From Limnochorda pilosa (GTDB taxonomy: Bacteria; Bacillota; Limnochordia; Limnochordales; Limnochordaceae): 64,000 nucleotides of DNA. Positions 1 to 64,000 of the stretch are shown here, in pieces. The notes beneath the pieces are model-generated. The model was not told the DNA's origin and did no database searches. It worked only from the letters and a program-made list of their open reading frames with translations. The stretch is from NCBI RefSeq assembly GCF_001544015.1, contig NZ_AP014924.1, positions 1,240,001-1,304,000 on the forward strand. The letters are read 5' to 3'. How positions within the stretch are numbered: position 1 is the first letter of the stretch; every line of letters begins with the position of its first letter. The position numbers and the translations under genes were made by a program.

Positions 1-1
1 C

Positions 2-3000
2 TGGGATCCCGAGATGGTCGATGCCGGCGGCGTACCCGTGGACGACGCCGACATCGACATGCCCGAGGCCTGGGCGGTCCACTCCTCGTCGCCCGAGGTG
101 ATCGTGGGCCTCATCGACACCGGGGCCTACATCGACCACCCCGACCTGGCCCCCAGCATCTGGGTGAACGAGGCCGAGCTCTACGGCACGCCGGGCGTGG
201 ACGACGACGGCAACGGCTACGTGGACGACCTCCACGGCTGGGACTTCTTCAACAACGACAACACCGTGTGGGACCCCGAGGAGCGGGATCTCTACGGCTA
301 CCTGAACGACGAGCACGGGACCCACACGGCCGGCACCATCGGCGCGCTCACCGACAACGCCATGGGCGTTGCGGGCATCAACTGGGACGTCCGGATCATG
401 GTGCTCAAGTTCCTGGGACCCGAGGGTGGGTATACCTCCGACGCCATCCTGGCCCTCCAGTACGCCGCGGCGAACGGAGCCCTGCTCACCAGCAACAGCT
501 GGGGTGGGGGCGGCTTCAGCCAGGCCATGAAGGATGCCATCGAGGCCGCCGGCATCCTCTTCGTGGCCGCCGCCGGCAACAGCGACCAGAACACCGACGT
601 CTCGCCCCACTATCCCTCGAGCTACGACTCGCCCAACATCATCTCGGTGGCGGCGAGCATGCAGAACGACGAGAGGGCCGACTACCCGGGGTGGTGGGGC
701 TCCAACTGGGGACCCACCACCGTGGACCTCTTCGCACCCGGTGGCTTCATCCTCTCCACCATCCCGCCGGACCCCCCGCCGGGCCCGGGGGAGCCGCCCG
801 AAGAGGCGTACGCCTTCTTCTACGGCACCTCCATGGCCACGCCCCACGTGGCCGGGGTCGCGGCGGCGCTCATCGCCCAGCACCCGGACCTGCCCCAGTA
901 CCCGGCAGCCCCGGGCTGGGTGGAGGGGAGCCCCAGCATCAAGGGGATCATCCTCGACACGGTCGACGTGAAGCCCGCCTTCCAGGGGCAGGTGCTCACG
1001 GGCGGCCGGCTCAACGCGGCCCATGCGTTCGCCATGTCCCTGCCGCCTGTCATCACCCAAGCGTCGGCGGAGCCCGCCGAGGGACCCCCGCCCCTGGAGG
1101 TCGCCTTCACCGCGGCCGCCCAGGACCCCGACGGCCAGGTCGTCCACGTCTGGTGGGACTTCGGCGACGGCAGCGAGCCGGTCGACGAGGCGAGCGCGAC
1201 GCACACGTACACCGAGCAAGGACGCTTCGACGCAACCTTCCACGCAGTGGACGATTCGGGGCTGGAGAGCACGGCCACGGTGCCGATTCGGGTCTTCTTC
1301 CCGCCCGAGATCGCCGTGGAGCCCCTGAGCCTCGAGGTCGCGCTCGACTGGAACCAGAGCCAGACCGAGACCCTCACCCTCTCCAACACGGGCCAGGGCC
1401 TGCTCACCTACTCCATCCAGGTCCGGCCCTTCGGCGGCGCGGCCGAGTCGCCCGGCCCAGCAGCCGACCACCTGGAGCTGGCCAAGGGCGAGGCCGACCC
1501 GCGCCGGTACCCGCCCCAGCCCCTGGGGCGCGGCGGGCCTGATGCCTTCGGCTACACCTGGATCGACAGCGACGAGCCAGGTGGCCCGGCCTTCCAGTGG
1601 AACGACATCCGCGAGGCCGGCCAGCTCCTGGACCTGCACCGGGACGACGGCTACGTGGACGTGGAGCTGCCCTTCCCGTTCCCCTTCTACGGGGAGGAGA
1701 AGACGTCGGTGCGGATCTCCTCCAACGGGTACCTCACCTTCGGGGCCGACGGAACGGATTTCACCAACGACGCGATCCCCGACCCGGCCGACCCCAACGA
1801 CCTCCTGGCCGTCTTCTGGGACGACCTCACCCTGAGCTCCAGCGGTGCCGTCTACACCTGGGGCAGCGCCGAGGAGGGCGTCTTCGTGATCCAGTACCAG
1901 GAGGTGCCCCGCCTGGGTACGGGCCAGCGGTACACCTTCCAGGCGATCCTGGACGCGGGTGGGGGCATCACCTACCAGTACCTGAGCATGGAGCCCGGCC
2001 GCCTGGATGAAGCCACCATCGGCATCGAGGATGGAGCGGGCGAGACGGGCCTGCAGGTGGCCTTCAACCAGGAGTACGTCCACAACGAGCTGGCGGTCGC
2101 GTTCTTCCCGGTCTGGATCGCGGCAGAGCCGGCCGGGGGGACGGTGGAGCCCGGCGCCACGGCCCCGGTGGACCTGACCTTCGACGCCGGGCGCCTGCCC
2201 GAGGGCGACTACCCGGCCACCGTGGTGGTCCGAAGCGACGATCCCGACGAGCCGGAGGTGGAGGTCTCCACGCTCCTCCAGGTGAACGCGGTGATGCCGC
2301 CCATCGTCGACGAGCTCGAGGCGGAGCCATGGGCCGGCAGCCCGCCCCTGGAGGTCCAGTTCACCGCCTCCGCCCGGGACGTGGACGGCGAGATCGTCTC
2401 CATCGCCTGGGACTTTGGCGACGGGAGCGAGCCTGTCGAAGGCACCCCCGCCCCGGTGCACACCTACGAGGTCGAGGGCGAGTACGACGCGACCCTGACG
2501 GTGACCGACGATGAGGGGCTCTCGACCTCACGCTCGGTGCACGTGGTCGTCCGACCGCTGCCGGTGGTGGGGGTGGAGCCCCCCTCGTTCATGGCCACGG
2601 TCCGGGCGCACCGGACCCGAACCGAGACGCTCACCCTCACCAACGACGGCGATGCCGACCTCACCTTCACCCTCACCGCCGGCTCCGAGGCTCACGTGCC
2701 CGCCCAGGTCCCGAGCCCCGGGGAAACGTGGGAAGCGGCCGGCAAAGACGACGTGGACCCCCGGACCGGACGGATCCACCCCGAGGGATTCGGTGGCCCC
2801 GACGGCTTCGGCTACGTCTGGCAGGACAGCGACGAGCCGGAAGGTCCCGCCTTCGAGTGGGTGGACGCCACGGCGGAGGGGACGCCCCTGGGGCTCAGCG
2901 ACGACGGCTTCGCCGAGGTGGACCTGCCGTGGACCTTCCCCTTCTACGGCCAGGAGAAGAGCCAGGTGAAGATCGCCTCCAACGGCTACCTCACCTTCGG

Positions 3001-6000
3001 GCCCGACGGGTCGGACTTGAGCAACGACCCGGTTCCCACCACCACCGACCCCAACGACCTGCTGGCCGTCTGGTGGGACGACCTCAGGCCTTCCTCGGGC
3101 GGCGAGGTGTACCACTGGTACGACGCGGCCGACGACCGGTTCGTGGTGGAGTGGCACCAGGTGCCGCGCTACCGTGAGAACGGCTCGTACACCTTCGAGG
3201 CCATCCTCTACCCCGACGGGCGCATCGTCTACCAGTACCAGGAGATGGTGTTTGCGGGGAGCTACGAGGCCAGCGCCACGGTGGGCATCGAGAACGCCGG
3301 CGGAACCGACGGCCTCGAGGTCCTCTTCAACGCCGCAGGCTACGTCCACGACGGGCTCGCCATCCTCTTCTACCCATACCAGTGGCTCAGGGTGGCCCCC
3401 GCCGAGGGCACCGTGGCTCCCGGCGAGAGCCTGGACGTGGCGGTCACCTTCGACCTCACCCCGATCGGGTCGGGCCCGCTGAGCGGCGCGATCCGGGTGG
3501 AGAGCAACGACCTGCTCCGGCCGGAGGTCCGGGTGCCCGTGGCCATCGACGTGCTGGAAAACCAGCCGCCGGTCATCGACGCCGCCGGCGTCAATCCCGC
3601 CCAGGGGCCGCTGGGTACGGTCTTCCAGCTCGTGGCGGCCGCCCACGACCCCGACGGCTCCATCGTTGACCCGTACTGGGATCCGGGTGACGGCAGCGAC
3701 CCCGTCCATGCCTTCGTGGTGGAGCACGCCTACGAGGCGGACGGGGAGTACACGGCCACTTTCCACGCGATCGACAACGACGGCTACGAGTCGACCCGGC
3801 AGGTGACGGTGCGGGTGGCCGAGCCGCCGTCGGCGGGCTGGAACCCGACCCAGGTCTTCCTGACCGTGGCCGGCGGCCAGAGCACCACGGAGACCCTCAC
3901 CCTCACCAACGGCGGGCCGGGCGAGCTCACCTTCGGGCCTGCCGAGGGCGAGATGAGCCACCGGGTGCCCACGCTCACCCGGACCGAGGGCGCCGATCGG
4001 GCCGTGGACGCCAACGCCCGAACGGCCCAAGGCCTCTACGCCCCCAATCCGGACCCGTCGCGCTCCGCGTGGCTTCCCGCCGCCGTGGGCGACGTGCTCG
4101 ACTCCTGGCCGGCGCCCTCGCCCATCACCCTGGCCTGGGGTGTGGGGGTGGACCGGAGCGCGGGCGACCTGGTGCTCTCAGACCCCAACACCCTCACCGA
4201 CTACCGGGTGCCGCCCGATGGCAGCTCGGTGCTGGCGAGCTGGTCCACGCCCTGGGCCGGCGCCTGGCCGGGCGACATGGCCTTCGACGGTGAGGCCATC
4301 TGGCAGGTGAACGTGGGCGGCGACAACGGTCTCTACCGGCTGGATCCGCGCACGGGCGAGGTCCTGGATTCCATGACCTCCGTTCCGTGGAGCGTCTCCC
4401 AGCGGGGCGTCGCCTACGATCCCAACGACGACACCTTCTATGTGGGCGGCTGGAACGACGACACCGTCTACCACGTGAAGGGAACGAGCTGGGATCAGCC
4501 CGGCGGGCTGATCGACGAGTGGTCCATGCCCGTGGGCATCGCCGGCCTCGCCTTCCACCCCGGCGCCCGCATCCTGGTGGTGACCAGCAACGCCGACCCC
4601 GACATGATCTACTTCGTCGACCCCACGAGCCACGCCACCCTGGCCCAGTTCCCGCACCCGGCGGGAGGCTCCTATGGCGGCGCCGGCGTCGACTTCGACG
4701 CGGGCGGGAACCTGTGGGTCGCATCGCAGGCCGACAACACCCTCTACCGGGTGGAGACGGGCCTGGGGTCCATCGGGAGCTGGCTCTCCTGGGAGCCCGA
4801 GAGCGGCACCGTCCCCGCCGGGGGCTCGGTGGCCATCACGGTCACGGTCGATGCCGCCCGCCTTGCCCCGGGCGACCAGCGCGGCAGCGTCGCGCTGGTG
4901 ACCAACGACCCGGAGAACCCGCTGATCGTGGTGCCGGTGAACCTGCACGTAGCGGCCCCGCCGGTGATCACCGAGGCCACCGCCGAGCCGGCCCTGGGCG
5001 AGCCGCCCCTGGAGGTCACCTTCCGCGCAGCGGTGGACGCGCCCGAGACCCCCGTCCAGGGCTACGGGTGGGACTTCGGCGACGGCAGCTCCGCGGCCGC
5101 GTACGACACGACCCACACCTACACCGAGGTCGGCCAGTACCTGGCCGCCTTCACCGTCACCGACGCGCTGGGGGGCACGGCCAGCATCTCGATTCCCATC
5201 GAGGTGCGCCCCCTGCCGGCGGCCACCGTCTCGCCGGAGGCCATCGAGACGACGCTGCCGGTCAACGGCACCGAAAGCCACACGGTGACCGTGGGCAACG
5301 AGGAAGGGAACGCCCCGCTCGCCTTCCGGGTGCGGGTCCGTGACGGCCAGGCGCCTGAGATCGCCCTGCCGCCACGGGTGGGCAAGATCGAGGATCCCGA
5401 CGCCCCCACGGCGCGCGGCCTCTACGGCCCGCTGGCCCCCGAGACCCGCGAGCGGCTCGCGACCAACATCAGGCCGGGCGCCGTGGGCGACGTCCTGGAC
5501 TCCTGGCCGCTCCCCTCCGAGATCACCCTGGGGTGGGGCGTGGGCTTCGACGAGGAGAAGCTCTGGATCTCGGATCCCGAGCTGGTCCGGGACTTCTGGA
5601 CCTCCATCTCGGGCGGGCTCCTGGGCCAGGTGGACACCCCGTGGGCCGGGGCCTGGCCAGGCGATATGGCCTACGATCCGGTCCACGGGCTGGTCTGGCA
5701 GGTGAACGTGGGCGGGAACAACGGCCTCTACGGTCTGGATCCCCAGACGGGCGAGGTGGTCTCCTCCATCGCCTCGGTGCCGTGGGCCATCTCCCAGCGT
5801 GGGGTCGCCTACGACGAGGAGGACGACACCTTCTACGTGGGCGGCTGGAACGAGGACATCATCTACCACGTGAAGGGTCTCGACTGGGACCAGCCCGGAG
5901 GGTTCATCGAGGCGTGGAGCCTGAGCGGGGCCGGCATCAGCGGGCTCGCCTGGCACCCCGACGGGATCCTCTGGGTGGCCACCAACTCGCCCGGCGACTC

Positions 6001-9000
6001 CATCTACGGGCTGGACCTGGAGGCCCTGGAGATCGTCTACCAGTTCCCGGGTCCCGCGGGCGGCGACTACCTGGGGGCCGGCCTCGCCCTCGGTGCCGAT
6101 GGCAACCTCTGGGCGGTGACCCAGGACGACCGCGCCTGGCTCATCAGCACCGAGATGCCCATCGCCCGGGGGATCACCGTGGATCCCGTGGCCGGGACGG
6201 TGCCGGCGGGTGAGAGCCTGGACCTGACCGTGACCCTGAACGCAGCCGAGCTCGGCGCGCCCGGTGCGGACGTGGCCAGCTACCTGGAGATCACCACGGA
6301 TGATCCGTTCCACCCGCTTCTCACCACGGACGTGCTCGTCCACATCCTGCCCGGCCCGCAGATCAGCAACGTCGAGGTGACGCCGCAGATCGGCGAGCCG
6401 CCCCTGGAGGTGAGCTTCAGCGCCCAGGTGAGCGCCCCGGTTGCCCCCATCCGGGAGGTCTGGTGGGACTTCGGCGACGGCTCTGAGCCCGTGCACGAGA
6501 CCGACGCCGTACACACCTACCCCGAGGAGGGCGTCTACCAGGCGAGCTTCCACGCCGTCGACCGAAACGACGTCGAGGCCGTGGAGACGGTGGAGATCGA
6601 GGTGCGCTACCTGCCGGTGCTGGGCGTGGAGCCCGAGCGCTTCGACGTTCGCCTGACCGAGGGCGAGCAGGCACAGGACGAGCTGGTGGTGACCAACGGC
6701 GGCAACGCCCCCATGAGCTTCTGGATCACCACGGCGCCCAGCTTCGCCCAGTCGCCCGAATACCGCGCCTTCGCCTCGCGGCCGCACGCCAAGGGTGAGG
6801 CGGAGCCCAGAGGCTGGGCCGTACCGTACGGGGCCGGCGGGCCCGATGGATACGGCTATCTCTGGATGGACTCCAACGAGCCGGGAGGCCCCACCTTCGA
6901 CTGGGTGGAGATCAGCGAGGTGGGCACCCCCGTCAGCCTCACGGATGAGTCGTGGGTGACGGTGGACCTGCCCTGGAGCTTCCCCTTCTACGGGGAGACC
7001 AAGAACCAGGTGTCCATCACCTCCAACGGCTACCTCACCTTCGGCTCGGGCACGCGGGGATACTACACCAACGCCCCGATCCCCGACACAGCCCTGCCCA
7101 ACGACCTGATCGCCCCCTTCTGGGACGACCTGAACCCCGAAGACGGCGGCGCGATCTACTACCACCACGACCCGGAGACCGACCGCTTCATCGTGGAGTA
7201 CCAGGGGGTGCCTGCCTGGGGGACGGCAGGAAGCGCCTACACCTTCCAGGCGATCCTGGGCGCCGACGGGACCATCGTCTTCCAGTACCAGATCCTCGAA
7301 GGCCCCCTGAACAGCGCCACGGTGGGCATCGAGGACGCCAGCGGTACCGACGGCCTGCAGGTGGTCTACAACCAGTCCTACCTGGAGGAGGGCCTGGCGG
7401 TCGCCTTCTCCTTCGCCGGCCGCCTGGTCTCCGTGAGCCCCGAGTCGGGCTACCTGATCCCCGGCAACAGCCAGCAGGCGGTGGTCACCTTCGGACGGCC
7501 CGACGGCGCGCCGGGCCGGTACCGCATCAACCTGCAGGTGATGTCCGATGACCCCTTCCGCCCGCAGGCGACGGTGCCGGTGGACCTGGAGATCAACGGC
7601 GTCCCCCGGGTGACCCTCCTGACCCCCGTGGGGGGCGAGGTCCTGCAGGGAGAGGTCCCTGTGCGCTGGCAGGTGCAGGACGACGACGCGACCACCATCG
7701 ACCTGGCCTACTCCGCCGACGGCGGGGAGACCTGGATCGCCCTGTTGGAAGGGGCCGAGGACACAGGACTCTACCGCTGGGATACCGCCCAGGTCCCCAC
7801 GGGCGACGGCTACCGGCTGCGGGTGCAGGCCACGGATCCCGAAGGCCTGGCGGGCGAGGCGGTGAGCGGTCCCTTCACCATCCACCGCCTGCCCGAGGCG
7901 GAACTCCTGGCGCCCCAGGGCGGCACGGTGCTCACCCGGCCCGAGTTCGAGGTCCGTTGGACGGCCGTCGATGCCGAGGACGGCGACGACCTGGCCGTCG
8001 ACCTGCACTATGCGGTGGGGGAGAGCGTGTGGCGGAGGATCGGCCTCAACCTGGGGAACACGGGAAGCCACGTGTGGGATGTGACGGGCGTGCCCACCAG
8101 CGACCAGGTGCGGTTGCGCCTCACGGTGCGCGACCTGGAGAACGGCCTTGTCCAGGTGATCACCCCGCCCTTCGCGGTGACCGACGCGCCGGTCGCGGCC
8201 ATCGACCACTCCCCGGATGAAGGCATCACCACCGAGACGGCCGTGGCCTTCACCGACGCCTCGTCCGACCCCGACGGAGAGGTGGCGGCCTGGAGCTGGA
8301 GCTTCGGCGACGGTGCCACGAGCGACGAGCCGAACCCGACGCACACCTACGCCGAGCCCGGGATCTACCACGTGCGCCTGGAGGTGACCGACGATCTGGG
8401 CGCGGTGGGCGCCCCCGCCTCGGTGTCCCTGGCCGTGGGGACGCCCGAAGCCCCGGTGACCGGCTTCGCCAGCGCGGAGCTGGGACCGGGTGAGGGCTCC
8501 TTCGACGCCCTGGACGAGGTGGGAGTGGAGGCTGAGAAGACGGGCGAGGGCTCCGTGCGGGTCAGCGCCGCTCGCTTCGGCGCGGACCCGGCTCCTGGGG
8601 CCAGACCCGTCTTCCAGACCCCGGCCGGCTACTTCGACCTGAACCTGGACACCGCCGAGGGCGTGGAGAGCCTCACGGTGCGCTGGCACTTCCCCGAGGG
8701 GATCGAGTCGCCCGAGTCCCTCTTCCTGGCCTGGCTCGAGCCTGAGACGGGCGAGTGGGTGCCCGTGGTGCCGCAGGCCCTGGTGGTGGCGCCGGGCGGG
8801 GGCTTCGGAGGGTACATCGCCTTCACCCTGGACGACACCTCCACGCCCACCCTGGCCCAGCTGACGGGCAGCCTCTTCGGAGCGGGCACGCCCATCCCCA
8901 ACCGGGCGCCCGAGGCGGCCTTCACCTTCGGGCCCGAGGCGCCGGCGGTGACCGACACGGTCCAGTTCACCCACCAGGCCACCGACCCCGACGGGCCCGA

Positions 9001-9724
9001 GGACCTGGCCGCCTGGAGCTGGGACTTCGGCGACGGCGCCACCAGCGACGAGCCGAACCCGACCCACCGCTACGCCGCGAAGGGAGCGTACACCGTCTCG
9101 CTGACGGTGGCGGACCAGGCCGGTGCCACGGCCACGGCCACGACCACGCTGGCGGTGGTGAACGCCCCGCCCCGGGTGACCCTGGACGCCCCCGAGCCTG
9201 GCGCGGTGTGGACGGGTAGGGAGGCCATCCGCTGGACCGCCTCGGACCCCGACGGCGACGAGCTCCAGATCGACCTGGCCTACAGCGCCGACGACGGGGC
9301 GACCTGGACCGAGATCAGCGCCGGTCAGCCCAACGGCGGCGAGTACCTCTGGGAGAGCGGCCAGGTTCCCAAGGGCGGCGTCTACCGGCTCAAGGTGACG
9401 GCCCGCGACGTGGAGGCGAGCGCCGAGGCAGTGAGCGAGCCTTTCGTGGTGGTGCGGGTGACGGGTGACGTGAGCCACGGGCCCAACCCGGCCTCCACCG
9501 ACGTGACCTTCTACTTCGGCGACGGCGTCTCCGGCACGCTCAGCGTCTTCGACGTGAGCGGCCGGCGGGTCTGGTCCGCCCAGACCTCCGACGGCACCCG
9601 CTCCCTGACATGGGACCTCAGGAGCCACCGGGGCGAGCCCCTGGCCAGCGGCCTCTACCTCTACCTGGTGGTGAAGGCCGACGGCACCCGCTCGCCCGTG
9701 CAGAGGCTGGTGATCGAGCGATGA
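2..9724 (+). CDS. S8 (subtilisin-like) secreted peptidase with PKD domains and C-terminal sorting-like domain; 5' end outside window
   Basis: This is the main part of a giant exported serine protease. Counting from the Met codon at 14, the catalytic triad is Asp35 (GLIDTG), His104 (DEHGTHTAG) and Ser273 (GTSMATPHVAG). The frame is open to the window edge and the catalytic domain starts at once, so the signal peptide and propeptide lie upstream and the real start is not visible. After the protease come about seven PKD domains (near 349-426, 769-846, 1188-1266, 1651-1731, 2118-2198, 2726-2806 and 2969-3046; signature WDFGDGS). Three copies of a module of about 195 residues (508-699, 928-1122, 2276-2471; core SNGYLTFG) and two propeller-like blocks (1356-1589, 1822-2048) lie between them. 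The last 85 residues (GPNPAS, VFDVSGRRVWS, GLYLYLVV) look like a FlgD/type IX secretion sorting domain. The PorV-like neighbour supports cell-surface delivery. Confidence 0.88.
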   Translation, partial: WDPEMVDAGGVPVDDADIDMPEAWAVHSSSPEVIVGLIDTGAYIDHPDLAPSIWVNEAELYGTPGVDDDGNGYVDDLHGWDFFNNDNTVWDPEERDLYGYLNDEHGTHTAGTIGALTDNAMGVAGINWDVRIMVLKFLGPEGGYTSDAILALQYAAANGALLTSNSWGGGGFSQAMKDAIEAAGILFVAAAGNSDQNTDVSPHYPSSYDSPNIISVAASMQNDERADYPGWWGSNWGPTTVDLFAPGGFILSTIPPDPPPGPGEPPEEAYAFFYGTSMATPHVAGVAAALIAQHPDLPQYPAAPGWVEGSPSIKGIILDTVDVKPAFQGQVLTGGRLNAAHAFAMSLPPVITQASAEPAEGPPPLEVAFTAAAQDPDGQVVHVWWDFGDGSEPVDEASATHTYTEQGRFDATFHAVDDSGLESTATVPIRVFFPPEIAVEPLSLEVALDWNQSQTETLTLSNTGQGLLTYSIQVRPFGGAAESPGPAADHLELAKGEADPRRYPPQPLGRGGPDAFGYTWIDSDEPGGPAFQWNDIREAGQLLDLHRDDGYVDVELPFPFPFYGEEKTSVRISSNGYLTFGADGTDFTNDAIPDPADPNDLLAVFWDDLTLSSSGAVYTWGSAEEGVFVIQYQEVPRLGTGQRYTFQAILDAGGGITYQYLSMEPGRLDEATIGIEDGAGETGLQVAFNQEYVHNELAVAFFPVWIAAEPAGGTVEPGATAPVDLTFDAGRLPEGDYPATVVVRSDDPDEPEVEVSTLLQVNAVMPPIVDELEAEPWAGSPPLEVQFTASARDVDGEIVSIAWDFGDGSEPVEGTPAPVHTYEVEGEYDATLTVTDDEGLSTSRSVHVVVRPLPVVGVEPPSFMATVRAHRTRTETLTLTNDGDADLTFTLTAGSEAHVPAQVPSPGETWEAAGKDDVDPRTGRIHPEGFGGPDGFGYVWQDSDEPEGPAFEWVDATAEGTPLGLSDDGFAEVDLPWTFPFYGQEKSQVKIASNGYLTFGPDGSDLSNDPVPTTTDPNDLLAVWWDDLRPSSGGEVYHWYDAADDRFVVEWHQVPRYRENGSYTFEAILYPDGRIVYQYQEMVFAGSYEASATVGIENAGGTDGLEVLFNAAGYVHDGLAILFYPYQWLRVAPAEGTVAPGESLDVAVTFDLTPIGSGPLSGAIRVESNDLLRPEVRVPVAIDVLENQPPVIDAAGVNPAQGPLGTVFQLVAAAHDPDGSIVDPYWDPGDGSDPVHAFVVEHAYEADGEYTATFHAIDNDGYESTRQVTVRVAEPPSAGWNPTQVFLTVAGGQSTTETLTLTNGGPGELTFGPAEGEMSHRVPTLTRTEGADRAVDANARTAQGLYAPNPDPSRSAWLPAAVGDVLDSWPAPSPITLAWGVGVDRSAGDLVLSDPNTLTDYRVPPDGSSVLASWSTPWAGAWPGDMAFDGEAIWQVNVGGDNGLYRLDPRTGEVLDSMTSVPWSVSQRGVAYDPNDDTFYVGGWNDDTVYHVKGTSWDQPGGLIDEWSMPVGIAGLAFHPGARILVVTSNADPDMIYFVDPTSHATLAQFPHPAGGSYGGAGVDFDAGGNLWVASQADNTLYRVETGLGSIGSWLSWEPESGTVPAGGSVAITVTVDAARLAPGDQRGSVALVTNDPENPLIVVPVNLHVAAPPVITEATAEPALGEPPLEVTFRAAVDAPETPVQGYGWDFGDGSSAAAYDTTHTYTEVGQYLAAFTVTDALGGTASISIPIEVRPLPAATVSPEAIETTLPVNGTESHTVTVGNEEGNAPLAFRVRVRDGQAPEIALPPRVGKIEDPDAPTARGLYGPLAPETRERLATNIRPGAVGDVLDSWPLPSEITLGWGVGFDEEKLWISDPELVRDFWTSISGGLLGQVDTPWAGAWPGDMAYDPVHGLVWQVNVGGNNGLYGLDPQTGEVVSSIASVPWAISQRGVAYDEEDDTFYVGGWNEDIIYHVKGLDWDQPGGFIEAWSLSGAGISGLAWHPDGILWVATNSPGDSIYGLDLEALEIVYQFPGPAGGDYLGAGLALGADGNLWAVTQDDRAWLISTEMPIARGITVDPVAGTVPAGESLDLTVTLNAAELGAPGADVASYLEITTDDPFHPLLTTDVLVHILPGPQISNVEVTPQIGEPPLEVSFSAQVSAPVAPIREVWWDFGDGSEPVHETDAVHTYPEEGVYQASFHAVDRNDVEAVETVEIEVRYLPVLGVEPERFDVRLTEGEQAQDELVVTNGGNAPMSFWITTAPSFAQSPEYRAFASRPHAKGEAEPRGWAVPYGAGGPDGYGYLWMDSNEPGGPTFDWVEISEVGTPVSLTDESWVTVDLPWSFPFYGETKNQVSITSNGYLTFGSGTRGYYTNAPIPDTALPNDLIAPFWDDLNPEDGGAIYYHHDPETDRFIVEYQGVPAWGTAGSAYTFQAILGADGTIVFQYQILEGPLNSATVGIEDASGTDGLQVVYNQSYLEEGLAVAFSFAGRLVSVSPESGYLIPGNSQQAVVTFGRPDGAPGRYRINLQVMSDDPFRPQATVPVDLEINGVPRVTLLTPVGGEVLQGEVPVRWQVQDDDATTIDLAYSADGGETWIALLEGAEDTGLYRWDTAQVPTGDGYRLRVQATDPEGLAGEAVSGPFTIHRLPEAELLAPQGGTVLTRPEFEVRWTAVDAEDGDDLAVDLHYAVGESVWRRIGLNLGNTGSHVWDVTGVPTSDQVRLRLTVRDLENGLVQVITPPFAVTDAPVAAIDHSPDEGITTETAVAFTDASSDPDGEVAAWSWSFGDGATSDEPNPTHTYAEPGIYHVRLEVTDDLGAVGAPASVSLAVGTPEAPVTGFASAELGPGEGSFDALDEVGVEAEKTGEGSVRVSAARFGADPAPGARPVFQTPAGYFDLNLDTAEGVESLTVRWHFPEGIESPESLFLAWLEPETGEWVPVVPQALVVAPGGGFGGYIAFTLDDTSTPTLAQLTGSLFGAGTPIPNRAPEAAFTFGPEAPAVTDTVQFTHQATDPDGPEDLAAWSWDFGDGATSDEPNPTHRYAAKGAYTVSLTVADQAGATATATTTLAVVNAPPRVTLDAPEPGAVWTGREAIRWTASDPDGDELQIDLAYSADDGATWTEISAGQPNGGEYLWESGQVPKGGVYRLKVTARDVEASAEAVSEPFVVVRVTGDVSHGPNPASTDVTFYFGDGVSGTLSVFDVSGRRVWSAQTSDGTRSLTWDLRSHRGEPLASGLYLYLVVKADGTRSPVQRLVIER

Positions 9725-9741
9725 AGGGAGGCGCGTACGGG

Positions 9742-10707
9742 ATGGTCCGAAGGACGGCGATGAAGATGAGCGCACGGGCCAGACGGCCCGCGCAGGAGAC
9801 GAGCAATCCGACGCCGACGCAGGGGCACCGGTCGCCACACTCCCGTGCCGGCCTCCGCATCCTGGCGGCGCTCTGCCTGGGTCTGGGCCTCCTGGCCCAG
9901 GCCCCGGCGGGGGCCCAGGAGGACTACGCCGGGACCGCCGCCCACCTCCAGATCGGCATGGGCGCCCGCGCCCTGGCCATGGGCGGGGCCTTCGTGGCCG
10001 TGGCCGACGACGCCACCGCCCTCCACTACAACCCCGCGGGCCTCGCTACCCTTCAAGGGCTCGAGCTCACCTCCTTCTACTCCAGCGAGTACGGCGCCTC
10101 GAGCTACGGGGCCCTGGGGGTGGCCGGTCCGGGGCTGGGGGCGGGCGTGCAGTGGCTGGGCTCGCCGGGGATCGAGGCCCGCGACCCCTACGCCAACCCC
10201 ACGGGCTCCTTCGACCTCGCCCTGGCCGCCGCCCGGCTCGCCTACGCCCGGCGGCTGGGGCCGGTGGCCGCGGGCCTGGAGCTGACCTACGTGAGCGAGA
10301 GTCTCGCCTCGGTGACGGGCAACGGCCTCACCGGCGACGTGGGGGTGCTCGCCCCCTTGGGCCCGGTGCGGCTGGGGCTGGCCGCCCGAAACCTCTGGGG
10401 CACGCTCGGGTACACCTCGGGCACCTCGGACCCCTTCGACCCTGTCTACGTGGTGGGGATGGCCTGGCAGCCGGGCCGCCTCACCCTGGCCCTGGACTAC
10501 GAGCTGGAGGGCCCCGTCCGCCTGGGGGCGGAGTTCCGGGTGCTCCCGGCCTTCGCCCTGAGGGCCGGGGCGTCGAGCCTGGAGGAGGAGGTCACCCTGA
10601 GCGGCGGCCTCGGCCTCGCCCTGGGCGGGCTCCGCCTGGACTACGCGTACCTGCAGCCCAAGGTGCTCCCAGGGACCCACCGGCTCTCGCTGGGGTATCG
10701 ATTCTAG
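9742..10707 (+). CDS. PorV/PorQ (UPF0164) family outer-membrane beta-barrel protein
   Basis: The product is 321 residues long. An N-terminal signal sequence (hydrophobic run [14 protein letters not shown], then AGAQE) is preceded by a basic n-region. The mature start carries the family hallmark GMGARALAMGGAFVA followed by DDATALHYNPAGLA, and the rest is alternating beta-strand pattern ending in an aromatic residue (SLGYRF), as expected of an outer-membrane barrel. In Bacteroidota PorV shuttles type IX cargo; the role here is inferred. The ATG at 9742 follows AGGGAGG with 10 nt spacing. An in-frame ATG at 9721 overlaps the stop of the protease gene, so the two are probably cotranslated. An outer-membrane protein in a genome with Bacillota genes implies a diderm cell. 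Confidence 0.82.
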   Translation: MVRRTAMKMSARARRPAQETSNPTPTQGHRSPHSRAGLRILAALCLGLGLLAQAPAGAQEDYAGTAAHLQIGMGARALAMGGAFVAVADDATALHYNPAGLATLQGLELTSFYSSEYGASSYGALGVAGPGLGAGVQWLGSPGIEARDPYANPTGSFDLALAAARLAYARRLGPVAAGLELTYVSESLASVTGNGLTGDVGVLAPLGPVRLGLAARNLWGTLGYTSGTSDPFDPVYVVGMAWQPGRLTLALDYELEGPVRLGAEFRVLPAFALRAGASSLEEEVTLSGGLGLALGGLRLDYAYLQPKVLPGTHRLSLGYRF

Positions 10708-10735
10708 GGGGAGGGTCGTTCGGGAGCCCCAGAGC

Positions 10736-10770
10736 GGCCGGCCGGCGTCCTTCGCAGGGCGCGGCCGGCC
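10736..10770 (+). terminator. GC-rich hairpin after the porV-like gene
   Basis: Arms 10736-10751 and 10756-10770 pair through GGCCGGCC and an imperfect inner stem with a TCGC-type loop. No strong T-run follows (CCTTGC), so it is a terminator-like structure rather than a classical intrinsic terminator. It lies between the porV-like gene and the lacI promoter region. Confidence 0.5.
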
Positions 10771-10857
10771 CCTTGCACGTCCCAGAGAGGCTGCGACTGA
10801 CTCCGAAACAGGGCGCGGCGATAGACTCGCCCGCAGGGAGGAAGAGGCGGGTTTGCG

Positions 10858-10871
10858 TCGAAACGATTCGA
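10858..10871. promoter_or_regulatory. LacI-family operator upstream of lacI-galE-galT
   Basis: The sequence TCGAAACGATTCGA has perfect 5-bp outer arms around a CG-centred AAACGATT core typical of LacI/GalR operators. It sits 10 nt upstream of the first candidate start of the LacI gene. Its exact reverse complement occurs at 14426-14439 before the galactan transporter operon. This indicates autoregulation. Confidence 0.75.
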
Positions 10872-10881
10872 TGAACGCGGG

Positions 10882-12021
10882 ATGGGGTGTGCTAGGGCTA
10901 TGCCGATGCGCCGACGGCCTGTCGATGCCGGATGGCCTCCCACGCGCCGGGGGGCTCCCTCCGAGGAAACTTCCCTTCAGAGCCGCCCGCGGGTCACGAT
11001 CCGCGACGTGGCTCGGGCCGCGGCAGTGGCACCATCCACGGTCTCCCTGGCCTTCAACGAGCCCGAGAGGGTGCAGCCGGCCACCCGGGAGCGCGTGCTT
11101 GCGGCGGCTCGGCACCTCCGGTACCAGCCCAGCGCCATCGCCCGGCGCCTGGTCACCGGGCGGGCCGATGTGCTCGCCGTGATCCTACCCAATACCCGTA
11201 ACCCCTTCTTCGGGAACGTAGTGCAGGGCATCGAAAGCGTGGCGGCTCAGGCCGGTCTGGACGTGATGCTCTTTACCACCGAGAACGACCCAGGGCTCGA
11301 GCGGCAGCGCCTGGAGAGCGCGGTGCGGAACCGGGCGGACGGGGTGGTCCTGGTGGGCGAGCACCGGGCGGGGCCGGACCTCGCGGCGCGCCTCCTGACC
11401 GAGCTTGCGTCGGCAGGAACGCGGCTCGTGCTGGTGGAGCGACAGGCCCAAGGGTCGCCGGCGATCTGGGCGGACAAGCGGGAAGGCGCGAGGCAGGCGG
11501 TCCAACACCTGATCGAGCTGGGGCACCGCCGGATCGCGTTCGTCGGAGGCCTGCTCCAGCAGGGCGGATCGCACCAGCGGCTGGCCGGCTACCGCGAGGC
11601 CATGGCCGGTTACGGTCTTGAGCCGCGGCCAGCGTGGATCGTCGACGGTGGCTTCACCCCGGAGGGAGGCTATCGAGCGGGAAGCGAGCTTATGGGGCGA
11701 TGCCCGGAGCTCACCGCCTTCTTCGCGGCCAACGACCTGATGGCCCTGGGACTGCTCCGGGCGCTGCACGAGGCGGGGCGACGGGTGCCTGACGACGCCT
11801 CGGTGGTGGGCTTCGACGACATCCCCGAGGCAGCCTTCCTCACCCCGGCCCTGACCACCGTGGACATGCCCATGGAACGCCTGGGCCGGAGGGCGATGGA
11901 GATCATGCTGCGCATGCTTCGGGGAGAGACCCTGGCCGAGTTTGAAGAAGCACTGCCCACGGAGCTGCGGGTGCGGGAGTCCACGGGGCCGGCTCCCGTG
12001 GGGCGTCGCACGCAGGGGTAG
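10882..12021 (+). CDS. LacI-family transcriptional regulator of galactan/galactose genes
   Basis: The N-terminal helix-turn-helix is clear (VTIRDVARAAAVAPSTVSLAFN, about residues 38-59), followed by the hinge region and a periplasmic-binding-protein-like effector domain (LAVILPNTRNPFFGNVVQGIE, later FFAANDLMALGLLRAL and VVGFDDIPEAAFLTP). About 36 residues precede the helix-turn-helix, more than usual, so translation may begin at the in-frame ATG at 10900 or 10906 (AGGG at 10895-10898). The gene leads a tight operon with galE and galT and is divided from the transporter genes only by galT. By position it is the counterpart of GanR of Bacillus, probably released by galactose or galactobiose; the ligand is inference. 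Confidence 0.9.
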   Translation: MGCARAMPMRRRPVDAGWPPTRRGAPSEETSLQSRPRVTIRDVARAAAVAPSTVSLAFNEPERVQPATRERVLAAARHLRYQPSAIARRLVTGRADVLAVILPNTRNPFFGNVVQGIESVAAQAGLDVMLFTTENDPGLERQRLESAVRNRADGVVLVGEHRAGPDLAARLLTELASAGTRLVLVERQAQGSPAIWADKREGARQAVQHLIELGHRRIAFVGGLLQQGGSHQRLAGYREAMAGYGLEPRPAWIVDGGFTPEGGYRAGSELMGRCPELTAFFAANDLMALGLLRALHEAGRRVPDDASVVGFDDIPEAAFLTPALTTVDMPMERLGRRAMEIMLRMLRGETLAEFEEALPTELRVRESTGPAPVGRRTQG

Positions 12022-12037
12022 GAAGGAGCGGAGCGCG

Positions 12038-13291
12038 ATGCGGATCCTGGTCACCGGCGGGGCCGGCTACATCGGAAGCCACGTGGCGGCGCTGCTGCAC
12101 GAGCGGGGCGACACGGTGCGGGTGGTGGATGACCTGTCCAAGGGGCACGTGGAGGCCGTGAAGGGACCGGGGCTGATCCGGGCGGATCTTCGGCGGCCCC
12201 AGGAGCTCGAGGCGGCATTCAGCGGGGGCCCGTGGGACGCGGTGATCCACCTGGCTGCCTCCAGCCTGGTGGGTGAGTCGATGGAGGCGCCCGCGCGTTA
12301 CTACGAGAACAATGTCGTGGGCGGCTTCCACCTGGTGGAGGCCATGCGCCGTCACGGGGTGACGAGACTGGTCTTCTCCTCCACCGCCGCCGTCTACGGC
12401 GAGCCGGAGCGCGTGCCCATCGTGGAGGAGGAGCCTCCCCGGCCGACCAACCCCTACGGGGCCACCAAGCTCGCCTTCGAGGAGATGCTTCACTGGTACG
12501 GGGAGGCCTACGGGCTGCGCTCGGTCAGCCTGCGCTACTTCAACGTGGCCGGTGCCGACCCCGATCGTGGCCTGGGCGAGGATCACCACCCCGAGACCCA
12601 CCTGATCCCCATCCTCCTGGAGGTGGCCCTGGGGCAGCGGGAGCGCTTCCAGGTCTTCGGGGACGATTACCCGACAGCCGACGGTACTTGCATCCGCGAC
12701 TACATCCACGTGCTGGACCTGGCCGAAGCCCACCTGCTCGCCCTGGACCACCTGGCCCGGGGCGGAGCCTCCCGCACCTACAACCTGGGGAACGGCGCCG
12801 GTTTCAGCGTGCGGGAGGTCTGCGAGGCCGCCCGGCGGGTGATCGGCCGGCCCATCCCGACCGTGGTAGGGCCCCGCCGCCCCGGCGACCCCCCGGTACT
12901 GGTGGCCAGCTCGGAGCGCATCCGGGCCGAGCTGGGGTGGGTACCCCGCCGGCCTTCGGTGGAAGAGATGATCGAAAGTGCCTGGCACTGGCGGCTGGCG
13001 CATCCGGACGGGTTTCCCGCGAAGGGGCGGGGGGAGCCGGGCAAGGCTCCGCAGGGGGCGGCTGAACCGCCGCGCGCCCCCTCGCCTTCAGGGGCGGACC
13101 ACCTGGCAGACCCACCCTTGCCCCCCCGCCTGACCCGCTCCCAGGAGCGGAAGGCCGATGGACGCTACCTGGTCTACTACGGATTTCCCGGGGAATCGGC
13201 GTGGGAGGAGGGCGCCCGGGCTGGGGGCCGGCCCGTGGATTCGGCCACGCCGGGCGCCTCCCCGTCCGGGGAGGATGAGTCCTGTGTCTGA
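12038..13291 (+). CDS. galE: UDP-glucose 4-epimerase
   Basis: GalE interconverts UDP-galactose and UDP-glucose, the last step of the Leloir pathway. The N-terminal NAD-binding glycine motif is VTGGAGYIGSH. The catalytic Ser/Thr lies in SSTAAVYG, the YxxxK pair in NPYGATK, and RYFNVAGAD is typical of the family. The ATG at 12038 follows GGAAGGAG and begins 16 nt after the lacI stop. Conserved sequence ends near residue 328 (WHWRLAHPDGF). About 85 further Pro/Gly/Ala-rich residues run to the stop and have no counterpart in standard GalE of about 330 residues. The stop overlaps the galT start. Confidence 0.95.
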   Translation: MRILVTGGAGYIGSHVAALLHERGDTVRVVDDLSKGHVEAVKGPGLIRADLRRPQELEAAFSGGPWDAVIHLAASSLVGESMEAPARYYENNVVGGFHLVEAMRRHGVTRLVFSSTAAVYGEPERVPIVEEEPPRPTNPYGATKLAFEEMLHWYGEAYGLRSVSLRYFNVAGADPDRGLGEDHHPETHLIPILLEVALGQRERFQVFGDDYPTADGTCIRDYIHVLDLAEAHLLALDHLARGGASRTYNLGNGAGFSVREVCEAARRVIGRPIPTVVGPRRPGDPPVLVASSERIRAELGWVPRRPSVEEMIESAWHWRLAHPDGFPAKGRGEPGKAPQGAAEPPRAPSPSGADHLADPPLPPRLTRSQERKADGRYLVYYGFPGESAWEEGARAGGRPVDSATPGASPSGEDESCV

Positions 13292-14303
13292 GCTCCGCTG
13301 GCACCCGCTGCTGGAGCAGTGGGTGATCACCGCCACCCACCGCCAGGATCGGACCTACAAGCCGCCGGCGGACCACTGCCCCCTCTGCCCGACCCGGCCG
13401 GGGGGTGAGCCCACCGAGATCCCGGCCGCCCGGTACCAGATCGCCGTCTTCGAGAACCGCTTCCCTTCGCTGGTCACCCCGGCGCCGCAGCCGGCGGTGC
13501 AAGCGACCGAGCTGAGCCCTGTGGAGCCGGCGGCGGGGCGCTGCGAGGTCGTCTGCTACACGCCCGAGCACGAGGGCTCCCTGGCCACTCTGCCCCCCGA
13601 GCACGCCTTCCGCCTGGTCCAGGTCTGGACCGACCGCTACCGCACCCTCATGAGCCAGCCGGGGGTGCGCTACGTGCTCATCTTCGAGAACCGGGGCGAG
13701 GTGGTGGGGGTGACCCTCCACCACCCCCACGGCCAGGTCTACGCCTTCCCCTACGTGCCGCCCGTGCCCCTGCGGGAGCTGGAGGCGCAGGCCCGCTTCC
13801 AGGGCGAGCGCGCCGAGGGCCCCGAAAGCTGCCTGCTCTGCCGCCAGCTCGCCCTCGAGCACCAAGATGGGCGGCGGGTGCTGGCGGAGAACGAAGGCTT
13901 CACGGCCGTGATCCCCTTCTACGCCCGGTACCCGTACGAGGTCCACGTGATCGCCCGGCGGCACCGCGCGTCGCTGGCGGAGCTGAGCGAGGCCGAGCAG
14001 CGGGACCTGGCGGCCATCCTCCAGGGGGTGGTGGGGACGTACGATCGGCTCTACGGCTTTCCCTTCCCCTACGTGATGGTGATGCACCAGGCCCCCAAGC
14101 CACCGGCGCCGGCCTCGGGTCACTTCCACGTGGAGTTCTACCCGCCCCACCGCACGCGGGAGAAGCTCAAGTACCTGGCGGGCTGCGAGCAGGGGGCGGG
14201 CTCCTTCATCAACGACACGCTGCCCGAGGAGAAGGCGGCGGAATTGCGGCGTTGCTGGACCTGGGGGCCGGCGCGCGGGGCGGGAGCGCAGGGCCTCAGG
14301 TGA
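13284..14303 (+). CDS. galT: Galactose-1-phosphate uridylyltransferase
   Basis: GalT transfers UMP from UDP-glucose to galactose 1-phosphate. The protein of about 340 residues has the HIT-like fold signatures: HPLLEQWV at the start, the CPLCPTRPGG zinc site, the catalytic His-Pro-His in HHPHGQVYAFPY, and a second zinc region (ESCLLCRQL) near the middle. The GTG at 13284 lies 9 nt after GGGGAGG and overlaps the galE stop, giving translational coupling. The in-frame ATG at 13275 directly abuts the ribosome binding site and is less likely. It completes a lacI-galE-galT operon; galK lies 7.4 kb downstream in the same locus. Confidence 0.94.
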   Translation: MSELRWHPLLEQWVITATHRQDRTYKPPADHCPLCPTRPGGEPTEIPAARYQIAVFENRFPSLVTPAPQPAVQATELSPVEPAAGRCEVVCYTPEHEGSLATLPPEHAFRLVQVWTDRYRTLMSQPGVRYVLIFENRGEVVGVTLHHPHGQVYAFPYVPPVPLRELEAQARFQGERAEGPESCLLCRQLALEHQDGRRVLAENEGFTAVIPFYARYPYEVHVIARRHRASLAELSEAEQRDLAAILQGVVGTYDRLYGFPFPYVMVMHQAPKPPAPASGHFHVEFYPPHRTREKLKYLAGCEQGAGSFINDTLPEEKAAELRRCWTWGPARGAGAQGLR

Positions 14304-14424
14304 CCCTGGGTTCGCCCCGCGCCCCCGCGTGGGACGGCCTCTCCGGCTCCGCCGGCTCAGGTCTGGAAGGAGATGGGTCAGAGAGCACGAACCAGAAGGG
14401 CGAGAAGGTGGCTCGTACCGCAGC

Positions 14425-14440
14425 ATCGAATCGTTTCGAT
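14425..14440. promoter_or_regulatory. LacI-family operator upstream of the galactan transporter operon
   Basis: ATCGAATCGTTTCGAT contains the exact reverse complement of the operator at 10858-10871 and extends the outer symmetry by one more base pair. It lies about 140 nt before the binding-protein start. The shared site implies that the LacI regulator controls both operons. Confidence 0.75.
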
Positions 14441-14580
14441 TATGCAGGACAGGCGGCGGGAGAGGGGCGAGCCCGCTGCCCGCAGGCAGACCGGGGCCAG
14501 AGATGGGGCGGACCCGCCCCGCGGCCACCGGTGAAGGTGCTCGTTCACCTCACGCGAGGAAGAGAAAGGAGGCCCTGCGC

Positions 14581-15792
14581 ATGGTCGCGAGGCGTTGGCT
14601 GGTGCGTACCTCCCTGTTGGTCCTCATGGTGCTGGCTCTCGGGAGCGCGGGTGTGGGCGCGCAGTCGCCGGACCGGCTCGTCATTTGGTCCAGCGAGGCG
14701 CAGATTCCCGCTCTGGTCCCGATGGCGGAGCAGTTCGAGCGGGAGTACGGCATCCCCATGGAGGTGCGGGAGCTCAGCTTCGGGGATATCCGCTCGAACT
14801 TCCTCATCTCGGCCCCTACCGGAACGGGCCCTGACCTCATCGTGGGTGCTCATGACTGGGTCGGTGAGCTGGCTGGGACGGGTCTGCTGGAACCGATCGA
14901 ACTACCGGCCGGAACGCTCCAGGAGTTCACGCCTGTGGCCCTGGAGGCCTTCACGTACGATGGCAAGCTCTTCGGCCTGCCCTACGCCATCGAGGCCATC
15001 GCGCTCATGTACAACAAGGACCTGGTGCCTGATCCACCGGAGACCTTCGATGAACTCCTCGCCATCGCGCGAGCGCAGACCGACCCAGCCGCGCGGCGCT
15101 TCGGTTTCCTCTATCCGAACAACGAACTCTACTACTCGTTCCCCTTCCTGGCCGCCAAGGGAGGCTACATCTTCCGCTTCACCGGCCAGGGCTTCGACCC
15201 CACCGACGTCGGCGTGGACAATGAAGGAGGCATCGCCGGCGCCCGGATCGTGCAGCTCCTGGCTGCCGAGGACCTCGTTCCCCGGGGCACCGACTACCAG
15301 ACCATGAGGGCCCTCTTCCTGGACGGCCGGGTGGGGATGGTCCTGACGGGCCCGTGGGAGATCGTCAACGCGCGCAATGCGGGCATTCCCTACGGGGTCG
15401 CGAAGATCCCCTCGATCGATGGGAACGTCGCGCGCCCCTTCGTGGGCGTCCAGGGGTTCATGGTCAACGCGTTCAGTCCCAACAAGCTGCTGGCCATGGA
15501 ATTCTTGCAGCAGTATGTCATGACCAAGGAAGGCCAGCTCGCCATCTGGGAGCACGACCCGCGGGTTCCGGCGCACCGCGAGGCCTTTGAGGCCGTGGCG
15601 GAGGATCCCGACATCGCAGCCTTCGGGGCCAGCGCCGCCGATGGTATCCCGATGCCCAACATCCCCGAGATGGCCGTGGTCTGGAGCGCGCTCAACGACG
15701 CCATGACCTTCATCACCAACGGTGAACAGTCGCCCGAAGAGGCCATGGCCGTCGCTGCCCGCCAGATCCGGAACGCGATCGCGGGCCGGTAG
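14581..15792 (+). CDS. ABC transporter sugar-binding protein (MalE-like, probable galactooligosaccharide)
   Basis: The protein has 403 residues with a cleavable signal peptide (VRTSLLVLMVLALGSAGVGAQS) and no lipobox cysteine, so the mature protein should be soluble. The fold is the MalE/cyclodextrin type (LVIWSSEAQIPALVPMAEQF, TGTGPDLIVGAHDWVGEL, GLPYAIEAIALMYNKDLV, LTGPWEIVNA). The ATG at 14581 follows AAAGGAGG with 8 nt spacing. It leads the operon with two permeases, a GH53 galactanase and a GH42 beta-galactosidase, so beta-1,4-galactooligosaccharides are the likely ligand. It corresponds by context to GanS; specificity is inferred. Confidence 0.88.
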   Translation: MVARRWLVRTSLLVLMVLALGSAGVGAQSPDRLVIWSSEAQIPALVPMAEQFEREYGIPMEVRELSFGDIRSNFLISAPTGTGPDLIVGAHDWVGELAGTGLLEPIELPAGTLQEFTPVALEAFTYDGKLFGLPYAIEAIALMYNKDLVPDPPETFDELLAIARAQTDPAARRFGFLYPNNELYYSFPFLAAKGGYIFRFTGQGFDPTDVGVDNEGGIAGARIVQLLAAEDLVPRGTDYQTMRALFLDGRVGMVLTGPWEIVNARNAGIPYGVAKIPSIDGNVARPFVGVQGFMVNAFSPNKLLAMEFLQQYVMTKEGQLAIWEHDPRVPAHREAFEAVAEDPDIAAFGASAADGIPMPNIPEMAVVWSALNDAMTFITNGEQSPEEAMAVAARQIRNAIAGR

Positions 15793-15858
15793 GCCGCTTG
15801 GGAAAGGTGCAGGGAGATGGCTGCGCCAGCCTCGATGGCGCAGCCATCCCTGTGAAGG

Positions 15859-17475
15859 ATGGAGGCGAGGCCGGTGAGAGTGGCTCAGGGTTCCCCTACA
15901 GGCTCCGTCTCGAGGGTACCGGGGCGGGCACCGCGGTCTGCAGGCACGTTTTTGGGCGTCTTGCTCATCGGCCTTCTGGACGTAGCCGGCGCGTGGTTTG
16001 CATCCCAGTTCTACCTCGATGGCGCCTGGGCACCCGCTCTTGCGATCCTGGTAGGGATCATCGGGACCACGTGGGTCTACACCAGCAGTCGGACGTACCC
16101 GCTCCGGTACATCTGGCCCGGGCTGATCTTCTTCATCCTCTTGGTGGTCTATCCCATCGGCTACACGGTCTACCTGGCCTTCACCAACACGGGCAGCGGA
16201 CACCTGCTCTCCAAGGAGCAGGTCATCCGCCAGTTCGAGGAGACGGTCTACACGCCCCAGGGCGCGCGCCGCTTCCCCTTCACAGCGTTCCAGTCGCCCT
16301 CGGGAGAGATCACTTTCGTCCTGTACGTGGACGAGGGCCGGCCCCTGCTCCTCGAGGACGGCAAGGCCCGGCCCGTCGATCCGGACGCCGACCGCGCGCT
16401 GGATACCGACGGCGACGGACGCATCGATCGATGGGGAGACGCCGAACCTCTTGCGATGGGTGCTCTCGCCCGGCAGCTATCCAGGCTTCAGGCCGTGCTC
16501 TTTGAGTGGAACGATGCCTTTCTGCGCCTGGCCAGTCTGAAGGAGTTCGCAGAGGTCCGTCCTGCATACCGTTACGATGCCGATGCGGACGTGCTCACGG
16601 ACCTGCGCACCGGGAAGGCGTATCGGCCCGTGGGTGGCTCCTTAACCGACGAAGAGGGGAAGAAGCTCGAACCAGGCTTCGTCGAATACGTCGGCCTGGC
16701 CAACTTCGTCCGTCTCTTCACCGATCCGGCGGTCTCGGGTCCTTTCCTGCGCGTCTTCCTTTGGACGTTCGCCTGGGCGGCCCTGACGGTCGTGCTTCAG
16801 TCGGTGGTGGGTATGAGCCTTGCGCTCTTGCTCAACGACCCTTATCTGAAGCTGCGCAACTTCCACAGGAGCATCTTGATCTTGCCCTATGCTGTGCCTG
16901 CGTTCATCTCCATCCTCGTTTGGAACGGTCTCCTCAACACCGAAATGGGCGCCGTCAACGACATGCTCAACTGGCTGGGGCTCCCGCGCATCCCATGGAT
17001 GCAGGATGCCTTCTGGGCCCGCGTGGGGCTCCTCTTGGTCAACACATGGCTCGGCTACCCCTACATGATGCTCGTGACCCTCGGAGCTCTGCAGAGCATT
17101 CCGTCGGAGCTTTACGAGGCCGCGGTGGTCGACGGCGCCAGTCCCTGGGGAGTCGTTCGCGTGGTCACGCTGCCGCTCCTGATGATCTCGATCGCGCCCC
17201 TCCTCGTCGCCTCTTTCGCGACCAACTTCAACAACTTCAACGTGATCTTCCTCCTAACAGGCGGAGGTCCCCCCATTGCGGGGGCCGAAACGCCCGCAGG
17301 CCACACGGACATCCTGATCTCGTACGCCTACCGGCTTGCCTTCCAGGGAGGTCAGGGAACCCAATTCAGCTTCGCGGCCGCTATCTCGCTGATCATCTTC
17401 CTGATCGTGGCGGTACTCACCCTGATCAACTTCCGCATGACCCGGGCTTTCGAGGAGGTGTCCGAGAATGTATAG
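15859..17475 (+). CDS. ABC transporter permease, MalF-like, with large extracytoplasmic loop
   Basis: The product has about 538 residues. Three N-terminal membrane segments (about 31-105) are followed by an extracytoplasmic loop of about 180 residues and then the permease core with the EAA motif (YEAAVVDGASPWGVVRVVTLPLL). The long loop corresponds to the MalF P2 domain. It contains DTDGDGRID from residue 182, a calcium-binding EF-hand/dockerin-type loop that is unusual for this family. The ATG at 15859 has no well-spaced ribosome binding site; the in-frame GTG at 15874 follows GGAGG by 8 nt and may be the true start. It overlaps the next permease by 8 nt. Confidence 0.88.
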   Translation: MEARPVRVAQGSPTGSVSRVPGRAPRSAGTFLGVLLIGLLDVAGAWFASQFYLDGAWAPALAILVGIIGTTWVYTSSRTYPLRYIWPGLIFFILLVVYPIGYTVYLAFTNTGSGHLLSKEQVIRQFEETVYTPQGARRFPFTAFQSPSGEITFVLYVDEGRPLLLEDGKARPVDPDADRALDTDGDGRIDRWGDAEPLAMGALARQLSRLQAVLFEWNDAFLRLASLKEFAEVRPAYRYDADADVLTDLRTGKAYRPVGGSLTDEEGKKLEPGFVEYVGLANFVRLFTDPAVSGPFLRVFLWTFAWAALTVVLQSVVGMSLALLLNDPYLKLRNFHRSILILPYAVPAFISILVWNGLLNTEMGAVNDMLNWLGLPRIPWMQDAFWARVGLLLVNTWLGYPYMMLVTLGALQSIPSELYEAAVVDGASPWGVVRVVTLPLLMISIAPLLVASFATNFNNFNVIFLLTGGGPPIAGAETPAGHTDILISYAYRLAFQGGQGTQFSFAAAISLIIFLIVAVLTLINFRMTRAFEEVSENV

Positions 17476-18325
17476 GCGGCCTGGCTTGTTGGGTCAAGCC
17501 TGGCGCCAGGCGGTCGTCCTGGCAGCCATGGCCTTCGCGCTCTTCCCGATCGTCTGGATCTTCTCGGCCTCTCTCAGCCCCTCCAATACGCTGGTGAGCC
17601 AGAGCCTCATACCCCGCGCACCCACCTTTCAGCATTACGTCGAGCTCTTCACCAGTCCGGTCCACCCCTTCTCCCGCTGGCTGTGGAACAGCGTCAAGAT
17701 CTCCAGCACGGTCGCGGTGCTGACGGTCGCCATGGCAGCCCTGGCCGCTTACGCGTTCGCGCGCTTTCGCTTCCGGGGTCGACGGGCGGGCCTGGTGACC
17801 CTGCTCATCATTCAAATGTTCCCCCAGATGTTGACGATGGTCGCGCTCTACCTCCTGCTGCTGGCCATCGGAGAGTACGTGCCGTCGCTGGGGCTCGATA
17901 CGCACGGCGGGCTGATCCTCGTCTACCTGGGTGGGGCCGTGGGATTCAACGCGTACGTGATGAAAGGCTACTTCGACACCATCCCGCGCTCGCTGGAAGA
18001 GTCGGCGATGCTCGACGGAGCTACGACCTTCCAGGCGTTCTGGCACATCATCCTGCCGGTCTCGCGTCCTGTCCTGGCCGTCGTCTTCATGCTGGTCTTC
18101 ATCCTGACGTACTCGGACTTCCTGCTGGCCAGCATCCTCCTGAAAGATAGGAACGTCCTCACCCTCGCCGTGGGGCTTCGCGTCTTGATCGCGGGGCAGT
18201 ACCACACCCGGTGGGGGATGTTCGCAGCCGGCGCGCTCCTGGGCGCGCTCCCGGTTGCCATCCTCTTCTACCTGCTGCGGAACCAGTTCATTTCAGGATT
18301 GACCCAGGGGGCGGTGAAGGGATGA
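17468..18325 (+). CDS. ABC transporter permease, MalG-like
   Basis: This 285-residue inner-membrane protein has six predicted membrane helices and the cytoplasmic EAA loop (EESAMLDGATTFQAFWHIILP) that contacts the ATPase. It pairs with the MalF-like permease, whose end it overlaps, and its own stop overlaps the galactanase start in ATGA. No MalK/MsmX-type ATPase is encoded nearby, so a shared ATPase elsewhere in the genome must energise the importer. In Bacillus, MsmX plays this role for the Gan transporter. It corresponds by position to GanQ. Confidence 0.88.
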   Translation: MYRRPGLLGQAWRQAVVLAAMAFALFPIVWIFSASLSPSNTLVSQSLIPRAPTFQHYVELFTSPVHPFSRWLWNSVKISSTVAVLTVAMAALAAYAFARFRFRGRRAGLVTLLIIQMFPQMLTMVALYLLLLAIGEYVPSLGLDTHGGLILVYLGGAVGFNAYVMKGYFDTIPRSLEESAMLDGATTFQAFWHIILPVSRPVLAVVFMLVFILTYSDFLLASILLKDRNVLTLAVGLRVLIAGQYHTRWGMFAAGALLGALPVAILFYLLRNQFISGLTQGAVKG

Positions 18326-19497
18326 GCCTGTCGAACGGGACCTACCTGGAGCGCAGGCCGGCGCGGGCGAGGTGGACGCGCTGGCAGGCGCGCGCCATCC
18401 TCGTGTTGGGAGTGTTGGGGCTGATGGTATCGCCTGACTTGAACGCCGAGCCGGTGCTCGGAGCAGGAATGCCCTTCATCAAGGGCGCAGACGTGTCGTT
18501 CCTGGACCAGATCGAGCGCCTGGGCGGGGCCTACTTCGATGAGGGCGTGCGCCGAGATGGTCTGGAGATCCTGCGGGATCGCGGGATCAACCTGATCCGC
18601 CTCAGGATATGGAACGATCCCCCCAACGGCTTCAACAACCTCCCCCGGACCGTGGTGATAGCCAGGCGGATCAAGGAGGCAGACATGTCCTTCCTCCTCG
18701 ACTTCCACTACTCGGATTTCTGGGCCGACCCGGGCAAGCAGAACAGGCCTGCGGTGTGGCAGAACCTCGACTTCGAGGAGCTCCGCCAGGCCGTCTACGA
18801 GTACAGCAGGGACGTGGTCCAGACGTTGGCTCAGGCGGGAGCCGCGCCAGACATCGTGCAAGTGGGCAACGAGATCACGCAGGGCCTCCTCTGGGACGAC
18901 GGCCGTGTCGGGGGCGCGTTCGACACAGACCTCCAGTGGGAGAGGCTGGCACAGTTGGTGCAGGCGGGGATCGCCGGGGTGTACGACGGAGTGGGGACGT
19001 CCGAACGCCCCTTGATCATGATTCACATCGATCGGGGAGGGGACAACCCGGGCGCCCGTTGGTTCTTCGACCGGCTGCTGGGCCAGGGCGTTGCCTTCGA
19101 CCTGATCGGCCTCTCCTTCTACCCGTGGTGGCACGGTACCCTCGACGCCCTCCGGGAGAACCTGGCGGATCTTGCGCAGCGCTACCAGAAGGGGATCGTC
19201 GTCGTAGAGACGGCCTACCCCTGGACTCTGGAGGAGGCGGACCGCGAGCCCAATATCGTGCGCCGCTCCGACCAGCTCCTCGCAGGCTACCCTGCTTCCC
19301 CCGAAGGCCAGGCGGACTTCGTGCGGGATCTTCTAGAGATCGTTCGAAGCGTGCCCGAAGGCCGTGGCAAGGGCGTGGTCTACTGGGAGCCGGGGTACAT
19401 CTCCGTGCCCCCGTTTGGAGCGTCCCCTTGGGAGAACCTGACGCTCTTCGACTTCGACGGGAACAGCCTTCCGGCGCTCGAGGTGCTTGGGCGGTAG
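18322..19497 (+). CDS. ganB: GH53 arabinogalactan endo-beta-1,4-galactanase
   Basis: The enzyme cleaves beta-1,4-galactan chains into galactooligosaccharides. The GH53 pattern is strong: FIKGADVSFLDQIE at the start, LIRLRIWNDP, LLDFHYSDFWADPGKQ, the acid/base Glu in VQVGNEITQGLLW and the nucleophile Glu in IVVVETAYPW. A basic n-region and hydrophobic stretch (AILVLGVLGLMVSP) end near LNAEPVLGAG, so the enzyme is exported. It starts in an ATGA overlap with the permease gene and ends 1 base into the first possible GTG of the GH42 gene. Extracytoplasmic depolymerisation followed by import is the logical pathway. Confidence 0.92.
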   Translation: MSLSNGTYLERRPARARWTRWQARAILVLGVLGLMVSPDLNAEPVLGAGMPFIKGADVSFLDQIERLGGAYFDEGVRRDGLEILRDRGINLIRLRIWNDPPNGFNNLPRTVVIARRIKEADMSFLLDFHYSDFWADPGKQNRPAVWQNLDFEELRQAVYEYSRDVVQTLAQAGAAPDIVQVGNEITQGLLWDDGRVGGAFDTDLQWERLAQLVQAGIAGVYDGVGTSERPLIMIHIDRGGDNPGARWFFDRLLGQGVAFDLIGLSFYPWWHGTLDALRENLADLAQRYQKGIVVVETAYPWTLEEADREPNIVRRSDQLLAGYPASPEGQADFVRDLLEIVRSVPEGRGKGVVYWEPGYISVPPFGASPWENLTLFDFDGNSLPALEVLGR

Positions 19498-19526
19498 TGG
19501 GCGTTCCGGCTTGGGAGGTTGCGCGG

Positions 19527-21596
19527 GTGTCTAGGGACGAGGTGCGTTGGAACGCGATCTTGTACGGCGGCGACTACAACCCCGACCAATGGGACGAGGC
19601 GACGTGGGCCGAGGATCTGCGGCTGCTGCGGAACGCGGGGATCAACGCGGTGACCGTCGGTGTCTTCTCTTGGGCCCGACTGCAGCCGGAGCCGGACCGT
19701 TTTGACTTCGAATGGCTCGATCGGGTCCTCGCGAGGGTCCACGAAGCAGGGCTGAAGGTGGTCCTGGCGACCCCCACGGCCTCGCCGCCCGTATGGCTGG
19801 CCCAGGCCTACGATGACGTCCTGCCGGTCGGGGAAGACGGCGTCCGTTTCGGATACGGCAGCAGGCGGCACTACTGCCCCAACAGCCCCAACTACCGGCG
19901 GCACGCCCGGGAGATCGCCCGGGCGCTGGCCGAGCGCTACGGCCGCCATCCCGCGCTGATCCTTTGGCATGTCGACAACGAGTACGGTGTTCACCTGGAC
20001 CGTTGTTACTGCGACAGGTGCCGAAATGGCTTCAGGCAATGGCTGGCTACCAGGTACGGGACGATCGATCATCTCAACGCATCCTGGACCACCAGCTTCT
20101 GGGGCCAGCGGTACAACGCATGGAGCGAGGTCGACGTGCCGAGGCGGACGCCGACGTACAAGAATCCCGCTCAAGTCCTGGACTACCGCCGCTTCATGAC
20201 GGAGAGTTTCCTGCAGTGCTATCGGGAGCAGGAGGAGGTTCTCCGGGAACAGACGCCTGATGTCCCCGTAACGACCAACCTGACGCTGGCGCACGGCCTC
20301 GATTTCCACACCTGGGCGCCGCACCTGGACGTGATCGCGTGGGACTCCTACCCGGGTCCGGGGGCGGATCCTGCTGAGGTGGCCGCGAGGCACGACCTGA
20401 TGCGAGGCCTGAAAGGTGGGCGCCAGCCGTTCGTGCTCATGGAACAGACCCCCAGCCAGGTCAACTGGATGCCCCACAACCCACCGCTGAGACCGGGTGA
20501 GTTACGCCTTCTCTCCCTGCAAGCGGTTGCACACGGGGCGGATGCCGTCTGCTACTTTCAGATGCGCCAGAGCCGCGGTGGGGCTGAGAAGTTCCACGGG
20601 GCCGTCATCTCCCACGAGGGGAGCGAGAGACCGCGCGTCTACAGGGAAGTGGCAGCTCTGGGCACCGAGCTTCAGCGGCTGGCGCCGTGGGTCGGTTCCG
20701 AATACCGGGCCCAGACGGCAGTGCTGTTCTCGTGGCCCATCTGGTGGGCGGTGCAGCAGGAACCGCGGATCAGCGCCGACGTCGATTACGTGCGCGAATG
20801 CATGCGGTACCACAACGCGCTTTGGAAACACCGCGCCGAGGTGGACATCGTCTCCCCCGAAGCAGACCTGAGCCGCTACAGGCTCGTGGTGGCGCCCCTC
20901 TTGCGCCACGTGGACGACTCCCTCCGCGACCGACTCGAAACGTATGTCGACGCCGGGGGAACGCTGGTCCTCACGTTCCAGGGTGGTCTCTGTGATCCGC
21001 AAGAACGGGTTCACCTTGGGGGGTATCCGGGACCGTTGCGCCATCTGGCCGGGGTTTGGGTCGAGGAGTGGGACATCCTGCCCGCCGGTCGGACGAACCG
21101 CGTCCGGGTGAACGAGCCGCGGGGTTCCTTCGCAGGCTCGTACGCCGCAGAGCTCTGGTGCGACGTGGTGCACCTGGAGGGCGCGAGGCCCCTGGCGACC
21201 TTCGAGACCGACTACTACGCCGGCATGCCGGCCGTGACCGAGCATGAAGTGGGCCGCGGCCGCGTCGTCTATGTGGGAACGGCTCTCGAACCCCGGGGCG
21301 TGGCTGCCCTCATGGGCTGGCTTGCGGCCGATCGCGGCCTGGCGCTACCGATCCAGGTTCCCCCGGGGGTCGAGATCGCACGTCGCTGGCGGCCCGCGGG
21401 CGGCACGGAGCGCTCGCCCTCGGAAACGGAGTACATCCTGTTCGTTCTGAATCACAACGTGCATCCTGTGTCAATTGAGCTTCCTCGGGCGTTCATCGAC
21501 GTGCTCGAAGGAAAGCCGATCGCAGGCCGCAGCACGCTTTCCGCCCGAGGCGTGTGGGCCCTGGTGCCCTCGGCCGAGGCCGCGCGCCGGCCCTGA
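19527..21596 (+). CDS. ganA: GH42 beta-galactosidase
   Basis: This 689-residue enzyme lacks a signal peptide and should hydrolyse imported galactooligosaccharides to galactose in the cytoplasm. GH42 features are the ILYGGDYNPDQW opening, the acid/base Glu in WHVDNEYGVH, the zinc-site cysteines in CYCDRC, and the nucleophile Glu in FVLMEQTPSQVNW. A trimerisation domain and a C-terminal beta domain follow. The GTG at 19527 lies 8 nt after GGGAGG. An earlier in-frame GTG at 19497 overlaps the galactanase stop but lacks a good site. The gene is the catabolic hub of the galactan locus. Confidence 0.93.
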   Translation: MSRDEVRWNAILYGGDYNPDQWDEATWAEDLRLLRNAGINAVTVGVFSWARLQPEPDRFDFEWLDRVLARVHEAGLKVVLATPTASPPVWLAQAYDDVLPVGEDGVRFGYGSRRHYCPNSPNYRRHAREIARALAERYGRHPALILWHVDNEYGVHLDRCYCDRCRNGFRQWLATRYGTIDHLNASWTTSFWGQRYNAWSEVDVPRRTPTYKNPAQVLDYRRFMTESFLQCYREQEEVLREQTPDVPVTTNLTLAHGLDFHTWAPHLDVIAWDSYPGPGADPAEVAARHDLMRGLKGGRQPFVLMEQTPSQVNWMPHNPPLRPGELRLLSLQAVAHGADAVCYFQMRQSRGGAEKFHGAVISHEGSERPRVYREVAALGTELQRLAPWVGSEYRAQTAVLFSWPIWWAVQQEPRISADVDYVRECMRYHNALWKHRAEVDIVSPEADLSRYRLVVAPLLRHVDDSLRDRLETYVDAGGTLVLTFQGGLCDPQERVHLGGYPGPLRHLAGVWVEEWDILPAGRTNRVRVNEPRGSFAGSYAAELWCDVVHLEGARPLATFETDYYAGMPAVTEHEVGRGRVVYVGTALEPRGVAALMGWLAADRGLALPIQVPPGVEIARRWRPAGGTERSPSETEYILFVLNHNVHPVSIELPRAFIDVLEGKPIAGRSTLSARGVWALVPSAEAARRP

Positions 21597-21672
21597 CGTG
21601 AGGTCGCGCAGTGGGACCCTCTCCCGTCGAGGGCGGCACGTCCTGACGCGTAGCGAAGGAGGCGGTGGCGCG

Positions 21673-22896
21673 GTGACCCGTCTGTCAGGCGACCTGGAAC
21701 GGATGCGGGCCGCCACCTTGAAGGCCCTGGGTCCGGCGGCCGGGGGGGACCCGCGCGCGGCGGCGCGAACGGTCGCCGCCCCCGGGCGGGTCAACCTCAT
21801 CGGGGAGCACACGGACTACAATGACGGCTTCGTCCTGCCTGCGGCCATCGACCGCTGGATCGTCATGAGCGGCAGGCTCCGGTCGGGTCGGGAGGTACGC
21901 GTCCTCTCCCTGGACCGTCGGGAACAGGCGACGTTCTCCCTCGAGGGCCTGCACCCCCGGCAGCGGGAAAGCCTGCCCGACTGGACCCGCTACGTGGCCG
22001 GAGCTCTGTGGTCCCTGCAGGTGGAAGGGCTAGATCTGGGCGGCATGGAGCTGGCCTTCACGGGCTCTGTCCCCCAGGGCATGGGCCTCAGCTCGTCCGC
22101 TGCGCTGGAAGTGGCCACCGGCTGGCTTGCCCTGGGCCTGAACGGGGAGGAGCTGCCGCGCCTGCGCGTCGCCCAGGTGGGCCAGCGGGCCGAGAACCTG
22201 TTCGTGGGCGTGCGGTGCGGGATCATGGACCAATTCGCCTCCGCCCTGGGGCGGGAAGGGCACGCCCTCCTCCTGGACTGCCGGAGCCTGGAGCACCGGC
22301 CGGTGGCCGTGCCCGAGGGGCTCGCCCTCTTCGTGGTTCACCCGCCTCAGGGCCGGACCCTGGCGGGCTCGGGATACAACCTGCGCCGCCAGGAGTGTGA
22401 GGTGGCCGCCCGAATGCTCGCGGAAGCGAGACCGGACCTCGCGGCCCTACGCGATGCCACGCCCGAGGACCTTCGGTGGATCGAGGGTCGGGTGGGCGAG
22501 ACCCGCGACGGCCACGTCGTGGCAACGCTCCTTGCCCGGGCCCGCCACGTGGTGGCGGAGAACCAGCGGGTCCACGACGCGGTGGCCGCCCTGGAGGAAG
22601 GCGACATGGAGGGGCTGGGACGGCTGGTGGCGGCCTCCCACGCCAGCCTGCGGGATCTGTTCGAGGTCTCCACGCCCGACATCGATCGGTGGGTAGAACG
22701 CCTTTCGACCCTGCCGGGGTGCCTGGGGGCCCGTGTGGTGGGAGGAGGCTTCGGAGGCAGCATCCTCGCGCTGGCGCGGGGCAGCGAGGCCGGCGCATTC
22801 CAGGTCCGGGCAGAGGCGCTCGCCGGCGCCGGGCAGGAGAGACCCAGGGTCTTTCGGTGCCGGGCCGCAGCCGGGGTGGGGGAGGTGTTTCCCTGA
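21673..22896 (+). CDS. galK: Galactokinase
   Basis: GalK phosphorylates galactose to galactose 1-phosphate, feeding GalT and GalE encoded 7-9 kb upstream. The 407-residue protein has the galactokinase signature GRVNLIGEHTDYNDGF, the GHMP ATP-binding motif PQGMGLSSSAALEVA and the third motif VVGGGFGGSILAL. The GTG at 21673 lies 10 nt after GAAGGAGG. The 76-nt gap from the GH42 gene shows no terminator, so it is likely the last gene of the galactan operon. With it the window encodes the whole route from polymer to UDP-glucose and glucose 1-phosphate, except the transport ATPase. Confidence 0.95.
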   Translation: MTRLSGDLERMRAATLKALGPAAGGDPRAAARTVAAPGRVNLIGEHTDYNDGFVLPAAIDRWIVMSGRLRSGREVRVLSLDRREQATFSLEGLHPRQRESLPDWTRYVAGALWSLQVEGLDLGGMELAFTGSVPQGMGLSSSAALEVATGWLALGLNGEELPRLRVAQVGQRAENLFVGVRCGIMDQFASALGREGHALLLDCRSLEHRPVAVPEGLALFVVHPPQGRTLAGSGYNLRRQECEVAARMLAEARPDLAALRDATPEDLRWIEGRVGETRDGHVVATLLARARHVVAENQRVHDAVAALEEGDMEGLGRLVAASHASLRDLFEVSTPDIDRWVERLSTLPGCLGARVVGGGFGGSILALARGSEAGAFQVRAEALAGAGQERPRVFRCRAAAGVGEVFP

Positions 22897-22989
22897 AGCC
22901 GGGGTTGCTGCGTGGTTGCGTCGACTCCCGGCAGTTCGAACAAGAAGGGCGCCAGCGTCCGTCTGGTTGCATGCCCGGGGGCGATGTGC

Positions 22990-23280
22990 CGTCCGAGTCC
23001 CCTCGGGCGATACACCGTTCCATCTCGTCGACGAAGACGGTTCTGGCGCGTCCCTTCCGCGACATCCTCGGAAACGTCTTCGAACAGGCCGTAGTCGGCA
23101 ATCTCGCGGTTGGTGCGGGCATCAATGAGCATCCGGTGGACCTTTGGATCGAGTTTTCCGGTCTTCGCAAAGTGGAGGCCCATCATGGATTCAACCGCGG
23201 AATGCCTTTCCGGCATCCGCTGTCAGCCGCGAACCCCTTGGCCATGGGTCTGCCGCACGCTCTGTGACGGGCTCCATCAG
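22990..23280 (-). pseudogene. HEPN-domain protein remnant (frameshifted)
   Basis: Minus-strand translation gives the C-terminal half of a HEPN domain: RHSAVESMMGLHFAKTGKLD, then REIADYGLFEDVSEDVAE in one frame, and continuing as VFVDEMERCIARG in another frame. The typical family end (…ADYG-F-VS-EEAE…A-FV-E-ER-L) is thus split by a frameshift near 23050, and stop codons precede the fragment. HEPN proteins usually pair with MNT nucleotidyltransferases as toxin-antitoxin or defence modules; no intact partner is visible. It fills most of the 540-nt gap between galK and the next transporter. Confidence 0.6.
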
Positions 23281-23366
23281 CGCCGGAATCACCGCGTTCT
23301 GTTCGCACGCTTGTGGGCTGTGCCTGAATCACGCCGGCCGTTCACCCGTCGAACAGAAAGTCGGTA

Positions 23367-23378
23367 GGAAACGATTGC
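23367..23378. promoter_or_regulatory. Possible weak LacI-family half operator
   Basis: GGAAACGATTGC shares the GAAACGATT core with the operators at 10858 and 14426 but lacks the outer palindrome. It lies about 60 nt before the second sugar-binding-protein gene. It may be chance. Confidence 0.25.
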
Positions 23379-23439
23379 GCGCTGCCGAACCCTTTTCTTG
23401 GTTGTCCGATCTTCGGAACCAACCGGGGAGGGAAGGAAC

Positions 23440-24708
23440 GTGAGGTTGCGTGGATGGCGGCTTGGGCTCCTGGCCGTTCTCGTCGTGGCGCTCGCCGCGC
23501 CGGCGGCGGTCTGGGCGCAGGGCCGTCTCAGCGGTGAGCTCGAGATCTTCTCCTGGTGGGCGGGCGACGAGGGCCCGGCCCTCGAGGCCCTGATCGATCG
23601 GTACGAGCAGCTCTATCCCGGCGTCAAGGTCATCAACGCCACGGTGACGGGCGGCTCGGGCGTCAACGCCAAGGCCGTGCTCAAGACCCGCATGCTGGGC
23701 GGCGACCCGCCCGACACCTTCCAGGTGCACGCCGGGCAGGAGCTGATCGGCACCTGGGTGCTGGCCAACCGCATGGAGGACCTCGGCTTCCTGTACGACC
23801 AGGAGGGCTGGCAGAAGGTCCTGCCCCAGCAGCTCATCGACCTGCTCTCCACCGACAAGGGCATCTGGTCCGTGCCGGTGAACATCCACCGTTCCAACGT
23901 GCTCTGGTACATCCCCGACAACCTGAAGAAGTGGGGCGTGAGCGTTCCCAAGACGTGGGACGAGTTCCTCCAGATCGCCGCCAAGCTTCAGGCCCAGGGC
24001 GTGGTGCCGCTGTCGCTGGGCGAGAACTGGACGGCCAACCACCTGTGGGAGAACGTGGCCATCGCGGTGCTGGGGCCCCAGAAGTGGCAGGCCCTTTGGG
24101 ACGGCCGGCTTGCCTGGACCAGCCCTGAGGTGCTCAAGGCCTGGGAGACCTTCGGCAAGGTGCTCCAGTACACCAACCGGGACGCCGCCTCTCTCTCCTG
24201 GCAGCAGGCGACGGACATGGTGGTGCACGGCGAGGCGGCCTTCAACGTCATGGGCGACTGGGCTGCCGGCTACATGAGCACCACCCTGGGGCTGGAGGCG
24301 GGCAAGGGCTTCGGATGGGCGGCCTCGCCGGGCACCAGCGGCATCTTCGTGATGCTCTCGGACTCCTTCGGGCTGCCGGTGGGCTCCCCCAACCGGGAGG
24401 CCACCCTGGCGTGGCTGGAGATGCTGGGCAGCCGTGAGGCCCAGGACATCTTCAACCCGCTGAAGGGCTCCATCAGCCCCCGCCTCGACAGCGACCTGAG
24501 CAAGTACAACACCTACGGGCGTTCGGCGGCCCAGGACTGGCGCAACAGCACCATCGTGGGCAGCCTGGCGCACGGCGTGGTCGCCAACGAGCGGTTCATG
24601 AACGACTTTGCCACGGTGATGGAGATCTTCCTGAGCACCCGTGACCCGCAGGCCGCGGCCAACGCCGCCCAGGCGGTGGCGGCCCAGGCCGGCATCGGCG
24701 TCCGCTGA
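23440..24708 (+). CDS. ABC transporter sugar-binding protein (GtsA-like, probable glucose/mannose type)
   Basis: The protein has 422 residues with a signal peptide ([21 protein letters not shown]) and no lipobox cysteine. The sequence pattern ([64 protein letters not shown]) matches the glucose/mannose-type binding proteins of the GtsA family. The GTG at 23440 follows GGGAGGGAAGGA. It heads an operon with two permeases and follows the galactan locus in the same orientation. The sugar is inferred from family resemblance; glucose or galactose released during galactan breakdown would fit. Confidence 0.87.
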
Positions 24709-24755
24709 GGCGGACGGGACGAATCGCGCAAGGCGAGCGAACGAGGTATGATCGA

Positions 24756-24790
24756 GCCCGGGGGCGGGTCGGACGGCCCGGCCCCCGGGC
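24756..24790 (+). other. Hairpin between binding-protein and permease genes
   Basis: GCCCGGGGGC (24756-24765) and GCCCCCGGGC (24781-24790) form a perfect 10-bp stem with a 15-nt loop and no following T-run. Such hairpins often protect the upstream mRNA or attenuate read-through, giving more binding protein than permease. Confidence 0.55.
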
Positions 24791-24872
24791 CCTGCAAGCT
24801 ACCTGCAGGCAGGGGGAACGGTGCGGTGGGCGAACGGCGGCCCGGGTTGAGGGTACGGCAGGGGGCTCGGCG

Positions 24873-25988
24873 ATGAGGACGGGGAAGGACCGGCTGCTGG
24901 CCGGGCTCATGCTCGCGCCCTCCCTGGCCCTGCTGGCCGTCTTCGTCTACGGCTTCATCGGCCAGACCCTCTACGTCTCGTTCACGGACTGGGGCCAAGG
25001 CGCCGCCCTGGCCCTCAACCCCGAGATCCACTTCGTGGGCCTGGACAACTACCGGCAGCTCTTCAGCGGCATCCTGGACGTGCGCTTCCGCCAGGACCTG
25101 GTGAACATGCTCTTCTTCACCCTCTTCTTCGTGGCCCTCTGCCTGGGGCTGGGGCTGCTGCTGGCCACGTTGCTGGACCGGCCCCTGCGGGGCGAGGGCT
25201 TCTTCCGGACGGTACTGCTCCTGCCCATGTCCCTCTCCTTCGTGGTGACGGGCACCATCTGGCGCTGGCTGCTCCAGCCCCGCGGCGGGGTGAACGTGCT
25301 GCCCGCCCTGGTGGGCCTGCCCCGCCTGGACTTCCTCTGGACCACGACCCGCGACCAGGTCTTCCGTTTCAACTGGCAGGACGTGCCCGGCGCCCTCCTC
25401 CTGGGGGTGGGGCTGGTGCTGGTGCTCCTGGGCGTGCGGGCGTGGCGGCGACGCGAGGCCCGCAAGGCCGGGCTCCTAGGCGTTCCCGGCCTGGTGCTGG
25501 TGCTCTGGGCGGCCCTAGGCGGGGCGGCCGGCTGGAGCCTGGTGCCCATCAAGGAGCTTCACGGCTTCAACCTGGCCCTGGTGGGGATCGTCATGGCCGC
25601 CACCTGGCAGATGTCGGGGTACACCATGGCCCTCTACCTGGCGGGACTGCGGGGCATCCCCGTCGAGCTGCGGGAGGCGGCGGAGGTCGACGGGGCCACG
25701 CCCCTCCAGGTGTACCGCTACGTCCAGCTCCCGCTGCTGCAGCCCATCACCCTCAGCGCGGTGATCATCCTGGGGCACATCGCCCTCAAGATCTTCGACC
25801 TTATCTTCGCCATGACCGGGCCCGACAACGCCGTCACCAGCGTGCCGGCCATCCTCATGTACCTGACCACCTTCCGGGGCAACCAGTTCGCGAAGGGCGC
25901 CTCCATCGCGACACTGCTGCTCCTCCTGGTGTCCATGCTGATCATCCCCTACATCGTCTCGTCGCTCCGAAAGGCGCCGGAACGATGA
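24873..25988 (+). CDS. ABC transporter permease (GtsB-like)
   Basis: This 371-residue inner-membrane permease has an N-terminal helix ([21 protein letters not shown]) and further predicted helices. The EAA loop reads [25 protein letters not shown] roughly 100-residue insertion with two extra hydrophobic segments ([15 protein letters not shown] and [14 protein letters not shown]) sits between the early helices and the EAA loop, making it longer than typical 290-residue partners; similar insertions occur in glucose-type permeases. It starts 164 nt after the binding-protein gene, beyond a hairpin, and its stop overlaps the next permease in ATGA. Confidence 0.88.
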
Positions 25989-26899
25989 GGGCCGGGCAGG
26001 GAGGCGCCGACGTCGGGAAGGTCCGGGCGGCGAAGGGGGCTGCCCTGTCTCGGGCGCAGGCCGGCCCGGTCCGGGTGCGCCGGCCCTGGTCGTGGGGCCG
26101 CGTCGCCCTATACGCGGGCCTGATCGTGCTGGCTCTCGTCTACCTGATGCCCGTCTACATGACGGTGGTCACGAGCCTCAAGGATCCGTCCGAGATCCGG
26201 CTGGCCACGGCCTGGAAGCCGCCCACGGAGGTCTCATGGGAGGGGTATCGAGCCGCGCTCGGGCAGTTCGCGCCCAAGCTGCGGAACAGCTTCGTGCTGG
26301 CGGTGAGCGCCACGGTGCTCTCGGCGCTGCTGGGTTCCATGAACGGGTACGTCCTCTCCAAGTGGCGGCTGCCGGGGGCCCAGCTCATCTTCCCGCTGAT
26401 GGTCTTCGGGATGTTCATCCCCTACCAGAGCATCCTGATCCCGCTCTTCCAGTTCCTGCGCTCGGTGAACCTGTACGGGGGGCTGCCGGGGCTGATCCTG
26501 GTCCACGTGGTCTACGGGCTTCCCATCACGACCCTGCTCTTCCGCAACTTCTACGCGGAGCTGCCCGACGAGATGATCCAGTCCTCCTCCATCGACGGGG
26601 CGGGCTTTTTCGGCATCTACCGCTGGATCGTGCTGCCCCTCTCGGCCCCGGCCTTCGTGGTGGTGGTCATCTGGCAGTTCACCCAGATCTGGAACGAGTT
26701 CCTCTTCGCCGTCACCCTCACCCAGCCCGCCTGGCAGCCCATCACCGTCGCGCTGGCCAACCTGGCCGGCGGCGAGGCGGTCCAGTGGAACCTGCCCATG
26801 GCCGGCTCCATCCTGGCGGCCCTGCCCACGGTGCTGGTCTACGTCTTCCTGGGGCGCTACTTCATCCGGGGGTTGCTGGCCGGGTCGCTCAAGGGGTGA
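25985..26899 (+). CDS. ABC transporter permease (GtsC/MalG-like)
   Basis: The product has 304 residues with an N-terminal basic extension of about 35 residues before the first helix ([19 protein letters not shown]). The EAA-like loop reads [26 protein letters not shown], where the usual EAA residues are replaced but the DGAG core is kept. It is translationally coupled to the preceding permease. It ends only 6 nt before the convergent stop of the DUF4058 gene. No ATPase follows, as in the galactan transporter. Confidence 0.88.
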
Positions 26900-26905
26900 G
26901 GATCC

Positions 26906-27613
26906 TCACCCTTGCTCCAGCAGCCCCTCGTAGTCCCCGTCGATCCAGGTCCTCTCGAAGATCTCCTGGAGGTCCAGCGGAAGGTCGGCGTCGCCGGGTG
27001 CGAGGGGGAAGGCGATGCGGGGGAGCGGCTCGCCGGTCTGCACCGGGTAGACGGTGGCCAGCGGCCTCCGGTCTCCCCGGGCCACGACCACGGCGTACGT
27101 GCACGGGGGCCATCCGTCGACCAGGGGCGTGCGCTCGCCCTCCCGGAGGAGGTCGATCTCAACGAGATGTGTCTCCGAGGCCAGGAGGGCCTCCCGTTTC
27201 TGAAGGTACGCGCTGCGGCCCGGGTGTCCGGCCCGCTTGTTGTTGGGCGAGAGGGACTCCACCACCGCGACGACCCTGCCGTCGCGTCCTCTCACCACCA
27301 CGAAAGGCTCGCGAACCTCGTCCGGGACGGGCACGGCGCGCTCCACGGACGGCGCCAGGGCGACGCCCCGCGCCGTGGCGGCGTGCTTCCTCTTGGACTC
27401 GGATGAGCGCGGGGGCGTGACGGTCGCATCCGGCCGGACCGGCCGAGGAGGGACGTCCTCCCACGCAACGTAGACTCGCTCCTCAGCGAGGACCGTGTAC
27501 GTGGGGCGAAGGGCTCTCGTGAGATGGGTCCTCAGGTTCACCACGAAGACCGTGTGGAAGTCGGGCCAGAGGCCGGAGGCTTCCAAACGGTCGTCCAGGA
27601 CGGGACCGGGCAA
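26906..27613 (-). CDS. DUF4058 family protein
   Basis: The protein of about 235 residues matches the DUF4058 pattern: LPGPVLDDRLEASGLWPDFH at the start, then EERVYVAWED, VVAVVESLSPNNKRAG, REALLASETHLVEIDLLREG. Its biochemical function is unknown; the ESLSPxNK stretch resembles a nuclease-like core, but this is only an impression. A TTG at 27613 lies 7 nt after AGGAGG and aligns with the usual family start; a GTG at 27622 abuts that site and is less likely. It follows the helicase gene on the same strand and is probably cotranscribed with it. Confidence 0.7.
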   Translation of the reverse strand: MPGPVLDDRLEASGLWPDFHTVFVVNLRTHLTRALRPTYTVLAEERVYVAWEDVPPRPVRPDATVTPPRSSESKRKHAATARGVALAPSVERAVPVPDEVREPFVVVRGRDGRVVAVVESLSPNNKRAGHPGRSAYLQKREALLASETHLVEIDLLREGERTPLVDGWPPCTYAVVVARGDRRPLATVYPVQTGEPLPRIAFPLAPGDADLPLDLQEIFERTWIDGDYEGLLEQG

Positions 27614-27634
27614 GGCGCTCACCTCCTGTTGCCT

Positions 27635-29956
27635 CTACAAAACCACCGCCACCTCGTCGCGGTCCATGCGGTCGATGCAGGTCTGGAGCTTGGTGGAGAG
27701 GTAGGGGTCGTCCCGGACGGCGTGCCGCACCTGGCGGAGGAGGTCGATGGCCCGGCGGAAGGCGTAGACCACGTCGCCCTCGTCGAAGTCGCCCCGCCGG
27801 AGGATCTCGGCGAAGGTCTCGCCCGCGCTCCAGTGGTAGGCGAGGAGGGCCAGGTAGTCGTGAAAGCGCACGGTGGGCTCCTGGCCGAAGGAGCGCTCCA
27901 TCTCCTGGAGGAACTGAACCGTTGCCTCCACCCGGGCGGTCTCGAAGACGTGGTGGCGCAGGCGGCGCTCGGTGCGCCGGGGCTCGTAGTCGATGGAGAC
28001 GGCCAGGGCGTTCAGCGCGTCGGGCTCCAGCTCGTGGAGCCAGCCGTCGAAGTGGAGCTCGGTGACCAGGAGCTCCTGGATGTTGATCTTGGAGGCGAAG
28101 AACCCCCGGGCCGTGAGCTGGCCGTCGCGCACGTAGTCCAGCGCCTCCAGGAGCGCCCGTTTCTGCCGGTAGCTCTCCAGGAAGCGCTCGGGCGACGGCA
28201 GGTGGGCCAGGCGCTCCCGGAGCTGGTCCACGCGCTTGCCCAGGCGGCGGTAGGCCGGAAGCAGGTCCCGGCAGCGGTCCACCACCGAGGTGGGGCAGCC
28301 TGCCACCCCGAGCGCCTGGAGCGCCGCCTCTTCCTCCCGGATCTCCTTGCGCAGCCGTTTGACGCCTCGGTGCTTTCCCTGGGCCAGACGGCTCGCCACC
28401 TCCCGCCGCTTCTCCTCCAGGGCAGCCACCCGCTCCATGAGGGTGATGGGGCAGCGGTCCGTCTCCATGTAGGCGCAGCCCTGGATGCGCAGCCGCTCCG
28501 CCTCCAGCTGGCGCAGGCGCGCCTCGTGCTCCCGGCGCTCCTGGCCAGCCTGGAAGGTGGCGAAGCTCTTGGAGAGGATGCGGGCCACCTCGTCCTGGTC
28601 GTAGCCCTCCACCAGGTTGAGCACCGTGTTGTAGGAGAGGGCGAAGCGGCTCCGGATCGCCTCCACGTCCTTCTCGTCCATGGAGGGGAGTTCCTGGGGC
28701 ACATAGTAGTTGAAGTCCACCAGGGTGACCACGTCGCCCTGGGCGTCGATGCCCCGCCGGCCCGCGCGGCCTGCCATCTGGAAGTACTCCCGGTTGAGGA
28801 GCGATCGGAAGCTCCGCCCGTCCCACTTGCTGTAGGAGTCGAAGCAGACCGAGCGGCAGGGGAAGTTGATGCCCACCGCAAAGGTCTCGGTGCAGTAGAG
28901 CACCCGGATGAGACGACGTTCGAAGAGCTCCTCCACCACGTCCTTCACCACCGGGAGGAGGCCCGCGTGGTGGTAGGCGATGCCCTTCAGGAGGAGGGTG
29001 CGCATGGACCGGAGGCGCTGGGCGCCCACGCTGCCCTTGCGGGTGCCGTCGGAGGGGACGCGGGTCTCCAGGGCTTCCTGGATCACGTCGTCCACCTCCT
29101 GCTGCTCGCCCGGGCCCAGGTACGCCTTGCCCGTGCGCGCGAGCTCGAGGGCATTCAGCTCGCACTTGCGGCGGCTGAAGGTGAAGAAGAGGACGGGGAA
29201 GAGGCCTGGCGGCAGGTTCTCCAGCAGGTCCAGGTGGGTGGTGGGCTCGAAGCGGAAGGGGAGCCGGGCCCGGTCCGAGAACTTCAGGCCCGCCCGGTGC
29301 AGGTAGCGGCGGTAGCGCCTCTCGAGGGTGTCCCGGGTGGTGAAGCCCAGGCTGCGCTCGAAGAGGTGGTGCTCCAGCGGTACCGCCCGCTCGCCCTGGT
29401 AGACCACCCGAACGGGGTGGCCATGCACCTGGCTGGTCCAGGTGGCCAGCTCCTCCACGTTGGGGATGGTGGCCGAGAGCCCCAGCAGCCGCATGTGGGG
29501 CGGCATGAAGATGAGGGACTCCTCCCACACGCTGCCCCGCTCGGGGTCGTCGATGTAGTGGATCTCGTCGAAGATGCAGTACGACACGTCCTCCACCCGG
29601 GCCGGGTCCTGGTGGAGGAGGTTGCGGAAGACCTCGGTGGTCATGATGAGGATCGGCGCCTCGGGGTTGACCACCACGTCGCCCGTCAGGATGCCCACGG
29701 ACTCCTCGCCCAGCAGCCGCTTGAACTCCTTGAACTTCTGGTTGCTCAGGGCCTTGATGGGCGCGGTGTAGACGACGCGCCGGCCCTGCCGGTGCATCCG
29801 CTCGATGAGGTAGTCCGCGATGAGGGTCTTGCCCGTCCCCGTAGGGGCGGCCACCAGCACCGAGTCGCCCCGGTCGATGTGGGCGATGGCTTCCTGCTGG
29901 AAGGGATCCAGCGCGAACCCCCGGTAGGTCGTGGGCTCCATGAGCGGCTGGGCCAA
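27635..29956 (-). CDS. Ski2/Mtr4-like DEAD/DEAH-box RNA helicase
   Basis: This 773-residue superfamily 2 helicase shows motif I AAPTGTGKT, Ia TAPIKALSNQKF, II DEIH (CIFDEIHYIDD), III LLGLSATIPN, and VI QMAGRAGRRGID. The C-terminal half has a coiled segment (HEARLRQLEAERL, EEKRREVASRLAQ) and a DSHCT-like all-helical domain, placing it in the Ski2-like group that unwinds RNA. Start choice is ambiguous: the TTG at 29956 has AAGGAG 6 nt upstream, the in-frame ATG is at 29941, and a GTG at 29980 overlaps the pgpA stop. It forms a minus-strand operon with pgpA upstream and DUF4058 downstream. Confidence 0.9.
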   Translation of the reverse strand: MAQPLMEPTTYRGFALDPFQQEAIAHIDRGDSVLVAAPTGTGKTLIADYLIERMHRQGRRVVYTAPIKALSNQKFKEFKRLLGEESVGILTGDVVVNPEAPILIMTTEVFRNLLHQDPARVEDVSYCIFDEIHYIDDPERGSVWEESLIFMPPHMRLLGLSATIPNVEELATWTSQVHGHPVRVVYQGERAVPLEHHLFERSLGFTTRDTLERRYRRYLHRAGLKFSDRARLPFRFEPTTHLDLLENLPPGLFPVLFFTFSRRKCELNALELARTGKAYLGPGEQQEVDDVIQEALETRVPSDGTRKGSVGAQRLRSMRTLLLKGIAYHHAGLLPVVKDVVEELFERRLIRVLYCTETFAVGINFPCRSVCFDSYSKWDGRSFRSLLNREYFQMAGRAGRRGIDAQGDVVTLVDFNYYVPQELPSMDEKDVEAIRSRFALSYNTVLNLVEGYDQDEVARILSKSFATFQAGQERREHEARLRQLEAERLRIQGCAYMETDRCPITLMERVAALEEKRREVASRLAQGKHRGVKRLRKEIREEEAALQALGVAGCPTSVVDRCRDLLPAYRRLGKRVDQLRERLAHLPSPERFLESYRQKRALLEALDYVRDGQLTARGFFASKINIQELLVTELHFDGWLHELEPDALNALAVSIDYEPRRTERRLRHHVFETARVEATVQFLQEMERSFGQEPTVRFHDYLALLAYHWSAGETFAEILRRGDFDEGDVVYAFRRAIDLLRQVRHAVRDDPYLSTKLQTCIDRMDRDEVAVVL

Positions 29957-29976
29957 GCGCCTCTCCTTGCCCCCCG

Positions 29977-30477
29977 TCACGACGGCGCCTCGCCTTCGGC
30001 CACGTCCCCCGCCCGATGGGCGATGCGGGCGCACGCTGCGGCCACCAGCCCTGCCATCAGGTCGTCCAGGAAGGTGTGGACCCGCTCCGGCCCCGTTCGA
30101 AAGGCCGAGAAGAAGGCCGGCCGTTCGTGCACCAGGAAGCCGAAGTTGCTCATACCGATGCTGCCGTAGGCGTTGACGATGGAGAGGGCGAGACCCTTGT
30201 CCACGCCGTAGAGCACCGGGTCCTCCCGCACGATGCTGCCCAGGGGCTCGTCCAGACGCCCCGCCTCGGCCATGCGGTCCAGGGTGACCCCGGTGATCAC
30301 CGCGTACTGCACCTCCCGCTTGGCGAGCACCGCGTGCAGGTGGGCGCGGGCCTCCTCCAGGGTCAGGTCGGGGATGTACGGGCGCTGCAGGTCGTGCACC
30401 AGGCGCGCCATGGCCTCCGGGTCGGCTCCCCGGCTCCCGAGCATGTCGAGCATCTGCTGGACGTCTGCCTGGCCCAT
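29977..30477 (-). CDS. pgpA: Phosphatidylglycerophosphatase A-family protein (YutG-like)
   Basis: This 166-residue soluble-looking protein matches the Bacillus YutG form of PgpA: VLAKREVQYAVITGVTLDRMAE, PLGSIVREDPVLYGVDKGLALSIVNAYGSIG and MSNFGFLVHERP. It should dephosphorylate phosphatidylglycerol phosphate, the product of PgsA encoded at 38.7 kb. The ATG at 30477 follows an AGGGAAGAGGG purine tract. It is the first gene of the operon that continues into the helicase. The PgpA activity is inferred from family membership. Confidence 0.82.
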   Translation of the reverse strand: MGQADVQQMLDMLGSRGADPEAMARLVHDLQRPYIPDLTLEEARAHLHAVLAKREVQYAVITGVTLDRMAEAGRLDEPLGSIVREDPVLYGVDKGLALSIVNAYGSIGMSNFGFLVHERPAFFSAFRTGPERVHTFLDDLMAGLVAAACARIAHRAGDVAEGEAPS

Positions 30478-30809
30478 GAGCTTCGTCCCTCTTCCCTGAG
30501 AATGTCCGGCGGGGCCGCCTTCGACACGGGGCGGCGGGAATCCTCCGCCCCAGGGCGGCCCCCTCCGGCCTGGAGGACCCAGCAGCGCCCCGGGTGGATG
30601 GAGTCACCGGATCCGGCCGGGCGCGGGCATCCTGGCGCGCCCCGCACGCTTCCTGACGCGAGGATGGAGGAAGATTGCACCTTCATGGATAAGATAGAAG
30701 GCAACGCTTGCGGCCCGGTTTCAGCCGTCCGGGTCTTGTGACGCCGGGCTTGCGCTGGTCTGGCCTTTCTATGACGGCCCATCGCACCGGCGCGAAAGGG
30801 GGAGCCAGG
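30478..30809. other. Divergent intergenic region between pgpA and acuC
   Basis: These 332 nt contain no convincing gene. They hold several GC-rich inverted repeats (for example GCCGCC with GGCGGC near 30512-30536) and one AT-richer patch at 30668-30700, the most likely place for the two divergent promoters. No operator could be identified. Confidence 0.4.
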
Positions 30810-31988
30810 ATGACGGCTCCGGCCCGCCTGGTCTTCGGCCCCGAGCTGCTGCGGTACCGCTTCTCCGACGCGCACCCCTTCCACCCCCGCCGCATTGTGC
30901 TTGCCCACGACCTGATGATCGATCTCGGCCTCGTCGCGGAGGGGGAGGAAGTGGCGCCCGAGCCGTGCCCGCCCGGGCTCCTGGAGCGGATCCACGACCG
31001 GGAGTACGTTGAGGCCGTGCAGCAGGCGGCTCGCAGGGGCGACCTTCCCCCCGGGGGCGAGCGTTTTGGGCTGGGAACCCCCGATAACCCTGTCTTCCCC
31101 GGCATGCACGAGGCGGCCTGCGCGTGGATGGGAGGCTCGCTCACCGCGGCCCGGCTGGTGCGGGACGGTGTGGTGCCCCATGCCTTCAGCCCCGGCGGGG
31201 GCCTCCACCATGCCCTGCGCGACCGCGCCAGCGGCTTCTGCATCTACAACGACCTGGTGGGCGCCATCACCGAGCTCCTGGACGCCGGCCTCCGGGTTGC
31301 CTACGTGGACATCGACGCCCACCACGGCGACGGTGTCCAGTGGGCCTTCTACCACGATCCCAGGGTCCTCACCGTCTCGTTGCACGAGAGTGGCCGCTAC
31401 CTCTTCCCGGGCACGGGCTGGGTGGAGGAGCGGGGCGTGGGCGCGGCGGTGGGCACCGCGGTGAATGTGCCCCTGGAACCTCACACCGACGACGCGTCCT
31501 ACGTGGAGGTCTTCGACCTGGTGGTGCCGGCGGTCCTGGAAGCCTTCGGACCCGACGTGCTCGTCTCCCTCCACGGCGCCGACGCCCACTACCTGGACCC
31601 GCTCACCCACCTCAACCTCACCACCGCCGCGTACGAGCACGCCACGGTGCGGCTCCACCAGCTCGCGCACGAGCTCAGCGGGGGCCGCTGGGTGGCATAC
31701 GGCGGGGGCGGGTACAGCCCGTGGCACGCGGTGCCGCGCCTGTGGAGCCTGGTGTGGGCCATCCAGGCCCACCGCCCGCTTCCCACCCGCATGCCGCCGG
31801 CCTGGCTGGCCCGCTGGCAGGGGGAGGCCCCGGAGCCCCTCTCACCCAGGTTCTTCGACGATCCCGAGAAGGCGCCCCGGGTGCCCAGTGCCGTGGCCGC
31901 CCGCGACCGGAACCGGGAGCAGGCCCTCAGGGCCCGGGAGCTGAGCCTCCTCTCCCAGCGGCGACAGGCTGAGGCCGGGCAGGGGTAA
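30810..31988 (+). CDS. acuC: AcuC-like histone deacetylase-family protein
   Basis: The 392-residue protein is a class I/II histone deacetylase-fold deacetylase. Metal and catalytic motifs are present: GGGLHHALRDRASGFCIYND, DIDAHHGDGVQWAFY, SLHGADAHYLDPL and the Gly-rich AYGGGGYSPW. AcuC in Bacillus deacetylates acetyl-CoA synthetase, but no acs or acuA gene is in this window, so the substrate here is unknown. The ATG at 30810 lies about 5 nt after AAAGGGGGAG. Its 3' end overlaps a convergent gene by about 60 nt. Confidence 0.9.
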   Translation: MTAPARLVFGPELLRYRFSDAHPFHPRRIVLAHDLMIDLGLVAEGEEVAPEPCPPGLLERIHDREYVEAVQQAARRGDLPPGGERFGLGTPDNPVFPGMHEAACAWMGGSLTAARLVRDGVVPHAFSPGGGLHHALRDRASGFCIYNDLVGAITELLDAGLRVAYVDIDAHHGDGVQWAFYHDPRVLTVSLHESGRYLFPGTGWVEERGVGAAVGTAVNVPLEPHTDDASYVEVFDLVVPAVLEAFGPDVLVSLHGADAHYLDPLTHLNLTTAAYEHATVRLHQLAHELSGGRWVAYGGGGYSPWHAVPRLWSLVWAIQAHRPLPTRMPPAWLARWQGEAPEPLSPRFFDDPEKAPRVPSAVAARDRNREQALRARELSLLSQRRQAEAGQG

Positions 31989-32424
31989 GGGGTCCGTCGG
32001 GCCAGCCCCGGTCCACGCTCCAGCACGGAAAGGGCTCCGTCCCGCTCACCTTCAGCCCATGGGCCGTCAGGCTGTCGAGGAAGAGGTCGAAGGTGCTCGC
32101 GAGCAGGCCCTCAGGGTCGTGGAGGATCGCCCCCCGGCGGAGGATCTCCAGGTAACGCGGGCTCGGGTACGCCAACGCCCCCGGGCCCTTCCAGAGAAGG
32201 CGCAACCGGAGGCCCGAGCCTGCCTCCAACCAGGGCGCCCGGGCCCACCGGGGAGGGAGGGGGTCCACCACCACCAGCAACTCCCCCTCCCAGCGTGTAC
32301 CCACCCTTGCCGGCCGCCCGAAGGCGGCCACGCCCAGCAGGCGCGCTCGCACGGGCCCAAGGGCCATGGCGAGCACCAGCCGCTCCGTGCTTTGCGCGAA
32401 CCATCTCCAGACGCGATCGTCCAT
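31927..32424 (-). CDS. Hypothetical protein, possibly nucleotidyltransferase-like
   Basis: The product of about 165 residues has a plausible alpha/beta start (MDDRVWRWFAQSTERLVLAMALG, VRARLLGVAAFGRPARV, GELLVVVDPLPPRW). The 'xGVAAFGRPAR…ELLVVVD' arrangement is reminiscent of the GS(x)AR…DxDL(x)VVVD of MNT-type nucleotidyltransferases, but the key residues are not clear. It overlaps the end of acuC by 62 nt in the opposite direction, and its ribosome binding site (AAGGCGG) is weak. It could be real or a fortuitous high-GC frame. Confidence 0.45.
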   Translation of the reverse strand: MDDRVWRWFAQSTERLVLAMALGPVRARLLGVAAFGRPARVGTRWEGELLVVVDPLPPRWARAPWLEAGSGLRLRLLWKGPGALAYPSPRYLEILRRGAILHDPEGLLASTFDLFLDSLTAHGLKVSGTEPFPCWSVDRGWPDGPLTPARPQPVAAGRGGSAPGP

Positions 32425-32694
32425 CCGCCTTGCCCCCCGAAGCGTCGGTTCCCTGGGAGGTGCGGTTGGGGTGGGCGGGGCCGGTGCCGTCATGCACCGG
32501 GGAGGCCCTCCCGGGAGAGTGCCGGGCGGGCGGCAGGGCCTTCCTGGAGGCCCTGTATCCCCTACACGTAGCAGGTGAAGGGACTGCGGTCAACGAGGGA
32601 TTCCCGTAACCTGGCGGCCGGACGCCGGCCGGACGCGCGCGTTTCCTGTAAGGGGCTGGTTGCGATAGGAGGGTCCGGTGACCGAGGGAGAGGC

Positions 32695-33429
32695 TCAGCC
32701 CACCTGCCGCTGGGTCCCTGGAAGGCTCATGCGGTAGCCGATCCCCCAGACGGTGCGAATCAGGTTGGGTTGGGAAGGGTCCAGCTCCACCTTCTTGCGC
32801 AGCCGGCTCACGAGGACCGTCACGTTCTCCTCGGTGGCCTCCTCCGAGCAAGGCCAGAGAAGCTGGGCGAGCTGCTTGCGGGTGAAGACCTGCTCGGGCC
32901 GGGAAGCCAGGAGCCAGAGGAGCTCGAACTCACGGCAGGTGAGGGTCAGCTCCTCGCCGCTCAGGGTGGCCGTGCGGGCGATGCGGTCGATGGCCAGCGG
33001 TCCCAGGCGGATGGCCGCCGGCGAGGCCCCGTTCCCGGTGGAGGGCGTGCACCGGGCCAGGGTGCGGCGCAGGATGGCCTGCACCCGCAGGGCGAGCTCC
33101 GCCAGGCTGAAGGGCTTGGGCACGAAGTCGTCGGCCCCCATGTGGAAGGCGGCCGTCCGCTCCACGGGATCGTCGCGGCCCGTGAGGATGATGACGGGCG
33201 TGCGCCCGTCGGCAGTCATGTGGCGGCAGAGGTCGAAGCCGTCCCGATCGGGGAGGACGAGGTCCAGCACCACCAGGTCGGGGCGGGCGGCGCGGAAGCA
33301 CTCCAGCGCTTCCTCGCCCGTGGACGCGGTGGTCACCTCGTGGCCGTCCTTCTCCAACCGGATCCGGACCGCCCGGCGGGTCGGCTCATCGTCGTCCACC
33401 ACCAGGACGTGCCCACAGGGTGGCTCCAC
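32695..33429 (-). CDS. OmpR/PhoB-family response regulator
   Basis: The N-terminal receiver domain has the acidic pair VVDDDE, the phosphoacceptor Asp in LVVLDLVLPDRDG, and Lys in FVPKPFSLAEL. The C-terminal winged-helix DNA-binding domain includes LTLTCREFELLWLLASRPEQVFTR and VTVLVSRLRKKVE. It starts with GTG at 33429, about 10 nt after a GGGAGGGG tract. It follows the HybB-like gene by 79 nt and is the second OmpR-type regulator of this redox block. It has no adjacent kinase of its own, so it may share the haem-type kinase at 36.7-38.4 kb. Confidence 0.9.
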   Translation of the reverse strand: MEPPCGHVLVVDDDEPTRRAVRIRLEKDGHEVTTASTGEEALECFRAARPDLVVLDLVLPDRDGFDLCRHMTADGRTPVIILTGRDDPVERTAAFHMGADDFVPKPFSLAELALRVQAILRRTLARCTPSTGNGASPAAIRLGPLAIDRIARTATLSGEELTLTCREFELLWLLASRPEQVFTRKQLAQLLWPCSEEATEENVTVLVSRLRKKVELDPSQPNLIRTVWGIGYRMSLPGTQRQVG

Positions 33430-33508
33430 CTGGCTCGCCCCCCTCCCTCGGAGCCTCGGAAGGTCCAGCGCGGCGGGGCGGACGCCGCGGCCCGCCCCGC
33501 GAGACCCA

Positions 33509-34726
33509 TCAGCGTCCGCCCACGGCCACCTTCGGCCTTTCCAGCAGCACCTCGGCCTCGAAGACCGGTGCCTCCGCCTCCCGGTGGAAGACGGGAAGGT
33601 TCTCGGCCGCGAAGGCGAAGGCCAGCACGCCCAGGGAGATCAACCCCACACTGATGGCCAGCTCCACCAGGCTCGGCACGTACCCCGCTCCGGCGTAGCC
33701 CCGGATGCCGAAAAGACTCACGTTGAAGCGGTTGAGCACCACGGCTGCCACCACCGTCGCCCCGAGCCAGCCCTGGACCCTCGCGCTGGACCGGATCCGG
33801 CGCGAGAGGGCAAGGCCGGCCGGCACGGCCAGCAGGAGGAGCTCGAGCCAGAAGAGCCCGGCCTCCAGGCTCCCCGCGAAGAGGGCGCCCAGCTCTCCCC
33901 GCACCGCCAGGTCCGCCAGCTTCATGGCCAGGTAGAGGCCCACCGCCCAGGGCAGCGCCCGCAGCAGCCGGGCCAGCACGGGGCTCTCGTCCCGGTGAGT
34001 GAGGGAGCGTGCGGAGAGGGTCGCCTCCAGGGTGACCATCCCCAGCCCCAGCACGATCGCGCTCGCGAAGAAGAAGAGCGGCAGCATCATCGAGTTCCAG
34101 AGCGGGTGGAGCTTGCCCGGTACGACGAGGAAGAGCGATCCCAGCGACGACTGGTGCAGGGTGGAGAGGACCACGCCGGCCACCACCAGCGCGGGCGTCA
34201 GCCTGCGGAGGAAGGCCAGCACCCGGTTCGCCCGGAGCCGCTCGAAGAGGGCGGGGGCGAACTCCAGGGCCAGCACGGTCGTGTAGAGCATGACGCACCA
34301 GGCCACCTCGAACATGACCGAGTGCGGCTGCCACATGACGATGGGGTGCCAGATGTTCCAGGGCTTCCCCAGGTCGGCCAGCAGGCCGAAGATCACCAGC
34401 AGGTACCCCAGGAAGCCCGTGAGGATGGCGGGTCTGAGCAGCGGCTCGAGCTGGTGCTGCCGGAAGAGGTGCACCGCCGCCGCAAGGGTGAAGGCGCCGC
34501 CCGCCAGAGCAACGCCCGAGACCACGTCGAAACCGATCCAGAACCCCCAGGGCCACTGATCGGACAGGTTGGTGGCGGCGCCGAGGCCGAAGACGAACCG
34601 GTAGGCAGCCGCCACGAGCCCCACCCCCAGCAGGGTGGCCAGCACCGCACGCGGCCGGGTCCAGGTGAAGTGGACCGCCCGCGACCGTGCGGGAAGGGAG
34701 ATCCGACGGGTTGCGACCCCGTTCAT
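33509..34726 (-). CDS. HybB/NrfD-type membrane quinone-interacting subunit
   Basis: This 405-residue polytopic inner-membrane protein has about ten hydrophobic segments and the HybB-type N-terminal region LSDQWPWGFWIGFDVVSGVALAGGAFTLAAA, with later GKPWNIWHPIVMWQPHSVMFEVAWCVMLY. Such subunits connect a periplasmic iron-sulfur protein to the quinone pool. The ATG at 34726 lies 9 nt after GGAGG; a GTG at 34735 overlaps the ferredoxin-protein stop. It is coupled to the four-cluster ferredoxin protein. No hydrogenase or molybdopterin subunit is encoded with them, so the redox partner is unknown. Confidence 0.87.
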   Translation of the reverse strand: MNGVATRRISLPARSRAVHFTWTRPRAVLATLLGVGLVAAAYRFVFGLGAATNLSDQWPWGFWIGFDVVSGVALAGGAFTLAAAVHLFRQHQLEPLLRPAILTGFLGYLLVIFGLLADLGKPWNIWHPIVMWQPHSVMFEVAWCVMLYTTVLALEFAPALFERLRANRVLAFLRRLTPALVVAGVVLSTLHQSSLGSLFLVVPGKLHPLWNSMMLPLFFFASAIVLGLGMVTLEATLSARSLTHRDESPVLARLLRALPWAVGLYLAMKLADLAVRGELGALFAGSLEAGLFWLELLLLAVPAGLALSRRIRSSARVQGWLGATVVAAVVLNRFNVSLFGIRGYAGAGYVPSLVELAISVGLISLGVLAFAFAAENLPVFHREAEAPVFEAEVLLERPKVAVGGR

Positions 34727-34731
34727 CGCGT

Positions 34732-35802
34732 TCACCTCCGTGCTGAGCTCTCCCGCGGCTTACCCGCGCGCCGCCCGGAGCGGGGCGCGGGAGCAGGCGG
34801 GGCTTCCTCGGCCTCGCGGCGTCCGTTCCACCAGGCGAGGGCGCCCAGCGCCACGGCCAGGCCACCGGCCACCGGTGGGACCAGGCCCATCACCCGGGCG
34901 GTGCGGAGGGGAGGCGCCGACTTGGGCACGTCCATGCGGAATCCCAACTGCTCGAAGGGGACGTCGGAAAGGAAGAGCCATGCGGTGCCGCCCGCCTCCT
35001 CCTCCCCGTAGATGTAGGGGACGTAGCGCTTGGGGTTCTGGGCGATGCGCTGCTTGGCTTCCTCCAGGAGCCGGTCGCGGTCGCCGAACTGGGTGGCGCC
35101 GGTGGGGCAGGCCGCCGCGCAGGCGGGCTCTTCCCCCTGGGCGAGCCGGTCGTAGCAGAAGAGGCACTTGGTGATGGCCGGGTTCCACGAGGCCCACTCG
35201 TAGCGGGGGATCTGGAAGGGGCAGGCCATCATGCAGTACCGGCAGCCGATGCAGCGCTCCTCGTCGTAGACCACGGGCCCCTGCTCGGTCTTCCGCAGCG
35301 CGGCCACCGGGCAGGCCGAGACGCACGACGGATCCAGGCAGTGGAAGCACTGGGTGCGTGCGTAGCGGATCAGAGGCGGGAGGTCATAGGCAGGCGCCTT
35401 CGAGCTGCCGGAAGCCTCGCCCGCGGCGGCGGTGACCGTGCCGCCCGCCGGCCCCTGAGAGAAGAACGCCCGCCGGGCGTCGAGCTTGCGATCCCGGTAG
35501 AAGCGGGCCGCCTGCAGAGGCGAGATCTGCGTCTCCCGGACCCACGTCCACCGCTGGGGAGAGAGCCCTCCCTCGGGTGCGGAGCCGTCCAGCCCCCACT
35601 TGGTCTGGCAGGCCCACTCGCACGACCGGCACCCGATGCAGAGGGTCATGTCGACGAGCATGCCCTTCTGGGACGACACCGTCGTCCTCGCAGGGGCCGA
35701 AGCCTGCACCGCCCCGGTCCGCTCCAGGGTCCAGCCGGCCGCGGCCCCGGCCGCTCCAAGACGGGCCGCCCATCGAAAGAGCTGCCGCCGCGTCAGGTCC
35801 AC
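34732..35802 (-). CDS. HybA-like 4Fe-4S ferredoxin-type electron transfer protein, Tat-exported
   Basis: The 356-residue protein begins with a twin-arginine signal (LTRRQLFRWAARLGAAGAAAG). Four cysteine groups for 4Fe-4S clusters follow: CIGCRSCEWAC, CFHCLDPSCVSACP, CIGCRYCMMACP and CLFCYDRLAQ…CAAACP. A C-terminal hydrophobic anchor (VMGLVPPVAGGLAVALGALAWW) would tie it to the outer face of the inner membrane. It starts with GTG at 35802 after GGGAGGGG and overlaps the HybB-like gene. Together they form an electron-transfer module. The 218-nt gap upstream suggests its own promoter. Confidence 0.9.
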   Translation of the reverse strand: MDLTRRQLFRWAARLGAAGAAAGWTLERTGAVQASAPARTTVSSQKGMLVDMTLCIGCRSCEWACQTKWGLDGSAPEGGLSPQRWTWVRETQISPLQAARFYRDRKLDARRAFFSQGPAGGTVTAAAGEASGSSKAPAYDLPPLIRYARTQCFHCLDPSCVSACPVAALRKTEQGPVVYDEERCIGCRYCMMACPFQIPRYEWASWNPAITKCLFCYDRLAQGEEPACAAACPTGATQFGDRDRLLEEAKQRIAQNPKRYVPYIYGEEEAGGTAWLFLSDVPFEQLGFRMDVPKSAPPLRTARVMGLVPPVAGGLAVALGALAWWNGRREAEEAPPAPAPRSGRRAGKPRESSARR

Positions 35803-35977
35803 GTGGAAACCCCTCCCTGACCGCCTGATTGCGCCGGCTCGCGCCGGTGCAAGGTGGGGCTGGCGAGACGCCGCGCACCTTGCATCTCCATGGCTCCAGG
35901 CTTGATTCTACGGGAGGAGTCTTGCAGGAAAGTGGTTCCCGGATTGCAGAAGACTGGCAGGAACCTTGCATGTTCAT

Positions 35978-35993
35978 TGCGCCCACAATCACA
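35978..35993. promoter_or_regulatory. Degenerate CRP/FNR-family-like site upstream of the ferredoxin-protein gene
   Basis: TGCGC-N6-TCACA matches 8 of 10 positions of TGTGA-N6-TCACA. It lies 176 nt before the ferredoxin-protein start in the 218-nt gap. The perfect form occurs before the kinase at 38455-38470. Confidence 0.3.
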
Positions 35994-36020
35994 ATGCGCT
36001 CGAGACAGGCACGCCCGGAC

Positions 36021-36716
36021 CTACCCGCAGAACCGGTAGCCCACGCCGCGCACGGTCTCGATGTAACTGGGATGGGCCGGGTCGGCTTCCAGTTTCTCCC
36101 GCAGGCGGCTCACCAGGACGGTCACGTTGTTCAGGTCGCCGGCGTAGTCGCTCTGCCACACGTGTTCGAGGATCTGCTCCCGGCTGAAGACGGCCTGGGG
36201 ATGGCTGGCCAAGAGCCAGAGCAGGTCGAACTCCTTGGCGGTGAGCTGGATGGGCTGCCCCTGGCGGACCACGTGGCGGCGGCGGGCGTCGATCTCCAGG
36301 GTGGGGAAGCGGAGCACGCCCGAAGGCGCCCCAGGCGCTCCGGCGCGGGTGCCGGCCCGCCGGAGGACCGCGGCCACCCGCAGCACCAGCTCGGACAGGC
36401 TGAAGGGCTTGGTCATGTAGTCGTCCACCCCCAGGCGGAAGCCCACCAGCTTGTCCAGCTCATCGCTGCGGGCGGAGAGGATGATGATGGGGGTGTCGCT
36501 CCGTTCGCGCAGGGCGCTGCAGACGCCGAAACCGTCCAGACGGGGGAGCATCACGTCGAGGATCACCAGGTCCGGCCGGTTCTGATCGAAGAGGCGGAGC
36601 GCCTCCTCGCCGTCGCCGGCCACCTCCACCTGATAACCCTCGCGCTCCAGCCGGACCCGCAGGGCCTTCTGGAGCTGAACCTCGTCGTCGACCACCAGGA
36701 TGCGCGCTTGGGGCAC
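36021..36716 (-). CDS. OmpR/PhoB-family response regulator (partner of the haem-type kinase)
   Basis: The 231-residue regulator has a receiver domain (VVDDEVQL, phosphoacceptor Asp in LVILDVMLPRLDG, Lys in YMTKPFSLSEL) and a winged-helix output domain (IQLTAKEFDLLWLLASHPQAVFSR, NVTVLVSRLREKLE, ETVRGVGYRF). It starts with GTG at 36716 just 1 nt after the kinase stop, with its GAGGAGGCGG site inside the kinase gene, so the two form a cognate pair. The likely target is the redox module directly downstream. Confidence 0.93.
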   Translation of the reverse strand: MPQARILVVDDEVQLQKALRVRLEREGYQVEVAGDGEEALRLFDQNRPDLVILDVMLPRLDGFGVCSALRERSDTPIIILSARSDELDKLVGFRLGVDDYMTKPFSLSELVLRVAAVLRRAGTRAGAPGAPSGVLRFPTLEIDARRRHVVRQGQPIQLTAKEFDLLWLLASHPQAVFSREQILEHVWQSDYAGDLNNVTVLVSRLREKLEADPAHPSYIETVRGVGYRFCG

Positions 36717-36717
36717 G

Positions 36718-38412
36718 TCATCCGCCTCCTCTCACGGAACCCCTCTCACCCTCCGGCGGCGCCCCGCCCGACCAGGCGGGGAGCTCGAAGGAGAAGGTGG
36801 AACCCTCGCCCGGCTCGGACTCTGCCCAGATGCGACCCCCGTGCAAGGAGATCAGGTTGCGAGCCAGGGTGAGGCCCAGTCCGCTCCCCGGAGGCTTGCG
36901 GGTGCCCGGCTCCTCCACCTGGTGGAACTTTTCGAAGATGCGCTCCAGATGCTCCGCGGGGATGCCGACCCCCGTGTCCCGCACCCAGAAGCGCAGCCGC
37001 CCGGGGGCCGCCGGGGCCACCCCCACCGTGACGCGGCCGCCCCGGGGGGTGAACTTGACCGCGTTGGAGAGCAGGTTGCCCAGTACCTGCATCAGCTTCT
37101 CCCCGTCCGCCTCCACCACCGGATCCGCGTCCGGCGTCTCGAGATTGAGGGTGATCCCCTTCTGCTCGGCCAGGGGCCGGATCCGCCGCACCGCGGAGGC
37201 GAGCAGGGGTCCCACCTGGAGCGCCTCCAGCTCCAGGCGCATCATGCCCGCCTCGATGCGGGCCATGTCCAGCAGGTCGGTGATCTGGCCGTAGAGGCGC
37301 TGGCTGGACTGCTGGATCTCCTGCAGGTACTCGCGCTGCTCGAAGCTGAGGCCTTCCCGCTCGTCCAGCATCAGCTCGGTGAAGGCCAGGATCGAGCTCA
37401 GGGGCGTGCGGAGCTCGTGGCTCACCGACGCCAGGAATTCGGACTTGAGCCGGTTCGCCCGCGCCAGCTCCCGGCCCTTCTCTTCCAGCTCCTGGCTCTG
37501 GCGCCGCAGGGCTTCGTTCATCTCCCGGAGCCGCCGGGTCCGCTCCTCCACCCGGGCCTCCAGGCTGTCGTAGAGGCTCTTGAGCTGGGCCGCCATGGCT
37601 TCCATGGTGTGCGAGAGGAGCCCGATCTCGTCCCGGCTGGGCAGGGTGGGGCGAGGGGCCAGGTCTCCGGCGCCGATGCGGCCGGCTCGCTCGGTGAGGA
37701 GCTGGAGCGGCCGGGTCACCAGGCGCCCCAGCAGGACCAGCAAGGCCAGGAGCGTGGCGAGGAAGAGGGTGCTGGAGAAGATCAGGTGGCTCCGCAGCCG
37801 GGAGGCCAGGCTCTCCTGGTACGGCGCGGCCGGCACGCTGATGCTGAGCGCGCCCATGAGCTTGCCCGTGTAGGCCTGCCCGTCGGGTCCCGCCATGCCT
37901 GCGTGGCAGCTCAGGCACGACTCTTCCATGTAGATGGGCTGGACATAGCGGAAACGGTCCCCGTCGTCGGCGGGCACCATCCGCCAGTAGGCGGGGGAGG
38001 CATGGGGCGTCCCCAGCGGGGCCGGCGTTGAGGCGGTGAACGAGGCCAGGGCCTCGGTCTCGAACCCGTCCGGGTGATGCGAGGGGTCGCTGGCTTGGGT
38101 CCAGACCTCGCGCACCTGGGTGTGGGCGACGTCGCCGAAGATCTGGCCGGTCACCCGGGCCACCGCTTCGGGTTCCAGGTGGCGGAAGGTACCGGGCAGC
38201 GGCGCCTCGGGGGACCCCCGGCCGCTCTGGGCCACGTAGGAGCGCACCGCCAGGAACTGCATGCTCACCGCCTCGGCCTTCTCCAACAAGGTGGCCTCGG
38301 CGCTGCGCCGCTGCTGGTAGCTCTGCCACAGGAAGGTGGCCCCGCTCATCACCAGGCTGACGATGGCGACGGAGCCGATCAGCTTGAAGCTCAACCGGTG
38401 CCACAGATGCAT
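36718..38412 (-). CDS. Sensor histidine kinase with Tll0287-like (DUF3365) haem-binding sensor domain
   Basis: The 564-residue kinase has membrane helices near 12-32 and 215-237 flanking an extracytoplasmic domain. That domain contains PIYMEESCLSCHAG, a CxxCH c-type haem motif (Cys166, Cys169, His170), with the surrounding pattern of DUF3365/Tll0287 domains. A HAMP domain, a coiled segment, the HisKA box (SVSHELRTPLSSIL) and the ATPase domain (NLLSNAVKFTPRGG, DTGVGIP, GSGLGL) follow. The covalent haem suggests redox or gas sensing outside the membrane. It leads the minus-strand block controlling or sensing the HybA/HybB-like module, and its promoter has a perfect CRP/FNR-family site. Confidence 0.9.
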   Translation of the reverse strand: MHLWHRLSFKLIGSVAIVSLVMSGATFLWQSYQQRRSAEATLLEKAEAVSMQFLAVRSYVAQSGRGSPEAPLPGTFRHLEPEAVARVTGQIFGDVAHTQVREVWTQASDPSHHPDGFETEALASFTASTPAPLGTPHASPAYWRMVPADDGDRFRYVQPIYMEESCLSCHAGMAGPDGQAYTGKLMGALSISVPAAPYQESLASRLRSHLIFSSTLFLATLLALLVLLGRLVTRPLQLLTERAGRIGAGDLAPRPTLPSRDEIGLLSHTMEAMAAQLKSLYDSLEARVEERTRRLREMNEALRRQSQELEEKGRELARANRLKSEFLASVSHELRTPLSSILAFTELMLDEREGLSFEQREYLQEIQQSSQRLYGQITDLLDMARIEAGMMRLELEALQVGPLLASAVRRIRPLAEQKGITLNLETPDADPVVEADGEKLMQVLGNLLSNAVKFTPRGGRVTVGVAPAAPGRLRFWVRDTGVGIPAEHLERIFEKFHQVEEPGTRKPPGSGLGLTLARNLISLHGGRIWAESEPGEGSTFSFELPAWSGGAPPEGERGSVRGGG

Positions 38413-38429
38413 GCTCTCGCCCCGCGATC

Positions 38430-38435
38430 ATTGTA
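38430..38435 (-). promoter_or_regulatory. Extended -10 element of the kinase promoter
   Basis: On the minus strand TGGTACAAT gives an extended -10 (TACAAT, 38435-38430), 17 nt before the kinase ATG. The -35 region would fall inside the CRP-like palindrome. Confidence 0.5.
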
Positions 38436-38454
38436 CCATAGACGAGACGGCGAT

Positions 38455-38470
38455 TGTGATTGAAATCACA
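38455..38470. promoter_or_regulatory. Perfect TGTGA-N6-TCACA site (CRP/FNR-family)
   Basis: TGTGATTGAAATCACA is a 16-bp match to the CRP consensus with complete symmetry in the half-sites. From the putative -10 at 38430-38435 the start point would be near 38423, so the centre of the site lies at about -40, the class II activator position. No CRP/FNR gene is in the window. Confidence 0.65.
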
Positions 38471-38558
38471 GGATCGTTGCAGGGCGCTTTCGGGGCGTTC
38501 AGCCCGCGACGGGTCGGCGCCAGGATTCTGGGCGGTATGCTTCCGGACAGGCTTGTGC

Positions 38559-38564
38559 TACAAT
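38559..38564 (+). promoter_or_regulatory. Extended -10 element upstream of pgsA
   Basis: TGCTACAAT forms an extended -10 (TACAAT) 92 nt before the pgsA GTG. No good -35 hexamer is seen. Confidence 0.45.
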
Positions 38565-38655
38565 GGCGCATGGCTGCCGCGCGCAGCCTGCGGCTGGCTG
38601 CCGCCCCGGGGCCGGAGCCCGCAGCCGGCTCCTCTTGTGCAAAGCAGGTGATGCT

Positions 38656-39279
38656 GTGCAAGCGCAGGATACCCGGCTGCCCGCATCCTACCCCGTTCGG
38701 GCGAAGGGCCGCCCGGGCCACCGGGGGCTTCATCTGGATCTGACGCCCGCGACCTGGCTCAGCCTCTCCCGCATCGGCTTGGTGCCTCCCATGCTCGCGG
38801 CGTTGCTCGGGGGAGCGCCGCACGGCCTTGAGTGGGCAGCTGGCCTCTTCATCCTGGCGGCCCTCACCGACGCGGTGGACGGGCACCTGGCTCGCTACCG
38901 GCGGGAGGAGACCACCTTCGGGAAGCTGCTGGATCCCGTGTCGGACAAGCTGCTGGTTTCCGCAGCCCTGATCGGGCTCGTTCAGCTGGGTCTCGTCTCG
39001 ACCTGGGCCGCGGTGGCGGTGGTGGCGCGGGAGATGGCCGTGACCGGCCTCCGCCTGGTGCTGGCGGGGGAGGGCGTCCTCCTGCCGGCCGGACCCTGGG
39101 GGAAGCGGAAGACGCTGGTTCAGTGCGTCGCGCTGCCGGCCTTGATGCTGGGGGTGCCCGGCGCCGGGTTCCTCCTCTGGCTGGCCGTGGGGCTGACCCT
39201 CTGGTCCGGTTTCGTCTACTTCCGTGAGGCCGTAGCGGTTCCCGAGGCGCCAGCAGGATCTGGCGGCTCCGGCGAGTAA
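38656..39279 (+). CDS. pgsA: CDP-alcohol phosphatidyltransferase (phosphatidylglycerophosphate synthase)
   Basis: This 207-residue membrane enzyme makes phosphatidylglycerol phosphate from CDP-diacylglycerol and glycerol 3-phosphate. The family motif is complete: DAVDGHLARYRREETTFGKLLDPVSDK, split as DG…AR…G…D…D, with four or five hydrophobic helices around it. The GTG at 38656 lies about 6 nt after GCAGGTG, and an upstream in-frame ATG (38563) overlaps the promoter region and would add an unlikely Cys/Arg-rich leader. It lies divergent from the kinase and precedes glpD, which shares its substrate glycerol 3-phosphate. Confidence 0.88.
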   Translation: MQAQDTRLPASYPVRAKGRPGHRGLHLDLTPATWLSLSRIGLVPPMLAALLGGAPHGLEWAAGLFILAALTDAVDGHLARYRREETTFGKLLDPVSDKLLVSAALIGLVQLGLVSTWAAVAVVAREMAVTGLRLVLAGEGVLLPAGPWGKRKTLVQCVALPALMLGVPGAGFLLWLAVGLTLWSGFVYFREAVAVPEAPAGSGGSGE

Positions 39280-39334
39280 TCTACGCATCAGACGAGAGGG
39301 CGGCGGCCTGGCGCCGGCGCCATTCCTAAGCCGT

Positions 39335-39402
39335 GTGGGACCGGAGACCTGGAGAAGTCCCACCTGAACCTGGGGTATGCCCTGGGGTCAGGTGGGACCT
39401 TT
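39335..39402 (+). promoter_or_regulatory. GlpP-type leader of glpD: competing antiterminator and terminator hairpins
   Basis: GTGGGAC (39335-39341) can pair with GTCCCAC (39357-39363), enclosing the loop CGGAGACCTGGAGAA. The same GTCCCAC is also the left arm of an 11-bp stem, GTCCCACCTGA (39357-39367) with TCAGGTGGGAC (39388-39398), followed by CTTTCCTTT. The two structures exclude each other. The second resembles an intrinsic terminator. GlpP, encoded downstream, is known in Bacillus to antiterminate glpD. Confidence 0.75.
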
Positions 39403-39421
39403 CCTTTGGGAGGGAAGAATC

Positions 39422-41062
39422 ATGGATCGAGACCTGGACCGGATGAGCGCGACGTCCTTCGACCTCCTGGTGATCGGAGGGGGCATCAACGGTACGGGTG
39501 TGGCCCGGGACGCCGCGCTCCGGGGGCTCCGGGTGGCACTGGTGGAGAAGAACGACTGGGGCTGGGGCACCAGCGCCCGCAGCACCCGGCTGATCCACGG
39601 GGGTCTGCGCTACCTGGAGCAGTACGACTTCGCGCTGGTGCACGAGGGCCTGAAGGAACGCGAGCTCCTACTCAGGAACGCCCCCCACCTGGTGAAACCT
39701 CTGCCGTTCCTCACCCCTGTCTACCACGGCGATCGCCACTCCTGGCTGATGGTGAAACTGGGGATGATCCTCTACGACCTCCTTTCTTGGCGAAAGAGCC
39801 TGCCGACCCACCGGTCCTTCGGCCCCGAGGAGACCCTTCGCCTGGAGCCCACCCTCAAGCCCGACGGGCTTCGGGGCGGAATGCTCTACTACGACGGGCA
39901 GGTGGACTTTCCCGAGCGACTCTGCATGGCCAACGTCGTCGATGCGGTGGAGCACGGCGCCCACGCCGCCAACCACGCCCGGGTGACGGGCTTCCTCCGG
40001 GAGGAGGGGCGGATCGTCGGGGCGACGGTGGAGGACGGGCTCACCGGCCGCACCTACTCGATCCGGGCGCGGGTGGTGGTCAACGCTGCGGGACCCTGGG
40101 CCGACGCCGTCGCCGGGCTGGCGGACTCTGGGTATCAGCCCAGGCTCCGGCGGACCGAGGGGATCCACCTGGTGGTTCCCGCCTTCACCCGGCATGCGGT
40201 GGTGATGCTGGCTCAGCGGGACGGCCGGGTCTTCTTCGCGGTGCCGTGGCAGAGACACGAACTCGTGGGCACGACCGACACCGACTTCGACGGGGACCTC
40301 GACCGGCTCTCGGCGTCGGACAGCGACGTGCGCTACCTGGTGGAGGAGACCCGACGCCGCTTCCCCACCGCCCGCCTGGACGAGATCGCCTACACCACCT
40401 CCGGCGTCCGGGCTCTGGTCCGGCAACCCGGGGCGAGGGACCCCTCGGCGACCTCCCGCAAGCACCTGGTGCACCGGCACCGCACTCCCGGCAGCGAGAA
40501 CCTCATCTCGATCCTGGGCGGCAAGCTGACCGCCTACCGGTGCCTGGCCGAAGAGGTGGTGGACCGGGTCTGCGACGTGCTGGGCGAGCGGCGCCCTGGC
40601 CGCACCGACACCACGCCGCTTCCGGGAGGCGAGGAGAGGGACGTCGCCGGTCTCGCCCATCGCCTGGCGGAACGGGTGGCTGATCGCGGCGTGGCCGCCG
40701 AGGCAGTGACCCACCTGGTCCGGCTCTACGGGACTCGGGCCGAGGGCCTTCTCGAGGAGGGGCTGCGACAGCCGGAGCTCCTGCAGCCCATGGTCCCCGG
40801 TGGCAAGGATCTGTGGGTGCAGGTCCTCCAATCGGTGGAGCACGAGATGGCTCGAAGCGTGGACGACGTCCTGCTCCGCAGGCTCGCGCTGGGGCTCGAA
40901 CCCGGCAACGGCTGGGAGGCAGCTCCCGAGATCGCCCGCCGGATGGGCGACCTCCTCGGTTGGGACGAGGCCAGGATTCGGTCCGAGGTGGATGCCTACC
41001 GGCAGACACTGGGGTTGATGCGCGCGCGCGACCTGGGGGTGCCGCACGCCGCCATGGGCTAG
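39422..41062 (+). CDS. glpD: Aerobic glycerol-3-phosphate dehydrogenase
   Basis: GlpD oxidises glycerol 3-phosphate to dihydroxyacetone phosphate and passes electrons to quinone. The 546-residue flavoprotein has the FAD-binding GGGINGTGVARDAA, WGWGTSARSTRLIHGG, GLRYLEQYDFALVHEG and NAAGPWAD motifs, and a typical C-terminal helical domain. The ATG at 39422 follows GGGAGGGAAG. Its leader contains a terminator with a competing hairpin, matching known GlpP control. glpP follows 94 nt downstream. Confidence 0.95.
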   Translation: MDRDLDRMSATSFDLLVIGGGINGTGVARDAALRGLRVALVEKNDWGWGTSARSTRLIHGGLRYLEQYDFALVHEGLKERELLLRNAPHLVKPLPFLTPVYHGDRHSWLMVKLGMILYDLLSWRKSLPTHRSFGPEETLRLEPTLKPDGLRGGMLYYDGQVDFPERLCMANVVDAVEHGAHAANHARVTGFLREEGRIVGATVEDGLTGRTYSIRARVVVNAAGPWADAVAGLADSGYQPRLRRTEGIHLVVPAFTRHAVVMLAQRDGRVFFAVPWQRHELVGTTDTDFDGDLDRLSASDSDVRYLVEETRRRFPTARLDEIAYTTSGVRALVRQPGARDPSATSRKHLVHRHRTPGSENLISILGGKLTAYRCLAEEVVDRVCDVLGERRPGRTDTTPLPGGEERDVAGLAHRLAERVADRGVAAEAVTHLVRLYGTRAEGLLEEGLRQPELLQPMVPGGKDLWVQVLQSVEHEMARSVDDVLLRRLALGLEPGNGWEAAPEIARRMGDLLGWDEARIRSEVDAYRQTLGLMRARDLGVPHAAMG

Positions 41063-41156
41063 CCCCGGCGGTGACGGAGGATTCGAGGACGGTCGTCGGG
41101 AAGGAACTGCGCGCCCGGGTGAGCGGAAGGCCTCGGGGGCGAGGGGATGGGAACCC

Positions 41157-41765
41157 GTGCAAGCAGCGGCCAGGCAAGCCAGCTTTGCGGCCCGGCTTCA
41201 GGAACGCCGCGTCATCGCGGGGGTCAAGGAGCCGGCTCAGATGGCTCGAGCCCTGGCGGCAGGGGTCCGGGTGATCTTCTACCTCACCGGGACCATCTAC
41301 GACGTGGCGAAGGCCGTGCGGCGGAAGGAGGCCGAGGAACCCGACGCCCTTCTCTTCTGCCACGTGGACCTCATCCAGGGCCTGGGCAAGGACGAGGTGG
41401 GAGTGCGCTTCCTTGCCCAGGACTTGAAGGTGGACGGCATCCTCACGACCCGCCGACATCTGGTGCAGGCAGCTCGGGACGTCGGCCTGCTCGCCATCCA
41501 GAGAGTCTTCATGCTGGACTCGGAAGGGCTCCGCACCGCCCTCGGTGTCCTCAAGGGGGGCCGCCCTGATGCGATCGAGATCCTGCCCGCCCTGGTGGTG
41601 CCGCACATCGCCCACCGGCTTCCCTGGGAGGCGTTGCCTCCGGCCATCGCGGGCGGGCTGGTGGAGACCCGGTCGGAGCTGGAGCAGATCCTGGCGACGC
41701 CCGTGAAGGCCGTCTCCACCAGCAGGGAGGAGCTGTGGGCAGGAGCGCGCCGCACGAACAAGTAG
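41157..41765 (+). CDS. glpP: Glycerol-3-phosphate-responsive antiterminator
   Basis: The 202-residue TIM-barrel-like protein matches GlpP: RVIAGVKEPAQMARALAAGVRVIFYLTG, LLFCHVDLIQGLGKDEVGVRFLA, DGILTTRRHLVQAARDVGLLAIQRVFMLDSE and EILPALVVPHIA. GlpP binds glycerol 3-phosphate and lets RNA polymerase pass leader terminators of glp genes. It starts with GTG at 41157 after a GAGGGG tract. Two leaders with the predicted target architecture flank it, before glpD (39335) and before the hydrolase gene (41880). Confidence 0.92.
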   Translation: MQAAARQASFAARLQERRVIAGVKEPAQMARALAAGVRVIFYLTGTIYDVAKAVRRKEAEEPDALLFCHVDLIQGLGKDEVGVRFLAQDLKVDGILTTRRHLVQAARDVGLLAIQRVFMLDSEGLRTALGVLKGGRPDAIEILPALVVPHIAHRLPWEALPPAIAGGLVETRSELEQILATPVKAVSTSREELWAGARRTNK

Positions 41766-41879
41766 GGCGAACGCTCCATGGAGAAGGAAACCGATGGTTC
41801 GCGTTGAAAGAGGTGTCGACATCAGACTGGGGCCGTTCCTTGGCGGGCTCCCTTGAAGTCACGCAACGCCGTGCGTTCA

Positions 41880-41939
41880 GTGGGCGGAGACACCGGAGAA
41901 GACCCACGGTTGACGTCGGGGACGTCAAAACCGTGGGTC
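41880..41939 (+). promoter_or_regulatory. GlpP-type leader of the membrane hydrolase gene
   Basis: GTGGG (41880-41884) can pair with CCCAC (41903-41907) around a loop carrying CGGAGACACCGGAGAAG. The CCCAC also lies in the left arm GACCCACGGTT (41901-41911), which pairs with AACCGTGGGTC (41929-41939); an inner GACGTC/GACGTC pair extends that stem. The order, the GGAGAC…GGAGAAG loop and the mutual exclusion match the glpD leader. The gap 41766-42037 holds no gene. Confidence 0.7.
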
Positions 41940-42037
41940 GTTCGCGTTCCGGCCCCTGGTGCCCGCGAGCCGGGTGATCGGCCTCTGGTCTGGCACGCAG
42001 CGGAGGGCCAGCATCTCTGAGACAGGAGGCATCATCC

Positions 42038-43858
42038 TTGAAGCGGAAATGGCTCTTGATCCTATCCCTCGTCCTCGTCGTGGCGGGCGGCTACCTCGCC
42101 AGCGCCGTCCAATCCGACTATGGGCACGTCCGGGTCAGCGATCTTCGCATCGCCGGGCAAGACGGCAAGATCTTGAGCGCTCTGCTCTACGTGCCGGAGA
42201 ACGCCACCGACAAGACCCCAGCTCCTGCCGTGCTTACCATGCACGGATACATCAACACCCGGGAGACGCACAGCGGCTTCAACATCGAGTTCGCCCGGCG
42301 CGGCTATGTCGTGCTGGCGCTGGACATGGCGGGGCACGGCTACTCCGACCCGAGGGCATTCGTCAACTACGACCTCACTCGGGGCGCGCAAGATGGCCTG
42401 TACTACCTGGCCAGCCTCCCCTTCGTGGACAGGACGAACATAGCCACTCACGGCCACTCCATGGGCGGCTGGTCCACGTTGCGGGCGGCGAACGACAACC
42501 CGGATCTGGTGAAGACCGTGATCCTTCAGGGTTCCTCCTCGGAGACCTATCTTTCCGGTGAGGTGACGGCAGAGAGCCCCTTCAACTTCGCTGTCAACTT
42601 CTCCAGGTACGATGAGTTCTGGGACCTGATGTGGAACGACAAGGACGCGGCAGGGAAGCCGATTGCTGTCGACGCGACTGGCGCACCGCTGGTGAAGAAG
42701 CCGTCCGACATCGTCAAGGCCCCCAAACTCAAGAAGATCTTCGGTGTGACCGAGGATGTCGTCCCCTTCAGCATGTACGGCGATCCGGCCAACGAGACGG
42801 CTCGCATGCTGTACATCTCCGATACCACCCACCCGGGTGACCATCTTTCGAAAGAGGCCATCGGGTACAGCATCTCGTTTCTGAATGAGACCATCCCGGC
42901 TCCGAAACCCTTGCCTGTCTCCAACCAGATCTGGCACCTGAAGGAGTTCGGGACCCTGGTCACCCTGGTCGGCATCTTCCTCTTCCTCTTCGCGATCGGT
43001 GAGAGGCTCCTGGACTCGGCGTACTTCCAGAGTCTCAGGCAGCCGGCTCCAGAGCACCCGGGCAGCAGCCGGGCAGCCTGGTGGGTCGGGGCGCTGATCG
43101 CCACGGCCATCCCCGCCGCGACCCTGTTCAAGTTCAAGGGCTGGGGCGGAGTGTGGGTCCCCGCCAGCGCGACCTTCCCGCAGGCCATCACCTCGCAGTT
43201 GATGATCTGGGCGGTACTCAACGGCCTGATTGCCCTGGCGCTCTTCATCGGCTGGCACTACCTCGCGGGCGCGAAGCAGGGCGGTGGTGCTCTGCAATAC
43301 GGCCTCTCCACCGACCGCAGTCGCTTCGCCCTGGACTGGGGCCACGTTGGCAAGGCTCTGCTGCTCGCCGTCAGTGTGGTCGGCATGGCCCAGGTCCTGG
43401 TCCATTTCGTGGAGTGGGCGTTCCTGGTCGACCCTCGTTTCTGGGTCGTCGCCCTCAAGCCGCTGACCGCGGCCCGCTTCGGTACGTACCTGACCTACCT
43501 GATCCCGTTCTTCCTCTTCTTCCTGGCGTCCTCGCTGATCATGCACGGACAGCTGCGGCTGAAGGGGAAGAGCCTTGGTGTCGAGATGGCGGCCAACGCC
43601 CTCGTGGGTGCCCTGGGCATCACCGTGCTGGTGGCGCTCCAGGTCGGCCACCTGTTCGCCACCGAGACCCTGATGTTCCCCCGCGAGTCCCTGTGGGGCA
43701 TCATCGCCTATCAGTTCATCCCGCTGACGGCCCTGGCGGGCGCTCTCTCCACCTTCTTCTTCCGGAAGACCGGAAGCGTCTACGCGGGTGCGATGGTGAA
43801 CGCGCTCTTCATCACCTGGTACATCGTCGCTGGCCAGGCGATTCACTTCGCCGGATGA
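42038..43858 (+). CDS. Alpha/beta hydrolase with C-terminal polytopic membrane domain
   Basis: The 606-residue protein starts with an uncleaved-looking hydrophobic helix (WLLILSLVLVVAGGYLASA), then an alpha/beta hydrolase domain to about residue 290 with oxyanion-type LTMHGYINTRET, LDMAGHGYSD and the nucleophile elbow ATHGHSMGGWS. The C-terminal 300 residues contain about eight membrane helices of unknown function. TTG at 42038 lies 8 nt after AGGAGG. It sits between glpP and glpK with a GlpP-like leader, so it may release glycerol or a glycerol ester product; the substrate is inference. The hydrolase faces out of the inner membrane if the first helix is an anchor. Confidence 0.8.
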   Translation: MKRKWLLILSLVLVVAGGYLASAVQSDYGHVRVSDLRIAGQDGKILSALLYVPENATDKTPAPAVLTMHGYINTRETHSGFNIEFARRGYVVLALDMAGHGYSDPRAFVNYDLTRGAQDGLYYLASLPFVDRTNIATHGHSMGGWSTLRAANDNPDLVKTVILQGSSSETYLSGEVTAESPFNFAVNFSRYDEFWDLMWNDKDAAGKPIAVDATGAPLVKKPSDIVKAPKLKKIFGVTEDVVPFSMYGDPANETARMLYISDTTHPGDHLSKEAIGYSISFLNETIPAPKPLPVSNQIWHLKEFGTLVTLVGIFLFLFAIGERLLDSAYFQSLRQPAPEHPGSSRAAWWVGALIATAIPAATLFKFKGWGGVWVPASATFPQAITSQLMIWAVLNGLIALALFIGWHYLAGAKQGGGALQYGLSTDRSRFALDWGHVGKALLLAVSVVGMAQVLVHFVEWAFLVDPRFWVVALKPLTAARFGTYLTYLIPFFLFFLASSLIMHGQLRLKGKSLGVEMAANALVGALGITVLVALQVGHLFATETLMFPRESLWGIIAYQFIPLTALAGALSTFFFRKTGSVYAGAMVNALFITWYIVAGQAIHFAG

Positions 43859-43870
43859 GCATCTGGTCCA

Positions 43871-43908
43871 GGCCAGGCGGGCCCGCCCCCGAGCGGGTCC
43901 GCCCGGCC
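43871..43908 (+). terminator. Strong GC hairpin after the hydrolase gene
   Basis: Arms 43871-43886 and 43893-43908 form a 16-position stem with one mismatch, one G-U pair and a 6-nt loop (CCCCGA), 12 nt after the hydrolase stop. No T-run follows, so termination is probable but not certain. Confidence 0.6.
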
Positions 43909-44025
43909 TAGGGCGACGCCAGCGGGGAGGAAGGGAATGACGCGCGGTGAAGGAAGTCCCTCGTCGGATGCTTCGGGCCTTCGCTGTCGTCACCCTGCTG
44001 GCATTCGGTCTGGAGGCTGAGCGTC

Positions 44026-45540
44026 TTGGCTCGCTACGTGGGCGCCATCGACCAGGGCACCACCAGCACCCGGTTCATGGTCTTCGACCGCGAGGGACGG
44101 GTGGTGGCCGCGGCCCAGAAGGAGCACCGTCAGATCTATCCTGAGCCCGGATGGGTGGAGCACGACCCCCTGGAGATCTGGGAGCGCACCCAGGAGGTGA
44201 TCCGAGAGGGCCTCGGCCGCGCGGGCCTGACCGGGGAGGACCTCGCCGCCCTCGGCCTCACCAACCAGCGGGAGACGATCATCGTCTGGGACCGGCGGAC
44301 CGGCCGGCCGTACACCAACGCGCTGGTCTGGCAGGACACCCGCAGCAATGCCATCTGCCAGGAGCTGACCGCCGAGGGAGGCCCGGACCGCTTCCGTGAC
44401 CGCACGGGGCTGCCGATCTCCACGTACTTCTCGGGGCCGAAGCTCCGGTGGACCCTGGAGCAGGTGCCTGGGGTACGGCAGGCGGCCGAGCGGGGCGAGG
44501 CGCTCTTCGGCACCGTAGACACCTGGCTCCTCTGGTGGCTGAGCGGGGGACCCGAAGGCGGCGTCCACGTCACCGACGTGACCAACGCCAGCCGGACGCT
44601 CCTGATGAACCACGCCACCCTGGACTGGGACCCGGAAATCCTCGCGATCCTGGGCATCCCGCGCGCGATGCTGCCCGCTATCCGCCCCTCGAGCGATCCG
44701 GACCTCTACGGCACCACCCGACCCGACGGGCCGTTGGCAGCCGCAGTCCCTCTGGCCGGCGCCCTGGGCGACCAGCAGGCGGCCCTGGTGGGCCAGGCGG
44801 CCTTCGCCCCGGGTGACGTGAAGAACACCTACGGCACGGGCTGCTTCGTGGTGATGAACACGGGCGAGCGCAGGGTCCTCTCCCGACACGGACTCCTCAC
44901 CAGCGTCGCCTACCGGATGGCCGACGAACCGGCCGTCTTCTGCCTGGAGGGCTCCATAGCCATTACGGGCGCGCTGGTCCAGTGGCTGCGGGACAACCTT
45001 GGGATCATCCAGAGCTCCGGCGAGGTGGAGAGGCTGGCTCGGAGCGTGGAGGACTCGGGCGGGATCTACTTCGTCCCGGCCTTCTCCGGGCTCTTCGCGC
45101 CCCACTGGGACAGCCGCGCCCGGGGATTGCTCATCGGTCTCACCCGTTACGTGAACCGGGGCCACCTGGCTCGTGCCGTGCTGGAGGCGACCGCCTACCA
45201 GACGGAAGAGGTCCTCCGGGCCATGCGGCAGGATAGCGGTGCGTCGCTGGCTGAGCTGCGGGTCGACGGGGGGATGGTGGCCAACGACTTGCTGATGCAG
45301 TTTCAGGCGGACCTGTCGGGCATTCCCGTCATCCGTCCCCAGGTTGCGGAGACCACGGCCCTGGGAGCCGCGTACGCAGCCGGCCTGGCCGTCGGGCTCT
45401 GGGACGGGCGGGAGACGCTGCAGCGTCTGTGGCGGGAGGACCGGCGCTGGCAGCCCACCTGGGGAGAGGCTCATCGCGAAGAGGCGCTGCGCGGCTGGCT
45501 GCGGGCGGTGGAGCGGGCCATGGGTTGGCTCGAGGCGTAA
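44026..45540 (+). CDS. glpK: Glycerol kinase
   Basis: GlpK phosphorylates glycerol to glycerol 3-phosphate, the ligand of GlpP and substrate of GlpD, PgsA and PlsY. The 504-residue FGGY kinase has [40 protein letters not shown], the phosphate-binding [13 protein letters not shown] and [11 protein letters not shown], and the adenosine motif [19 protein letters not shown]. The TTG at 44026 lies 9 nt after TGGAGG. The stretch before it shows no GlpP-type hairpin, unlike glpD and the hydrolase. No glpF facilitator is in the window. Confidence 0.95.
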
Positions 45541-45641
45541 GATCCACCACCCTAAAAGCAACACGCAGTCAGTAGCAGGAGTCCACCCTTCCGGGCGGGA
45601 ATTCCTTACCGCCGAAACGAACAGAGGGGACGCGTGCTCGC

Positions 45642-46253
45642 ATGGCTTGGACGACAGGCCTGCTTTGGGCTGGCCTCCTGGTGGGCAGCTACCTGGTCGG
45701 ATCCATCCCGTTCGCCCTCATCATGGGCAAGGTGCTGCGGGGGGTGGACGTCCGGCACGGCGGCAGCGGCAACGTGGGGAGCACCAACCTCCTGCGCCTC
45801 GCCGGCTGGCTGCCCGCGGCCCTTGCCTTCTCCCTGGATCTCCTGAAGGGCACCCTGCCCGCTCTGGCCGGAGCGTGGCTCGCCGGGCCCGTCGGCGGCC
45901 TGATGGCGGGCCTGGCCGCGGTGGCCGGTCACAACTGGTCCGTCTACCTGCGGGGCCGGGGCGGCAAGGGTGTGGCCACCAGCCTGGGCGTGCTCCTGGC
46001 CGTGGCGCCCGTGGCGGCCCTAGTGGCCGTGGCCCTCTTCCTCTTGGTGGTCGTCCTCACCCGCTACGTCTCGTTGGGCTCCATCACGGCCTCGCTCTCC
46101 GTCCCCGTGGCCCTCTGGCTCCTGGGCGCGGGGTGGTACGAGGTCGGGTTGGGCGGGCTGCTCACCGCCCTCCTGGTGCTGCGGCACCGGCCGAACATCG
46201 CCCGCCTCCTGGCCGGGACCGAGAACCGCTTCAGGTCGCCCCGACCGTCCTGA
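45642..46253 (+). CDS. plsY: Glycerol-3-phosphate acyltransferase PlsY
   Basis: PlsY transfers an acyl group from acyl phosphate to glycerol 3-phosphate, the first step of phospholipid synthesis in Bacillota. The 203-residue inner-membrane enzyme carries all three motifs: GSIPFALIMGKVLRGVDVR with HGGSGNVGSTN, GHNWSVYLRGRGGKGVATSLG, and HRPNIARLLAGTENR near the C terminus. The ATG at 45642 lies downstream of a purine-rich AGAGGGGACG. It follows glpK by about 100 nt, grouping glycerol 3-phosphate supply with its main anabolic use. Confidence 0.95.
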   Translation: MAWTTGLLWAGLLVGSYLVGSIPFALIMGKVLRGVDVRHGGSGNVGSTNLLRLAGWLPAALAFSLDLLKGTLPALAGAWLAGPVGGLMAGLAAVAGHNWSVYLRGRGGKGVATSLGVLLAVAPVAALVAVALFLLVVVLTRYVSLGSITASLSVPVALWLLGAGWYEVGLGGLLTALLVLRHRPNIARLLAGTENRFRSPRPS

Positions 46254-46268
46254 TCCCCGCACGCCTCC

Positions 46269-46293
46269 GTTCGCCGGGAGGAGTCCGGCGAAC
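46269..46293 (+). terminator. Perfect 9-bp hairpin between plsY and lipA
   Basis: GTTCGCCGG (46269-46277) pairs with CCGGCGAAC (46285-46293) around GAGGAGT. It lies 16 nt after the plsY stop and may terminate plsY or shape the lipA leader. No T-run follows. Confidence 0.5.
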
Positions 46294-46407
46294 CCCCAGC
46301 GAAGACGGGGAGAAGGGTCCTCGGAGTCGGTGGCCATCCACCGGGACAAACTCTCCGTCAGGTGCAGCACCGGGCCGCACGGGCCGCCAGGGAAGGGTGA
46401 AGGCTCT

Positions 46408-47358
46408 TTGAGCGTGCGACGGAGCGATGCGGGGGAGCGGCGGATCGCACGGAAGCCGCGCTGGCTGCTGCAGCCGCTGCCCCAGCCGGCGGGCCTGAAA
46501 CGGATGCGGGGCCTGCTGGACGAGCTGCACCTGAATACCGTCTGCGAGGATGCAGGTTGCCCCAACCGGGGCCACTGCTGGAACCAGGGTACCGCGACCT
46601 TCATGATCCTCGGCAACACCTGCACCCGCAGCTGCGGCTTCTGCAAGGTGATCACCGGCCGCCCCGAGCTCCTCGACCTGGGCGAGCCGCTGCGCGTGGC
46701 GCAGGCGGTGAAGCGGCTGGGGCTGCAGCACGCGGTGGTCACCTCCGTGGCCCGGGACGACCTTCCCGACGGCGGGGCCGATGCGTTCGCCCGTACCATC
46801 GAGGCCATCCGCGAGCTTTGCCCGGGAACCACGGTGGAGGTCCTCATCCCGGACTTCAAGGGATCGGTCGAGGCGCTGGCCCGGGTGATGGAGGCAGGGC
46901 CCGATGTCCTCAACCACAACGTGGAGACGGTGCCCCGCCTCTACCGGCGGGTCCGTCCCCAGGCCAAGTTCGACCGCAGCCTCTTCATCCTTCAGAAGGC
47001 CCGCGAGATGCGCCCGGAGGTCCACACCAAGTCGGGCATGATGGTGGGCCTGGGCGAGCGGGAGGCCGAGGTGATCGACGTGATGCAGGCGCTGCGGGGG
47101 GTCGACTGCGACTTCCTCACCATCGGCCAGTACCTCCGGCCCTCCCTGGACCACCTGCCCGTGGAGGAGTACGTGCCCCCGGCCCAGTTCGAGCGCTACC
47201 GCGAGCTGGGCCAGCAGCTCGGTTTCACCCACGTCGCCTCCGGGCCCTTCGTCCGGTCCTCCTTCGACGCAGCGGCGGCCCTGCGGGCCGCGGCGGAGGT
47301 CCGCGAGCGGCAGGAGGGCGGGGTGGGCGGCCGCCTTCACGTCGCGAAGGGAGTGTGA
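46408..47358 (+). CDS. lipA: Lipoyl synthase
   Basis: LipA inserts two sulfurs into protein-bound octanoyl groups by radical SAM chemistry. The protein of about 316 residues has the auxiliary-cluster motif CEDAGCPNRGHC and the radical SAM cluster CTRSCGFCKV, followed by VVTSVARDDLPDGGA, DVLNHNVETV, TKSGMMVGLGE and the end region RSSFDA. The start is uncertain: TTG at 46408 or GTG at 46414 follow GGAAGGGTGAAGG, while a GTG at 46330 would add 26 residues not typical of the family. No lipB or lipoylated complex genes are nearby. Its stop overlaps the next gene in GTGA. Confidence 0.92.
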   Translation: MSVRRSDAGERRIARKPRWLLQPLPQPAGLKRMRGLLDELHLNTVCEDAGCPNRGHCWNQGTATFMILGNTCTRSCGFCKVITGRPELLDLGEPLRVAQAVKRLGLQHAVVTSVARDDLPDGGADAFARTIEAIRELCPGTTVEVLIPDFKGSVEALARVMEAGPDVLNHNVETVPRLYRRVRPQAKFDRSLFILQKAREMRPEVHTKSGMMVGLGEREAEVIDVMQALRGVDCDFLTIGQYLRPSLDHLPVEEYVPPAQFERYRELGQQLGFTHVASGPFVRSSFDAAAALRAAAEVRERQEGGVGGRLHVAKGV

Positions 47359-48713
47359 CGCTTCTGTCAGCCGCAACTCCGCCGCCGGCCGGCACCGGCG
47401 ATGGCCGCTTCCTCCGGCAGGAACTGCGGCCCGGCGTGGGTCTCTCGGTTTGGCGCACGCAAGCTTTCAAGACCAACCTGGTGGAGGTCGTGTTGCGGCA
47501 GCCCCTGGCTGCGGCCAGCGTGACGGCCAACGCCCTGGTGCCCTTCGTGCTGAGGCGGGGCACCGAGCGGCACCCGACCTCCCTGGCCATGGCCCGCTTC
47601 CTGGAGGAGCTCTACGGCGCCGACCTTTCGGTGGACGTGGCGAAGATCGGCGAGAGCCAGAACCTCCGCTTCCACGTAGAGGTGGCCGCCGAACGGTTCC
47701 TGCCCGGCGAGCGGGACCTCTTCCGCAAGGCGCTGGGCCTCCTGCGGGAGGTCGTCCTGGAGCCCCGACGGGACGGCGAGAGCTTCCATGCCCCCTACTT
47801 CCAGCAGGAGCGCGAGAACCTGCGCCGGGGCATCGAGGGGCTCGTCAACGACAAGCGCCAGTACGCGGTGATCCGTCTGGTGGAGGAGATGTACCGGGGG
47901 CGTCCCTACGGCCTGTACAAGTACGGGCGGGTGGAGGACCTGCCCTCGCTGGATCCCCAGGGCCTCTACCGCCACTACCGGAACCTCCTCGAGACCAGCC
48001 CGGTGGAGATCTTCGTGGTGGGCGACCTGGACCCCGAGGACGTGGCCCGGTGGGTGGAGGCGGAGCTCCCCCTGCGCCCGGCACGACCCCAGGCCCTCGT
48101 CCCCACCCGCTCGCGTCCCGCCGATCCCGCCGGCCGCACGGTACGGGAGGAGCAGCCGGTCCAGCAGGGCGTTCTCACCATGGGGTGGACCGCCGGCGCC
48201 ACCTACGCCGACGACGGGTACGAGGCGCTTCTGGCCGCCAACGGGCTGCTGGGGGCCTTTCCCCACTCCAAGCTCTTCATGAACGTGCGCGAGAGGGCAA
48301 GCCTGGCCTACTTCGCCTTCTCCCGCTACGAGGCCAGCCAGGGCTTCGTCTACGCGAGCGCCGGCATCAACGTGGAGAACTACGAGCGATCCCGGGTCAT
48401 CATCGAGGAGCAGGTGGAGGCCCTGCGGCGGGGCGACTTCACCTCGGGCGAGCTGGAGAAGTGCCGCCGCTCGCTGGTCAGCAGCTACCGGTCCATGCAG
48501 GACTCGGGTGAGCGGATGATCGACACCTTCCTGGTGGGGCTCGCCAACGGCCGGCCCCGCGACCCCGACGAGGTCATCGCCCGCCTGGAGCGCATCGACC
48601 CCGGGACCATCCGTGATGCCGCCGAGAGCCTACGGCTCGCCACCGTCTACTTCCTCAGCCGGCCCCAGGAGGCCAGCGGCGGACAGGCTGCGGTTCGGGA
48701 GGAGGTGCGGTGA
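47355..48713 (+). CDS. ymfF: M16-family peptidase homologue, YmfF-like (inactive type)
   Basis: The 452-residue protein has the two-domain M16 fold (LRQELRPGVGLSVWRTQAFKTNLVEVVLRQPL at the start; LGAFPHSKLFMNVRERASLAYFAFSRYE in the second half). It lacks the zinc-binding HxxEH, as expected for YmfF. In Bacillus, ymfF and ymfH are needed with ymfI for modification of elongation factor P. The GTG at 47355 overlaps the lipA stop, and its stop overlaps the ymfH start. Function is inferred from the pair. Confidence 0.83.
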   Translation: MTLLSAATPPPAGTGDGRFLRQELRPGVGLSVWRTQAFKTNLVEVVLRQPLAAASVTANALVPFVLRRGTERHPTSLAMARFLEELYGADLSVDVAKIGESQNLRFHVEVAAERFLPGERDLFRKALGLLREVVLEPRRDGESFHAPYFQQERENLRRGIEGLVNDKRQYAVIRLVEEMYRGRPYGLYKYGRVEDLPSLDPQGLYRHYRNLLETSPVEIFVVGDLDPEDVARWVEAELPLRPARPQALVPTRSRPADPAGRTVREEQPVQQGVLTMGWTAGATYADDGYEALLAANGLLGAFPHSKLFMNVRERASLAYFAFSRYEASQGFVYASAGINVENYERSRVIIEEQVEALRRGDFTSGELEKCRRSLVSSYRSMQDSGERMIDTFLVGLANGRPRDPDEVIARLERIDPGTIRDAAESLRLATVYFLSRPQEASGGQAAVREEVR

Positions 48714-49990
48714 TGGAGCGGCTTCACAGCGCTCTCCTGAAGGAAGAGGTCTTCCGCGACCAGCTGCCGAACGGGCTGCAGGTCTACCTGCTCCGCAAGG
48801 CCGGGTACCACCGCTCGTACGCCACGGTGGCCACCCGGTACGGGTCCACGGACTCGCGCTTCGTCCCCGCGGGGGCGGCCGAGCCCCTCGACGTGCCTCC
48901 GGGCATCGCCCACTTCCTGGAGCACAAGCTCTTTGAGGAGGAAGGGGGCAGCGTCTTCGACCGCTTCGCGGAGCGGGGCGCCTCGGCCAACGCCTTCACC
49001 AGCTACACGCTCACCGCCTACCTCTTCTCGTGCACCGAGGCCTTCCACGAGAACCTGCGCCTGCTCCTGAACTTCGTCGGCCGGCCCTACTTCACCGATG
49101 AGCTGGTGGAGAAGGAGAAGGGCATCATCGAGCAGGAGCTCAAGATGTACGACGACCACCCCGATCGGGTGCTGGTGCGGAACCTGCTGGAGGCGCTCTA
49201 CCATCGGAATCCCGTCCGGATCGACATCGGCGGCACGGTGGAGTCCGTGCGCCAGATCACCAAGGAGCAGCTCTCCACCTGCTACGCCACCTTCTATCAT
49301 CCGAGCAACATGGTCCTCTTCGCCGCCGGCGACCTGGACCCCCAGGAGACGTTGCGGGTGGTGCGGGAAACGGCTTCCGATGGCTCCCCGCGGGGCGAGA
49401 TCCGGCGATTCTACCCCGAAGAGCCCCCGGCCGTGCGAGAGCGCCGGGTGGAGCAGCGCATGGCCGTCTCCAGGCCCCGCTACGCGCTGGGTCTCAAGGA
49501 CACCGCCACGGGCTTCACGGGCGAGGACCTGATGCGGAGGGAGATCGCCCACAACATGCTCCTCCACATGGTGCTCGGGCGGAGCTCCGAGGCATACCAG
49601 CGCCTGTACGAGGAGGGCCTCATCGACGACGGTTTCTCCGCGTACTACACGGCCAGCCCTCTCTACGGCCATGCCATCCTCGGCGGCGAGACCGACGATC
49701 CCGACCGTCTCCACGACGAGCTCACCCGGATCCTGGAGCGCTTCCGGCGGGATGGCTTCCCCGACGCAGACTTCCGGCGGGCCAAGCGCCAGGCCATGGG
49801 CGAGTTCCTGAACGGCTTCAACTCCCTGGAGTTCATCGCCCACAGCTTCGTGAGCTACCACTTCCGCCAGGCCAACTTCTTCCGGTACCTGGAGATCGTG
49901 CAGGAGATGCCACCGGAGGAGCTCCGAGCCCATGCGGAAGGCCTTCTGGATCTGGAGCGCTCCAGCGTTTCCGTCGTGCGCCCCCGATGA
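48713..49990 (+). CDS. ymfH: M16-family zinc metallopeptidase, YmfH-like
   Basis: This 425-residue partner retains the zinc site: His-Phe-Leu-Glu-His in GIAHFLEHKLFEEEGG, and the distal Glu in EKGIIEQELKMYDD. The second half includes LLHMVLGRSSEAYQRLYEEGLID. The ATG at 48713 lies 7 nt after GGGAGGAGG and overlaps the ymfF stop by one base. It forms with YmfF an active/inactive M16 heterodimer-like pair. The stop overlaps the transporter start in ATGA. Confidence 0.87.
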   Translation: MERLHSALLKEEVFRDQLPNGLQVYLLRKAGYHRSYATVATRYGSTDSRFVPAGAAEPLDVPPGIAHFLEHKLFEEEGGSVFDRFAERGASANAFTSYTLTAYLFSCTEAFHENLRLLLNFVGRPYFTDELVEKEKGIIEQELKMYDDHPDRVLVRNLLEALYHRNPVRIDIGGTVESVRQITKEQLSTCYATFYHPSNMVLFAAGDLDPQETLRVVRETASDGSPRGEIRRFYPEEPPAVRERRVEQRMAVSRPRYALGLKDTATGFTGEDLMRREIAHNMLLHMVLGRSSEAYQRLYEEGLIDDGFSAYYTASPLYGHAILGGETDDPDRLHDELTRILERFRRDGFPDADFRRAKRQAMGEFLNGFNSLEFIAHSFVSYHFRQANFFRYLEIVQEMPPEELRAHAEGLLDLERSSVSVVRPR

Positions 49991-51003
49991 GCCTGCTGGG
50001 TCCCGCCGGGAACAGGATGGCTGCGGCCCTGGGGCGGGGGGAGGGTACGGGCCGGGAGGCCCGGGGGCTCGAGCGACGCGCGGGCTGGGCGGTGGCCGCG
50101 GGCGTCACGGCCGTCTCCTTCGCGGCGTTGCTGGTGCGGCTCTCTTCCGCGCCCGCCGAGGCCCTGGCCTTCTACCGCCTGGGGATGGCGCTGGGCGTGC
50201 TGCTGCCCTGGAGCCTCCTCTTCCGGCGCGAGGCGTACCGGAGGCTCACCCGGGCGGAGTGGGGCCTGGGGCTGATGGCCGGTCTCTTCCTGGGGCTCCA
50301 CTATGTCACCTGGTTCTACTCCCTCCAGCACACCTCGGTGCTGAGCTCCACCGTACTGGTGACCCTGCAGCCCTTCTTCGTGCTCGCCATCGGCTACGGG
50401 CTCTGGCGCCGGCGGGTGACGGCCCGGGCGGCGGTGGGGCTCGCGCTCGCCATCGCGGGAGGGCTCCTCATCGGAGGGGGAGACCTGCAGGTCGCCACCT
50501 CCTCCCTGCGGGGCGACCTGCTGGCCTTGGGTGCCGCGGCCCTGGTCTCCGTCTACCTGGTGGTGGGCGAGGTGCAGCGCCGCAGGCAGGAGCTCCTGAG
50601 CTACGTCTGCGTGGTGTATGGGACAGCGGTGGGCGTGATCGGCCTCATGGCCTTGGCGCGGGGCGTGCCCCTGGCCGGCTTCGCCGCCCGGGACTGGTGG
50701 CTCTTCGCAGGGCTGGCCGTGGGGCCCACCCTGCTGGGGCACACGGTCTTCAACTGGGCCCTGGCCTACGTGCCCGCTTCCCGCGTCGCGGTGGCCATCC
50801 TGGGCGAGCCGGTGGGGGCCACCCTCTGGGCGTGGCTCTTTCTGGCGGAGGTACCCACCGGGGTTCAGCTCGCGGGGGCGGCGCTGATCCTGGCGGGGGT
50901 GGGGTGGTACCAGGCGGCAGCGGCGCCCTCTCTTTCCGTGCACGGCCTTTCGATACCGGAGGACCCTGAAGGAGGTTCCGGGGTCCCGCCGGGCAGGAGG
51001 TGA
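49987..51003 (+). CDS. EamA/DMT-family transporter
   Basis: The 338-residue membrane protein has ten predicted helices in two EamA repeats (first: AVAAGVTAVSFAALLVRL to GGLLIGGGDL; second: LLALGAAALVSVYLVVGEV to LILAGVGWYQAAAA). The conserved DMT end region AILGEPVGATLWAWLFLAEVPT is present. An N-terminal hydrophilic stretch of about 30 residues precedes the first helix. Members export metabolites or amino acids; the substrate cannot be told. It starts in an ATGA overlap with ymfH, and deoC follows after 7 nt. Confidence 0.85.
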   Translation: MSLLGPAGNRMAAALGRGEGTGREARGLERRAGWAVAAGVTAVSFAALLVRLSSAPAEALAFYRLGMALGVLLPWSLLFRREAYRRLTRAEWGLGLMAGLFLGLHYVTWFYSLQHTSVLSSTVLVTLQPFFVLAIGYGLWRRRVTARAAVGLALAIAGGLLIGGGDLQVATSSLRGDLLALGAAALVSVYLVVGEVQRRRQELLSYVCVVYGTAVGVIGLMALARGVPLAGFAARDWWLFAGLAVGPTLLGHTVFNWALAYVPASRVAVAILGEPVGATLWAWLFLAEVPTGVQLAGAALILAGVGWYQAAAAPSLSVHGLSIPEDPEGGSGVPPGRR

Positions 51004-51010
51004 AAAGACG

Positions 51011-51718
51011 GTGTCGCGCACGTCCGAAGCAGAGAAGGCCGGGGCCTTCTCCCCCGGCGGCGACCCGGTGCGCCGCCGGCTGGCGGCCGCCATCGATTCC
51101 ACGCTGCTCAGGCCCGAGGCGCGTCCCGACGAGGTGGCGGCGCTTTGCCGGGAGGCGGTGGAGCTCCAGGTGGCCGCCGTCTGCGTGCAACCGGTCTACG
51201 TGGAGGTGGCGGCCAAGGCCCTGGCGGGCAGCGGCGTGGAATTGGCCACGGTGGTCGGCTTCCCTCTCGGGGCCAACGTCACCGCGGTGAAGGTGGCGGA
51301 GGCCCGGCACGCGGTGGCCTCGGGCGCGACGGAGCTGGACATGGTGCTGGCCCTGGGCTGGTTCAAGGCGGGGGAGGATCGCCGGGTGGAGGACGACATC
51401 CGGGCGGTGGTGGAAGGGGTTGAAGGGCGCACGGTGAAGGTCATCCTGGAGACAGGATACCTCAGCCCCGACGAGATCCGCCGGGCCTGCCTGCTGGCTC
51501 AGGCGGCGGGGGCCCACTTCGTCAAGACCTCCACGGGTTTCGGCCCTGCGGGCGCCCGGGTGGAGGACGTGGTCCTCATGCGCGAAACAGTGGGCCCCGA
51601 GATGGGGGTCAAGGCGGCAGGCGGCATTCGCGATCGGGCCGCTGCCCTTCGGATGCTCGAGGCTGGGGCGAACCGGCTGGGAACCAGCTCGGCCCGGGCG
51701 ATCCTGCTGGAGGGATGA
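51011..51718 (+). CDS. deoC: Deoxyribose-phosphate aldolase
   Basis: DeoC splits 2-deoxyribose 5-phosphate into glyceraldehyde 3-phosphate and acetaldehyde. The 235-residue class I aldolase shows AAAIDSTLLRPEA, AAVCVQPVYV, TVVGFPLGANVTAVKVAEA, ELDMVLALGWFKAG, KVILETGYL and the Schiff-base Lys in AHFVKTSTGFGPAGA, ending with VKAAGGIRD. The GTG at 51011 lies about 9 nt after GGAGG. It is coupled to the downstream TPR gene by an ATGA overlap. Confidence 0.95.
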   Translation: MSRTSEAEKAGAFSPGGDPVRRRLAAAIDSTLLRPEARPDEVAALCREAVELQVAAVCVQPVYVEVAAKALAGSGVELATVVGFPLGANVTAVKVAEARHAVASGATELDMVLALGWFKAGEDRRVEDDIRAVVEGVEGRTVKVILETGYLSPDEIRRACLLAQAAGAHFVKTSTGFGPAGARVEDVVLMRETVGPEMGVKAAGGIRDRAAALRMLEAGANRLGTSSARAILLEG

Positions 51719-53214
51719 GGATGGAGCTCGGGGGCGCCGGGTACCCTTTGGGTGCGGTACCCGAGGCGGCGGGTGCGGCTGGGGACGACCGACGTTACAG
51801 GGAGGCCAGGGCGGCCAGGTGGTTCTGGGGCCTGGCGCTGGTGGGGCTGCTCGCTGGGTGGCTGGCTTCCGTGCCGGCCGCGGCCTCGCCGGGCCAGATC
51901 CTGTCGCTGGAAGCGGCCGAGCAGCTCATGTCCCAGGCTTTCCACAACCTGCGACCGGCCCCCGCGTGGCAGGCGCGCCTCCGCTTGGCACCGGATGAGA
52001 CGGCTCCGGTACTCCGGGCCACGGCGAGGGGGATCGACGGCCTGCGGCTGGAGGAGCCGGGCGAGCCCCCGAGGGTCCACGTCTGGAATCGCGGGTACGC
52101 GTATGTCCGCTCGGGCAACGAGGAGCGGCTGAGACCTTCGCAGGAGCTCCTGGCGGTCTACCGGGAGGCGCTCCTGCCGTTTCTTTTCCTCGATCAGGTG
52201 GCCGCGGATCCGGTGGTGGGCGCGGAGCCCTACGACGGCGGGTGGTCGGTGCAGGTCCGGGATGGGGAAATGGGCCTGCTGTGGGTGGACGTCCGGGCCG
52301 GCCTGCCTGTCCGGATCCGGCAGGCGGACGGGGTCGGCGAAGGAGGCACCGCAGCTCCGGGTCCGGCGACGAGGCCTCCCGCCAGGTCCGATGACCCGGC
52401 GTCGACCAAAGCGGCGGAGGAGCCTGCCCCGTCATCGCCGCAGGTCCTGTGGGAGGTTGAGCGCGACGGTGCCGGCCCCGACACCCTTCGGGTGCGCTTC
52501 GCCCTGCCGGGCCAGCCCGCCGGCGAGTGGGTGCTGGAGCGCCTGGCCACGGGCTGGGTGAGCCGCGGCCGGACCGGCGCGCAGTGGCTGGATCGAAAGC
52601 CGGCCGATCCTCCCGAGGAAGCAGCCTTCCGGCCCGGCCTCCTGGGCGAGCTGCTGGCCGCGCTCGATCGCTCCCAGGCTGCTCAGGGAGCGGGCAGGGT
52701 GGGGGAGGCGCGGCAGGCCTTGCGGGAAGCCATCCGCTTGGACCCGTACCGGCCGGCGCTTTACACCCAGCTCGGGGTGTTCGAGGTGGGGGCGGGCAAC
52801 TGGCAGGGGGCCCTGGCCGCCTTCGACCAGGCGTTCCAGCTCGATCCCGATGACCCTCTCCTGGTGAACAATCTGGCGTACGTGCTGATCGACGCCGGCC
52901 TCGATCCTCACCGCGGCGTGGCCCTGGCCGAGCAGGCGGTGGAGCGTCGCCCCCAGGAGGCCTCCTTCCTGGACACCCTGGGGTGGGGCTACGTGCGGAC
53001 CGGCAGGCTGGAAGAGGGCGTCGAGATCCTGCGCCGGGCCCACGGCCTGGCCGAGACGGCCGCCCCCGCCGTCCGGGCGGAGATCGCGTACCACCTGGCG
53101 GACGCCTTGCTCCGGCTGGGCCGTTCCAGCCAGGCGCGCGAGCTCCTAGAGGAGGCTCTGGAGCTGAACCCCTCGCTGGAGGCGGCGCAGAGGCTGCGCG
53201 AGCGGCTCACGTAG
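51715..53214 (+). CDS. TPR-repeat protein with N-terminal membrane anchor or signal
   Basis: The 499-residue protein has a hydrophobic segment at about 36-58 (FWGLALVGLLAGWLASVPAA) ending in AAASP, so it is exported or anchored. Residues of about 60-210 resemble an outer-membrane lipoprotein-sorting/sigma-regulator type beta domain (LRATARGIDGLRLEEPG, HVWNRGYAYVRSGNE), a weak impression. A Pro/Ala-rich linker follows, then at least four TPR units from about 330 (GRVGEARQALREAIRLDPYRPALY, GNWQGALAAFDQAFQLDPDDPLL, GRLEEGVEILRRAHGL, GRSSQARELLEEALELNPSLE). Function is unknown. Confidence 0.75.
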   Translation: MRMELGGAGYPLGAVPEAAGAAGDDRRYREARAARWFWGLALVGLLAGWLASVPAAASPGQILSLEAAEQLMSQAFHNLRPAPAWQARLRLAPDETAPVLRATARGIDGLRLEEPGEPPRVHVWNRGYAYVRSGNEERLRPSQELLAVYREALLPFLFLDQVAADPVVGAEPYDGGWSVQVRDGEMGLLWVDVRAGLPVRIRQADGVGEGGTAAPGPATRPPARSDDPASTKAAEEPAPSSPQVLWEVERDGAGPDTLRVRFALPGQPAGEWVLERLATGWVSRGRTGAQWLDRKPADPPEEAAFRPGLLGELLAALDRSQAAQGAGRVGEARQALREAIRLDPYRPALYTQLGVFEVGAGNWQGALAAFDQAFQLDPDDPLLVNNLAYVLIDAGLDPHRGVALAEQAVERRPQEASFLDTLGWGYVRTGRLEEGVEILRRAHGLAETAAPAVRAEIAYHLADALLRLGRSSQARELLEEALELNPSLEAAQRLRERLT

Positions 53215-53272
53215 CGCGGCATGGCGGGCTTCCCTGGCCGCATAGGATGTCGGTGCGGTGGGGGGCTCTGGG

Positions 53273-54028
53273 ATGCGGCGACTTGAGGGCCAGGTGGCCC
53301 TGGTGACGGGTGCCAGCAGGGGTATCGGAGCGGCCATCGCCAGGGCGCTGGCGGCGGAAGGGGCTCGGGTTGGGGTGAACTACCGGGCCGGCCGCGATGG
53401 GGCCGAGGCGGTGGTGGAAGGGATCCGGGGCGAGGGCGGTGAGGCCACCGCCCTGGCGGCGGACGTGGCCAGCCCCGACGACGTTCACCGCATGGTGGCC
53501 GCGGTGGACGACCGCTGGGGACGCCTGGACGTGCTGGTGGCCAACGCCGGCGTGGCGCTGGATGTCCCGTTCCGTTCCATGAACCTTCAGGCTTGGACCG
53601 GGGTGCTCGAGGTCAACCTCACGGGCGTCTTCCTCTGTGCCCGGGAGGCGGTGCCCCTCATGGAGCGGGGCGGCGGCGGCCGGATCATCACCGTCTCGGC
53701 CGGAAGCGCCTTGCGGGGTCGGGTGGGCGGCGCCAACTACTGCGCCTCCAAGGCCGGGGTGATTGCTCTCACCCGGTGCCTGGCGCTGGAGCTGGCCCCG
53801 GCCATCCGGGTCAACTGCCTGGTGCCTGGCTTCACCGCCACCGACGAGGTGCTGGACCGCTTTGGCCTGCGCGATCCCGCCCGGAGGGAGGCGCTGGAGC
53901 GGGAGGTCCCCCTGGGGCGGCTGGCAGAGCCGGAGGACATCGCCAGGGCGGCCGTCTACCTCGCGGCCGAAGCGGGGTATGTGACGGGGCAGCTCCTCTT
54001 GGTGAACGGCGGCCACTTCATGTATTGA
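53273..54028 (+). CDS. Short-chain dehydrogenase/reductase (FabG-like)
   Basis: The 251-residue classical SDR has the NADP-binding TGASRGIGAAIARALA, the NAG motif LVANAGVAL, the catalytic Ser in VSAGSAL, and the YxxxK pair in NYCASKAGV. The end region (GRLAEPEDIARAAVYLA, YVTGQLLLVNGG) is FabG-like. Candidates are 3-oxoacyl-ACP reductase or the YmfI-type EF-P aminopentanone reductase, since ymfF and ymfH lie 4 kb upstream; the sequence alone does not decide. The ATG at 53273 is favoured over a GTG at 53258. Confidence 0.85.
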   Translation: MRRLEGQVALVTGASRGIGAAIARALAAEGARVGVNYRAGRDGAEAVVEGIRGEGGEATALAADVASPDDVHRMVAAVDDRWGRLDVLVANAGVALDVPFRSMNLQAWTGVLEVNLTGVFLCAREAVPLMERGGGGRIITVSAGSALRGRVGGANYCASKAGVIALTRCLALELAPAIRVNCLVPGFTATDEVLDRFGLRDPARREALEREVPLGRLAEPEDIARAAVYLAAEAGYVTGQLLLVNGGHFMY

Positions 54029-54129
54029 GGCACAGTCCTGGAGGGCAACCCAAAGGGTGCCCGCAGCGCGGGACGGCGGCGCGAGCCCCGCGGCGACCCG
54101 CGGCCGGCGGGCGAAGGCCGGGCGATGGC

Positions 54130-54747
54130 GTGGACGAGCACTACTACACCGAGGAGCCGCAGGCCCCCCACGACCGGCGGCTGATCGAGCTGAACCTGGG
54201 CGGTGAGCGCTACCGGTTTTGGACGGACCGGGGCGTCTTCTCGCGCGCCCGGGTGGACCGGGGCACCCGTCTGGTGCTGGAAGGCATCGAGCCGCCGGCC
54301 GCGGGGGCGTTCCTGGACGTGGGCGCCGGGTACGGGGTTCTGGGTATCGTGCTGGCGCGGCGCCGGCCCGAAGCCCGGGTGGACCTGGTGGAGCTGAACC
54401 GGAGAGCGGCCGCGCTCGCCCGGGAGAACCTGGCGCTGAACGGCGTCTCCAACGCCCGGGTGCTGGAAGGCAACGGGTTCGAGCCGGTCTCGGGGCGGGT
54501 CTACGACCTGGTGGTCTCCAACCCACCCCTGCGGGCCGGCCGCGACCTGGTCCGCCGCTGGATCGACCAGGCCTTCGACCACCTCTCCCCGGGGGGGCGG
54601 CTCTACCTGGTGGCCCGCACCCACCAGGGGGCCGCCAGCCTCGAGAAGCTGGTGGCCCGCCGCTTCGGATCAGTGGTCGAGGCCGCCAAGGGCGGCGGGT
54701 TCCGGCTCTTCTACGGGGAGCGGCCTGCATCCCGCGACGGGTCATGA
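54130..54747 (+). CDS. Class I SAM-dependent methyltransferase (RsmC/YbxB-like)
   Basis: The 205-residue protein begins VDEHYYTEEPQAPHDRRLI, the usual opening of the small MTS-domain methyltransferases. SAM-binding motif I is FLDVGAGYGVLGIVLA, the acidic motif is VDLVELNRRA, and the catalytic-type motif NPP is in YDLVVSNPPLRAG. The NPP motif points to base methylation of RNA. The GTG at 54130 has only a distant GAAGG, so the start is moderately sure. It lies between the SDR and cwlD on the same strand. Confidence 0.88.
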   Translation: MDEHYYTEEPQAPHDRRLIELNLGGERYRFWTDRGVFSRARVDRGTRLVLEGIEPPAAGAFLDVGAGYGVLGIVLARRRPEARVDLVELNRRAAALARENLALNGVSNARVLEGNGFEPVSGRVYDLVVSNPPLRAGRDLVRRWIDQAFDHLSPGGRLYLVARTHQGAASLEKLVARRFGSVVEAAKGGGFRLFYGERPASRDGS

Positions 54748-54803
54748 GCCCAGGGTCCGGCCCATAGGATTCCGGCGAGATCCGTTTGCCGGAGGTCGGG
54801 CCC

Positions 54804-55541
54804 GTGACCTTCTTCTCGGCCGTGCGGCTCCGCACCGTGGTGCTGGGGGCCGCCCTCGCGGTGGGAGTGCTGGCCGTCACGGGGTGGGGCGCAGGGCGGC
54901 TCCTGGGGCAGCGGGCCTTCCCGGCTGCCTCGCGCCCGCCCGGGGAGGCAGCGGGCCACACGGTGGTGGTGGACCCGGGGCACGGCGGGCCTGATCCGGG
55001 CGCGGTGGGCGGCGCGGGCACCCTGGAGAAGGACGTGGTGCTGGCGGTCGGCCTCGAGCTCGCCCGCTACCTGAGCCGGGCGGGGGTCCGGGTGGTGCTC
55101 ACCCGCAACGGCGACACGCGGCTGGTGGACGAGTCGGGCAGCCTCAAGCGCCGCCAGGTGGAGGACCTGAACCTCCGGGCTCGCCGGGCGCACGAGGTCT
55201 CTGCGTCGGTCCTGGTGAGCATCCACGCCAACTCCTTTCCCAGCCCGCGCTGGAGCGGCGCCCAGACCTTCTACCAGGTGGGGGAGGAGGAGAGCCGTCG
55301 CCTGGCTGAGGCCATCCAGGCCCAGCTCGTGCGCCGGCTCCCGCCCAACCGGCGGGTGGCTCGCCCCGCCGACTACCGCGTCCTGCGCGAGAGCCGCATG
55401 CCGGCCGTGGTGGTGGAGCTGGGCTTCCTTTCCAACCCCGACGAGGAGGTCCGCCTTCGGGACCCCGCCTACCAGGGCCGGCTGGCGGAAGCCATATTCC
55501 ACGGAATCATGGATTATCTTTCCGCCCTTCGTGGACGATAA
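54804..55541 (+). CDS. cwlD: N-acetylmuramoyl-L-alanine amidase, CwlD-like
   Basis: This 245-residue Amidase_3 enzyme has an N-terminal signal anchor (TVVLGAALAVGVLAVTGWGAG), zinc ligands in VVVDPGHGGPDPGAVG, LEKDVVLAVGLELARYL and SIHANSFPSPRWSGAQTFY, and the catalytic Glu in VVVELGFLSNPDEE. The SGAQTFY stretch and length match CwlD, which makes muramic lactam in the spore cortex; this hints at sporulation ability, though none is proved here. The GTG at 54804 lies 7 nt after GGAGGT. murA follows. Confidence 0.86.
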   Translation: MTFFSAVRLRTVVLGAALAVGVLAVTGWGAGRLLGQRAFPAASRPPGEAAGHTVVVDPGHGGPDPGAVGGAGTLEKDVVLAVGLELARYLSRAGVRVVLTRNGDTRLVDESGSLKRRQVEDLNLRARRAHEVSASVLVSIHANSFPSPRWSGAQTFYQVGEEESRRLAEAIQAQLVRRLPPNRRVARPADYRVLRESRMPAVVVELGFLSNPDEEVRLRDPAYQGRLAEAIFHGIMDYLSALRGR

Positions 55542-55639
55542 AGTATGATGGGCCCATGCAGGAGCCCGCCCGCCTGGGGCGGAAGTGTAGCTGTCGGGCT
55601 CTCGGGGAGCCGGGTAGACGCTCGAGGTGACGCGAACCG

Positions 55640-56914
55640 ATGCAGCTGGTCGTCGAAGGAGGCCATCCCCTGTCGGGCGAGGTCCTGATCTCGGGTGCGA
55701 AGAACGCCGCGCTCGCGATCCTGCCCGCCCTGGCCATGACCCAGGGGAATAGCCTGCTCACCAACATTCCCGACATTGCGGACGTACGGGTGATGCTCCG
55801 TATCCTGGAGGAGATCGGCTGCGCTGTCGAGCACGACGGCGAGCGCGTCCGCCTCGAGGTGCCCGCGCATCTGAATCCGGAGGTACCCTACAGCGAGGGG
55901 AAGCAGCTGAGGGCTTCCAGCCTGCTGCTGGGGCCGCTGGTGGCGCGCCTGGGCGAGGCCCGGGTGCCCCTGCCCGGGGGATGCAAGATCGGATCACGCC
56001 CCATCGACCTTCACCTTAAGGCGCTGGAGGCGCTGGGCGCTCAGTGCGTGGTGGAACACGGCTTCGTGGTGGCCCGGGCCCCCCTGGGGCTTCACGGGGG
56101 GCCGATCTACCTGGACTTCCCCAGCGTCGGTGCTACCGAGAACGCCATCATGGCCGCGGCGCTCGCCCAGGGCACCACCGTGATCCACAACGCCGCCCGG
56201 GAGCCGGAGATCGTCGATCTGGCCACCGCCCTCAACCGCTTCGGCGCCCGGGTGGTGGGAGCCGGCACCGACGTCATTCGCGTCAAGGGGGTGGACGGGC
56301 TCAGCGGGGGCGAGCACAGCATCATCCCCGACCGCATCGAGACGGGCACCTACCTCCTGGCGGGCCTTATGGGCGGCGGGCCCGTGGTGGTGAGCCATGT
56401 CATCCCCACCCACATCGAGCCGCTGCTGGCCAAGCTCGAGGAGGCCGGCGTGCGCCTCATGGTGGGGGGCGACCAGGTTCGGGCCTGGCTCGACGAGCGG
56501 CCGCGTGCCGTGCAGGTGAAGACGCTGCCTTACCCTGGTTTCCCCACCGACCTCCAGCCCCAGATCACCTCCTTCCTGCTGCAGGCCGAGGGGACGAGCA
56601 TCGTCACCGAGCGCATCTTCGAGGACCGGTTCGGCCACGTGGACGAGCTGAAGCGCCTGGGGGCACGGATCAAGACCGAGGGACGCACCGCGGTCATCGA
56701 AGGCGTCGAACGGCTCTCGGGCGCGCCGATCACCGCCACGGACCTGCGCCAGGGCGCGAGCCTGGTGCTGGCCGGCCTGGCCGCCGAGGGCGAGACGGTC
56801 ATCGACGGCCTGGAGCACCTGGACCGGGGCTATGAGCACCTGGAGGAGAAGCTGGCCGCGCTGGGGGCCCGCGTCCACCGGGTGGAAGGTATCCAGGAAC
56901 CCGTCTGGGTGTGA
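55640..56914 (+). CDS. murA: UDP-N-acetylglucosamine 1-carboxyvinyltransferase
   Basis: MurA starts peptidoglycan synthesis by adding enolpyruvate to UDP-GlcNAc. The 424-residue protein has LISGAKNAALAILPA at the start, the catalytic Cys in VPLPGGCKIGSRPIDLH, and DFPSVGATENAIMAAALA. The Cys, whose loss gives fosfomycin resistance, is present. A possible promoter lies in the 98-nt upstream gap (TATGAT at 55544-55549, 18 nt from TTCCGC, a weak -35). The gene converges with the CoA-binding-protein gene, whose stop lies 10 nt away. Confidence 0.95.
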   Translation: MQLVVEGGHPLSGEVLISGAKNAALAILPALAMTQGNSLLTNIPDIADVRVMLRILEEIGCAVEHDGERVRLEVPAHLNPEVPYSEGKQLRASSLLLGPLVARLGEARVPLPGGCKIGSRPIDLHLKALEALGAQCVVEHGFVVARAPLGLHGGPIYLDFPSVGATENAIMAAALAQGTTVIHNAAREPEIVDLATALNRFGARVVGAGTDVIRVKGVDGLSGGEHSIIPDRIETGTYLLAGLMGGGPVVVSHVIPTHIEPLLAKLEEAGVRLMVGGDQVRAWLDERPRAVQVKTLPYPGFPTDLQPQITSFLLQAEGTSIVTERIFEDRFGHVDELKRLGARIKTEGRTAVIEGVERLSGAPITATDLRQGASLVLAGLAAEGETVIDGLEHLDRGYEHLEEKLAALGARVHRVEGIQEPVWV

Positions 56915-56923
56915 GAGCCTTGC

Positions 56924-57397
56924 CTACGCCGTGCCTCCGCTGGGGGCGCGGCGTAGGAGCCGCCTGTGCTCGATCTTGGCGCACCGGTCCACGACCACGT
57001 CCAGCCCAGCCTCTAGGGCCCGACGGGCCGCGGCGTCATGGCGGATGCCGAGCTGCATCCAGACCGCCCGGGCGCCCGCCGCGATCGCGTCCTCCACGTG
57101 GGGCGGGATCGCTTCCGAAGGCCGGAAGAGGTCCACCAGGTCCACCCGCTCCGGGATGGCCTGGGCCGAAGGGAAGCACCGCCGGCCCTCCCAGACGTCC
57201 AGGGAAGGATTGACCGGGATCACGTCGTATCCTTCAGCGATCAGGTAGCGGGCCACCTGGTGGCTCGGCTTGGCCGGGTCGCGCGACACCCCCACCACCG
57301 CGATGTGGCGCACGGCCTGGAGGAGTCGGGCGATCTCCTCGTCCTGCTGCAGCAGCCGGCCCGCCGGCTCGGTCTCCGCAGGGTGCATGGGATCCAT
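56924..57397 (-). CDS. CoA-binding-domain protein (YccU-like)
   Basis: The 157-residue protein is a single Rossmann-type CoA-binding domain: IARLLQAVRHIAVVGVSRDPAKPSHQVARYLIAEGYDVIPVNP, then VDLVDLFRPSEAIPPHVEDAIAAGARAVWMQLGIRHDAAARRALEAGLDVVVDRCAKIEHRRL. Such proteins are common and of unknown role, probably binding CoA or a nucleotide. The ATG at 57397 lies 9 nt after GGAGG. It is transcribed divergently from argC, whose promoter lies in the gap. Confidence 0.87.
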   Translation of the reverse strand: MDPMHPAETEPAGRLLQQDEEIARLLQAVRHIAVVGVSRDPAKPSHQVARYLIAEGYDVIPVNPSLDVWEGRRCFPSAQAIPERVDLVDLFRPSEAIPPHVEDAIAAGARAVWMQLGIRHDAAARRALEAGLDVVVDRCAKIEHRRLLRRAPSGGTA

Positions 57398-57469
57398 CCG
57401 GATCGTCCTCCACTCGCGAACAGCTCGCCTTTCACGGGAGGTTTCCTTCCGGAGCCCCGCAGGACCTGC

Positions 57470-57499
57470 TTGCATCAATATTCGTCTCCGTAGTATAAT
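57470..57499 (+). promoter_or_regulatory. Sigma-A-type promoter of argC
   Basis: TTGCAT (57470-57475) and TATAAT (57494-57499) are separated by 18 nt. The transcript would carry a leader of about 115 nt before the argC GTG. No T-box or clear ARG box was recognised in it. Confidence 0.65.
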
Positions 57500-57619
57500 C
57501 ATGCCAACGCGTCTCCAGACGTGCTTGTCTGGGCAGCTGCGCTTGCACGGGCACCCGAAGGGCGGCGGCCCTCCGGGGCGGGGCAGGAATCCTGGAACGG
57601 TGTGGGGAGGTCCGATGCT

Positions 57620-58642
57620 GTGGAGGTCGGGGTACTGGGTGCCAGCGGGTATGCGGGGAGCGAGCTGGTCCGGTTGCTGCTGGACCACCCGGCGGTGACG
57701 GCGGTGCGCTGCTTCTCCAGCTCCCACGCAGGCGAGCCCGTGGGCCGGAGCCTGCCGGGGCTGGCCGGGTTCGACGGCCGCTTCGAGCCCTGGCAGGAGG
57801 CCGCTCTCGAGGGCCTGGACGTGGTCTTCACCTCGCTGCCCGCCGGCGAGGCGGTCCCGATCCTGTCCGCCGCCCGGGCCGCGGGCGTGGCGGCGGTCGA
57901 CGTGGGCTCCGACCTGCGCCTGGCCGCCGTCGACTACCCGACCTGGTACGGCTACGATCACCCCGAGCCGACGTTGCTCCAGGACGCGGTCTACGGCCTT
58001 CCGGAGCTCTGGGAGGAGGCGGTACGGCGGGCGCGTCTGGTGGCCAACCCGGGGTGCTACCCCACGGCGGTACTGCTGGCCCTGGCCCCCCTGGCCCGGG
58101 AGGGACTGCTTCCGGCCTCGGTTCAGGTGAGCGCCACCTCCGGGCACTCGGGAGCCGGCCGCACGCCGAGAGCGGCCAGCCACCTGCCGGCGGCGGTGGA
58201 GAACGTGCAGCCCTACGCCTTCCCGGGCCACCGGCACGTGCCCGAGATGGAGCGGTACCTGGCCCGGCTGGCGGGCCGGCCCGTCCAGGTCTCCTTCCTG
58301 CCCCAGCTCGTTCCGGCCAGCCGGGGGATCCTGGCCGCGGCCTTCATCCCCGCACCCCCCGGCTGGACCCAGGCCGGCGTGACCGACGCCTACCGCTCCT
58401 TCTACCAGGCGCGCCCCTTCGTTCGGGTGCTGGACGACGAGCTCCCCCAGACCGCGTGGGTGCGGGGGAGCAACCGCTGCGACGTGGCCGCCCGCCTCGA
58501 CCCCCGCACCGGGACCATCGCCTGCCTGGCCGCCCTCGACAACCTGGTGAAGGGCGCCGCCGGCCAGGCGATCCAGAACATGAACCTGATGGTGGGGCTC
58601 GAAGAGGCCGCCGGGCTGCCCCGGTTCGCGCCCGCGGCGTAG
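57620..58642 (+). CDS. argC: N-acetyl-gamma-glutamyl-phosphate reductase
   Basis: ArgC reduces N-acetylglutamyl phosphate to the semialdehyde in arginine synthesis. The 340-residue protein shows the NADP motif VGVLGASGYAGSELVRLL, the catalytic Cys near residue 146 in VANPGCYPTAVLLAL, SGHSGAGRTPRAASH, GHRHVPEME and the end region NLVKGAAGQAIQNMNLM. The GTG at 57620 lies 9 nt after GGGAGG and gives the family start; an earlier GTG would add 33 unrelated residues. No other arginine gene follows, because the accessory region begins here. Confidence 0.94.
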   Translation: MEVGVLGASGYAGSELVRLLLDHPAVTAVRCFSSSHAGEPVGRSLPGLAGFDGRFEPWQEAALEGLDVVFTSLPAGEAVPILSAARAAGVAAVDVGSDLRLAAVDYPTWYGYDHPEPTLLQDAVYGLPELWEEAVRRARLVANPGCYPTAVLLALAPLAREGLLPASVQVSATSGHSGAGRTPRAASHLPAAVENVQPYAFPGHRHVPEMERYLARLAGRPVQVSFLPQLVPASRGILAAAFIPAPPGWTQAGVTDAYRSFYQARPFVRVLDDELPQTAWVRGSNRCDVAARLDPRTGTIACLAALDNLVKGAAGQAIQNMNLMVGLEEAAGLPRFAPAA

Positions 58643-58973
58643 CGAGCGTCGAGCGCCGTCACAACCTGCATCTCTGAAGCCGCCGGGATGGCGCTGCACA
58701 CGTCGGAGCAGGAGCCTCGGGCGCAGCGCGTGCGATCATGGCTAGCCCCGCGAGACAAATGGCGGCCACGCCTATCGCGTTTTCTGAGGGCCTCTTCATT
58801 GTATCCAACGCTCCCCAGAGACAAGAGTTCCCAGGCTTCGGACAGGGGCTCCGCCGCTCCCACAACTCTACGAACACGACGACGAAAGAACACGAACGTT
58901 TGCGATACCATGCAAGCCCGCGATCATGAGAAACCTGGGTCGCCACCGACCTGGAGATGGGGAGGAACTCAAG
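58643..58973. other. Gene-poor stretch at the accessory junction
   Basis: No supported gene was found in these 331 nt. Base composition is visibly less GC-rich than the core genes (for example 58840-58900). A 7-bp inverted repeat, CTCAAGT (58968-58974) with ACTTGAG (58983-58989), overlaps the stop of the next minus-strand fragment and may be its terminator. Confidence 0.5.
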
Positions 58974-59327
58974 TCACGGACCACTTGAGATCTCGAATCC
59001 CCACAAGCCCCAGGCCACGCCGAAACGCTTGCCGGCACCGAGTCCGACGCTTCCACCTCCACACACCATGCAACCCATGAGCTTTGTACCACCCAAGCGT
59101 GCCTCAACCTTCATCACAGCCAAGTAGCCCCCTAACCCGGCACCGGCGAACCCGTCTGATGATGTAGTCCCGTCAGAGTGTACGGAGCCCGAAGCCGCAC
59201 TGAAGAACCCGCCGCCAGCCTCGAGAGGCAGGACGCTCAGTTCGGCTCCGAAGACGCGTGCGTGAATCACAGCCACACTGCCACTCACAGCAGTTGGTGA
59301 TGCATCAGCCTCAACGTTAGCAAGAGA
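58974..59327 (-). pseudogene. Gly/Ala/Ser-rich protein, C-terminal fragment cut by an IS
   Basis: This is a 118-residue open stretch (ANVEADASPTAVSGSVAV, GGGFFSAASGSVHSDGTTSS, GGGSVGLGAGKRFGVAWGLW) reading leftwards out of an IS end. It resembles the low-complexity Gly-rich C-terminal parts of polymorphic-toxin-like or surface proteins, but no family can be named. Its only ATG lies in the IS sequence, so the original N-terminal part was lost when the IS inserted. Codon use and lower GC content suggest foreign origin. Confidence 0.45.
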
Positions 59328-59808
59328 TGAGGTGGACCCCATTGTCTTGACAGATTGACGCTGGCAAAGCGTGTACAGAGTTCGTTATCCCGGAGGAGTA
59401 CACCTCTGCTAGTGTCCGGTAGCCCAACGCCTGGTGCAGCCGCCGGTGGTTGTAGAACTCCAGGTACTGGCCGATAGAACGGCGGGCTTCACGCGGTGAG
59501 CTGTACTCCTTCAGGTAGACCTCCTCGTACTTCAACGTGCGCCACAACCGCTCCGTGAACACGTTGTCGATAGCGCGGCCTCTGCCGTCCATGCTGATCT
59601 GCACGCCAGCGGCTTCGACGAGCTGGATGTAGGCCGGGCTGGTGAACTGGCTGCCCTGGTCGCTGTTGAGGATCTCAGGCCGAGCCTGTGCAAGGCCAGC
59701 CTCGACGGCCGCCGACACGAAGCCCACCTCCAGGGAACGTGCTACAGGCGAGGCTATCTGGCCAAGTGAAGCCCTCCACGTCGCGCGCTGAGTGACCACC
59801 CCCTTCAT
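59317..59808 (-). pseudogene. IS3-family transposase, C-terminal remnant
   Basis: The integrase core C-terminal half is clear: PEILNSDQGSQFTSPAYIQLVEAAGVQ, the DDE Glu region DNVFTERLWRTLKYEEVYL, then FYNHRRLHQALGYRTLAEVY. The match begins at SLEVGFVSAAVEAGL; upstream residues are unrelated, so the N-terminal half with the first Asp is missing. The matching outer IS end lies at 59328-59352. The remnant abuts the next mobile element on its right. Confidence 0.85.
59328..59352. repeat. IS3-family terminal end
   Basis: The sequence from TGAGGTGGACCCC (59328-59340) through TTGTCTTGACA is typical of IS3-family termini located just beyond the transposase C-terminus. The opposite end is not present in the window. 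Confidence 0.55.
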
Positions 59809-60152
59809 TGCTCTTTCGGTTTTGAAATGGATCGATGGATCGCTCGTAGGGGCTGTGGACTTGTGGTCAGCGCGTCACGGCAAGCAGCCCATCTCAGGTA
59901 ACACTCCCATAAGCGCTGTCCACAGGTCCACAGCCCAGGCGCGTTTCCTAGAACGAAGGGAACGCGCCGCTGCTGGAAGAAGACCCCAGATAGCTGAGAG
60001 CGGGACCGCCGGCGGGAAGGAAAGGGTGAGAAGAAGGAGGGGCACCCCCCAGTGCGGTCGCCACGCCAGGGTGCCCCACCCGCCGTTGCGAGTCCCCTCC
60101 CCGGAGGGGAGGGAGCCCAGAACTGATCGTCACTGTTTTCTCCGGCACCGAC
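59809..60152. repeat. Intergenic region with a 24-bp imperfect inverted repeat
   Basis: Arms 59850-59873 and 59913-59936 are complementary at 22 of 24 positions with a 39-nt spacer; both carry TGTGGAC/GTCCACA cores. A second perfect stem, CCCCTCC with GGAGGGG, lies near 60099-60114. No gene is supported. The region joins the IS3 remnant to the DUF6431 gene and probably contains an element end. Confidence 0.5.
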
Positions 60153-60723
60153 GTGGAATCCTACCTCCGCCTCTTCGAAGAGGGCAAAAACCCGATCGTG
60201 CGCACGTGTCCCGTCTGCCAGGGCGAGCTGCAGAAGCACGGGCACTACGATCGCCACGCCACCGAGGAAGCTGGGCCGTGGCAGGCTCTGCCCATCCAGC
60301 GGATGATCTGCCGGGTGTGCCGCGTCACCGTCTCGCTGCTGCCCAGCTTCCTCAGGCCGTACCAGAGCCTTGCCTCGGCCCTGAGGGAGTTCCTGTTGCA
60401 AGGGCGCCTCCGGGGAGAGCGTGCGGCGCCTGGCCGAGACGGCAGGCCGCTCCGTGAGGACGATCCGGCGGCTCTTCAGCCGCTGGAGCGGCCAGGCGCC
60501 GCAGGTGGTGGAGCGGCTGCAGGCGCTGATCCTCGAGATCCGGCGGGACTTCCCCTTCGGTTGGGGGAACGGGCCGCCGGGTGAGGCCGAGGAAGGCCCC
60601 TTGCAGTCGCTTTGGGAGCACGCCACGAGTTGGAGGGTGATCTGGGCGCAGCGAAACGAGAGGACGATCCCCGTCTTCGAGGCCGTCAACCTGAGCCTCC
60701 AGGGCGCTCCCGCCTGGCTTTGA
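60153..60723 (+). pseudogene. DUF6431 zinc-finger protein of a transposable element, frameshifted
   Basis: The first frame encodes a zinc-ribbon-like start (VRTCPVCQGELQKHGHYDRHA, RMICRVCRVTVSLLPSFLRPYQ) up to LREFLLQ near 60400. The family continuation, KGASGESVRRLAETAGRSVRTIRRLFSRW, is in the +1 frame from about 60400 to the stop at 60721. A single-base indel near TTGCAAGGG explains the split. The first in-frame GTG is at 60153, but family-like residues continue upstream to a CTG at 60123 preceded by GGGAGGGAG. It lies directly upstream of the transposase cassette. Confidence 0.65.
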
Positions 60724-60780
60724 AAGGTGCCTGAGAAGCACCGACACTCCCGACGTGCCCTCCTCCATCTCCCCTACACG

Positions 60781-60804
60781 CACCGTTCCAGAACCGAACC
60801 TGCG
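60781..60804 (+). repeat. Direct repeat, left copy, flanking the transposase cassette
   Basis: A 24-nt sequence beginning CACCGTTCCAG and ending CGAACCTGCG recurs in near-identical form at 63429-63453 in the same orientation. The two copies enclose the transposase, ATPase and small-protein genes. Confidence 0.6.
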
Positions 60805-61500
60805 TTGCCCACAGACTCTGTCCTCTCTCGGCCGTTCCGGTGCTTTCGAGAACGAGGATAGGAGGTGATGGGCATGAGCCATGCCCTCAAGGGAAGAGAG
60901 GTCCACAAGCCGCGCCCAGAGGCCACCCGGGACCGGAGCGAAGGGGAGGCCCTCTTCCGCTACCGGATGATCGCCCCGCTGATCGATCCGCTCGCCACCG
61001 AGCAGGAGAAGACCCGCTGGCGGCGAGAGGTGACCGGACGCGAGCACATGCTCCCCGACGGCTCCCGGAGGAAGGTGAGCGGGCGGAGCCTCCTGCGCTG
61101 GGTGCAGGCGTACCGGATCGGTGGCTTCGACGGACTCAAGCGGCTGCCCCGCCAGGACCAGGGGGTCTCCCGGGTCCTCTCGTCCGAGGTGAAGGAGTTC
61201 CTGCGCTCCCTGAAGGAGGAGGAGCCCCAACGGAGCATCCCCCAGATCATCCGGCTGCTCGAGACGGCGGGGAAGGTGGAGCCGGGAAGTCTCTCGCCGA
61301 AGACCGTCTGGCGCTACCTGGCCTCCCTGGGCTTGAGCCAGCAACACCGGCCCCCATCCCAGGAGCAGTACCGCCGCTTCGAGGCCGCCCGTTCCGGGGA
61401 CCTCTGGCAGGGCGACGCCTCCCACGGGCTGCTCCTGCCGGACCCGGAGGATCCCCAGCGCGTCCGACGCACCTACCTCCTCGCCTTCCTCGACGACCGC

Positions 61501-61516
61501 GCCCAGAGGGCACCCG
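61501..61516 (+). repeat. 16-bp repeat GCCCAGAGGGCACCCG, copy 1
   Basis: It follows GACCGC and adds A-Q-R-A-P within the strand FLDDR…FIPHAEFFW, where the family usually has only one or two residues. The reading frame is kept. Confidence 0.8.
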
Positions 61517-61629
61517 GCTTTATCCCCCACGCCGAGTTCTTCTGGGCCGAAGATCTCTATGCCCTGGAGCTCTGCTTCCAGCGGGCGATCCTGCGAGGCG
61601 GGCTCCCCCACAGGGTCTACGTCGATCGC

Positions 61630-61645
61630 GCCCAGAGGGCACCCG
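61630..61645 (+). repeat. 16-bp repeat GCCCAGAGGGCACCCG, copy 2 at the frameshift
   Basis: It follows GATCGC and separates YVDR from MIYQAEVF. Because 16 is not a multiple of three, the downstream coding sequence moves to the +1 frame exactly here. Confidence 0.85.
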
Positions 61646-62047
61646 ATGATCTATCAGGCCGAGGTCTTCACCCGGGCCTGCGCCGAGCTGGGGATCCGCC
61701 ACCTCTCGGCCAAGACCGGCCGTCCCGAAGGGAAGGGGAAGATTGAGCGCTGGTTTGCCACCTTCCAAAACGAATTCCTCCCCGAGCTCTCCCTCCACCC
61801 GGTCCAGACGCTCGAAGCCCTCAACGAGCGGCTATGGGCGTGGATCGAGGAGGCCTACCACGTCCGGACCCACTCGGAGACGGGCGAGCCCCCGGCCGAG
61901 CGCTTCCTGCGGGATCTCGAGCGGCGGACGGTCCCTCCTGAGCGCCTCCAGCGGGTCTTCCTCTGGCGGGAGGATCGGCAAGTGGACAAGACGGGCGTTA
62001 TTCAGTTCGCCGGCAACCGCTACCAGGCCCCGGCCGGGACCGAGCAC

Positions 62048-62063
62048 GCCCAGAGGGCACCCG
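62048..62063 (+). repeat. 16-bp repeat GCCCAGAGGGCACCCG, copy 3
   Basis: It follows GAGCAC and adds A-Q-R-A-P before EVELRYHPLRL. A variant with one change, GCCCAGAGGCCACCCG, occurs at 60914-60929. Confidence 0.8.
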
Positions 62064-62324
62064 AGGTGGAGCTCCGCTATCACCCGCTGCGCCTTGAAGA
62101 ACTGGAAGTCTGGCGGGAGGGCCGCTTCGCGGGGAAGGCGAGGCCTCTGGACCTCTACCGCTCCCGGCTGGACCGGGTGGCCCGGGCCCACGAGCCTGCA
62201 GCCCCCAAGCGCACGGGGCTGCCGTACCTCGAGCTCCTCCTCCACCGCCACGAGGAGCGGAAGCGCCAGGCCCTCTCGCCCCTGCAGCTGCACCGCCCCG
62301 AACCCGGGAAGGAGGGCGAGCCTC

Positions 62325-63134
62325 GTGTATGAGGCCTTCTTCGGGCTCTCCCGAGCCCCCTTCACCCGGGAGATCGCCCCTTCGGACCTCTTCACCTCCC
62401 GCCAGCACAAGGAGCTCCTCGAAAGGCTCCGGTACGCGGCGGAGCGAAGGCTCGTGATGCTCCTCACCGGCGAGGTGGGCTCGGGCAAGTCCACCGCCCT
62501 GCGGGCGCTCCGAGAGCACCTGGACAGCGCCCGCTACGAGGTGCTCTATCTCGCCGACGTCGCCTTCTCCCCCAGGAGCTTCTTCCACCGGCTCCTGGAG
62601 GAGCTTCACGTCGAGGCCCCCTACCAGCTCACCCGGGCCAAGCGGCTCGCTTACCGCACCCTCCTGGAACGTCACCAAACCCAGCACCGGACCCCGGTGC
62701 TGGTGGTGGACGAGGCCCAGCACCTTCCCCGGGCCGTTCTGGAGGAGGTCCGGGGGCTCCTGAACTACGACTGCGACGCCTTCGCTCCCTTCGCTCTGAT
62801 CCTCTCGGGCACCCGGCCCCTGGCGGAACTCCTCCAGCTTGCGAGCCTCGAACCGCTCTCCCAGAGGATCGACCTCCGCTTCCACCTCCAGGGCCTCACC
62901 CTCGAGGAGACCCAGCAGTACGTGCGCCACCTGCTGAACCTCGCCGGCGTCGGGCAGGAGATCTTCTCCCGGGAGGCCCTCACCCGGCTCCACCTGGCCT
63001 CCGAGGGGATCCCGAGAAAGATCAACCGCCTGGCCACCCTCACCCTCATGGCGGCCGCCGCACAGGAGCGCCGCGTCATCGACGACGGCTTCCTCGACCA
63101 GGTGGCCTCGGCGGAGCTCAGCTGGACGGCCTGA
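62325..63134 (+). CDS. ExeA-like AAA ATPase, transposition partner
   Basis: The 269-residue AAA protein begins VYEAFFGLSRAPFTREIAPSDLFTSRQH, typical of ExeA-like ATPases. Walker A is TGEVGSGKST, Walker B is VLVVDEAQHL, sensor I region LILSGTRPLA, and the lid has QRIDLRFHLQGLTLEETQQYVRHLL and GIPRKINRLATLTLMAA. Such ATPases assist target choice by Mu/Tn7/TniB-type transposases, so it is the partner of the preceding transposase. The GTG at 62325 lies 8 nt after AAGGAGGG and overlaps the transposase stop. It appears intact, unlike its partner. Confidence 0.87.
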   Translation: MYEAFFGLSRAPFTREIAPSDLFTSRQHKELLERLRYAAERRLVMLLTGEVGSGKSTALRALREHLDSARYEVLYLADVAFSPRSFFHRLLEELHVEAPYQLTRAKRLAYRTLLERHQTQHRTPVLVVDEAQHLPRAVLEEVRGLLNYDCDAFAPFALILSGTRPLAELLQLASLEPLSQRIDLRFHLQGLTLEETQQYVRHLLNLAGVGQEIFSREALTRLHLASEGIPRKINRLATLTLMAAAAQERRVIDDGFLDQVASAELSWTA

Positions 63135-63157
63135 ACGAACGGAAAGGAGGCTCATTC

Positions 63158-63397
63158 GTGCGCTTCACGGTGAAAGGGACGACCTACGTGGACAGCGAGC
63201 ACCGATCCGGCAGGAAGGGAGGCCTGAAGGGCCGGATCCGACTGGTGACAGGCAATCAGGAGCTGGTGCTCAACCTCTCTTCCCTCAGAGCCGCCGAGCG
63301 GCTCATCGACCACCTCTGGAGCGCCGCCTACGGCCCCGAGGAGGACCCGGCCACGCTATCCGACGAAGCCCTCAGCCAGCAGTCCCTGCCGTTTTGA
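63158..63397 (+). CDS. Small protein of the transposable element
   Basis: The 79-residue product begins VRFTVKGTTYVDSEHRSGRKGGLKGRIRL with beta-strand character and continues LSSLRAAERLIDHLWSAAYG, a likely helix. The GTG at 63158 lies 7 nt after AAAGGAGG, 23 nt after the ATPase gene, so the gene is probably real and part of the same operon. No family function is recognised. A perfect hairpin follows its stop. Confidence 0.65.
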   Translation: MRFTVKGTTYVDSEHRSGRKGGLKGRIRLVTGNQELVLNLSSLRAAERLIDHLWSAAYGPEEDPATLSDEALSQQSLPF

Positions 63398-63403
63398 ATC
63401 ACA

Positions 63404-63429
63404 GCCCTGGCGGCTCACCCTGCCAGGGC
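63404..63429 (+). terminator. Hairpin ending the transposase cassette
   Basis: GCCCTGGC (63404-63411) and GCCAGGGC (63422-63429) form a perfect 8-bp stem with a 10-nt loop, 6 nt after the small-protein stop. ACCGTTTCC follows. Confidence 0.6.
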
Positions 63430-63453
63430 ACCGTTTCCAAACTCGAACCTGCG
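63429..63453 (+). repeat. Direct repeat, right copy, flanking the transposase cassette
   Basis: This 25-nt copy beginning CACCGTTTCC and ending CGAACCTGCG matches 60781-60804 with few differences and one extra T. It marks the right side of the cassette. Confidence 0.6.
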
Positions 63454-63491
63454 GCCACGGAGCATGAGATGGGGGTGGACAAAGAGCGTGA

Positions 63492-63959
63492 CTCGCGACA
63501 GAACTCTTTCCTCACGCCCGGTTCGTCCTGGACTACTACCACCTGTCCGAACACGTATATCGAGCGGCGGAGGAGATCTTCGGAAAGGAGAACCCTGAAG
63601 GCAAAGCCTGGGCGAAACAGGTGAGCGAAGCGCTCCTGCGCAAGGGCAAGATCGACGAGGCGTTGCAGGCCATTCGAGATCTGCCGGCTCGCGGCCGGGC
63701 GGCCCGGGAGGAGCGGCGGAAGCTGTTGGCCTACGTGGAGAACCACCGCGACAAGATGATCTACCCTGAGCTTGAAGCCCAAGGCCTGCCGATAGGGAGC
63801 GGCGCGGTGGAGAGCGGGTGCAAGCGGGTGGTTGGGAAGCGTCACAAGCAGGCGGGGATGCGCTGGAGCCGACCTGGGGTGGGCGCCATGCTCAGCTTAG
63901 CCGCCTTCCGCTACAGCAGGCGGTGGGACGCCTTCTGGACGGCAAAGCGGGCTGCCTGA
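63492..63959 (+). pseudogene. ISKra4/ISLre2-like transposase, C-terminal fragment
   Basis: Reading in frame from after a TGA at 63489-63491 gives TELFPHARFVLDYYHLSEHVYRAAEEIFG, then LLAYVENHRDKMIYPELEAQGLPIGSGAVESGCKRVVGKRHKQAGMRWSRPG, ending in YSRRWDAFW. These are the last third of a large transposase of the ISKra4 or ISLre2 type, including the conserved GSGAVE motif. No start codon with a ribosome binding site lies in frame, so it is a truncated copy. The N-terminal part was probably lost when the upstream cassette inserted. Confidence 0.75.
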
Positions 63960-64000
63960 CCCCCTACGTTTCTGGCGTACACCCCTTTTACAATCAGCGC

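Follow-up and report, generated by a model that had tools for sequence, protein, structure and literature searches.

In Bacillus subtilis the genes for glycerol use are controlled by GlpP, which with glycerol-3-phosphate opens a conditional terminator in the leader of its target transcripts, and the locus described here has the same regulator and the same type of leader. One of these targets, GlpQ, is extracellular and feeds the glycerol pathway, as we propose below for a hydrolase. As listed in PMC9604022, the B. subtilis regulon comprises five genes (glpF, glpK, glpD, glpT and glpQ) and that list contains no alpha/beta hydrolase, whereas the regulon found here appears to include a hydrolase family. 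We found no paper linking GlpP to an alpha/beta hydrolase in the open-licence text of PubMed Central.

The two halves of this hydrolase resemble different groups of described proteins. TTL lipase from Thermoanaerobacter thermohydrosulfuricus, PET46, several feruloyl esterases and Rv0183 have the hydrolase fold in common with it, but their chains are single-domain, whereas the protein studied here adds a fused nine-helix membrane part. Its C-terminal fold may be similar to that of SpdC from Staphylococcus aureus and of other CPBP-fold proteins (LnsB, APH-1). In the passages of PMC7387801 that deal with them, SpdC and APH-1 are discussed as CPBP-related, SpdC is described as having no catalytic residues, and LnsB, which works with LnsA in lipoprotein N-acylation, is grouped with the other two as non-catalytic. 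According to the title of a structure entry, SpdC was seen in complex with the hydrolase SagB; here, in contrast, the hydrolase is fused in cis.

Gene organization and domain architecture

The window, that is, the whole stretch of 64,000 nucleotides that was analysed, corresponds to positions 1240001-1304000 of the single-contig genome of Limnochorda pilosa (3,817,036 bases; G000). Five genes lie in the same direction in the order glpD-glpP-hydrolase-glpK-plsY (Table 1). The start of glpD is probably at 39422, because the upstream ATG of the listed reading frame (39377) falls inside the leader hairpin. In the gap between the hydrolase gene and glpK, a hairpin that is rich in G+C and highly stable (43866-43917, z -2.98), but has no T-tract, is a possible processing or attenuation site.

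Table 1. Features of the glp region in the window (positions of the window; residues refer to the hydrolase protein).
Feature	Position	Strand	Basis or remarks
glpD leader, candidate antiterminator GTGGGAC-[two GGAGA boxes]-GTCCCAC (7 bp) with overlapping hairpin	39336..39398	+	structural scan
glpD, aerobic glycerol-3-phosphate dehydrogenase	39422..41062	+	Pfam DAO and DAO_C; NCBIfam NF008899 above cut-off
glpP, glycerol-3-phosphate responsive antiterminator	41157..41765	+	PF04309, E 7.9e-50
Hydrolase leader, candidate antiterminator GTGGG-[CGGAGACACCGGAGAAGA]-CCCAC	41880..41907	+	sequence; structural scan
GGAGA boxes in the hydrolase antiterminator loop	41886-41890, 41895-41899	+	sequence
Hydrolase leader, terminator-like hairpin	41901..41939	+	11-bp outer stem and inner stem; 5' arm overlaps 3' arm of antiterminator
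Ribosome-binding site AGGAGG	42024..42029	+	sequence; 8 bases 5' of the TTG start
Membrane-fused alpha/beta hydrolase ORF	42038..43858	+	606 aa, TTG start
N-terminal membrane helix, residues 3-25	42044..42112	+	AlphaFold2 model, hydropathy
Alpha/beta-hydrolase domain, residues 31-289	42128..42904	+	Pfam, alignment, fold matches
Catalytic Ser141	42458-42460	+	alignment of relatives
Catalytic Asp192	42611-42613	+	alignment of relatives
Catalytic His265	42830-42832	+	alignment of relatives
C-terminal eight-helix membrane domain, residues 299-599	42932..43834	+	AlphaFold2 model; closest solved fold SpdC
glpK, glycerol kinase	44026..45540	+	TIGR01311 above cut-off
plsY, glycerol-3-phosphate acyltransferase	45642..46253	+	PF02660, E 5.1e-51

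The N-terminal half of the hydrolase protein matched the Pfam families Peptidase_S15 (the top family, E 5.4e-11), Hydrolase_4 and Abhydrolase_1, all above their cut-offs. Ser141, which sits in a GHSMGG motif, and His265 are conserved in all 26 aligned relatives, and Asp192 in 24 of them. In the AlphaFold2 model of the full protein (pLDDT 90.8, pTM 0.91), the N-terminal helix is followed by the hydrolase domain and then, within residues 299-599, by the eight long helices of the C-terminal part. An earlier reading made from the sequence alone (hereafter the sequence-only reading) had described a GHSMGG hydrolase fused to about eight helices in the gap between glpP and glpK, and the ORF, the Pfam matches and the model bear this out.

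Using a second-look structure aligner, the nearest solved folds for the hydrolase domain were TTL lipase (Z 22.1), PET46 (21.9) and feruloyl esterases (around 21), and the monoglyceride lipase Rv0183 was also matched (Z 18.9), with identities to these solved folds of 16-22%. The Z values above 18 against many esterases, together with the nucleophile elbow and the Ser-Asp-His triad, identify a serine-esterase-type alpha/beta hydrolase whose fold and triad are supported by comparison. Given that PETases and feruloyl esterases are among the nearest solved folds, glycerol esters are not singled out by the fold. Hydropathy and loop charges place the hydrolase domain outside, and loop charges do the same for the DFRIW loop, which suggests that the domain faces outward. 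In two short family members (L026 and L027, from G034 and G036) the Ser and His are retained, but both the HG motif and the Asp of the triad have been lost.

The C-terminal domain, which reached a pLDDT of 88.4 when modelled alone, showed no usable match in Pfam, NCBIfam or PDB sequences, and a Foldseek search of the model against the PDB returned nothing below E 0.6, with aquaporins among the weak matches. Among the matches listed by the second-look aligner SpdC was the best (Z 10.6, rmsd 4.3, 207 residues), a score in the range below about 13 that in helical bundles can reflect a common arrangement only, followed by APH-1 (Z 5.3), with unrelated transporters next (Z 4.2 or lower). MmRce1 and aquaporins did not appear among the 50 matches listed, an absence that is uninformative. 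CAAX proteases carry catalytic Glu and His motifs. In the family alignment no Glu or His is conserved in at least 18 of the 26 C-terminal sequences, making an active CAAX-type protease role of this domain unlikely; the only invariant residues are Lys302, Arg467 and Trp469. In this absence of a conserved Glu or His, as in that of a sequence match, the domain differs from SpdC and the other CPBP proteins.

The leader of the hydrolase gene

A GlpP-like leader had also been proposed for the hydrolase gene, and the two GGAGA boxes and the overlapping hairpin upstream of it uphold that proposal. A 74-nt piece of this leader folds better than its shuffles (z -3.39). The glpD leader, in which the antiterminator overlaps a hairpin ending at 39398 (fold z -3.78), was used as an internal comparison. 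Behind the hydrolase-leader hairpin only 4 of 9 bases are T, which makes for a poor U-tract, and the hairpin was not among the calls of a generic terminator scan; an Rfam search of the window at the gathering threshold gave nothing. A search for two GGAGA boxes alone was rejected as not specific, given that the genome contains 85 distinct GGAGA-N3-5-GGAGA sites versus 64 in the reversed control. Three of these 85 sites pass a lenient structural filter, those of glpD (39343) and the hydrolase (41886) strongly and one at L192 weakly.

In other genomes, 26 of the 27 regions leading from glpP to glpF, glpK or glpD at the best glpP loci display AAGTTAATA followed by two GGAG(A) boxes, after which comes a terminator 5' arm. 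From the alignment of 26 such glpF, glpK and glpD leaders (A1), with hydrolase leaders excluded, we built a sequence-only model, R1. The flanks of the boxes in the training leaders pair with a mean stem of 4.65, versus 3.67 when the 3' flanks are shuffled among leaders (0 of 5000 shuffles), and after removal of near-duplicates with 4.53 versus 3.81 (7 of 5000).

When applied to 37 loci (578 kb), R1 produced 17 matches at E<0.01, 14 of them just 5' of a hydrolase gene and three 5' of glpD. The run on the first 27 loci (461 kb), read up to E 10, had nine matches, seven just 5' of hydrolases (E 2.8e-4 or better), the other two being the glpK leader of G109 (E 0.086) and a match at L066:19826 with no fitting gene (E 0.034); the 10 further loci, read up to E 1, contributed 11 (seven hydrolase, four glpD). 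Across 14 whole genomes there were 14 matches at E<0.012, before eight hydrolase, three glpD, two glpK and one glpF gene, and 18 up to E 0.05; those at E 0.017-0.036 comprise a glpF leader in G209 and three matches without a fitting gene. R1 was trained on A+T-rich leaders, and it detected neither the G+C-rich hydrolase leaders of the window and of its closest relative, G006, nor the glpD leader of the window; elsewhere in G000 it likewise gave no match.

Because R1 misses them, the leaders of the window and G006 rest on a structural scan. To count as a match, the two boxes must be enclosed by a stem of 3 bp or more, and a hairpin of 8 bp or more must overlap this element and be followed by 9 bases that include four or more T. 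When 36 loci were scanned (both strands together, 1.12 million bases), 19 matches emerged, namely 11 before hydrolase genes, seven before glpD or glpK and one elsewhere; the criteria were set after some leaders were known, which makes the scan less independent than R1. The 11 hydrolase matches, including those of the window and G006, lie within 420 bases upstream of the gene.

Combining both methods, a leader is found at 19 of the 36 family loci and in three deep clades; two more loci (L078 and L220) are leader-like by eye, and 15 show none by either method or by eye. Five leaderless loci belong to the three genomes that have no GlpP over the cut-off (G034, G036 and G271). Stand-alone hydrolase copies far from glp genes also bear the leader (L063, L065, L067, L073, L076 and L024). 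We infer from these patterns that the GGAGA boxes bind GlpP, in this species too. A GlpP-type leader was also seen before glpP itself in the same-genus genome G001 (L283:3206), where glpP is clustered with glpF, glpK and dhaK/dhaL-like genes (the latter named from reading their translations).

We also scanned the 400 bp upstream of the family genes for CcpA-type sites, using what we take to be the consensus. Sites were present at 18 of the 36 family loci, versus an expectation of 0.018 per 400 bp, with none upstream of the window hydrolase. Their presence at half of the family loci points to the catabolism of an external carbon source.

Distribution of the family and linkage to glpP

A scan of genome contigs recovered one relative locus, in Bacillus timonensis (46%). 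The closest full-length relative (G006, 58%) belongs to the same order as the window, and more distant ones are found within the class. Around B. timonensis, 28 of 248 genomes carry the family at E 1e-15 or better, and across that phylum 9 of 397 sampled genomes do, a patchy distribution. In a tree of 36 members, the window protein groups with those of G006, G060, G080, G105 and G109, and this clade of six, which is well supported, is separate from one of ten proteins of approximately 606-622 aa and from a larger one of 17 longer proteins.

Linkage to glp genes recurs in several arrangements: glpP-glpD-hydrolase in B. timonensis, glpP-glpK-glpD-hydrolase in G109, and glpP-leader-hydrolase-glpK-glpD in G065, G125, G162 and G189, the hydrolases of these last four falling in a deep clade other than that of the window. 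In G209, G233 and G283 a glpP copy lies directly 5' of the hydrolase gene. Of the 248 genomes in the set, 228 have GlpP (over the cut-off in 224), many of them in more than one copy, and glpP adjoins the hydrolase gene in 9 of the 28 carriers, the other 19 having no glpP in the fetched stretch. Taken together, the leader and the gene linkage in distant relatives agree with the sequence-only reading in placing the hydrolase in the GlpP regulon, a membership that comparison indicates to be well supported.

At the seven loci L213-L219 (G065, G125, G162, G189, G209, G233 and G283) the glpP copies stand directly before hydrolase paralogs. In G006 glpP lies elsewhere in the genome, away from the hydrolase gene, which is divergent from an ABC transporter (L024:8786-12356) with UgpA/UgpE-like permeases below the NCBIfam cut-offs. 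The genome neighbourhoods of eight loci with stand-alone hydrolases gave no clue to the substrate.

Proposed function of the hydrolase

The explanation that we favour, and consider fairly probable, is that the protein is a GlpP-controlled, membrane-anchored and outward-facing ester hydrolase (esterase/lipase) that supplies glycerol. In the presence of glycerol-3-phosphate, GlpP would bind the leader RNA at its two GGAGA boxes and favour the small antiterminator hairpin, and transcription would then continue into the hydrolase gene and probably into glpK. The N-terminal helix and the eight-helix C-terminal domain would anchor the hydrolase domain at the membrane's outer side, the CAAX-protease-like (CPBP-like) fold acting as a scaffold or substrate guide and as neither a protease nor a channel. 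The hydrolase would cleave acyl esters of glycerol outside the cell or at the outer leaflet, and the freed glycerol would presumably enter by diffusion or via some carrier and be captured by GlpK. Extracellular cleavage of glycerol esters is plausible, and we infer this substrate from the regulation and the fold. In a passage of PMC11456536, glycerol is given as unused for fumarate respiration by two Limnochordia isolates.

Another explanation, which we regard as rather unlikely, is that the hydrolase acts at the outer leaflet on lipids of the cell itself (diacylglycerol, lysolipids, or glycolipid and teichoic-acid anchors) and that the tie to GlpP reflects glycerol-3-phosphate as a report of lipid precursor supply. 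It would fit the likeness of the C-terminal fold to SpdC, the position of plsY 3' of glpK and the service of CPBP-like membrane proteins in envelope and lipid chemistry, for which a passage of PMC7387801 offers LnsB with LnsA as an example. However, the CcpA-type sites suggest catabolism of external carbon, and so patchy a spread across the phylum is ill-suited to a housekeeping lipid enzyme.

It is improbable, in our judgement, that the protein acts as an esterase or peptidase on substrates of another kind, such as feruloyl esters or peptides, and that its control by glycerol is incidental to the position of the gene. Feruloyl esterases and PETases are indeed among the nearest folds and Peptidase_S15 is the top Pfam family, but position does not account for the control, since the stand-alone copies far from glp genes carry the leader as well.

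The hydrolase and the glycerol facilitator

The sequence-only reading had remarked on a missing glpF, and our profile search of the complete 3.8-Mb genome agrees with it: no MIP gene (PF00230) was found, the hydrolase ORF included, while positive controls were detected. The C-terminal part of the hydrolase likewise gave no Pfam match to the MIP profile. In five genomes (G000, G065, G125, G162 and G189) the hydrolase gene occupies the place of glpF, coming first behind the glpP leader and ahead of glpK, although its product is unrelated to the GlpF glycerol facilitator in sequence and fold. All five of these genomes are devoid of MIP genes; four of them are mutually related, and the arrangement is seen in two deep clades of the hydrolase family. 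Slot replacement in some operons is therefore real.

Strict exclusivity between the hydrolase and glpF was considered and rejected, given that several carriers have both a MIP gene and the hydrolase. Among the 248 genomes, MIP genes occur in 15 of 28 carriers versus 156 of 220 non-carriers (p=0.08, uncorrected for kinship), their absence being only slightly commoner among carriers. The hydrolase is thus not a general stand-in for glpF.

One form of replacement, to which we give little credence, is that a hydrolase-plus-membrane module displaced the facilitator, the hydrolase freeing glycerol outside and the CPBP-like domain guiding product or substrate into the membrane, in such a way that the operon would work without glpF. 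Even less credible to us is a C-terminal domain that is itself the entry path for glycerol, with the protein functionally replacing GlpF, as the sequence-only reading had ventured. Such a role would agree with the five slot genomes lacking MIP and with the clade of the window, where five of the six genomes have no MIP gene and the sixth, G109, has only one with the motif NPARS, which we take to be water-channel-like; it would also agree with G001, which has glpF near glpP, with D after NPAR, and no full-length relative of the hydrolase. Against it stand the kinship of four of the slot genomes, the weak contrast between carriers and non-carriers and the fold, where the aquaporin likeness is negligible (Foldseek E 1.5 or more, TM around 0.15) and SpdC is the best match, so that a channel function of this domain is unlikely.

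Finally, that the hairpin before the hydrolase gene is merely the terminator of glpP, with no control by GlpP, is hardly tenable: it lies 136 bases past the glpP stop and R1 gives the region no score, but its two GGAGA boxes are placed relative to the hairpin as in the glpF, glpK and glpD leaders elsewhere, and the strong pattern occurs at only two sites of the genome, the other being that of glpD.

Implications for the GlpP regulon

The favoured explanation, an outward-facing ester hydrolase under GlpP control, combines familiar components in a new way: an esterase-type hydrolase and a CPBP-like membrane domain, under predicted GlpP control across distant Firmicutes. In SpdC, which appears to have the same membrane fold, the hydrolase partner is a separate protein in trans, whereas here fold and hydrolase are joined in cis. 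The extra glpP copies that travel with the hydrolase may represent specialised versions of GlpP. For the organism, the locus offers a testable case in which glpF is absent and the rest of the glycerol pathway is retained. To the five genes so far given for the B. subtilis regulon it would add an uncharacterised family of membrane hydrolases, and for this otherwise anonymous family the GlpP-type regulation provides a clue to the substrate.

Follow-up and report, generated by a model that had tools for sequence, protein, structure and literature searches.

A 19-nt palindromic repeat, very likely a mobile element, in a transposase gene of Limnochorda pilosa and in genomes of several phyla

The window is the whole 64-kb stretch of DNA that was analysed from the genome of Limnochorda pilosa, which is a single contig of 3,817,036 bases and is 99.95% complete. 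It contains a transposase gene that is split between two reading frames and is adjoined by an AAA ATPase gene (Table 1). The downstream part of the transposase also has a match to PF13683, which at E 1.8e-4 is below the cut-off of that family. Remnants of other mobile-element genes, a DUF6431 ORF and a minus-strand rve_3 integrase fragment, lie near the transposase (window 60153-60723 and 59317-59808). A plasmid search with the transposase region gave no match. The original prediction reported three identical copies of a 16-mer, GCCCAGAGGGCACCCG, within this gene, and these were found at 61501-61516, 61630-61645, and 62048-62063, together with a variant differing by one change at 60914-60929. 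The full repeat unit is 19 nt, CGCGCCCAGAGGGCACCCG, and includes 3 conserved nucleotides upstream of the 16-mer.

Table 1. Repeat units and genes at the transposase locus (positions are those of the window)
Feature	Position	Strand	Sequence, matches and remarks
Transposase, 5' part	60865..61746	+	HTH_32 (Pfam PF13565, E 1.7e-9) and first portion of the catalytic core; runs up to the frameshift
Probable older copy	60911..60929	+	CGCGCCCAGAGGCCACCCG, 18/19; close to where the 5' transposase ORF begins; sequence match
Unit copy 1	61498..61516	+	CGCGCCCAGAGGGCACCCG; in frame, adds 4 aa; homologues have CACTCCC, 7 nt replaced by 19
Transposase, 3' part, other frame	61559..62332	+	Rest of the integrase core; Mu-transpos_C (PF09299, E 1.4e-9)
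Unit copy 2	61627..61645	+	CGCGCCCAGAGGGCACCCG; directly after YVD; homologues have CGGGGC, 6 nt replaced by 19, +13
Unit copy 3	62045..62063	+	CACGCCCAGAGGGCACCCG; in frame, adds 4 aa; homologues have GGCCGC followed by A or C, 7 nt replaced by 19
AAA ATPase gene, outside the unit	62325..63134	+	Pfam AAA_22 (E 2.6e-24); weak TniB

Homologues of the transposase from three genomes of the same order (~59% amino acid identity) are empty at all three sites. At copy 1 the heptamer of the homologues is flanked by GACGAC and GGTTG and the unit by GACGAC and GCTTT, and the protein junction reads DD/RAQRAPG/FI versus DDHSR/L in the homologues. The corresponding flanks at copy 2 are GAC and CTC in the homologues versus GAT and ATG around the unit, and at copy 3 they are GAA and AGGTC versus GAG and AGGTG. 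Copies 1 and 3 encode the additional AQRAP-type residues in frame, as predicted, and five homologous loci are without these residues. The exchange at copy 2 is a net gain of 13 nt and therefore shifts the frame; one copy was originally said to cause a frameshift, and copy 2 is located at the frame break between the two ORFs. The original prediction that 16 nt replaced about 4 nt at copy 1 was right regarding the net change of +12 nt, but the exchange itself is 7 nt for 19 nt. The sequence at 60911 is probably an older copy of the unit, judging by its similarity; its insertion is unproven because the homologues do not align that far upstream. The alignments show that the window transposase has taken up three units, two by 7-for-19 exchanges and one by a frame-breaking 6-for-19 exchange, and the gene is probably inactive.

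The consensus of the unit is CGCGCCC-AGA-GGGC-A-CCCG, in which the loop and base 15 are variable. The predicted fold is a four-pair hairpin, GCCC-AGA-GGGC, which is the hairpin noticed originally, and the bottom strand as RNA is predicted to have six bases paired (-10.1 kcal/mol, z -2.2). Among 119 distinct variants the loop (positions 8-10) and base 15 are the most variable, and the stem and the CCCG tail vary little; because these variants were selected for their resemblance to the consensus, overall conservation is inflated and only the contrast between positions is informative. Stem pair 4-14 features a compensatory change from G-C to A-T in 3 genomes. The stem covariation is thin: its score is reached by 2 of 500 shuffles, but double changes affect only one pair. 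The base composition of the flanks across copies reveals that conservation ends at the edges of the 19-mer; the flanks differ between copies, and only C at positions -1 and +2 is mildly preferred. The unit has no stop codon in any of the six frames. No Rfam match covers a unit at the 20 loci checked. The sequence was not found in 5.39 million open papers; an earlier description in subscription papers or supplements is possible.

A genome-wide count of the 16-mer GCCCAGAGGGCACCCG, which the original prediction had proposed as a check, gave 12 exact copies in L. pilosa versus 0.03 expected from base composition. Eighteen further copies have one mismatch, for a total of 30 with at most one mismatch versus 0 for the reversed pattern. 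The core CGCGCCC-NNN-GGGC-R-CCCG occurs 27 times exactly and 64 times with at most one mismatch (control, 6). The window alone is unremarkable when 0-3 mismatches are allowed (7 copies versus 5.3 expected), and the weight rests on the exact copies and the genome-wide count, not on this window count. Many of the units lie inside genes, mostly as single units. Three near-identical copies in one gene could have arisen locally in the transposase, by gene conversion or by template-switch mutations, but dozens of unrelated loci and other phyla have the unit with no flanks in common, and this explanation is barely credible. A single template-switch event does not account for identical 19-mers across several phyla, and gene conversion among the copies, also suggested originally, is not needed because the flanks are not shared.

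Some copies are found in longer contexts. Units at three loci, L014 and L020 (genome 437082 and 1654615) and L008 (2396578), are located within one longer repeat that is common to all three, and at two of these a Rfam group II intron match (D1D4-6) ends ~110 nt from the unit. The unit may have hitch-hiked with this longer repeat, or the locus may be a source of units. The variant CACGCCCAGAGGGCACCCG recurs at three loci (L243, L250, and L257) in similar longer contexts, with CCTTCCCCG or CCCTCCCG before it and a GGGG-rich, GGGAAGG-like sequence after it.

The 18-mer GCGCCCAGAGGGCACCCG was absent, at up to one mismatch, from 40 relatives, including one genome of the same genus that is 86% complete. 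Among 399 Bacillota genomes the 19-mer was found only in L. pilosa and in members of one other family. In a collection of genome contigs it occurs in at least 120 stretches from several phyla with several copies per genome, and the taxa among the matches listed include Chloroflexi/Dehalococcoidia, Deltaproteobacteria, Peptococcaceae, Abditibacteriales, Acidobacteria, Methylomirabilota, and others. Counts with up to two mismatches reach 37 copies in 1.5 Mb and 63 in 8.8 Mb (control, 0). Genomes with only one to three copies may represent chance matches; the single Streptomyces and Mobilicoccus matches are probably of this kind, and the one Streptomyces genome that was counted scored like its control. 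Two observations concern related sequences and carriers. A sister subfamily, CGGGCCCAGAGGGCACCCC, is present in three acidobacterial MAGs (G041, G061, and G063; loci L074, L119, and L131) and has the inner 15 nt in common with the 19-nt unit, but both ends differ. An IMG/VR viral contig, 3300049574_000234, features two 19-mer units (L196 and L198) and is a possible carrier between hosts.

This distribution bears on two further explanations. An assembly, polishing, or database artefact, which the original prediction allowed for, is suggested by the unusual presence of an identical short string in unrelated records and by the fact that most of the other carriers are MAGs. However, the L. pilosa genome is a single contig, the copies decay into genome-specific variants and keep the frame in conserved genes, and carriers of many sources were found in three sequence collections of unrelated origin, which makes an artefact very unlikely. 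A convergent or selected binding site for a protein, or a DNA uptake or methylation signal, would account for near-identical sequences in distant phyla without a mobile unit. Such a site is improbable to a high degree, since comparison with orthologues and paralogues shows the copies to be inserted, conserved enzymes contain them, there are tens and not hundreds of them, and their occurrence is patchy, being limited to L. pilosa and one family among the 399 Bacillota.

Insertions of the same kind were found in other genes of the genome. A methylase gene was compared with its orthologue in the same-genus genome (82% nucleotide identity), in which GGCCC is followed by CGGCAAG and GCCGGGAG where the L. 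pilosa gene has the unit, an exchange of 7 nt for 19 nt. Relative to the same-genus genome, TopA has a net gain of 12 nt and HisA a net gain of 24 nt, and in HisA the unit sits inside an inverted copy, giving two nested units. A cluster of units and variants in both orientations is located in and behind topA (genome 1743309-1744989, L061). S-adenosylhomocysteine (SAH) hydrolase has a net gain of 12 nt versus two genomes of the order, and both SAH hydrolase and an aldehyde dehydrogenase have four additional residues at the unit relative to PDB homologues. Across the aligned part, other orthologous pairs differ by a net +15, +18, +21, or 0; these regions align poorly, and the pairs are not decisive.

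These comparisons show that the 19 nt usually take the place of 7 nt, which is a net gain of 12 nt or four codons, and reading frames therefore survive. Filled and empty sites with both flanks shared were also compared within genomes, and the gap was 7 nt in 16 of the 20 pairs with a gap below 19 nt; these 16 pairs cover 10 distinct copies in 5 genomes. The cleanest empty site consists of TATGCTCCGTTTTGTC, the heptamer CAGCCAT, and CTTTTCCTTGTCTTTG. A control in which the left flank of a copy was paired with the right flank of the following copy from that genome yielded 7 nt seven times as well; this is expected, because repeated host contexts recur in those genomes, and the control is therefore weak. 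The host sequence around several of the gap-7 sites is low-complexity or tandemly repeated and apparently intergenic, so selection for the reading frame does not explain the 7. Two copies of one insertion sequence that are 88% alike differ by two units, with exchanges of 8 nt for 19 nt and 6 nt for 19 nt, which means that either the exchange may vary by one nucleotide or indels arose later. Units are inserted in both orientations, and some are nested in inverted copies of the unit, whose central 7 nt they replace. The inferred target heptamers begin with C, as the unit does, in 12 of 14 cases that were chosen by hand and are not all independent; the true exchange may thus be 6 nt for 18 nt. 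Target-site duplication, a feature of MITEs and other insertion sequence derivatives, was not seen at the compared sites, at which ~7 nt of the target are lost.

The loss of a near-fixed stretch of 6-7 bp would also be expected of a scar left by the excision of a larger mobile element, for example by coupling-sequence exchange of a tyrosine recombinase, as 6-7 bp is the overlap length of many of these enzymes. However, ~120 loci, viewed without a systematic search, gave no sign of a full-length element bounded by these ends, and the flanks have no further conserved sequence, so an excision scar is unlikely. The repeats are instead very likely copies of a 19-nt mobile palindromic element that has spread within the genome. 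In several phyla, intergenic DNA and unrelated genes contain dispersed copies of the element with sharp 19-nt ends. The tiny mobile unit considered in the original prediction is borne out by the dispersed copies, their sharp boundaries, the unrelated genes that carry them, and the empty sites in relatives and paralogues.

A trans-acting enzyme would recognise the hairpin and its CCCG/CGGG tail as single-stranded DNA or RNA. The target would be nicked at two places 6-7 nt apart, and the enzyme would insert the unit as a patch in the resulting short gap, in place of those 6-7 nt. A gene for Y1_Tnp had 0 matches in the 99.95% complete L. pilosa genome, with control genomes positive. It was present in 6 of 12 carrier genomes and absent from L. 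pilosa and 5 others, and the group II intron maturase domain, which was rejected as a common factor, was absent from 6 of the 12; domain absences in MAGs may reflect incompleteness. Neither of these candidates was found in all of the carriers, and no mobilising gene was identified among them. The unit could be a REP/REPIN-type repeat moved by a RAYT or another Y1 single-strand transposase, given its REP-like size, its hairpin, the adjacent conserved tetranucleotide (CGGG on the bottom strand), and the carriers that do have Y1_Tnp. The carriers that are without it, including L. pilosa, and the often intragenic, mostly single units make this quite improbable; IS200/IS605-type insertion is not known to replace 7 nt. 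Targeting of hairpin tips was also considered and rejected, as flank pairing is weakly above shuffles (8 copies versus 2.3 expected at a stem score of at least 6) and within genomes is not above them.

The closest known kinds of repeat are the small dispersed repeats (SDRs) of cyanobacteria, the Rickettsia palindromic elements (RPEs), and REPs/REPINs. An SDR is a dispersed unit of 21-27 nt with a conserved predicted secondary structure. The SDRs of Nostoc were reportedly described by Elhai et al. in 2008 as very small hairpin-like units, proposed to be mobile, and are said to occur within heptamer repeats, other repeats, and their own copies. The 19-nt unit is likewise very small, dispersed, hairpin-forming, and nested in its own copies, whereas the SDRs belong to one cyanobacterial group and the 19-nt unit to several other phyla. 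The unit also differs by its length, by its near-fixed 7-for-19 replacement, and by frequent in-frame insertion in genes. RPEs are palindromic repeats that are found in frame in unrelated protein genes, to which they add a peptide (PMC10969869). The 19-nt unit shares this in-frame insertion, but the RPE palindrome is ~150 bp, and the unit has non-conserved flanks, adds a net of 4 aa, and spans phyla. REPs/REPINs associated with RAYTs are short dispersed hairpins with a conserved tetranucleotide (PMC3116915), with GTAG and CGTC families (PMC3733652). The 19-nt unit is such a hairpin with a conserved tetranucleotide; however, its consensus has no GTAG or CGTC tag, it is not confined to extragenic DNA, no RAYT is present in the L. 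pilosa genome, and the units are mostly single. The GC clusters and double-hairpin elements of fungal mitochondria are tiny GC-rich palindromes that are thought to be mobile. They resemble the unit in being tiny palindromes but are mitochondrial, and a fixed 7-nt replacement is not known for them.

The outcome of insertion looks selfish: transposase genes are left scarred, and proteins acquire short inserts that they tolerate. We tentatively consider that the element may be a distinct mobile class, one of the smallest known with its 19 nt, that replaces a near-fixed 6-7 nt target rather than duplicating or just splitting it, has crossed phyla, and repeatedly adds exactly four codons. Known mechanisms of insertion usually either duplicate target bases or leave them in place, and the near-constant 7-for-19 exchange points to a defined enzymatic process; the fixed exchange offers a direct assay for the mobilising enzyme. 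The near-identical sequence in distant phyla makes the element traceable as a mobile unit. With a net gain of 12 nt and no stop in any frame, the unit is well suited to introduce four-residue insertions into conserved enzymes.
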